From: a virus
Length of the DNA: 24,243 nucleotides
Virus record (IMG/VR): IMGVR_UViG_3300031857_001349
Span: 1 to 24,243 of that record
Strand: one strand, 5' to 3'
In this document: piece after piece, positions 1 through 24,243 of the stretch
Layout: every line of letters starts with the position of its first letter
How positions within the stretch are numbered: the first letter of the stretch is position 1
Notes under the pieces: model-generated
What the model was told of the DNA's origin: nothing
What the model saw: only the letters and a program-made list of their open reading frames with translations
Database searches by the model: none
Position numbers and translations under genes: made by a program

Positions 1-209
1 CATCTAATTTCTCCTGGTTGACCAACATCAACTGAGGATTGAGGAGCAGATCCTCCTATTAAGCGAGACATTGACTGAGAGTTGGTATCAACAATTTGGA
101 TTTGTGGCATATTGTCAGCCACAACAGTATTAGTTATTAAATTTCCATCCACATCCGATGATGTTACATTTATATATGATTGAGATGTGTTGACTATTAC
201 ATTGCTCAT
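1..209 (-). CDS. Partial hypothetical phage structural-region protein (N-terminus only)
   Basis: An open frame starts with ATG at 209-207 on the minus strand and runs off the left edge of the window, so only the first 69 residues are visible. The start overlaps the stop of the upstream gene in a TAATG arrangement, which is typical of translational coupling. The visible part begins MSNVIVNTSQSYINVTSSDV and is rich in S, N, Q, V and T, with no charged clusters and no recognisable motif. It is the last visible gene of the minus-strand tail/connector block, so a virion or neck role is plausible, but no function can be assigned. Confidence 0.7.
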   Translation of the reverse strand, partial: MSNVIVNTSQSYINVTSSDVDGNLITNTVVADNMPQIQIVDTNSQSMSRLIGGSAPQSSVDVGQPGEIR

Positions 210-646
210 TAGCAGCCCTCACAAGGGGTTTCTTCCTCACTAATAGGAAAGTCTTGCGGACTAGTAGAATTTCCTGGTAAAATTGTTATTGTTCCTTTTA
301 CAAGTTTAAATATATTGTCTCCAGCGCCACTATATAATTCGTTTGGCGCCTTGAGATCAAGATCATATCTAGCGGCAGAAAAATCAAAAGAAGAAGTTGT
401 GGACGAAGGTAGTCTTAAAATTAACTTACCATTATCTTCATCTATTAAGAAACTATAATTAGCATTAGTATTGCCTGTAAAATATGTTGTTGTTGTATTA
501 ACAAACGATCCATCAACAGGTGTAAAGCTGAATCTTCCAAGCCAATTTGTTAAGTTAATGATTTGGCTTGAATCATCTAGATAAGAAAAAGATATATAAA
601 AAATAGATCCTTTATCTAAGTTAAAATTGTATTCTGCTGCTGACAT
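209..646 (-). CDS. Small phage virion-associated protein, paralogue of the gene at 8262-8669
   Basis: A 145-residue protein preceded by AGG eight bases before ATG. It aligns along nearly its whole length with the 135-residue protein at 8262-8669. Shared landmarks are an N-terminal Y-D/N-F block with K/Q-GS and F-x-I-S, the motif INLTNW, a central IDE-x2-GKL-x-L, then A-x-YDL-x-L, LYxG and a final GTITI. This pattern belongs to a small protein common in tail or neck regions of many tailed phages, read here as a beta-rich virion or tail-accessory protein; its exact role is not settled. The C-terminus differs from the paralogue and ends in an acidic, cysteine-containing tail (EEETPCEGC). It lies directly downstream of the connector gene. 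Confidence 0.75.
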   Translation of the reverse strand: MSAAEYNFNLDKGSIFYISFSYLDDSSQIINLTNWLGRFSFTPVDGSFVNTTTTYFTGNTNANYSFLIDEDNGKLILRLPSSTTSSFDFSAARYDLDLKAPNELYSGAGDNIFKLVKGTITILPGNSTSPQDFPISEEETPCEGC

Positions 647-660
647 AATTTATTACCTAA

Positions 661-1185
661 TTAGGAGAAAAATGTTCTACCTCTTTGACTCGAATACATA
701 CCAAGGATGCTTGGATCAAATTTATTTCCAGCAAATGGACTGAGTATAGCTTTAACAGAAGAAGCATTTGCAACATCCCAGTGCTCAACAAAGTCATTAT
801 ACAAAGCGCATGGTCCTTTTTCTAAAATTTCTTTCCATCCAGCCAAACTTCCTCCAACAGAAAATGCTGCTGGACCAAGAGATGCTCTCAACCCCTCCAT
901 AGTGGCTTTTGTTCTGAATGTGCTTTGATCTATAATACATGCTGCTTTAAGAGCAAGTAAACTAACAAAAATTTCATCCTTATCACCATCTTCCGTTGGA
1001 TCAGGAGAAATGGTATTATTAGTCACATCAACTTCATATGTATGATCTAAAACTACATCAAATTGAACATATTTAGCTGCTACAGTTAATACTTGTACTA
1101 TTCTTTCATCAGAGTATGTTGGATTGTCTGACCAATCATTAATTAAAGTTCGTACTATAATTGGTAGTTCTAGATTCCATGACAT
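661..1185 (-). CDS. Probable head-tail connector / head-completion (adaptor) protein
   Basis: A 174-residue protein with a good ribosome-binding site (AAAGG, 8 bases upstream). The N-terminal half has the layout of phage adaptor proteins that dock under the portal: a helical start (LPIIVRTLINDW), then YSDERIVQVLTVAAKYVQFDV, a short beta-hairpin (YEVDVTNNTISPDP) and a helix with KAACIIDQ. The second half (FRTKATMEGLRASLG and onward) continues as a helical segment with a GG-SLAGW turn. In the infected cell it would act after packaging, closing the head and providing the tail-attachment surface. The assignment rests on recognised family pattern and length. Its position downstream of the fibre genes instead of just after the capsid gene is unusual. 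Confidence 0.6.
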   Translation of the reverse strand: MSWNLELPIIVRTLINDWSDNPTYSDERIVQVLTVAAKYVQFDVVLDHTYEVDVTNNTISPDPTEDGDKDEIFVSLLALKAACIIDQSTFRTKATMEGLRASLGPAAFSVGGSLAGWKEILEKGPCALYNDFVEHWDVANASSVKAILSPFAGNKFDPSILGMYSSQRGRTFFS

Positions 1186-1238
1186 AATATGGCCTTTCTG
1201 AAAGAAATTTCAATATTATTGAATACACCCAATAGTGT

Positions 1239-1499
1239 TTATGGTGGTCCAGAAGGGCCTGGAATTTGTTCAGTAATAGTAACAGTGCCATCTTCGTTCA
1301 TTGTAAATTGACCAATTAAACTTAATCCTGATGATATTACTTGTGGTTTTACTGAACCAATTAATTGACCAAGAGCATAGTGTAATTCAAATACTTCTTT
1401 GGCATCTGTTCCGAGTGCGTCCGCAATTTGGGTTGGAGTTGCTTTAGGATTATTCCAAAAATTTATGGACCCAGCATTAAAAGCGTTCTTTATCATCAT
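1239..1499 (-). CDS. Conserved small phage protein, possibly with an unusual upstream start
   Basis: The ATG-initiated form is 86 residues, with WNNPKATPTQIADALGTDAKEVFELH near its start; this block is a familiar small phage protein of the tail region whose function is unknown to me. There is no Shine-Dalgarno sequence before the ATG at 1499. The frame stays open for 30 codons upstream, to two TAA stops at 1590-1595. The extra residues (ending in AQTIANDLKNSTKQIFMM) look helical and continuous with the protein, but the only upstream initiation-like codons are ATA at 1589 and ATT at 1586. Either an ATT start is used (a protein of about 115 residues) or ATG 1499 is used without a clear ribosome site. 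The C-terminus is acidic, then PGPSGPP. Confidence 0.65.
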   Translation of the reverse strand: MMIKNAFNAGSINFWNNPKATPTQIADALGTDAKEVFELHYALGQLIGSVKPQVISSGLSLIGQFTMNEDGTVTITEQIPGPSGPP

Positions 1500-1596
1500 A
1501 AAGATTTGTTTTGTAGAATTCTTTAAATCATTTGCAATAGTTTGTGCTGGTTGAGAGTTTAATATGCTTATACTATTTTTTTTAATTATTTATTAA

Positions 1597-2007
1597 TCAA
1601 AGCCGAGAGGCTTCTATAAAAGATGTATCAATTTGTTCATTGTTTAAGCCAAGAGCATTAGCAATTGCTGAAACCATAGGATGATTTCTTTCAACATATG
1701 GGGCGTATTCCCATTCCACTAAAGTCATATCTCTTACAGCTTGATCTTGGATACTATTAATAGCTATTTCAATATCTGATAAACTAAAACCATTTTTAAT
1801 CAACCATAATCTAATCTGTCTAGCAGATATGCTCTGTGGCACAATGTTTGGTTCAACAAATTTTTGCCAATTTTCGGGAAGTTCATCGTCAGGAAGAACG
1901 CTGTATCCTTCTGGCGGTTCCCAATTTTCTGGTAAGTCTATTCTTAAAAAAGTTTCAACTAAGCCGTCTGGACGAATTAATGCCCATGAATTTTGATTAT
2001 TTCCCAT
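1597..2007 (-). CDS. Tail-fibre-associated protein with conserved C-terminal helical domain
   Basis: The protein is 136 residues from the ATG at 2007, or 140 if a GTG at 2019 is used. I prefer the ATG because it lies two bases past the stop of the upstream glycine-rich gene and has GTGG eight bases before it. The N-terminal half is acidic and rich in P and W (PENWEPPEGYSVLPDDELPE). The C-terminal half from about residue 65 carries SARQIRLWLIKNGFSLSDIE and then VEWEYAPYVERNHPMV and ANALGLNNEQID. This helical block recurs at the ends of tail-fibre or fibre-assembly-like proteins in many phages. Its position directly after the glycine-rich adhesin-like gene fits a fibre-tip or chaperone role, which is inferred only. 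Confidence 0.65.
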   Translation of the reverse strand: MGNNQNSWALIRPDGLVETFLRIDLPENWEPPEGYSVLPDDELPENWQKFVEPNIVPQSISARQIRLWLIKNGFSLSDIEIAINSIQDQAVRDMTLVEWEYAPYVERNHPMVSAIANALGLNNEQIDTSFIEASRL

Positions 2008-2009
2008 AA

Positions 2010-2933
2010 TTAATACCACACATAAATGCGAACCATGCCATCGGCCCCGTTGCCTCCGGCCCCACCAGTAAAACCATTTAAGCCTCCGCCGCCGCCGCCT
2101 CCGCCTCCACCCGGAAAACCTCCGTTTCCTCCGCTTCCGCCAGCGCCAGAAGGGTTTCCTCCTCCGCCGCCACCACCCATACCATATCCACCCGGTATTG
2201 CTGTTGTTCCATTTGTTCCATTCCCTCCAGTATTATTTCCTCCAGCGGGATTCAAGGCTGTTGGTGCGGTTCTCGCAATTTCTGTTCCATACGCTGTTGC
2301 TCCAGCAGTTGCTGTATTAGATGCGTTTACTCCTCCTCCGCCCGCGCCTGGATTTTGAGCAACTGTGCCACCGTTACTTCCTGCTGCAGAGGTTCCGTTA
2401 GAACCAGCACCTCCTACCACGCCAGGGTACATAGATACCCAAGCGGGACTTCCACCAGTTCCTCCAGCAGAAGAAGTTCCACCAGTAGATGCTGTTGTTT
2501 GCCAAGCGTATGCTAGAAAAAAATTAGCATTTTGTAAGAGTCTAACAGAAGATGGGTTACCTATTGATCCAGGATTTCCATTTGTGTCATCTGTTGTAAC
2601 AGCCGCACCACCACCTCCGCCAGCGCCAACAGATATTACTAACATTTTTGATGTAGCAAAATTTGCTATATCTGATACTGGAAAATTATATCTTGTTCTT
2701 CCTCCTGTTGCCCCACCAGCACCGCCGCCTCTTATGGTTCCGGCAGCTCCTCTTCTACCGCCACCTCCGCCCCCACCAGAAGCAACAGCTTCTATTTCTA
2801 TATATTTAGCTTTTTCTGGAATAGACCAATAATAAGTGCCATTAGAACCAATAGCTCCGTCTGGCTTACTGTTTCTTGTAAACAGAAAACTTTCAATAGT
2901 AGATTTATTTATAGAATAAATTCCATCATTCAT
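2010..2933 (-). CDS. Glycine-rich tail-fibre tip / adhesin-like protein
   Basis: A 307-residue protein. The first 50 residues form a short unique head with YYWSIPEKAKYIEIEAVASG, a beta-type motif that often opens glycine-rich phage tail proteins. Nearly everything after that is low-complexity glycine tracts (up to ten Gly in a row), broken by short N/T/A loops, and it ends GADGMVRIYVWY. Polyglycine tracts arranged like this are known from phage adhesins such as the T-even gp38 type, where polyglycine II bundles carry variable receptor-binding loops. A receptor-binding role is therefore plausible here. The gene starts four bases inside the end of the upstream 127-aa gene (ATGA overlap). Its C-rich antisense gives long proline-rich plus-strand frames that are not genes. 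Confidence 0.75.
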   Translation of the reverse strand: MNDGIYSINKSTIESFLFTRNSKPDGAIGSNGTYYWSIPEKAKYIEIEAVASGGGGGGGRRGAAGTIRGGGAGGATGGRTRYNFPVSDIANFATSKMLVISVGAGGGGGAAVTTDDTNGNPGSIGNPSSVRLLQNANFFLAYAWQTTASTGGTSSAGGTGGSPAWVSMYPGVVGGAGSNGTSAAGSNGGTVAQNPGAGGGGVNASNTATAGATAYGTEIARTAPTALNPAGGNNTGGNGTNGTTAIPGGYGMGGGGGGGNPSGAGGSGGNGGFPGGGGGGGGGGLNGFTGGAGGNGADGMVRIYVWY

Positions 2934-3313
2934 AAATCAGCACCTAATACAAACACATTAAATGTTTCAGCGTTATGAGTTGAGGCTCTTATACTCCATG
3001 AATTATTTGGAAGAGTTAAGTTTTCATAAACTCTTGATCCTCTATAAACAACAGTTGAGGCACCGGCAGTTACTGCTATGACAAGAAATTCATCAAATAA
3101 TCTAGTATTAGTTCCATCATTTAGATATATTCTAACCATTCCGGCGGTCGTTGTGCCAGTTGCCTCAACAACAATCTCTGTAATTTTTGTACCAGATGAG
3201 CCACCAGTTAAAATAGTAGCTATAGTACCTGTACCATCTCTATTAGTATTCGCGGTGCTTACCTGTCCTAAACCAACTCTTGGAATTACTGAAAAAACTG
3301 GTGCTGTAGCCAT
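2930..3313 (-). CDS. Small beta-rich virion/tail protein
   Basis: A 127-residue protein beginning MATAPVFSVIPRVGLGQVSTANTNRDGTG and ending FNVFVLGADL. It is rich in T, V, A and G with few charged residues, and the central part (ITEIVVEATGTTTAGMVRIYL) reads as alternating beta-strands. Proteins with this start and the R-GTG-I-x-T-I pattern occur next to tail-fibre genes in many aquatic phages. It lies eight bases after the long fibre gene and overlaps the glycine-rich gene by four bases, so the three are probably co-translated as an adhesion module. A small fibre or baseplate-decorating subunit is my best guess; no enzymatic motif is present. Confidence 0.65.
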   Translation of the reverse strand: MATAPVFSVIPRVGLGQVSTANTNRDGTGTIATILTGGSSGTKITEIVVEATGTTTAGMVRIYLNDGTNTRLFDEFLVIAVTAGASTVVYRGSRVYENLTLPNNSWSIRASTHNAETFNVFVLGADL

Positions 3314-3321
3314 ATCTTCTC

Positions 3322-5871
3322 CTATATATAATTAGACCACATGTATATATTTTTACTATTTATTATAGTTGTTAACTCAGATTCTGACAAGGATGTATTG
3401 TTATTGAAGATTAAATTTTCACTAATATTAATATTTCCATTGACATCAAGTTTTTGTGATGGGGTTGCTTTATTTATACCAACATTACCATTAGTATTTA
3501 GATATAATTGTGGCGAAAAATTAGAAGCAAAACACATAGGAGTATATGCTGTTACGCTTTCATTAAATCCACCAAAGGTAGCAAAAGCTGACGAACTACC
3601 AAATGTTCCAGAATTATTAACTGAAACTGCTATGCCCACAGATCCATCGACTTTACCAAACCATGAATATCCTTTTAGGCTTATGCTTGGTGTCTGACCA
3701 CCAACCGTTAAATCTTCTCCAATAACAGATAATTTTTCACAAGTTAATTCACTTGCTGATAACTTATTAGCAGTTAATAAATCATTAAAATTAGAACTAC
3801 CACTAACATTCATAGCATTATCAATAAATATCTCTTGTCTTTCATAAGCAAATCCGCCGCCGCCACCTTGAGTCCAGCTAGTAAATTTAACTTTCCAATA
3901 TCTATTAGTATCAACGTGTTTCATTATCAATTCAGCACCTGGAAGATTGTATCCAAGCTGACCACCAACAGCACTCCATAAAGCAGAATATGTTCTAGAT
4001 TTAAAATTTTCTAGATTGCTCCAGCCTTCATTGTTCCATATTGTTCCAGATGGGCTTAAACTTTGGTCCCAGCTAGCCTCTGTAGCTAAATTATATATTC
4101 CATTATTTGCATTTCTAGTAAGATGTAATTGTCCAGAAATAATTGCATCATAATCGGAAGAGCCGGTATTATCTGGATGCGTAAATGATACTAATGAACC
4201 GCTAGAAACGGCTGGGCCAGTAACATTAATAGACTCAAATGTTCCACTATTAGCCGTTATTAGTCCGCTAACTTGTAATGTGCTGGTCGGACTAGCTGTT
4301 CCTATTCCCAACCTATTATTAGTACTATCCCAAACCAACTGATTACTATCAGCAAGCAATCCGCTAGTGCTACTCCAGTAAGGAATATGATTTGCTACAC
4401 CAGTACCAGTAATAGGATTTATTAGTGTATTTTGTTTACTATCTAATTGAGTTTGTATATTACTAGTAACGCCGCCAACATAACCAATTTCTGTTAAAGA
4501 GGGAGAAGACAATGATGTTACGATTCTATCAGAATCTGTTACTAGCAAAGCATCTTGTACTATTGATGGTCCTTCTAGATAAAAATTACCTTGCGACTTA
4601 GCATCATTTTGTAAGAATATAGTATAATCATTTAAGATCATACTCGCCGTTTGTGTCTGTATGTATAAAGGATCAACTCCACTAATGGATCCTGGAGATA
4701 GATTGCCACTAACAGTAAGATTTCCAATAAAATTACCATTACCATTAACAGTTAATTTTTCAGTAGGCGTGTCGGTTCCTATTCCAACATTCCCATTAGA
4801 AGCAACAACAATATTTTCTCCACCAACATATCCACCGCCATATCTAAAAGATCCATCTTGGAATTTAATTGCTATAACTTCATCAAGATTAGTTAATATT
4901 CCTAATTCTCCTCCATAAGAGTCATCAGATACAACGATATAGCCTTGCTGATTTTCTCCTATTCTAATTTTATTAGAAAATTCTTGATATATTGAACTAT
5001 TCTCTATAGTGTTTGAGTTTGTAAATTTACTTAAATACCCAGCAGAGCCACCGCTACCAACTACAACTCCAGTATTATTAACGCTTAGTGAAGTAAAGTT
5101 TCCACTACTACTAGGAACCCATAATCCACTACCGCTATTATATTGCAAGAACTGACCATTTGTAGCACCAGTAACCGCAACATTATGTAGTTCTTCTAAT
5201 TCAAATCCATTTTGAACTCTAACTTCTATAACACCCTCATTTTGATGAACTCTAACAACGGTACCAATAGAAACAATATGGTCAGGGGCATATGGTTTCG
5301 TAGTTGTAATAGCACCTGAAACTGTGGGACTAAGATATAGCACAGAGCCCTCTGTAGCACCAGCAATGCCTCCATGAGCAGGATCAGTATTGACTCCTCC
5401 CATTAATCCAAAAACTACAACTTGACCAATTTCCATATTATCAATATCTTGATATACTAGTCCATAGGTGCCAGCGCTAGTAATATCACTAGTAGCAATA
5501 GCCTTTTGGATAGTTGGCAAATCTCCGTGACCACCATTAATATAAACAGCAGTCATCTTGGAAAGAGTAGCACCAGTTTCATTAAAAACACTAGTTACCA
5601 AAGACTCTGACTGTTGTACGGATCCACTAACCCCTATTGTTGCGGTAGATCCATTTGTTCCTAGATTTATATTGATATTATTTCCAGCAATTAATCCTGT
5701 TGGAATAATAGAATTATAATACAATCCACTCCATGCTGTTGTTCCATTGCCTATCTTGACACGTCCGGTATCTATTTCGAATCCTGGTTCACCACTAGAT
5801 AAAATAGGATTAGTAGAAGTCCATTGATTTTCTGTTCCTGATCGTAATGATATAAGATTGTGTCTTGGCAT
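3322..5871 (-). CDS. Long tail fibre protein with tropism-determinant-type N-terminus
   Basis: 849 residues. Residues 1-52 (SLRSGTENQW, GEPGFEID, VKIGNGTTAW) match the short N-terminal domain seen in Mtd and many other fibres, probably for attachment to the virion. Residues about 88-232 form a beta domain familiar from phage fibres (FNETGATLSKMTAVYINGG through NGFELEELHNVAV). Three copies of a shaft-type motif G-N-x-x-G-I-x-x-x-x-P-x-x-x-L-x-V-x-G lie near 359-378, 518-536 and 795-812. Residues 583-683 contain NANNGIYN and YWKVKFTSWTQGGGGGFAYERQ, a module found in phage fibres. There is no S74 intramolecular chaperone at the C-terminus (ends IYMWSNYI). It is expected to act at host adsorption as a trimer, by analogy. 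Confidence 0.85.
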   Translation of the reverse strand: MPRHNLISLRSGTENQWTSTNPILSSGEPGFEIDTGRVKIGNGTTAWSGLYYNSIIPTGLIAGNNININLGTNGSTATIGVSGSVQQSESLVTSVFNETGATLSKMTAVYINGGHGDLPTIQKAIATSDITSAGTYGLVYQDIDNMEIGQVVVFGLMGGVNTDPAHGGIAGATEGSVLYLSPTVSGAITTTKPYAPDHIVSIGTVVRVHQNEGVIEVRVQNGFELEELHNVAVTGATNGQFLQYNSGSGLWVPSSSGNFTSLSVNNTGVVVGSGGSAGYLSKFTNSNTIENSSIYQEFSNKIRIGENQQGYIVVSDDSYGGELGILTNLDEVIAIKFQDGSFRYGGGYVGGENIVVASNGNVGIGTDTPTEKLTVNGNGNFIGNLTVSGNLSPGSISGVDPLYIQTQTASMILNDYTIFLQNDAKSQGNFYLEGPSIVQDALLVTDSDRIVTSLSSPSLTEIGYVGGVTSNIQTQLDSKQNTLINPITGTGVANHIPYWSSTSGLLADSNQLVWDSTNNRLGIGTASPTSTLQVSGLITANSGTFESINVTGPAVSSGSLVSFTHPDNTGSSDYDAIISGQLHLTRNANNGIYNLATEASWDQSLSPSGTIWNNEGWSNLENFKSRTYSALWSAVGGQLGYNLPGAELIMKHVDTNRYWKVKFTSWTQGGGGGFAYERQEIFIDNAMNVSGSSNFNDLLTANKLSASELTCEKLSVIGEDLTVGGQTPSISLKGYSWFGKVDGSVGIAVSVNNSGTFGSSSAFATFGGFNESVTAYTPMCFASNFSPQLYLNTNGNVGINKATPSQKLDVNGNINISENLIFNNNTSLSESELTTIINSKNIYMWSNYI

Positions 5872-5919
5872 AATAATACTTTTAAATTAGTTGTTAGTCC
5901 TAATAAATTTATAGTAAAT

Positions 5920-5940
5920 ATTAGACTAAAAATGTCTAAT
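5920..5940 (-). other. Small hairpin between the two long fibre genes
   Basis: The 78-base gap between the two fibre genes holds a perfect 7-bp inverted repeat (ATTAGAC / GTCTAAT) with a 7-base A/T loop. No U-tract follows directly. About 20 bases farther on the minus strand lies TATAAATT (around 5906-5913), which differs from the T4-type late -10 motif TATAAATA by one base. The gap could therefore hold a weak terminator or processing hairpin followed by a late promoter for the 849-aa fibre gene. Confidence 0.35.
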
Positions 5941-5949
5941 TATATACTA

Positions 5950-7941
5950 TCAAGGAGTTCCACCATTAATCCATCCCCAATACGATACAACACCATCACT
6001 TTGTAATAACATTCCACTTGTTCCTGGAACAACTCCTGTGACTGAAATGTTGTATGTTCCACTGAGTCTAGCAGAAGAAACTATTCCAGTAGTTAAATTA
6101 GATGCATTTAAATCAGTTAATCCTGATCCACTACCAATAAATCCAGTTGCAGTTATAGTTCCAGCACTAAAATTACCATTAGAATCTCTAGCAACTACTT
6201 TACTAGCAGTATTTGATGATGTTGCGTCCACAGCCAATGTTAATGCTGCGCCCTCACTACCTCCATTTCCTCCAGTAAGATAATTACCATTAGTTATTGA
6301 TGCTACATAATTACCCACAGTATGAGTGCCAAGAGTCACTTGGTCATTACCCATACTAGCATTAATAGTAATGGTTGGATTACCAGAAAGATTTGTTATG
6401 GTTCCGTTTGCACTACCAGACACTGCTCCATTGAGAGTTACAGTTACTGTTGGATCTGGAATATTTCCAGTTAGATTTGACCAATTGAGATAAGCATCAA
6501 TTTCACCTTTTGTTCCACTAAAAACTTCATTAGTATTTGTTGCTTGTCTTAAAAATATAAATTTATCGCTACTATCTTGATATCCAAAAAATCCAACCCT
6601 TGAGGATCCGTCATTATATTTAAATTCAATACCTCGATCTTTACTATCATTTAGAGCTATTCCCGAACCACCAAGAGTAAAAATAGGATCATCAACAACA
6701 ACAACAGTACTTTGTACCAATACTCCAGTTCCATTTATTAGTACGTTTCCTCCGACACTAAGATTGCCTGTTACACTAACATTTGGAGCATCAATAGTGA
6801 CAGTTGATCCGCTACTAAATACTTTGTTTGTGGTAATATTTGTTGTGGATAAGATATCTGATGTGACGCTTGTTAATCCAGTAATTGTGTTGTTTAGACT
6901 AACACTAGGATTTCCAGCAACTCCATCGGCATCAGTTAATACAATATTATTGTTAGAAGTTGTGATAGCTCTATTATAAAAATTTCCAGCATTATCTCTA
7001 ACCATAATACCAGTGCCGGTATAATTATGTAAATTAAGAGCTTGTCCGGACAGCGCTATCGTTAACGAATTGGCTCCAGATATAAATTGAATACCAGTAC
7101 CAGCGAGTAAAGATGTATCAACACACGTTGCGACACCAGAACAGAAATCTGTAATATCTGAATATATATGCTTGTGTCCACTTAAACTAACTCCTGTAGC
7201 ATATATTCCACCATCTCCTGTTGGTCCAACCTTTGGAATATTATCAAAATAAACATCTCCCTGAAATCTTGTTGGATTACCAGAATATGTTATTGATCCT
7301 TGGGCTAAGATTTCTGCAGCAATATTAATAGATATATCATTGACAGTTAATAAACCAGTGACTGTAAGATCATCGTCTACAGTAACCTCTCCACCAGAGC
7401 CACCACTAATTGTTAATCCTCCAGTAGCACTAATATTAGATATACCAGTTAAATTACTATTTAAAGATATTGTTGGATTTCCTGCAACACCATTAGCATT
7501 TGTTAATAATATGTTAGATCCACTAGCAAGTGTTCTCTCGTAAACATCAGAAGCTCCATTGTTAACTATAAAGCCCTGAGAAGATAAAGCTGCAATATCT
7601 CTTAATTTTTCATTTAGATTAATCGAATAGTATGAGCCAGAAGATGCGGAAACTAGTGTTGCTGATACTCCGCTTCCAGAGGGGACTATAATGCTATGAA
7701 AAGCATACTGATTAGTCCCACTAGGAACAATAATCATACCACTTCCTGCTCCTGGAACAGATCCTCCAGCTGAAGCTAAATTAGTCCAATGTGTAGTTCC
7801 ATCTCCAATTTTGAATATCTTAGCTTCTGTATCATATCCAAGCTCTCCTTGGTATAAAATGCCATTGCCTAAACTATTAGCAGAACTGGCCCATTCAGCT
7901 GTGGTGCCTCTTCTTATTTGAATTCTTGTTTGAACTGGCAT
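5950..7941 (-). CDS. Tail fibre protein with tropism-determinant-type N-terminus
   Basis: 663 residues with a good ribosome site (CGGAG, 8 bases before ATG). Residues 1-55 (IQIRRGTTAEWASS, QGELGYDTEA, FKIGDGTTHW) are the same N-terminal attachment-type domain as in the 849-aa fibre, so the two genes share a virion-anchoring module. Two internal repeats of G-V-A-G-N-P-x-x-S-L-N start near residues 151 and 341. Residues 411-490 (VVVVDDPIFTLGG, DSKDRGIEFKYNDG, VGFFGYQDSSDKF, FSGTKGEIDAYL) form a module characteristic of cyanomyophage-type tail fibres. The rest is T/S/G/N-rich beta-shaft sequence. It probably makes a second fibre or a proximal section joined to the next one. Confidence 0.85.
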   Translation of the reverse strand: MPVQTRIQIRRGTTAEWASSANSLGNGILYQGELGYDTEAKIFKIGDGTTHWTNLASAGGSVPGAGSGMIIVPSGTNQYAFHSIIVPSGSGVSATLVSASSGSYYSINLNEKLRDIAALSSQGFIVNNGASDVYERTLASGSNILLTNANGVAGNPTISLNSNLTGISNISATGGLTISGGSGGEVTVDDDLTVTGLLTVNDISINIAAEILAQGSITYSGNPTRFQGDVYFDNIPKVGPTGDGGIYATGVSLSGHKHIYSDITDFCSGVATCVDTSLLAGTGIQFISGANSLTIALSGQALNLHNYTGTGIMVRDNAGNFYNRAITTSNNNIVLTDADGVAGNPSVSLNNTITGLTSVTSDILSTTNITTNKVFSSGSTVTIDAPNVSVTGNLSVGGNVLINGTGVLVQSTVVVVDDPIFTLGGSGIALNDSKDRGIEFKYNDGSSRVGFFGYQDSSDKFIFLRQATNTNEVFSGTKGEIDAYLNWSNLTGNIPDPTVTVTLNGAVSGSANGTITNLSGNPTITINASMGNDQVTLGTHTVGNYVASITNGNYLTGGNGGSEGAALTLAVDATSSNTASKVVARDSNGNFSAGTITATGFIGSGSGLTDLNASNLTTGIVSSARLSGTYNISVTGVVPGTSGMLLQSDGVVSYWGWINGGTP

Positions 7942-7959
7942 TTTGTATACTCCGGTTAG

Positions 7960-8265
7960 TTATGGTGTGCCACAATCAAAATCATAATCATAATCATCTA
8001 AAAATGCTCCCAAACCGCTAATTCCAATTCCGAATGGTACTCCAAAATCTATTCTTTGTATAGATAAATTACCAATAATTTTAGTCATAGGAATATCGTC
8101 TGGTAAATCACTAGCTAAAACTATAGCATTATTTGTTATTTCAACATTAAAAATATCATATCTTTCTACCTCAACAGAATCTGTTACAGTATCCAAGAAG
8201 CTCGTCTCTATTTGAATAGTATTAGTCACTGGCTCAGCAATTTCTATTATAAATTGTGAACTCAT
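7960..8265 (-). CDS. Acidic small protein of the tail module
   Basis: 101 residues from the ATG at 8265, which overlaps the TGA of the upstream paralogue gene by four bases (ATGA). Three more upstream codons are open but would abandon this coupling. The sequence (MSSQFIIEIAEPVTNTIQIE and onward) alternates hydrophobic and polar residues, suggesting beta-strands. It ends in a strongly acidic, aromatic tail (FLDDYDYDFDCGTP). I do not recognise a family. Location between the paralogue gene and the first fibre gene suggests a small adaptor or decoration of the tail. Confidence 0.65.
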   Translation of the reverse strand: MSSQFIIEIAEPVTNTIQIETSFLDTVTDSVEVERYDIFNVEITNNAIVLASDLPDDIPMTKIIGNLSIQRIDFGVPFGIGISGLGAFLDDYDYDFDCGTP

Positions 8266-8669
8266 GGCGAACACTCTAATAGAGTTGCAGACTGACTAAA
8301 TCTCTTAATTATTGTTATTGTTCCATATAATAAACGAATAATATATTTACCTCCTCCTCCACCATATAGATCATCTGGGGACTGAAGCTCCAGATCATAT
8401 TTTGCTGTGTTAAAGATAAATTCATTTGTTTTACTAGCTGGAATCATTAATGTTAATTTACCAGCAACTTCATCTATTGTGAATTTATATACACCGTAGT
8501 CATCATTCTCTGTTGTGAAGACCTGGGTTATGTTGGTGTTGGTTTTCCATATGAGTCTAGCACACCAATTTGTTAAATTAATAGCATCTCCATTAGGGTC
8601 TTTATAGATTAATGATATTTTGAACGATGAACCTTGTTCGATAGCAAAGTCATATTTGCTTGCAGCCAT
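8262..8669 (-). CDS. Small phage virion-associated protein, paralogue of the gene at 209-646
   Basis: 135 residues with AGGG about 9 bases before ATG. The pattern YDFAIEQGSSFKISLIYKD, INLTNWCARL, IDEVAGKLTLMIPAS, AKYDLELQSPDDLYGG and RLLYGTITI is a common small phage protein found near tail or neck genes, made mostly of beta-strands. The nearest relative in the window is the 145-aa protein at 209-646, with which nearly all landmark motifs are collinear. It is the first gene after the capsid-gene terminator, so it starts a new transcription unit together with the fibre genes. Its specific position in the virion is unknown. Confidence 0.75.
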   Translation of the reverse strand: MAASKYDFAIEQGSSFKISLIYKDPNGDAINLTNWCARLIWKTNTNITQVFTTENDDYGVYKFTIDEVAGKLTLMIPASKTNEFIFNTAKYDLELQSPDDLYGGGGGKYIIRLLYGTITIIKRFSQSATLLECSP

Positions 8670-8707
8670 AATTGGGCCCTATTATTGTAAATGGCCTAGT
8701 TAATTTT

Positions 8708-8721
8708 TATAAGCGCTTATA
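8708..8721. promoter_or_regulatory. Perfect 14-bp palindrome ahead of the tail operon
   Basis: TATAAGCGCTTATA is a perfect palindrome in the 145-base gap between the capsid gene and the next minus-strand gene, just past the capsid terminator. It sits inside an A/T-only stretch that includes TATATATA. On the minus strand this is where a promoter for the tail module would be needed, about 40-50 bases before its first start codon. It may be an operator or part of an extended -10; no clear -35 is visible. Confidence 0.35.
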
Positions 8722-8751
8722 TATATAAAATACACCAATGAAACACTATAT

Positions 8752-8785
8752 AAAAAAAGAAGGACCGGGGATTTCTCCCCGATCC
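8752..8785 (-). terminator. Rho-independent terminator of the capsid operon
   Basis: On the minus strand, 9-bp arms at 8777-8785 and 8762-8770 (GGATCGGGG / CCCCGGTCC, one G-T wobble) enclose a six-base loop AGAAAT. A TTCTTTTTTT tract follows directly. It lies about 30 bases after the major capsid stop codon and ends the head operon. Confidence 0.9.
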
Positions 8786-8814
8786 TATCTTCTTCTAACT
8801 AGTGCCAGTTATGA

Positions 8815-9834
8815 TTAGAGAGCGCCTAATAGAACTCTACGGTTATCTAGAACAGCAAAGCCTTGCTCTGCCCAGCCGTAGAAACCAGCTCTCTTTTGAC
8901 GATGTAGAGTATCGTCTTCGAAGATTTGAACTTCTTGACGAACTGGCATAATGAAACTATCTCTCTTGCGTAGATCGAGACCAACAACTAGTTCTACTTT
9001 CTGATTTGGACTAGATGGAAGAGTACCACTTAGTACATTACTATAGAATAGTTGATATTCTTGACCTTCTCCAAGTTCATCACGATCATGGAGATTAACG
9101 CCGAAGATACGGTTAACACTACCATCAGCAGCGGTATAGATCTCACGACGAGTAACCTCGTCAAGTTGATCAACACCCCAGTTGCGAATGTCTTCCATAG
9201 CTTCTGGAGAAACATAAAGATCTGTTAGTAGACCACGATTGTTACTAGCAGAGTTACCGCCACCGTTACGTCTCATAACAGTCTTCATAAGACTTACTAA
9301 ACGCTTAGTGAACTGACCAGCAGAAGCATCGCTATCGTAAACTACGATATTGCGATCAACGCCAGCAGCAAGTAAAGTATGCCAGCCATCATCATTCATC
9401 TTCTTAACAAACGAAGCCTCTAGAACTTCCATTGCGCGACCAACAACATCCCAGCGAGCATCACGAGCATACTTTAAGAGATAGTCGATTGAGGAGCCGA
9501 TGTCATAGGTTGGAACCATGACGTAATCGCCTTCAACGTGACGCTCTGGAATATATCCGTGGTTAGGAATGGTATAAGCAACGAAATTTCTTTCGGTACC
9601 AGGAGCAAGGAAGTCTAATGGAAATTCTGGGGTAGCACTTTGAGCTAATTGAATTGGCTCGAAAATACCATCAAGAATATCGCCATTTAGAATACCTTGA
9701 CGAAGTGGTAACTCTAGTGCCTTTGCAAATTCAGCATTGGCCGCAAGAGCCTCTTCTTTCTTTAGTGAGCCAGAACGAACAAGAAGATCTGTTAGTTCTG
9801 GTGTTGGTTGAAATACTTTGGTGTTACCTGACAT
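8815..9834 (-). CDS. Major capsid protein (HK97-fold type)
   Basis: 339 residues, with the strongest ribosome site of the block (AAGGGAGA, 6 bases before ATG). It lies in the canonical order portal - protease/scaffold - decoration - capsid and is followed by a strong terminator, as expected for the most abundant virion protein. Visible features are an N-terminal helical region (ELTDLLVRSGSLKKEEALAANAEF), then LAPGTERNFVAYTIPNHGYIPERHVEGD, a long spine-like helix around residues 117-155 (DYLLKYARDARWDVVGRAMEVLEASFVKKM), and a C-terminal domain ending QGFAVLDNRRVLLGAL. Capsid identity is inferred from context, size and overall pattern; no single diagnostic motif exists. Codon use here is less AT-biased than in the neighbouring genes, consistent with high expression. 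Confidence 0.85.
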   Translation of the reverse strand: MSGNTKVFQPTPELTDLLVRSGSLKKEEALAANAEFAKALELPLRQGILNGDILDGIFEPIQLAQSATPEFPLDFLAPGTERNFVAYTIPNHGYIPERHVEGDYVMVPTYDIGSSIDYLLKYARDARWDVVGRAMEVLEASFVKKMNDDGWHTLLAAGVDRNIVVYDSDASAGQFTKRLVSLMKTVMRRNGGGNSASNNRGLLTDLYVSPEAMEDIRNWGVDQLDEVTRREIYTAADGSVNRIFGVNLHDRDELGEGQEYQLFYSNVLSGTLPSSPNQKVELVVGLDLRKRDSFIMPVRQEVQIFEDDTLHRQKRAGFYGWAEQGFAVLDNRRVLLGAL

Positions 9835-9852
9835 GTTTTTCTCCCTTATAGA

Positions 9853-10308
9853 TTAAAGATTTACAGAGACTTTTGCGTAACCATCGGAGTCTTTGGCACT
9901 CAAAAACTGACCGATTTTAACAGCACCAGTTGCTTGAACAGAGCTAATATAGCCGCTTGCGGCAACATAAGCATCAGCACCAGCACTTGGAGTACCGCCG
10001 ACTAAATTGGTTGTAACCTGACCATTGCGAAGTAAAGCGACCTTGCCGCCAACTTGTACTTCATCACGGTGCCAGTTGATGTGCTGTCTTGTTAGATCAA
10101 GACTAACAACATCATTTAATAGAATACCTACTGGCTTAGCGCCAGATGGACTTGATGCATAGCTTACTACAGCGTTAGCATCGTCCATAGAGACACCAAC
10201 ACCGCTACTGGTTGTTACAACAGTAGCAACACCACCGCGTTCAGCTGTTGATGTCATGAAAAATGAGATATCTGAAAGAAATTCGATACGATCTGGTTTA
10301 AGAGCCAT
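9853..10308 (-). CDS. Head decoration / capsid-stabilising protein
   Basis: 151 residues with GGGAGA about 7 bases before ATG; this ribosome site overlaps the end of the upstream protease gene. The sequence MALKPDRIEFLSDISFFMTSTAERGG, the internal SGAKPVGILLNDVVSLDLTRQHINWHRDEVQVGGKVALLRNGQV and the ending DGYAKVSVNL read as a compact beta-barrel-like protein. Small proteins of this type and place (between scaffold and major capsid) bind the capsid surface or act as minor capsid subunits in many phages. No signal peptide or enzyme motif is present. The role is inferred from order and resemblance. Confidence 0.65.
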   Translation of the reverse strand: MALKPDRIEFLSDISFFMTSTAERGGVATVVTTSSGVGVSMDDANAVVSYASSPSGAKPVGILLNDVVSLDLTRQHINWHRDEVQVGGKVALLRNGQVTTNLVGGTPSAGADAYVAASGYISSVQATGAVKIGQFLSAKDSDGYAKVSVNL

Positions 10309-10310
10309 TT

Positions 10311-10964
10311 TTATTCTCCCTTATTGAGTTTTTTACCGAGTCTAGCACAAACGAATTCTACTAATGCTGCGCGAGTTGATTCGATTTGAGAATCTTCATC
10401 GCTACTAACACTGAGATTGAGATCTGTATCAGCTTCTGCATTCTCTAGTGCTTCTTCTGTATTAACAACTTCAGAAGCTTTTGGTTTGGCTTCTTCATCT
10501 TTTTTCTTTTTCTCTAACCAAGGAGGCATTTTAGCAGCAAATAGAGTTGTCATTGCAGTAAAGGCTTCGTCATCTAATGACTCAAACTTATCTGCTGTAG
10601 CAGAAGCAGCTTCATTGTCTAACCCAGCCTCAATGAGAGAAGCCATTCTCTTCATTTTCTTCTCTTTCTTCATCATTTCTTGCTCTTTTTGCATATATCC
10701 TGCTATAACTTCGTTAGCTGAATCAAGTTCTGACTTGACCTTGCTCATTTCTTCGTCTTTCTTTTTCATTTCGTCTTCCATTTTCTTAGCAGCTAATTCT
10801 TTTTCTGAATTTGCTACTTCAATGGCAGCTTGAGCTTCAGTCAAAGCAACTTCTTGAGCCTTGATTGTGTTTTCTAATTCTACTGTTTTTTCTTTTAGTG
10901 CTGAGGCATCCGCGAATAATGCAACTTTTTCGGCAAGGTCAGCGATCTGTTGTTCTAGATTCAT
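10311..10964 (-). CDS. Nested internal-start scaffold protein (candidate)
   Basis: Inside the protease-scaffold gene, codon 277 is ATG (10964-10962) and is preceded by GGAG at a nine-base distance, a good internal ribosome site. The start falls exactly at the junction between the N/T-rich linker and the coiled-coil scaffold. It would give a free 217-residue scaffold starting MNLEQQIADLAEKVALF. Nested scaffolds from an internal start are established in lambda (C/Nu3) and related phages. The reading frame and site are seen in the sequence; its use is inferred. Confidence 0.55.
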   Translation of the reverse strand: MNLEQQIADLAEKVALFADASALKEKTVELENTIKAQEVALTEAQAAIEVANSEKELAAKKMEDEMKKKDEEMSKVKSELDSANEVIAGYMQKEQEMMKKEKKMKRMASLIEAGLDNEAASATADKFESLDDEAFTAMTTLFAAKMPPWLEKKKKDEEAKPKASEVVNTEEALENAEADTDLNLSVSSDEDSQIESTRAALVEFVCARLGKKLNKGE

Positions 10965-11792
10965 AGTATTATTCTCCACATTTGGATTGGACTGATTATT
11001 AAATACACCTGCATTTGTTAAATTGCTTGTTTTTTCTGTAATATTTTTATTGTTGTCATCAACGATCATATTTTTACTAAAAATGATACTGTCTGGATTG
11101 GCTGGTTTATTAACAAAGCCTTTGCCAGAAAATGTGATATTCCTTAATACTCTACCTATTTTATAGTTTTCGTGCTCTCCCATACCTCCATATGCTCTTA
11201 AAAATTTTGTTAAATAAGAGGTATCTTCATTTCTTTCTAAAACTTTATATGATCCTGAAGTTTTATCTATTATTCCATAATCAAAATTCTTAAAATAGCA
11301 TTCCATACTAACAAATTTTTGTCCAGATTCTATTTCCTCTATAAGTTGTGCAGATCTGGCTTTGAGTTCTGGATTGGAAAAAGATTTGTAAATTACAGAT
11401 CCTGTTAATATATGAAATTTTTCTGGTATATTTTCTAAAGGAGTATTTTCATCAATTAAAATTCCATCCTCTGTGATTGGCCAATTTGATGTTATATGAC
11501 CGATAATAGTATTTTCATCATGCTCAAGATTTGTTGGCTTATCTTCTGGAGTATTTCTTGCTTCCCAAACTTCATTTTTATCAAATATGTCATCATTTTT
11601 ATTCCAAGATGAACTAACTAAAATTGATTGAACATAATAAAGATCATTATCATTTATAGATGCAATACTTTTAATATGTTTAATTGTTGAGTCAGAATCG
11701 CATGGTTCTGCAACAGAAGCGTAGGAAATAGAAGCCGAGGTCTTTAATTTTTCTTCTAGGCCGTCTTCAATTTCTTGAGCAAAAATTTTCAT
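10311..11792 (-). CDS. Prohead protease fused to coiled-coil scaffold
   Basis: 493 residues with AGAGG 8 bases before ATG. Residues about 45-240 form a protease-like domain of the assemblin type. It has YVQSILVSSSWNKNDDIFDK, then NLEHDENTIIGHI with candidate catalytic His91 and His99, then KFVSMECYF with candidate nucleophile Ser162, and then GRVLRNITFSGKGFVNKPANPDSIIF. Residues 250-276 are an N/T-rich linker. Residues 277-493 are highly charged coiled coil (AEKVALFADASALKEKTVELE, then runs of K and E), a scaffolding core with a short C-terminal module (ALVEFVCARLGKKLNKGE). The protein would form the procapsid core and then digest it. The catalytic residues are proposed from pattern only. Confidence 0.75.
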   Translation of the reverse strand: MKIFAQEIEDGLEEKLKTSASISYASVAEPCDSDSTIKHIKSIASINDNDLYYVQSILVSSSWNKNDDIFDKNEVWEARNTPEDKPTNLEHDENTIIGHITSNWPITEDGILIDENTPLENIPEKFHILTGSVIYKSFSNPELKARSAQLIEEIESGQKFVSMECYFKNFDYGIIDKTSGSYKVLERNEDTSYLTKFLRAYGGMGEHENYKIGRVLRNITFSGKGFVNKPANPDSIIFSKNMIVDDNNKNITEKTSNLTNAGVFNNQSNPNVENNTMNLEQQIADLAEKVALFADASALKEKTVELENTIKAQEVALTEAQAAIEVANSEKELAAKKMEDEMKKKDEEMSKVKSELDSANEVIAGYMQKEQEMMKKEKKMKRMASLIEAGLDNEAASATADKFESLDDEAFTAMTTLFAAKMPPWLEKKKKDEEAKPKASEVVNTEEALENAEADTDLNLSVSSDEDSQIESTRAALVEFVCARLGKKLNKGE

Positions 11793-11816
11793 GATAACCT
11801 CTTTTTATAGGATAGA

Positions 11817-14000
11817 TTACTTCGAATACACCGAACAATAGAAAGAAGCTTTGGCTTGTTTAAGATCTTCAACGGACAATTCTTTATGCAGTTGATGTTT
11901 AAGGTTATTTAGCCAATTATTATATGTTGACATGACCGTGGTAAACTCTGGATTATTTATATTCGTGAATGCAGCAATTATTTTTTCTTCGGTAATAGAG
12001 GCAAATGGCTGAAAACTAAACAAAATTTTTGTTCTGATATTTTCTGCTTCCTCTATTTCAGCTTTAGATAAACTTCTTAAATTTTTCTTATTATAAAAAT
12101 CTAATAATATTGGATTTAAAGTTTCACTAATTTTATCTTGAGCTTGATTAGTCCAAATCAAAAGACTTGCGCCTGTTTGTGGCGTAAATGTTTTTTGCTT
12201 TCGTTTCTGAGAGTCCCTTGATAGTTTGGGTCTTCCTTCTCCAGCTTCTTTTGGCAAAGATTCTGGCGAATCTTTTGCCAACTTTGTTGGATTCGTAGGT
12301 GTTTTCATTTCGAGGGCGGCTTTTTCTCCAGATTTCTTCTTTTCTAATTCAAGACCAACTTGACTAGGAGATACTGCTCCTGATTGTAATGCAATTTTCT
12401 TTAAAGAATTTTCAAACTGAGGATCATACCATGGACCAGCTTTTGGAACCATGCGTTCACTATCTCTTTCTTTATTTTCTCTATTGAGTCTACTCTTTTC
12501 CATTTCTGGATCAAATCCAAATCTTGTTTGCAATAATTCGTCACTAATTAAGTTTCTATCAGCTAATTGTACTAATAGTGCTTTCTCTGCGTCCTCATTG
12601 CTTAGGTCCATCCTATCAAATTCTATTTTTGCTGGATATCTAAATCCCATTGCTTTTTGAACTAATGCTATTTCTGCTTCCCAAAAAGAAATTAAAATAT
12701 CTCTACCATATTGTAGTCTTTGTGTTAATGTCTTTAATGATATAAAGTTATTAGTTGTTCCAGAAGCACCAAATGTTCCTGTGAGAGTTGGAGGAATTCC
12801 TAGACCAGCGTATATACTATTTAAATGTGGAATATATTTTCCTTCACCAAGGAAATTATGTACATTAGTATTGCTTTCTATTAACTCTATGTCTGGCCCC
12901 CAAACAAGATCCATTGTTCCACCACCAACGTTATTTCCTAAAATTTGTGCTAGCTTGGCTGTTGCTGCTTTGGTGGGGGCAATTTTATGCTCTAAACTAC
13001 CAAGCTTAAAGATTCTAATATTACTTATTGCACCATCTAGAGCTGCCATATCTGCTAGTTTTAGTTTTTCTATTACATTAATATCATCCATAATAGCATA
13101 AATCATTGGATAGGCCCATGGCTGCCAATCATCTTTTTTGTAATGAAACACTAATGTTTTATCTGGATCCAATGGATATGGTTTTTTGTTTTTTGCTGCT
13201 TCTATAATTTGAGTTGGCAAATTATTTACAATATTTCTATCAGCATCAGTTTTAGGAGAGTTAATTAATTTTCTTAACGTTGCTGGCAATAAGAGTTGAT
13301 ATTGTTTTCTCTGAACAAATGATGCTAATGGTCCTGAAGCAACCTCTACTACCAGAGGATCTAGAAAAGTATATCTCCAAGGAATTTCTCTTTTTTCAAC
13401 TTTGATCTCTTCCATTTCTGTAATCTGTAAATCAGGAGATCCTAAACTCTTGTAAAGATTTTCTGTCACCTTTAAACTGATTTTTGCTGTTTGTTTATTG
13501 ATAATAACATTGCCAGTTTTATATAGATTATTTAAAAATCTTTCGCTTCGATCTTTACCATTAACTTTTTTAAACCATCTTCTATAGAATCTTTCTATTC
13601 TTTTATTTTTATGAGAAAGTCTGATTCCTTGGACAGCAAAATCTCCCATGAGATCAATGATATTTTTAACTAAACCAACTCTTTGATAAATTTGTTCCGC
13701 TCTTGCTATAATTTCTTTTTGCTTTACAGGAACAGCTTCATCTGGTCTAAAATAATCATAGTCAGATTTTAAAAATCCTGGTCTTCCATCAGTATTTGTG
13801 GTCAAACCAGAATAGTCTCTAAATCTGGCGGTCATGCCAGCGGAACTTTTTTGTACTCCAGTAAATTCTGTTAAGGATTCAGAAGATGCTTTTAATGCTT
13901 CTCTTTTACTTGCTAAATCATCACCCCAAGCAACATATGCTTCTGCTCCTATCAAAGATGCGTCCTGAATAGCTTCGCTTTTTGGATATTTTTTAGCCAT
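11817..14000 (-). CDS. Portal protein
   Basis: 727 residues directly downstream of the large terminase gene and upstream of the protease/scaffold gene, which is the canonical portal position. Visible portal-type features are a long N-terminal helical segment (AEQIYQRVGLVKNIIDLMGDFAVQGIRLSH), the basic stretch around residues 125-150 (RFYRRWFKKVNGKDRSERF), a wing/clip beta-section (YTFLDPLVVEVASG), and a long helix before the C-terminus (LISFWEAEIALVQKAMGFRYP). Residues 560-620 are a lysine-, proline- and serine-rich linker. The last 110 residues form another helical domain, unusual for a minimal portal. Twelve copies are expected to form the DNA channel at one capsid vertex. Confidence 0.8.
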   Translation of the reverse strand: MAKKYPKSEAIQDASLIGAEAYVAWGDDLASKREALKASSESLTEFTGVQKSSAGMTARFRDYSGLTTNTDGRPGFLKSDYDYFRPDEAVPVKQKEIIARAEQIYQRVGLVKNIIDLMGDFAVQGIRLSHKNKRIERFYRRWFKKVNGKDRSERFLNNLYKTGNVIINKQTAKISLKVTENLYKSLGSPDLQITEMEEIKVEKREIPWRYTFLDPLVVEVASGPLASFVQRKQYQLLLPATLRKLINSPKTDADRNIVNNLPTQIIEAAKNKKPYPLDPDKTLVFHYKKDDWQPWAYPMIYAIMDDINVIEKLKLADMAALDGAISNIRIFKLGSLEHKIAPTKAATAKLAQILGNNVGGGTMDLVWGPDIELIESNTNVHNFLGEGKYIPHLNSIYAGLGIPPTLTGTFGASGTTNNFISLKTLTQRLQYGRDILISFWEAEIALVQKAMGFRYPAKIEFDRMDLSNEDAEKALLVQLADRNLISDELLQTRFGFDPEMEKSRLNRENKERDSERMVPKAGPWYDPQFENSLKKIALQSGAVSPSQVGLELEKKKSGEKAALEMKTPTNPTKLAKDSPESLPKEAGEGRPKLSRDSQKRKQKTFTPQTGASLLIWTNQAQDKISETLNPILLDFYNKKNLRSLSKAEIEEAENIRTKILFSFQPFASITEEKIIAAFTNINNPEFTTVMSTYNNWLNNLKHQLHKELSVEDLKQAKASFYCSVYSK

Positions 14001-14051
14001 ATTATTTAATTTGATTGTAATTCTAATGTAATATAATTAATGATATACACC

Positions 14052-16088
14052 TTATTTTCTTATACTACAATATATTGAATCATTAGCTCCAGATGTAAAC
14101 CATTCCGGTCCTTTGTACATTTGACCATCTTGTTTGACCATATCTTTCATATTTCCTCCAACTATATCATAATTAATTGGCTGTAAAGTTCTGGTGATTT
14201 GTCTTGCTAGCATATTTGCTATTAATAATGAGCTATAACGGTCTTTTCTTAATCTACCCTTTTTACCATTTTGTAATTTTACTTCTGGAGTATCCCACCG
14301 ATCTCTAGCATTTGGTCCTGTGCTAGTTTGTGTCATTACAATTGTGGTTAATTCATTTTTGAGTTCTTCTATTTCTAAAATACATTCGCTTAAACTATCA
14401 TATAAATTTTCTAAGTTAGAACCCATGATATCCTTACCTTCTGCATCAAGCGCCAAACCGAGAGTTAAATTATCAAATCTGGGAAATAATAAAACTTTAT
14501 CCTCTAAATCTTTTCTTAATCCATGGTTTGCTTGACTCGTCCAATCTGCCTTGGCAAACTGTACTAATTCAATGATATGTAAACCTTGTTGATCGTCTGT
14601 ATCTTTTGGCTTGTCATAATCTATTACTGGCCATAGAAGATTTTCTCCTTCTTCTAGTTTTGATGGATCATGCAAAGCTTCTTCGATAGCAACTCCACCT
14701 CCCTGAGCATCCATACCAATTCTCTCGCATGGAAATATTTTCATTAAATTTCTAATTTTTCTAGCACAAAAACCATAAAAATCATGCTCTTGTACTAATC
14801 CAGTTTTTTGTCTTTCTTTAAAGTTATTTCTATTTGTTGTCCAACAATATACTATCCTTGTATGATCATGATGAGCCTCTAGTATAGTGATACTAAAATT
14901 ATCTTGTTCGCTTGCAGGATCTATTCCATAGATATATTTATGGTTTAAGTTTCCTTTTACCATAGGATCAAATATAATATTTTTATCTCCAATATATATG
15001 GGTTTTGCTTCGCTAACAACACAGCTTTCTATTAAACTTCGTTTAAAGAATCCATCGCTATCTTTGGTAAAACAAGCAGCATACTCCATATTATATATGC
15101 CAGTATGTATTGTGGCTTTTGCTCTACTAACTTGTTTGTCATCCATAAAGCCTTTTGGAATAAGTTCATATGGTATTCGAATGATACTATAATCTTTCCA
15201 ATTAAAATTTACAGGAATCTCTCCTTTAAACATTTCTTCGAGTTTTCTAGTATCTCCTTTACTTTCTATTATGGTATGATATCTGTTCCAATATTGGGCA
15301 AAATGCTTAAAACTATAATCAGCAGTTCCTGCTATAATAGCTTGATTGCCCATTTTTTTGTCTAACGATTCTAGATCTGCATTCCATATTCCATTTTCAA
15401 TCATAGCTTGTTTTTTAGCTTGTTCTTTAACGTTCTGTATTGGATTGGCAGATACCGCAGCGAAACCAGAAACTACTGTCTCATAAATATCTGGAGATAT
15501 AGATGCAAATTCGTCTGCAATGATAATATGTGCTCTTAGTCCTCTAATTTTACTACCATCGCCCATTGGAATTGCCATTGCCCAACTTTCACCAAGTCTT
15601 AATGTGCATCTATCAACATCTCGTCGTGGACCATCATCGTTTCCACTATATATGCTTCTTAATATGGGACTATTTCTCCAAATAGTTTCCATATATTCAA
15701 AAATAACTTTACTCTGTCTAAAAGCTGCTCCCACAATAACTATTTTGGTACCAGGAACAAAAATACATTTTAATACAGCATACAGGGATAACATGAAACT
15801 TTTACCAAAGCCTCGGCTAGCAATATACATAGGAAATGGTCTATCCCAGAATTCCTGTAAGATGGCTATTTGAATGGGATGTAATTCTATACCAAATAAA
15901 AGTTTACATGTGATGCCAAAGTATTGAGGATTTTTTATGATACGCATAAGATGTAGATCTGGATTTTCTATATCTTCTTTATCTCGATTGATCATAAGAT
16001 TGCGATCAATGCTTAATAAAGAAAGGTCTCCTAGACCTAACCATGCGTCATCAAATATTTTCTGATTTGTTTGATTCTTCAATTTCAT
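14052..16088 (-). CDS. terL: Large terminase subunit (packaging ATPase-nuclease)
   Basis: 678 residues with AAAAAGG 5 bases before ATG; the start overlaps the end of the ERCC4-type nuclease gene. The ATPase domain has Walker A IASRGFGKS (about residues 89-97), Walker B IIIADEFA (188-195) and a coupling motif IIAGTADYSF (251-260). The C-terminal RNase-H-fold nuclease shows acidic residues in YIYGIDPASEQDNFS (Asp390) and ERIGMDAQGGG (Asp460), and RKDRYSSLLIAN near residue 630 as the likely third metal-binding block. The protein threads DNA through the portal and cuts concatemers. All core motifs appear intact. Confidence 0.95.
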   Translation of the reverse strand: MKLKNQTNQKIFDDAWLGLGDLSLLSIDRNLMINRDKEDIENPDLHLMRIIKNPQYFGITCKLLFGIELHPIQIAILQEFWDRPFPMYIASRGFGKSFMLSLYAVLKCIFVPGTKIVIVGAAFRQSKVIFEYMETIWRNSPILRSIYSGNDDGPRRDVDRCTLRLGESWAMAIPMGDGSKIRGLRAHIIIADEFASISPDIYETVVSGFAAVSANPIQNVKEQAKKQAMIENGIWNADLESLDKKMGNQAIIAGTADYSFKHFAQYWNRYHTIIESKGDTRKLEEMFKGEIPVNFNWKDYSIIRIPYELIPKGFMDDKQVSRAKATIHTGIYNMEYAACFTKDSDGFFKRSLIESCVVSEAKPIYIGDKNIIFDPMVKGNLNHKYIYGIDPASEQDNFSITILEAHHDHTRIVYCWTTNRNNFKERQKTGLVQEHDFYGFCARKIRNLMKIFPCERIGMDAQGGGVAIEEALHDPSKLEEGENLLWPVIDYDKPKDTDDQQGLHIIELVQFAKADWTSQANHGLRKDLEDKVLLFPRFDNLTLGLALDAEGKDIMGSNLENLYDSLSECILEIEELKNELTTIVMTQTSTGPNARDRWDTPEVKLQNGKKGRLRKDRYSSLLIANMLARQITRTLQPINYDIVGGNMKDMVKQDGQMYKGPEWFTSGANDSIYCSIRK

Positions 16089-16533
16089 ATACCTTTTTCA
16101 TTAAAGACAAAGCTATTTTACTAGCATTTATAGCATTATCACAAAATAAAATTTTAATATTATTTTTAATTTGTAGTTCTAGTAAATTTTTTATAATAAA
16201 ACCAGAAGAGATTTTAATCTTACTCCACATGTGTTTTGGAACATTGCTTCCCACAGGATATCGGTATATATCATTCAAATTAAATTCTAAAATAAGAAAT
16301 GCATATTTATAGCTATTCATTCTTTCTATTACATCTTTAAATCTGCTTTCTGTAATATTATTAGCTATTTCGCTAACACTTTTTTTACGTTCTATGCATA
16401 AAATATTTTCGTATCCCTCAACACTGTAGTCTCCTGTGTCAAGTTTTTTATTTTCTGCTGTTGTTCTTTCAAAGATCCACGGCTGTTGTTCTCGTGTATC
16501 GATAATTACTTTGAATTTATTATAGTCTACCAT
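16051..16533 (-). CDS. ERCC4/XPF-type nuclease
   Basis: 160 residues. The N-terminal half holds the ERCC4 nuclease signature: VIIDTREQQPW (Asp12, Arg14, Glu15), LDTGDYSVEG (residues 31-40) and CIERKKS (Glu48, Arg49, Lys50), that is, the D...GDY...ERK metal-binding core. The C-terminal part is helical and basic. Small stand-alone ERCC4 domains in phages act on branched or flap DNA, so a role in recombination or in resolving replication intermediates before packaging is likely. It is translationally coupled on both sides: 14 bases of overlap with the HNH gene and 38 with the terminase gene. Confidence 0.85.
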   Translation of the reverse strand: MVDYNKFKVIIDTREQQPWIFERTTAENKKLDTGDYSVEGYENILCIERKKSVSEIANNITESRFKDVIERMNSYKYAFLILEFNLNDIYRYPVGSNVPKHMWSKIKISSGFIIKNLLELQIKNNIKILFCDNAINASKIALSLMKKVYEIEESNKSENI

Positions 16534-16795
16534 TATTTTTAGCCACTATTTTATAGAATACAGATTCATATATGTCTTCCATACCCTTAATAAATTTATG
16601 ATGTAATCTACACAATGTTATACCATTGTCTACTAAAAACCTTAAACCAGGGTATTCTGCCCAAGTTTTAATATGATGAGCATTTAATCCTGTCTTTTTA
16701 GTACACCCGGGCCACTGACAAGTATACTTATCTCTTGCGTAAACATTTTCTCTCCATTGTTTATATAATGGATCTTTATAATTTCTGAATGTCAT
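16520..16795 (-). CDS. HNH endonuclease
   Basis: 91 residues, close to a minimal HNH domain. The start has GGTGG 5 bases upstream and overlaps the end of the gmd gene by 20 bases. Visible catalytic or zinc residues are Cys26 and Cys31 (YTCQWPGC), the AHHIK motif (His40, His41), Asn57 in VDNGITL, and CRLHHKF (Cys62, His65, His66), which together give the zinc-knuckle plus H-N-H order. HNH proteins next to large terminases stimulate cos cleavage or packaging in several phages. Here it is one gene away from terL, so a packaging role is plausible. A free-standing homing enzyme is the alternative. Confidence 0.85.
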   Translation of the reverse strand: MTFRNYKDPLYKQWRENVYARDKYTCQWPGCTKKTGLNAHHIKTWAEYPGLRFLVDNGITLCRLHHKFIKGMEDIYESVFYKIVAKNNGRL

Positions 16796-17756
16796 GATCC
16801 ACCATATCTTTAACTAACTGTGTGAAAGATATCTCTGGATACCAATCAAGATCGTTTTTTGCTTTGGTTGATACGCCCTTAAGATATTCTACTTCTGCTG
16901 GTCTATATAATTCAGGATCTATCTCAACATAATTTGTGGGATCTAATTCAGCATATTTAAATGCGGTATCCAAGAATTCTTGTACGCTCCATGTGTGTCC
17001 TGTGGCAATGACATAATCAGAAGGTTCTGACTGCTGTAGCATTAACCACATTGCTCTAACATAATCTTTAGCGTGTCCCCAGTCTCTTTGAGCATTAAGA
17101 TTTCCAAGTTTGAGTTTTTCTGTTGTTTCTCCTCTTTTAACTTGACCAATATATTTAGTAATTTTACGAGTAACAAAGTTTTCTCCTCGTCGCGGACTTT
17201 CGTGATTAAATAGAATGCCACAACAACCAAATACTCCATAGCCAGAACGATATATTCGCACCATATTGTGCGCTGCTAGCTTTGCCACTCCATATGGACT
17301 CTGTGGCAACATTGGTGTGTTTTCGTCCTGATATTTACCCTTAAAATCAGTTGAGCTATAATTAAACCCAAACATCTCACTAGTACTTGCCTGATAAAAT
17401 TTGGTTTTAAATGAATAATTTTTAATGGCTTCTAGGAGATTCACAACGCCAAGAGTGTCTATTTCAAAAGTTGTGGTGGGCTGTTTGAAACTGGTTGCCA
17501 CATGACTCTGAGCAGCAAGATTATATAGTTCATCTGGTTTGTGTTCTGATAGGATATTGTTGATATTAGATGGATCTGTCAAATCAAATTCTTCTAAAAT
17601 AAAATTTGGATTGTTGAGCAGATGAGATACTCTGTTTAGGGTGTTTGTGCTACTGCGGCGAAATAGGCCAACTACCTTATAATTTTTCTCTAATAAAAGA
17701 TCGGCCAAATAACTTCCATCCTGTCCATTGATTCCTGTTATAATTGCTTTTTTCAT
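16776..17756 (-). CDS. gmd: GDP-mannose 4,6-dehydratase
   Basis: 326 residues, slightly short for the family. It is an extended short-chain dehydrogenase: NAD(P)-binding TGINGQDGSYL (7-17), RRSS (33-36), NLAAQSHV (79-86), the catalytic cluster STSEMFG (124-130) and YGVAK (Tyr155, Lys159), then the Gmd-type signature NHESPRRGENFVTRKI (from 184) and QRDWGHAKDYV. It converts GDP-mannose to GDP-4-keto-6-deoxymannose, a precursor of GDP-fucose, rhamnose and perosamine sugars. The start overlaps the upstream gene by four bases (ATGA). No partner synthase is in the window, so the product would feed host pathways or genes elsewhere. A likely use is altering host surface glycans or decorating the virion. 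Confidence 0.93.
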   Translation of the reverse strand: MKKAIITGINGQDGSYLADLLLEKNYKVVGLFRRSSTNTLNRVSHLLNNPNFILEEFDLTDPSNINNILSEHKPDELYNLAAQSHVATSFKQPTTTFEIDTLGVVNLLEAIKNYSFKTKFYQASTSEMFGFNYSSTDFKGKYQDENTPMLPQSPYGVAKLAAHNMVRIYRSGYGVFGCCGILFNHESPRRGENFVTRKITKYIGQVKRGETTEKLKLGNLNAQRDWGHAKDYVRAMWLMLQQSEPSDYVIATGHTWSVQEFLDTAFKYAELDPTNYVEIDPELYRPAEVEYLKGVSTKAKNDLDWYPEISFTQLVKDMVDHDIQKL

Positions 17757-18568
17757 GATTCTTCCTTTAGTACGCTTTCGGGTGTAAAAAATGGTCGGTC
17801 TACTGAATTGTCTGCATAATTATGATATTCTTCTAATTTATTTTTTGATCTTTCCGTGGCCAATTTAAGTATTTCCATTTCTCGTCCTTCTCTTTCTCTT
17901 ACTTGTTCCTCCTCTAACATTCTAATTAGGCCAACCCACGAACTCTTTCCATCCTCTATTCTTTTGATTCTTTGCTCTCTTGTGGCTTTTAAATCCTTGC
18001 TAATTTTTTGTTGTTCGTTGAGCAGTTTGGTATACTCATTAGTATAATTAGCAATGCTATTTCGAGCAAAACTTAATTGGGTTTCCATATTCATCAATTT
18101 TGGAACATCTCTTTGATCTTCTGGCTTTTCATATTCTTTGTCTACTTCTCGTTGAAGTTTTTCTGTCATGGCTATGTGGCGCTTTCGTTCTTTCATGCTT
18201 CGGTTAATAAGAATATCTATGGTGATGAATTGTTTGATCTGTAATTCTTCAGCAGGAAGCACATCCTCTCTGAACTGTTTAATAAGACCAATCCATGTGT
18301 TCTCAAAGTATTCTAGTTCTCCGCTATCTTCATCAAACTGACGGGCGATTTCTGGCCAAAATGTTTTGCTATATAATTTGTATCGTAATGTTTCATTATC
18401 CTTTTTTTCATCATTGCTTAGATAAAGATTATTTTCTTCTATGTATCTCTTTACTGGAGCTTCGCTTCTGTTTAGTTGATCAGCAATATTTTCAATTGGT
18501 AAAGTATTAACATTATCACGAATAAATTTTTCTTCGTCTAAGCTTAATTGTCCTCGTTTTTTTGACAT
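17753..18568 (-). CDS. Candidate small terminase subunit (HTH plus coiled coil)
   Basis: 271 residues. Residues 8-50 resemble a helix-turn-helix (SLDEEKFIRDNVNTLPIENIADQLNRSEAPVKRYIEENNLYL). Residues 60-120 are a mixed helical region, and 120-250 form a highly charged, probably coiled-coil section (MKERKRHIAMTEKLQREVDKEY and onward). The tail is short (RPFFTPESVLKEES). An N-terminal DNA-binding domain, an oligomerising helical core and location upstream of terL fit a TerS that recognises the packaging site. However, three genes lie between it and terL. Its N-terminal segment is similar in style to the HTH protein at 19406-19630. A general DNA-binding protein is the alternative. Confidence 0.5.
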   Translation of the reverse strand: MSKKRGQLSLDEEKFIRDNVNTLPIENIADQLNRSEAPVKRYIEENNLYLSNDEKKDNETLRYKLYSKTFWPEIARQFDEDSGELEYFENTWIGLIKQFREDVLPAEELQIKQFITIDILINRSMKERKRHIAMTEKLQREVDKEYEKPEDQRDVPKLMNMETQLSFARNSIANYTNEYTKLLNEQQKISKDLKATREQRIKRIEDGKSSWVGLIRMLEEEQVREREGREMEILKLATERSKNKLEEYHNYADNSVDRPFFTPESVLKEES

Positions 18569-19200
18569 TGGTAATCTTTCAATAATGTTTCTATATGGAT
18601 TTTTAGTTTATCTAATAGGGGCTTATTTACTTTTACTCCATGTTTCAATTTTAAATAAATTTCTCTATATTCTGTGCTAACTATATGTGAATCTAGAAAG
18701 TTTATTATTTCCTGGTTTTGCAGAAAAGTTGATGAGTCGTGTTTGTCTGCTATTGGGGTATCTTCGTTGTCAGCATCTTTATGAATGCTTTGGGGCCTCA
18801 TAATATTTTTTTTATTTTCGTTTCTGTTTTTCCAATTTGAATATAATTCACAATCATTTTTATTATCATACTCTGAACACTGGCTTGCTCTGGACTTGTC
18901 AAATAGTGGACAGGTTAAGCACGGTTTATCTGGGCGCTGATAATTATTTCGTTTGTAATTAAATAATCTGTTACGAACGTGGGTCCAAAGAAAGTTTTCT
19001 AGTGGGCGTTTTTGATCATACTTCTGCAAACCCTCTATAGCAAATATAGCGGCTTGTTGCTTCATGTCCTCATATTCATGATATCCAAATTTAAATTTAT
19101 ATGCTAATCGTTTACTAATGTTGTCTAATACGTTCAAAAAATCTTGTTCAGTAACGCCATATTGTTCATAAATATTATTTTTCTGATTTTTCTTGGTCAT
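18544..19200 (-). CDS. Sigma-70-family-like transcription factor (gp55-type, candidate late sigma)
   Basis: 218 residues. Residues about 28-85 resemble sigma region 2: DNISKRLAYKFKFGYHEYEDMKQQAAIFAIEG and LQKYDQKRPLENFLWTHVRNRLFNYKRN, the part that binds the RNA polymerase clamp helices and the -10 strand. A cysteine cluster follows (PCLTCPLF, SQCSEY, NDCELY; Cys94, 97, 108, 117), which may hold a metal. Then come a NRNENKKNIMRP segment and a charged C-terminal helix pair. No region 4 is seen, as in T4 gp55, which directs late transcription with a clamp partner. It sits near the head of the structural operon, so it probably governs the virion genes. It overlaps the gene downstream by 25 bases. 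Confidence 0.75.
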   Translation of the reverse strand: MTKKNQKNNIYEQYGVTEQDFLNVLDNISKRLAYKFKFGYHEYEDMKQQAAIFAIEGLQKYDQKRPLENFLWTHVRNRLFNYKRNNYQRPDKPCLTCPLFDKSRASQCSEYDNKNDCELYSNWKNRNENKKNIMRPQSIHKDADNEDTPIADKHDSSTFLQNQEIINFLDSHIVSTEYREIYLKLKHGVKVNKPLLDKLKIHIETLLKDYQCQKNEDN

Positions 19201-19327
19201 CTAATAGTTCCGCTATAGATTTACCCTCTGGTAATTCTAAATCTTTTTGTATTTGTTCGTTTAAAGAGGCTTCTGCTTTGGTTTCTAGTACGCTATCAAC
19301 AAATTGTGGATTTTGGTCGTTTATCAT
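19175..19327 (-). CDS. Small acidic protein at the head of the late operon
   Basis: A 50-codon frame from ATG 19327, with GAGGG seven bases upstream, ending at TAA 19175-19177. It overlaps the sigma-like gene by 26 bases in another frame, the same tight style as its neighbours. The product (MINDQNPQFVDSVLETKAEA, later LPEGKSIAELLDDQEKSEK) is acidic and helical with no known motif. It is the first gene of the minus-strand operon. A cofactor of the sigma-like protein is conceivable but unproven. Confidence 0.6.
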   Translation of the reverse strand: MINDQNPQFVDSVLETKAEASLNEQIQKDLELPEGKSIAELLDDQEKSEK

Positions 19328-19337
19328 AATTGCCCTC

Positions 19338-19365
19338 TTGCTATTCTGGTCAACAATACTATAAT
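19338..19365 (+). promoter_or_regulatory. Candidate promoter for the plus-strand HTH gene
   Basis: TTGCTA (19338-19343), a 16-base spacer and a perfect TATAAT (19360-19365) precede the HTH gene by about 40 bases. The window between the divergent start codons is only 78 bases, so both directions are probably controlled together. Confidence 0.45.
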
Positions 19366-19388
19366 AAACAGTTACACATTTTGTGCAA
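19361..19388 (-). promoter_or_regulatory. Candidate promoter of the minus-strand operon
   Basis: On the minus strand TTGCAC (19388-19383) and TATTAT (19366-19361) are 16 bases apart and lie about 35-60 bases before the first start codon at 19327. The -10 overlaps that of the plus-strand promoter, so the two would compete. It resembles a host sigma-70 site with a weak -35. Confidence 0.4.
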
Positions 19389-19405
19389 TTTATGGAGGTT
19401 ATAAA

Positions 19406-19630
19406 ATGGCGAATTATAAGAAATGGCTTGATAGTGAACTAGAATTTATTAGAAACAATCAGGATCTAATGAATGATGAGGTTTTGGCCATAAAACTAAG
19501 TGAGATGACGGGTCAAAATATTACTCGAAGCATGATACGCCGTCAAAGGCGCAAGTTAGATATTAAGAAGAAACGAGGCAGACCACCAAAGATTAAGGTT
19601 GCTCAAACTTCTGGTGATATCAATGGTTAA
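19406..19630 (+). CDS. Small HTH / AT-hook DNA-binding protein
   Basis: 74 residues from the ATG at 19406, chosen for its strong GGAGG seven bases upstream; the frame is open further 5' but that part overlaps the divergent promoters. Residues 1-50 (KKWLDSELEFIRNNQDLMNDEVLAIKLSEMTGQNITRSMIRRQRRKL) form a Myb/HTH-like helical domain. Residues 54-62 (KKKRGRPPK) are a classical AT-hook, which binds the minor groove of AT-rich DNA. It is transcribed away from the sigma-like gene across a shared promoter region, so it is a good candidate regulator of that switch. The gene overlaps the next start by eight bases. Confidence 0.75.
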   Translation: MANYKKWLDSELEFIRNNQDLMNDEVLAIKLSEMTGQNITRSMIRRQRRKLDIKKKRGRPPKIKVAQTSGDING

Positions 19631-19883
19631 GGCTTCATTATTTTGCGCTATTTTCATGGTAGCATACTGTGCAAATAGTTGTTTTGCTTGTGAATGGACA
19701 TCTTGTCAAAAACCACAAGTTATTGTTGTTCAACCTCAGTGTGTGGTTGTGCAGGAAGTGCGGCCTCAAGTGGTTTATGTGCCTGTGGTAGTATATCAGC
19801 CACAACCGGTTGTGGTTTATTCTCAACCCGTGGCTACTTATCCTGTTTACGTTTATAATCCTTGGGTTCGATATCGCTACTAA
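19623..19883 (+). CDS. Small secreted protein with V/P/Q/Y-rich repeats
   Basis: 86 residues from ATG 19623 (an alternative ATG lies eight codons upstream). The start has GGTGAT a few bases upstream and overlaps the HTH gene stop. Residues 1-28 look like a signal peptide: short positive start (MVK), hydrophobic core ASLFCAIFMVAYCA, and a likely cleavage region NSCFA. The mature part has a CEWTSCQ segment and then short repeats of PQVVYVPVVVYQPQPVVVY type, ending VYVYNPWVRYRY. Such V/P/Q/Y-repeat secreted proteins are familiar from planctomycete-like genomes, but low complexity makes this a weak clue. It could act in the envelope, for example in lysis or exclusion of other phages; nothing shows which. 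Confidence 0.65.
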   Translation: MVKASLFCAIFMVAYCANSCFACEWTSCQKPQVIVVQPQCVVVQEVRPQVVYVPVVVYQPQPVVVYSQPVATYPVYVYNPWVRYRY

Positions 19884-19907
19884 AATAGTTTCGACCCTTG
19901 GTTCAAA

Positions 19908-19939
19908 AGGGGCGGGTGGCAACACTCGCCTCTTTTTTT
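19908..19939 (+). terminator. Rho-independent terminator after the secreted-protein gene
   Basis: Arms at 19908-19918 and 19923-19933 form an 11-bp stem with two G-T wobbles and a GCAA (GNRA-type) tetraloop, followed by seven T. It ends the two-gene plus-strand unit and lies at the visible boundary between AT-rich DNA and the more GC-rich cassette region. Confidence 0.9.
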
Positions 19940-19987
19940 ATAAACTGGCCAATTTTTATATGGGGGTGCTTATTTTTTTTGGACCAC

Positions 19988-20002
19988 CGGCCGCCCCGGC
20001 CG
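19988..20002. repeat. GC-rich inverted repeat at a unit boundary
   Basis: CGGCCG-CCC-CGGCCG, a 6-bp perfect stem with a three-base loop, lies just before the mini-hairpin array. Similar GC-rich dyads recur at the other transcription-unit boundaries (about 21015-21026, 21695-21707, 22783-22797, 23503-23519). Confidence 0.6.
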
Positions 20003-20006
20003 AAAA

Positions 20007-20249
20007 CCCCCCTATTCGTGGGGGAAACAGAAAAACCCCCCTAGTTGGGGGAACGCTACATACCCCCCGCGAGAGGGGAGGGGAGACTCCCCCCAATAGA
20101 GGGAGAGGGAGATACCCCCCGACAGAGGGATCACAAGTGTACACTACCACGCCAGAGGGATCCTACCCCCCAATAGGAGGATGAACAAGCGTATACCCCC
20201 CAATAGGGGGATACAATCCCACAATGATACGATTCCCCCCTAACGAGGG
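20007..20249. repeat. Array of C6-N4-7-G3-5 mini-hairpins
   Basis: This 243-base stretch has no gene. C6 runs begin at 20007, 20036, 20063, 20089, 20115, 20166, 20196 and 20235, each followed after 4-7 bases by GGGGG, GGAGG or GGG. The loops include TAGTT, AATA and GACAGA. Spacing is mostly 26-30 bases, with one gap near 20145-20160 where a degraded unit (GCCAGAGGGA) remains. The best unit, 20191-20214, has a longer stem (GTAT and ATAC outside the C/G arms). The units match the hairpins that end each gene downstream. Function unknown; a cassette hot spot, protein-binding array or stack of pause sites are possibilities. Confidence 0.8.
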
Positions 20250-20409
20250 AGAGTATCCTATGGATTACCTAATCCAATCTGGCAGCAAAACCTATGCCAA
20301 AAATCCAATCCTTACAATATCGAAAGAAAAAGATTTTCTCATTTTTTTTTCTTGCGTTGACGATACCATACTGTATAATCGGGGCATCACTACTACGAAA
20401 GGTTTTGAC
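20250..20409 (+). other. Leader region without a convincing gene, holding the first cassette promoter
   Basis: After the hairpin array the sequence becomes A/T-rich, with a run of nine T just before the promoter at 20352. The frame of the gene at 20410 is open back to 20224, but the promoter lies inside that frame, so the upstream codons are unlikely to be translated from it. They might be a relic of a longer gene. CCAATC-TGGCAGC at 20273-20285 faintly recalls the 42-base repeat at 21005 and 21686. Confidence 0.4.
20352..20379 (+). promoter_or_regulatory. Class-one sigma-70-like promoter
   Basis: TTGCGT, 16 bases, TATAAT, preceded by a T9 tract that may act as an UP-like element. The start codon of the gene it serves is 31 bases after the -10. 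A TTGACG lies inside the spacer at only 11 bases from the -10, which is too close. Confidence 0.75.
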
Positions 20410-20676
20410 ATGATCAAGTGTGCTGGTTACGATGTCGTCGGTGGTTCGATCCGTTGCACCTATAACGGCAAGCCCTACGCTGGCAAAGTGCTGTCGCAGC
20501 GTAAGACGGAAAAAGGCAATCTCCTCGTGGTCGAGACTGCCGATGGTGTCAAGTCTATCTATTGGGAAAAGTCTGTCGATTGCATCTTTCGGCCGCTCGT
20601 CCCCACCTTCCGCAGCACGGATGACGGCTACGACGCGGTGAAGGATCGCAGGGTCACACGCTACGGGATCCGGTGA
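20410..20676 (+). CDS. Small beta-rich cassette protein, unknown function
   Basis: 88 residues from ATG 20410, selected because the promoter at 20352-20379 lies upstream and GAAAGG is seven bases before it. The product (MIKCAGYDVVGGSIRCTYNG, then KPYAGKVLSQRKTEKGNLLVVETADGVKSIYWEK) alternates hydrophobic and polar residues like a small SH3-type barrel, comparable in layout to the proteins at 22060, 22297 and 22914. A basic tail follows (AVKDRRVTRYGIR). Codons end in C or G far more than in the minus-strand genes. The stop TGA is followed directly by the hairpin CCCCC-ATC-GGGGG. Likely an early phage protein acting in the cytoplasm; no partner is evident. Confidence 0.75.
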   Translation: MIKCAGYDVVGGSIRCTYNGKPYAGKVLSQRKTEKGNLLVVETADGVKSIYWEKSVDCIFRPLVPTFRSTDDGYDAVKDRRVTRYGIR

Positions 20677-20677
20677 T

Positions 20678-20690
20678 CCCCCATCGGGGG
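20678..20690 (+). terminator. C5/G5 hairpin directly after a stop codon
   Basis: CCCCC-ATC-GGGGG begins one base after the TGA at 20674-20676; the G run extends to 20693. No U-tract follows, so it is not a standard intrinsic terminator. It may be a 3'-end, pause or stability element. Confidence 0.5.
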
Positions 20691-20693
20691 GGG

Positions 20694-20723
20694 TAGACGG
20701 CAGGGTTCGGTGGTCTTTACAAT
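20694..20723 (+). promoter_or_regulatory. Weak class-two promoter
   Basis: TAGACG directly after the G run, an 18-base spacer and TACAAT. It is a degenerate version of the GGGGTTGACG-17-TAxAAT promoters farther right, at the expected distance from the next gene start at 20754. Confidence 0.5.
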
Positions 20724-20753
20724 CTAGTCTAACACAAAGAAAAGAGAAAGAAA

Positions 20754-20978
20754 ATGGAAAAGACGCTCAACCAACTGAACAATATCAAGGCTCGCATCTG
20801 GCAAGATAACTCTCACGAAGTGTCGATCATCTACTATCCCCGTCTGAACCGCTTCGTGGCAAAGTGTGACGCTATCATGACAGAAAAGCGAATCACACTC
20901 AACACGGCCGAACGTGTTTTGAACGATATGTTCTACGATTATTGCGTGGAAAACGCGAGTTGGATGGGGGTTTCATGA
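20754..20978 (+). CDS. Small cassette protein, unknown function
   Basis: 74 residues, with a purine-rich but weak ribosome site (GAGAAAGAAA) before ATG. The protein (MEKTLNQLNNIKARIWQDNS, SIIYYPRLNRFVAKCDAIM, ITLNTAERVLNDMFYDYCVE) looks like a helix, a beta-hairpin and a C-terminal helix. I recognise no family. The last codons lie in a G5 run (WMGVS), and the TGA is at the centre of GGGGG-TTTCATGAT-CCCCC, followed by ACTA-GGGGGG, so two hairpins compete around the stop. Confidence 0.75.
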   Translation: MEKTLNQLNNIKARIWQDNSHEVSIIYYPRLNRFVAKCDAIMTEKRITLNTAERVLNDMFYDYCVENASWMGVS

Positions 20979-20994
20979 TCCCCCACTAGGGGGG
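20966..20994 (+). terminator. Two mutually exclusive hairpins around a stop codon
   Basis: G5 (20966-20970), C5 (20980-20984) and G6 (20989-20994) allow either a hairpin with the stop codon in its loop or a tighter one just after the stop (loop ACTA). Ribosome position at the stop would decide which forms. Confidence 0.5.
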
Positions 20995-21004
20995 ATAGGT
21001 TGTA

Positions 21005-21046
21005 CCAGCCAATCCGCCCGGGCAGCCGAACCCCCACCTATGGGGG
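21005..21046. repeat. 42-base unit-boundary repeat, copy 1
   Basis: Contains CCAGCCAATCCG, a GC dyad around CCCGGG, GGGCAGC, and ends with the hairpin CCCCC-ACCTAT-GGGGG. It matches the copy at 21686-21728 in almost all positions outside the hairpin loop. It lies between two cassette units, just before the dyad at 21089. Confidence 0.75.
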
Positions 21047-21088
21047 ATGTACTACCTAATGTAATCTTTTACGCGGAATAATATATTT

Positions 21089-21122
21089 TGGCATGGCATT
21101 TGCATATGCAAACCTTGTGCCA
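21089..21122. promoter_or_regulatory. 34-bp dyad with sigma-54-like halves, copy 1
   Basis: A symmetric element: TGGCA, five bases, TTTGCAT, ATGCAAA, five bases, TGCCA, all centred between 21105 and 21106. The inner 14 bases are a perfect palindrome. Read on the plus strand, TGGCATG-N4-TTGC fits the -24/-12 consensus of sigma-54; read on the minus strand, TGGCACA-N4-TTGC fits as well. It may be a sigma-54 promoter, a divergent pair, or a repressor operator. It lies about 45 bases before a sigma-70 promoter. Confidence 0.6.
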
Positions 21123-21164
21123 AATAAGATATTTCTAGCGATTATTTTTTCAGATTTTTTTTCT

Positions 21165-21192
21165 TTGACATTCAAGTATCGTAGGGTAAAAT
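21165..21192 (+). promoter_or_regulatory. Class-one sigma-70-like promoter
   Basis: TTGACA, 16 bases, TAAAAT, with a T8 tract just upstream. Followed by GCCGATATA, a start-region sequence shared with the promoter at 21752. It serves the HNH gene. Confidence 0.85.
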
Positions 21193-21221
21193 GCCGATAT
21201 AACCTAGCAGGGAAAATGATC

Positions 21222-21674
21222 ATGCGACGAAAAAAGCCGATTCCCGCGACGATCCGCGAACAAGTTATCGCCCGCGACAACGGCCGTTGCCGTGCTTGTG
21301 GTATCGGCGACCGCGATGCTCTACAGTGTGATCACATTGTGCCGGAAAGCAAGGGTGGTTCCGACAGTCTGGACAATCTGCAGGCTCTTTGTGGAGTGTG
21401 CAACAATCGGAAGCAAAATACCAGTGTCGGCGAGTTGTCGATCCTTCCGCCGCTGTCCATGGCCGACGGTTTCGGCAACCCTATCGAAGTCATGCATCGC
21501 CGGGAAGTTTTTGTGCGGATGCTCGACGATGCTCGCAAGGCCGAAATCCGTAGTCTGGCCGATATCGCGGCCACGATGCGAGCGGAAGGTGTTGACGGTT
21601 TCCGCATTCGGCAACATCTGGAAAAGATGGTCAAGGCCGGGACCGTGGAGCGTATCTTGAAAATGTCCCGCTAA
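21222..21674 (+). CDS. HNH endonuclease with C-terminal winged-helix-like domain
   Basis: 150 residues from ATG 21222, which has AGGG at a nine-base distance; an ATG six bases earlier is too close to it. Residues 15-65 are an HNH domain with a zinc knuckle: RCRACG (Cys23, Cys26), CDHIVPESKGG (Asp37, His38), DNLQALCGVCNNRK (Asn52, Cys57, Cys60, Asn61). After a proline-rich link, residues 95-150 (EIRSLADIAATMRAEGVDGFRIRQHLEKMVKAGTVERI) look like a winged helix that could set DNA target choice. Candidate roles are destruction of host or rival-phage DNA, or mobility of the cassette array. The stop lies inside CCCGCTAATGGGGG. Confidence 0.85.
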   Translation: MRRKKPIPATIREQVIARDNGRCRACGIGDRDALQCDHIVPESKGGSDSLDNLQALCGVCNNRKQNTSVGELSILPPLSMADGFGNPIEVMHRREVFVRMLDDARKAEIRSLADIAATMRAEGVDGFRIRQHLEKMVKAGTVERILKMSR

Positions 21675-21681
21675 TGGGGGG
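21667..21681 (+). terminator. Short C/G hairpin with the stop codon in its loop
   Basis: CCC-GCTAAT-GGGGGG, a three-pair stem and the weakest of the series, holds the TAA of the HNH gene (21672-21674). The 43-base boundary repeat begins five bases later. Confidence 0.4.
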
Positions 21682-21685
21682 TGTC

Positions 21686-21728
21686 CCAGCCAATCCGGCC
21701 GGGCAGCGCGACCCCCTCGCTATGGGGG
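21686..21728. repeat. 43-base unit-boundary repeat, copy 2
   Basis: Matches 21005-21046: CCAGCCAATCCG, GC dyad CCGGCCGG, GGGCAGC, and a C5-TCGCTAT-G5 hairpin. Differences are concentrated in the hairpin loop and the bases next to it. Copies flank the HNH gene on both sides. Confidence 0.75.
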
Positions 21729-21751
21729 TAAACAAATCCGATTTTTTTTGT

Positions 21752-21779
21752 TTGACAACTAAAGTTCACACTGTAGAAT
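21752..21779 (+). promoter_or_regulatory. Class-one sigma-70-like promoter
   Basis: TTGACA, 16 bases, TAGAAT, with a T8 tract directly upstream and ACCGATATA after the -10. Confidence 0.9.
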
Positions 21780-21809
21780 ACCGATATAGAAAGTAAGGGA
21801 AAAACGAAA

Positions 21810-22013
21810 ATGAAAAATCTGAAGATGGAAGCCGTGAAGGTGGGTTTCGTGCTGACGAAGGATGCTCGTGGATTCTACCACCTGTACGATGTGAAGATGG
21901 GTTACGATGTGCTCGTGACCGCGTTCCGGGATAGCGTAGTCCGGATGATTCAGGATGAAAAGGCGATGATGGAATACAACCGTCGGAATCGCTCCCCCGT
22001 TGTGGGGGCTTGA
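21810..22013 (+). CDS. Small cassette protein, unknown function
   Basis: 67 residues with TAAGGG ten bases before ATG. The sequence (MKNLKMEAVKVGFVLTKDAR, FYHLYDVKMGYDVLVTAF, DSVVRMIQDEKAMMEYNRRN) suggests a beta-strand section then a basic C-terminal helix. I recognise no family. The last six residues (SPVVGA) are encoded by the hairpin CCCCC-GTTGT-GGGGG. The TGA stop is itself part of TTGACG, the -35 of the next promoter, so protein end, RNA hairpin and the next promoter share about 25 bases. Confidence 0.75.
   Translation: MKNLKMEAVKVGFVLTKDARGFYHLYDVKMGYDVLVTAFRDSVVRMIQDEKAMMEYNRRNRSPVVGA
21994..22008 (+). terminator. C5/G5 hairpin inside the last codons
   Basis: CCCCC-GTTGT-GGGGG ends three bases before the stop codon and two before the TTGACG of the next promoter. 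No U-tract. Confidence 0.5.
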
Positions 22014-22038
22014 CGGGGCCAAAAAAGTCTGGTACAAT
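22010..22038 (+). promoter_or_regulatory. Class-two promoter fused to the preceding gene end
   Basis: TTGACG, 17 bases, TACAAT. The TGA of the upstream gene (22011-22013) is inside the -35. The spacer GGGC-C-AAAAAAGTCTGG is nearly the same as that of the promoter at 22245. Confidence 0.9.
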
Positions 22039-22059
22039 AGTCACAAGAGGAAAAAGACC

Positions 22060-22236
22060 ATGCGAATCGGTGACAAGGTTTTCGTGCGGATTGCTCATAT
22101 GTACGCCACGGGCGTGATCGTCCAGATGGATACCGATACCTATCTAGTCAGAGTTGGCGACGAGGAAATCGAAATCCCCCGTGCTGACTGCACTAGCGTA
22201 GATGCTCTGGACAAATGGCTTTCGGAACCCACCTAA
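22060..22236 (+). CDS. Small SH3-like beta-barrel cassette protein
   Basis: 58 residues from ATG 22060, with GAGG nine bases upstream and the promoter directly before it. The pattern MRIGDKVFVRIAHMYATGVIV, TYLVRVGDEEIEIPRADC is that of a tiny SH3/KOW-type barrel: a G-D-K-V first strand, a G-V-I-V second strand and an aromatic-VRV third strand. It shares this with the proteins at 22297 and 22914. Small barrels of this kind commonly bind proteins or nucleic acids, so a role in modifying a host machine is plausible. TAA lies in the loop of CCCAC-CTAATA-GTGGG. Confidence 0.75.
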   Translation: MRIGDKVFVRIAHMYATGVIVQMDTDTYLVRVGDEEIEIPRADCTSVDALDKWLSEPT

Positions 22237-22243
22237 TAGTGGG
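22228..22243 (+). terminator. Hairpin with the stop codon in its loop
   Basis: CCCAC-CTAATA-GTGGG; the loop holds the TAA (22234-22236) and an out-of-frame-adjacent TAG. The next TTGACG starts two bases after the stem. Confidence 0.55.
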
Positions 22244-22244
22244 G

Positions 22245-22273
22245 TTGACGGGGCGAAAAAAGTCTGGTACGAT
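22245..22273 (+). promoter_or_regulatory. Class-two promoter
   Basis: TTGACG, 17 bases, TACGAT; near duplicate of the promoter at 22010 over about 30 bases. CCACTCA follows the -10. Confidence 0.85.
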
Positions 22274-22296
22274 CCACTCAACACGAAAGGGAAAAC

Positions 22297-22530
22297 ATGA
22301 TTCAGATTGGTGATAGAGTGTGTGCTGGTGGTCGAAACGATACCATCGCACGGGGAGTTGTGGTGGATATCATCCCCGGCAACGATTACCGACAGGCTAT
22401 GTATCGGATTCGGTTTGACAGTACGGGTAAGGATATCGTGACTCTCACCCCCACGCCGAATGAGAGTTGGGTGGATGAGGGTATGGTGTATGGGCCTTTC
22501 ATTGACCAAAATATCGGATGGGACAACTAA
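22297..22530 (+). CDS. Small SH3-like cassette protein, first of a coupled pair
   Basis: 77 residues with AAAGG seven bases before ATG. The beginning MIQIGDRVCAGGRNDTIARGVVVDI, then AMYRIRFDSTGKDIVTLTP, matches the G-D-x-V ... G-V-x-V ... Y-R-I-R order of the other small barrels, with a longer insertion. The acidic, aromatic C-terminus (DEGMVYGPFIDQNIGWDN) is unique. Its TAA is followed after one base by the ATG of the next gene, with no hairpin or promoter between them, so the two are co-translated. Function unknown. Confidence 0.75.
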   Translation: MIQIGDRVCAGGRNDTIARGVVVDIIPGNDYRQAMYRIRFDSTGKDIVTLTPTPNESWVDEGMVYGPFIDQNIGWDN

Positions 22531-22531
22531 C

Positions 22532-22777
22532 ATGATGCTTCGCCACGTTACCGTCAACGAAATCGTTCACGCTATCCACGAAATGATGGGCGATGATTGC
22601 GAATACTCTATCACGCATAGTGGCCATGCCAAGATGGATCAGCCTTACAATGGTGGTTACTATGTTACCATCAACAATCACCCCGACCGCGTGTTGCTTT
22701 ACTATGCCGATTCGTTCTATGATAAACTGAACGACTACTGTGCTATGGTGGAGCGAGGGGAATCGTACCCCGAATAG
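22532..22777 (+). CDS. Small cassette protein, second of a coupled pair
   Basis: 81 residues from ATG 22532 (or a second ATG at 22535), reached by reinitiation after the upstream TAA at 22528-22530. The frame is open farther upstream, but that part overlaps the previous gene. The sequence (VTVNEIVHAIHEMMGDDCEY, HSGHAKMDQPYNGGYYVTINNHP, VLLYYADSFYDKLNDYCAMVERG) suggests helix, beta-hairpin and C-terminal helix. I recognise no family; the HSGH segment is not a known motif in this setting. The stop TAG is in CCCC-GAATA-GGGG, so the hairpin appears only after the second gene of the pair. Confidence 0.7.
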   Translation: MMLRHVTVNEIVHAIHEMMGDDCEYSITHSGHAKMDQPYNGGYYVTINNHPDRVLLYYADSFYDKLNDYCAMVERGESYPE

Positions 22778-22780
22778 GGG
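22768..22780 (+). terminator. C4/G4 hairpin overlapping the stop codon
   Basis: CCCC-GAATA-GGGG with the TAG (22775-22777) spanning loop and stem. A GC-rich dyad (GGCCGGGGCGCC) follows, marking a unit boundary. Confidence 0.55.
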
Positions 22781-22860
22781 GGTGGCCGGGGCGCCGCCTC
22801 GACGTAAACCCTTGTGCCATAAGGACTTGTGACGATTTTATTTTTTGTGGATTTTTTTTG

Positions 22861-22888
22861 TTGACAAGCCGATACTATACTGTAGAAT
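22861..22888 (+). promoter_or_regulatory. Class-one sigma-70-like promoter
   Basis: TTGACA, 16 bases, TAGAAT with T8G directly upstream. Farther 5', CTTGTGCCATAA (22812-22823) matches the right half of the 34-bp dyad at 21089. ACACTCAC follows the -10, as in the promoter at 23080. Confidence 0.9.
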
Positions 22889-22913
22889 ACACTCACGAGA
22901 AAGAGAGGCTAGC

Positions 22914-23072
22914 GTGTTCGAAGTTGGCGACAAGGTTATCGTGAACAGTTACACCACTCCGAAAGAGGGGGTGATCGTGAAGTGGTACTACGACGAGGGA
23001 AACGTGTGGGTCGTTAGGGTGCAGGATCAGACGATATCGACTTTCTGCGATAGCGAACTGACCCCTGCCTGA
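22914..23072 (+). CDS. Small SH3-like cassette protein with GTG start
   Basis: 52 residues from GTG 22914, with GAGAGG five bases upstream and the transcription start predicted about 20 bases before it; a farther upstream ATG would lie inside the promoter. The product FEVGDKVIVNSYTTPKEGVIVKWYYDEG, WVVRVQDQTISTF aligns well with the protein at 22060 (GDKV, GVIV, VRV). It is a minimal five-strand barrel by pattern. The stop TGA is in the loop of CCCCT-GCCTGAG-AGGGG. Probably a diverged duplicate of its neighbours; function unknown. Confidence 0.75.
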   Translation: MFEVGDKVIVNSYTTPKEGVIVKWYYDEGNVWVVRVQDQTISTFCDSELTPA

Positions 23073-23078
23073 GAGGGG
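23062..23078 (+). terminator. Hairpin with the stop codon in its loop
   Basis: CCCCT-GCCTGAG-AGGGG, with TGA at 23070-23072 in the loop. The next -35 begins two bases after the stem. Confidence 0.55.
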
Positions 23079-23079
23079 G

Positions 23080-23108
23080 TTGACGCCGCGAAAAAGTTTC
23101 GGTAGAAT
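23080..23108 (+). promoter_or_regulatory. Class-two promoter
   Basis: TTGACG, 17 bases, TAGAAT; the spacer again has the C-G-AAAAAGT core. Followed by ACACTCAC. Confidence 0.9.
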
Positions 23109-23130
23109 ACACTCACACGAAAGGGAAATC

Positions 23131-23253
23131 ATGTATCTGACTTTCAATGATTGGATGGCTCTGGTGGCCTATCTGAGCGTTGCGGCTTGGATCACCTACG
23201 CTTTTAGCCAGTGTGTGAACGCTGGTATTTCTTTTTACGAGGAGAATCTCTGA
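23131..23253 (+). CDS. Tiny membrane protein
   Basis: 40 residues from ATG 23131, with AAGGG five bases upstream and its own promoter. The sequence MYLTFNDWMALVAYLSVAAW, then ITYAFSQCVNAGISFYEENL, has one hydrophobic segment (about residues 9-25), enough to cross the membrane once. The N-terminus is short and the C-terminus acidic. Small single-span proteins are common among early phage genes and may act in superinfection exclusion, lysis control or inhibition of a membrane process; none is proven here. The TGA is one base before the next ATG, without a hairpin. Confidence 0.65.
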   Translation: MYLTFNDWMALVAYLSVAAWITYAFSQCVNAGISFYEENL

Positions 23254-23254
23254 A

Positions 23255-23443
23255 ATGAATAGCCTTGATAAGATTCTGGCCGCGATGCGGAGTGGCAAGT
23301 ATGGTAGCGTGATCGACCCGAAGGGTAACGCTCACGTTGGACTCATCAATGCTATCATGCGAGAGGATGGTAGCGGTAAAAACTGGATTGTAACTGTTAC
23401 TAACAAAACTGTAAGTGAACGTGTGTTCATTCATGCCACCTGA
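23255..23443 (+). CDS. Small cassette protein coupled to the membrane protein
   Basis: 62 residues. Its ribosome site (GAGGAG) is inside the end of the membrane-protein gene, so the pair is co-translated. The N-terminus is helical (MNSLDKILAAMRSGKYGSVI); the rest reads as beta-strands (AHVGLINAIMRED, NWIVTVTNKTVSERVFIHAT). I recognise no family. Behind its stop is the richest run of C/G hairpins outside the array, three in about 60 bases, marking the end of a unit. Confidence 0.7.
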   Translation: MNSLDKILAAMRSGKYGSVIDPKGNAHVGLINAIMREDGSGKNWIVTVTNKTVSERVFIHAT

Positions 23444-23519
23444 AAGGGGGTGTGGGAGCTATCCCTCGAAAGGGGGGTAGCCCCCTATCTGCGGGGGTTG
23501 TACCGGCTATTCTAGCCGG
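23436..23519. repeat. Cluster of three C/G hairpins and a GC-rich dyad at a unit end
   Basis: CACC..GGTG around the stop TGA (weak), CCCT-CGAA-AGGG (23463-23474), CCCCC-TATCTGC-GGGGG (23481-23497), then the perfect CCGGCTA-TTC-TAGCCGG (23503-23519). The words GGTTGTACC before the last dyad also precede copy 1 of the boundary repeat at 21005. Confidence 0.65.
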
Positions 23520-23590
23520 ATAACGATACCGACAGCCAGCGTAACTCGTTATGTGGCAAGGACTTAGGGCTAATCGCCGCGCCCGATTTT

Positions 23591-23624
23591 TGGCACGGTT
23601 TTTGCATTAGCAAATCGTGTGCCA
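23591..23624. promoter_or_regulatory. 34-bp dyad with sigma-54-like halves, copy 2
   Basis: TGGCAC, four bases, TTTTTGC-ATTA-GCAAA, then GTGCCA, with inner and outer arms sharing the same centre and the same 34-base length as the copy at 21089. The plus-strand TGGCACG-N4-TTGCA is an excellent match to the sigma-54 consensus, and the minus strand also fits. It stands about 22 bases before the class-one promoter at 23646. Confidence 0.65.
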
Positions 23625-23645
23625 CAAAAAATACATTTTTTTTTC

Positions 23646-23673
23646 TTGCTATCTAAAGAATGCAGGGTATAAT
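23646..23673 (+). promoter_or_regulatory. Class-one sigma-70-like promoter
   Basis: TTGCTA, 16 bases, TATAAT, with a T9 tract just upstream and GTCGATA after the -10. Confidence 0.8.
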
Positions 23674-23694
23674 GTCGATAAGTGAGAGTGAAAG

Positions 23695-23829
23695 ATGATG
23701 AATGATATCCTGATTGTGTCCGATTGCTGTGGGGCTGAAATGACCCCGATTCACGCCGAACACGGCGTTTGCCCTCAGTGTGGCGAACACTGTGGGGCCG
23801 ATGTGCAAATCTGGCCGATCCCCGAATAA
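23695..23829 (+). CDS. Tiny cysteine-rich zinc-ribbon-like protein
   Basis: 44 residues from ATG 23695 (or 43 from the next codon). GAGAG lies 6-9 bases upstream. The layout MMNDILIVSDCCGAEMTPIH, then AEHGVCPQCGEHCGADVQIW, has a CC pair (11-12) and C-P-x-C-G-x-x-C (27-33), the pattern of a small zinc ribbon seen in many phage and bacterial mini-proteins. It could bind nucleic acid or a host protein. The stop TAA lies in CCCC-GAATAA-GGGG and a class-two promoter follows. Confidence 0.7.
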   Translation: MMNDILIVSDCCGAEMTPIHAEHGVCPQCGEHCGADVQIWPIPE

Positions 23830-23833
23830 GGGG
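23820..23833 (+). terminator. C4/G4 hairpin with the stop codon in its loop
   Basis: CCCC-GAATAA-GGGG (G run to 23835) with TAA at 23827-23829; nearly the same sequence as the hairpin at 22768-22780. The next -35 (TTGCGG) begins directly after it. Confidence 0.55.
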
Positions 23834-23835
23834 GG

Positions 23836-23864
23836 TTGCGGCGGCGGAAAAAGTTTCATATACT
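23836..23864 (+). promoter_or_regulatory. Class-two promoter
   Basis: TTGCGG, 17 bases with the conserved G-AAAAAGT core, TATACT. Spacer layout and position match the other fused promoters, though both boxes are weaker. Confidence 0.7.
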
Positions 23865-23891
23865 ACCATCATCACCAAAAGGAAAAAGAAA

Positions 23892-24224
23892 ATGGCTACC
23901 AAGTTCAAGATCATCGAAGATGCCAAGCGTCAGGCTCGTATGTGCTTTCTCGGCATCGCAATCCCTCACCAGCCCCGACTCGCAAACGGCGAGTATGGTC
24001 CGATCCGCAGCGAAAAGGTTCTCAAGTTCAATCGCAAGGCTCTCCGTCGCAAGGGGGGTGTGAAGGTTGAGAAGGCCGATCCCCGCATGGTGGGGGGTGA
24101 AGATACCATGATCGTGAAGGTGGGCAAGCCGGGTTCGCCGGAACGCAAGGCCGCACTGGCCGAGCAGTACGCCGCCATTTTGGCCGCTGGTGAGGAAGTC
24201 TCCCCCTTCGGCTGGAGGGGTTGA
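23892..24224 (+). CDS. Small basic cassette protein, unknown function
   Basis: 110 residues from ATG 23892 with AAAAGG nine bases upstream; the longer open frame covers the promoter and previous gene. The protein is basic in its middle (SEKVLKFNRKALRRKGGVKVEK) with a beta-type start (MATKFKIIEDAKRQARMCFLG) and an alanine-rich helix near the end (ERKAALAEQYAAILAAGEE). It could bind nucleic acid. I recognise no family. The last codons form part of CCCCT-TCGGCTGG-AGGGG, and the TGA stop is inside the TTGACA of a following promoter, repeating the arrangement at 22010. Confidence 0.75.
   Translation: MATKFKIIEDAKRQARMCFLGIAIPHQPRLANGEYGPIRSEKVLKFNRKALRRKGGVKVEKADPRMVGGEDTMIVKVGKPGSPERKAALAEQYAAILAAGEEVSPFGWRG
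24203..24220 (+). terminator. Hairpin in the last codons
   Basis: CCCCT-TCGGCTGG-AGGGG, placed one base before the stop codon and directly before the next -35. Confidence 0.5.
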
Positions 24225-24243
24225 CAATATCCCCTCTGTGTGG
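24221..24243 (+). promoter_or_regulatory. Class-two promoter cut by the window edge
   Basis: TTGACA at 24221-24226 is followed by exactly 17 visible bases; the -10 box would begin at the first base beyond the window. The array therefore continues to the right. Confidence 0.55.

Follow-up and report, generated by a model that had tools for sequence, protein, structure and literature searches.

A promoter-dense, plastic gene array in an uncultured tailed phage and its probable shuffling through recombination between repeated regulatory sequences

Organization of the array

The window analysed here, a stretch of 24,243 nucleotides, derives from an uncultured tailed phage whose relatives form a mostly freshwater family and whose lineage has genomes of at least 150–230 kb. 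The array under study (20340–24243) consists of small ORFs all on one strand (+) and is bordered by the late-gene (virion) block on one side and by a further early region to the right. A 75-kb contig of the same phage (L004), identical to the window, shows that the array runs past the window edge, the promoter-per-gene layout continuing together with tRNAs for more than 10 kb. The comparison set comprised 57 non-redundant relatives; gene families were defined by louvain clustering of simple gene calls, and individual family assignments may therefore be wrong.

At the left edge of the array (20006–20256) about nine C-to-G hairpins of the form CCCCCC-loop-GGGGG are clustered in DNA that contains no ORF; the cluster is also present in L080. 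The first gene, o1 (20410–20676; 88 aa; homologues in L052 and L059 at about 49 % identity), lies behind the promoter TTGCGT-16-TATAAT (20352–20379), and its stop codon is followed immediately by a C/G hairpin (20678–20693). The same arrangement is found for o2 (20754–20978; 74 aa; array family 22, 19 loci), which has the weakest promoter (TAGACG-18-TACAAT, 20694–20723) and a hairpin immediately 3' of its stop (20980–20994). A further hairpin (21031–21046) and two convergent sigma54-like boxes of the form TGGCAY-N5-TTGC, with non-complementary N5 parts (21088–21123), precede the promoter TTGACA-16-TAAAAT (21165–21192) of o3 (21216–21674; 152 aa), an HNH endonuclease gene (Pfam HNH, 6e-14). Beyond the next hairpin (21711–21729) is o4 (21810–22013; 67 aa), whose promoter TTGACA-16-TAGAAT (21752–21779) has a T-tract upstream; a hairpin lies within the end of the gene (21994–22008), and its TGA stop falls within the TTGACG box of the compact promoter TTGACG-17-TACAAT (22010–22038) that serves o5. 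The product of o5 (22060–22236; 58 aa) is a small basic-barrel-like sequence with a GDxV start, and the o5 stop sits in the loop of a hairpin (22228–22243) directly before the compact promoter TTGACG-17-TACGAT (22245–22273) of o6 (22297–22530; 77 aa).

Without a promoter of its own, o7 (22532–22777; 81 aa) follows o6 and has its stop in a hairpin loop (22766–22784), as does o8 (22914–23072; 52 aa; GTG start; promoter TTGACA-16-TAGAAT, 22861–22888; hairpin 23060–23081, z −2.6). The compact promoter TTGACG-17-TAGAAT (23080–23108) serves both o9 (23131–23253; 40 aa; membrane-like) and o10 (23255–23443; 62 aa), the most widespread of the shuffled genes (family 15, 28 loci), the stop of which lies in the loop of a weak C/G-rich hairpin (23437–23452). 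Another C/G hairpin (23478–23500) and a second pair of convergent sigma54-like boxes (23590–23624) separate this block from the promoter TTGCTA-16-TATAAT (23646–23673) of o11 (23695–23829; 44 aa), a four-cysteine zinc-ribbon-like sequence (weak Pfam match, 0.003) with its stop in a hairpin loop (23816–23838, z −2.5). The array anchor o12 (23892–24224; 110 aa), conserved with relatives in 169 viral stretches, is preceded by the compact promoter TTGCGG-17-TATACT (23836–23864) and contains a hairpin within its end (24200–24222), its stop falling within a TTGACA at 24221.

Promoters and expected timing

Ten promoter-like sites, each with −35 and −10 boxes separated by 16–18 nt, stand before ORF starts in the array, with about 20–31 bases between the end of the −10 box and the start codon. 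A sequence-only reading of this DNA had counted eleven; the additional site, the TTGACA at 24221, has no −10 box when followed in L004, where the next promoter lies about 115 bp further on. The claim of that reading that each unit has its own sigma70-like promoter was supported for most genes. Ten promoters serve 12 small ORFs (o7 and o10 each lying behind a neighbour), and the strict pattern TTGACR-N16/17-TANNNT is strongly enriched among the 57 relatives, with 287 occurrences on the + strand of the array against 9 expected and 553 against 10 in the right early flank, as compared with 5 against 18 in the late-gene flank. When a looser pattern was sought at the correct distance, 326 of 514 array ORFs had a match, compared with 43 of 514 for shuffled upstream sequences; for about one-third of array ORFs the promoter is not recognisable or the ORF lies close behind another gene. 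The promoters of o5 and o6 are alike in 28–30 of 30 letters, and a blunt test for concerted evolution of promoters per genome gave no excess similarity (0.61 within and 0.61 between genomes).

The sigma70-like promoters of the array would use host sigma70. In the late zone + strand sigma70 sites are nearly absent, the motif GGTGTAT is found before late genes (36/214 versus 0.6), and a gene next to the array specifies a protein resembling sigma70 region 2, with a score of 23.2 bits that falls just below the Pfam cut-off of 24. Early timing of the array is plausible, because host-like promoters are confined to this zone, the late genes have another motif and the phage encodes a sigma-like protein.

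C/G hairpins

The pattern C4+N3-12G4+ occurs 225 times in the arrays as against 15.3 in dinucleotide shuffles, is absent from the late flank and is found 10 times (15 expected) in the right flank, so that enrichment is limited to the array zone. Such a hairpin lies near 84 of 509 array stop codons and near none of 667 right-flank stops. Taken one by one the hairpins are modestly more stable than their shuffles (z −0.3 to −2.6), and the evidence is therefore their concentration in one zone rather than individual stability. The proposal that they end the units holds as far as their reality and position at gene ends are concerned; a terminator role is unproven, because no U-tract follows them, and a terminator scan of the array yielded no terminator-like site outside ORFs. 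Most likely they act in RNA, through 3' end protection or weak termination/insulation.

Gene order and exchange among relatives

The modular shuffling proposed earlier, which a fixed gene order among relatives would have contradicted, is evident in the comparison set. Adjacency is kept in 97.2 % of cases in the late flank, 48 % in the array and 79 % in the right early flank, genes are gained and lost, and the most common right-hand neighbour accounts for 0.78, 0.27 and 0.56 of cases, respectively. Even at 70–80 % core-protein identity, array adjacency is 0.44 as against 0.99 for the late flank, and o10 alone has 22 different right-hand neighbours.

Promoter and ORF are also exchanged separately. 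In the window o4 stands behind a long sigma70 promoter; its counterpart in L026 has a compact promoter fused to a hairpin, and that in L025 a sigma54-like module. The ORFs L018_20 and L028_20 are 98.4 % identical behind unrelated promoters, homology beginning at −18 in AGAAAGAGAGAG. These comparisons used local homology boundaries; global alignment of upstream regions was dropped, as unrelated pairs gave about 0.6 identity. The o9–o10 block, on the other hand, carries its promoter along: L026 matches the segment 23075–23449, which is bounded by hairpins at both ends, at 86 % identity. The earlier picture of self-contained promoter-ORF-hairpin cassettes thus describes some blocks only: promoter and ORF recombine separately, and the unit is therefore not a fixed cassette.

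Exact direct repeats of at least 10 bp were found at the ends of 14 of 27 clean indels, compared with 0.9 % of random positions in the same loci, and the median repeat length was 10 against 5 in the null; 13 of the 27 have no 10-bp repeat. Examples are a 1079 bp indel distinguishing L067 from L064, with flanks 98 % identical, and one with direct repeats distinguishing L018 from L020. The ends sit in promoter −10/leader DNA or in another intergenic dyad, CGTAAACCCTT..AAGGACTTACG, which carries a GC block, and almost never in the C/G hairpin, the single case being at GGGCTTGACA.

We consider it probable that the locus is a plastic early region of a non-T4 lineage, PeSL-like yet distinct, in which recombination between repeated regulatory sequences reorders the genes. 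The array at 20340–24243 would represent the left end of this region, in which small accessory ORFs, mostly each behind a sigma70-like promoter, would be read early by the host polymerase. The promoter −10 box with the purine-rich ribosome-binding leader, and the dyad with its GC block, would serve as shared islands of 10–39 bp common to unrelated genes; homologous recombination between islands may delete, duplicate, move or import genes, and the same process may set a given ORF behind another promoter. C-to-G hairpins at stops mark gene ends in the array zone only. The recombinase is probably of the phage RecA/UvsX type: a RecA-family gene is present in 13 of 14 long contigs, a link to shuffling by co-occurrence only, and RecT was found in none of the 14.

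Alternatively, short ORFs of low value might enter by illegitimate recombination, with selection merely keeping junctions out of ORFs; the end repeats would then follow from the positions at which indels can be tolerated. The lack of a known domain in most ORFs and the 13 indels without long repeats are compatible with such passive turnover, which we nevertheless regard as fairly unlikely, since exact repeats are well above the level at random positions of the same loci, and o10, o12 and families 21–23 are kept across loci at 70–95 % identity and are therefore under selection. The repeat comparison weakens this explanation without removing it, because the null comprised random positions and not intergenic ones alone. 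Integron-like or homing-endonuclease-driven movement of site-specific cassettes, with the C/G hairpin as recombination site, would account for hairpins at gene ends, for their restriction to the shuffling zone and for the HNH gene, but is very improbable: the junctions lie away from the hairpins, no attC-like family was found in an Rfam search, most arrays lack the HNH gene and, unlike integron cassettes, the array ORFs have promoters.

Relationship to known systems

The locus had been likened to PeSL (promoter early stem-loop) cassettes, which are reportedly a feature of T4-like phages, in work attributed to Arbiol in 2010 and Comeau in 2014. The likeness extends to dense early-type promoters and stem-loops between small genes and to a hyperplastic, order-scrambled region adjoining a conserved late block; in the array, moreover, a compact type fuses stop, hairpin and TTGAC, while a long type has intervening elements. 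It does not extend to an intrinsic terminator, to a fixed cassette or, judging by the terminase, to a T4-type carrier, and the array has at least three promoter types. As for the element serving as recombination island, its promoter/leader part coincides with indel ends and its hairpin part does not. A terminase search (E<1e-5) returned no T4-like relatives and matched only distant Bacillus/Microcystis siphophage-type records, which argues against a T4-type carrier and suggests another phage lineage; a search for the T4 capsid protein Gp23, run without a positive control, gave zero matches. That true PeSL units operate here, with promoter, ORF and stem-loop moving jointly and the stem-loop acting as both terminator and recombination island, is in our view unlikely. 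The shuffling region is indeed dense in promoter and stem-loop composites, and the o9–o10 block kept its promoter, but promoter and ORF frequently separate, indel ends favour the leader/−10 DNA or the other dyad over the hairpin, and the hairpins are not intrinsic-terminator-like.

The stoperators of mycobacteriophage L5 are short asymmetric sites that recur in numerous intergenic copies. The array resembles L5 in this respect, but its box reads as a −24/−12 element of a promoter, and a repressor that would bind it is not known. The ORFanage of cyanophage S-PM2 has few promoter/stem-loop elements, and PeSL was deemed unlikely there (PMC4503421); it shares with our array co-occurring ORFs, seldom conserved synteny and freshwater relatives (PMC4503421), and differs in that the array has repeated elements at its junctions.

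The array makes a long-standing idea about phage plasticity, namely that repeated regulatory sequences drive shuffling, open to measurement in a lineage distant from T4, where dozens of relatives can be compared and individual events seen, and it shows that promoter and gene are separable units of exchange.

Sigma54-like modules and small proteins

Some array promoters fit the sigma54 −24/−12 consensus (TGGCAC-N5-TTGCW, with invariant GG-N10-GC); all 22 distinct modules keep TTGGCAC and TGC, correctly spaced, while N5 varies. An interpretation of the TGGCAY..GTGCCA palindromes as RNA hairpins was rejected, agreement in the middle N5 being 24 % against 29 % in the null. Neither sigma54 nor an enhancer-binding activator is phage-encoded in the 14 long contigs. 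These findings point to promoters of sigma54 type among the early genes of a phage, for which a narrow literature search gave no precedent. We tentatively suggest, with more doubt than confidence, that these phages carry an interchangeable set of promoter modules, of two sigma70 types and one sigma54 type, whose recombination is independent of that of the small ORFs, rewiring the same early gene to different host sigma factors between phages, and that the hosts may be planctomycetes. Three terminase matches in MAG contigs, assigned to an alphaproteobacterium, Flavobacteriales and SAR202, were mutually unrelated, and this host signal was therefore set aside as binning noise.

Known domains are absent from most array ORFs, and the arrays flag hundreds of small phage proteins, probably host-directed, as candidates for testing. 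For o12 the predicted structure is of low confidence (pLDDT 71, pTM 0.32); the gene is duplicated in L010, L013, L064 and L067.

Gene order in the array and its flanks

The window is an IMG/VR fragment whose sequence recurs unchanged within a 75-kb contig; what lies past the window's right edge could thus be read there, as locus L004. The virion and packaging genes (terminase, portal, cement protein) occupy the minus strand in the left part of the window at 30–37 % GC, and the array (20340–24243) lies on the plus strand at about 50 % GC. Relatives of the terminase were found on hundreds of viral contigs, the largest of 230 kb, and its identity to that of any cultured phage was only about 25 %; o12, the 110 aa anchor ORF of the array, had no match among all 50,697 phage records.

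When relatives were compared, gene adjacencies were conserved at 97.2 % in the late flank (the virion-gene block left of the array), 79 % in the right flank (the early region beyond it) and 48 % in the array itself. The corresponding figures for order were 99.9 %, 95 % and 82 %, the last falling to 75 % without the anchor families. At 60–80 % core identity, adjacency was 0.44 in the array versus 0.98–0.99 in the late flank. Only about one quarter of families were common to any two arrays; o12 was present in nearly all of them and was duplicated in some loci. Cassette gain, loss and reordering, proposed by the sequence-only reading as its own test, was thus borne out, and the array that it described is real and unusual. 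One array gene (family 68; L023 8631–8909 and six other loci) encodes an HU/IHF-family DNA-binding protein.

Promoters and hairpins

The array comprises 12 consecutive ORFs of 40–152 codons with 10 promoters, one common to o6 and o7 and another to o9 and o10; an eleventh promoter claimed earlier, at 24221, lacks a −10 box. In the compact layout, the stop codon is fused with a C/G hairpin and the next TTGAC box, and the spacer is like GGCGAAAAAGTTTCGG; in the long layout, intergenic dyads and a T-tract are followed by TTGACA and then CTAAAGT or CCGATA within the spacer. This organization extends for more than 10 kb beyond the window's right edge and includes tRNA genes with their own promoters. 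In 57 non-redundant relatives, plus-strand sigma70-like sites numbered 5 in the late flank, 287 in the array and 553 in the right flank (18, 9 and 10 expected), and minus-strand sites 33, 8 and 7; C/G hairpins numbered 0, 225 and 10 (1.7, 15 and 15 expected), with 49 of opposite polarity in the array. Promoters therefore mark the whole early side, and C/G hairpins the shuffling zone only. These hairpins are polar (C first), are tied to stop codons and to the array zone, have no U-tract and do not sit at recombination junctions; their assignment as an RNA 3′ element is the weakest step of our interpretation. About nine are clustered at 20006–20256, where there is no ORF, and L080 has a similar cluster.

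The proteins encoded by o5, o6 and o8 have a common GDxV...GxIV start and are possibly duplicated SH3-like small barrels. At L004 13796–14233, a strong promoter is followed by about 430 bp without an ORF, conserved in the right flank of L005; this stretch had no Rfam match and is a candidate non-coding RNA gene.

Host-like promoters are nearly missing from the late zone, where genes carry instead GGTGTAT, a candidate late promoter (in the window at 14052, 11832, 8737 and 1229). A sigma70 region 2-like protein (18544–19200, minus strand), present in all relatives, is a candidate late sigma factor that could read GGTGTAT. The promoter split fits, but does not prove, an early array and late virion genes.

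Unit and mechanism of exchange

Where context differed, homology usually started at the ribosome-binding leader and ended at the stop codon; in a smaller group it began upstream of the promoter. Among weakly related pairs, a start at the leader may reflect promoter divergence, whereas close pairs show a genuine junction there: ORFs L018_20 and L028_20 are 98.4 % identical from −18 onward and unrelated upstream. Three promoter types were found ahead of o4 (67 aa), and about 12 different ORFs have, at a fixed distance upstream, a module of about 110 bp that contains a TTGGCAC-N5-TTGC box. Promoter and ORF thus separate, as o4 and the L018/L028 pair illustrate, and the tightly tied promoter–ORF–hairpin cassette first envisaged was overdrawn. 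The suggested likeness to the PeSL (promoter early stem-loop) cassettes of T4-like phages holds in one respect, the shuffling of small genes by way of repeated regulatory DNA. Neither the terminator nor the T4 features of PeSL were found here, and we therefore regard the array as PeSL-like rather than as established PeSL.

Exact direct repeats of at least 10 bp bounded 14 of 27 clean indels between relatives, as against 0.9 % of random pairs from the same loci. They were −10/leader sequences (TGTAGAATGTCGATAAGAGAACA, AGAAAGAGAGAG), a CGTAAACTCTTA dyad or a GC block (GAGCCGGCGCCGC). A RecA-family gene is present on 13 of 14 long contigs, and we infer that this recombinase would carry out exchange at the repeats.

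Sigma54-like boxes

Sigma54-like −24/−12 boxes in both orientations lie at 21088–21123 and 23590–23624. YTGGCAYGRNNNTTGCW occurred 54 times forward and 63 times in reverse in arrays, 5 and 0 times in the right flank and 0 and 0 times in the left flank, and on whole contigs of 150–230 kb nearly all copies lie in the array. Gaps between paired copies were 4–6 when convergent and 7–8 or 16–18 when divergent. Pairing as RNA hairpins was ruled out, as the N5 parts do not pair, and the boxes are therefore DNA sites. The 110-bp promoter module that carries a box of this kind is mobile (L025, L032, L072, L081 and others); GG-N10-GC is conserved in 22 of 22 distinct modules, and forward-oriented modules look like promoters; no phage-encoded sigma54 or activator of it was found in 14 contigs.

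Host clue and ribozymes

S8 peptidases (family 38; L018 5928–7172, L048 6867–8099 and nine other loci) have an LExLExRxxLS/A N-terminus, a motif that no library model confirmed. Such an N-terminus is typical of exported planctomycete proteins, and its presence here is a clue to the host, which may be a planctomycete.

Pistol self-cleaving ribozymes (Rfam, 50–57 bits) lie in the early region of L004 (18807–18869 and 19026–19088) and in L013, L020, L046, L054 and L066. Several immediately precede tRNA genes (in L066 a ribozyme whose last base is 18023 is followed by a tRNA that starts at 18025), a placement that suggests that the ribozyme makes the tRNA 5′ ends.
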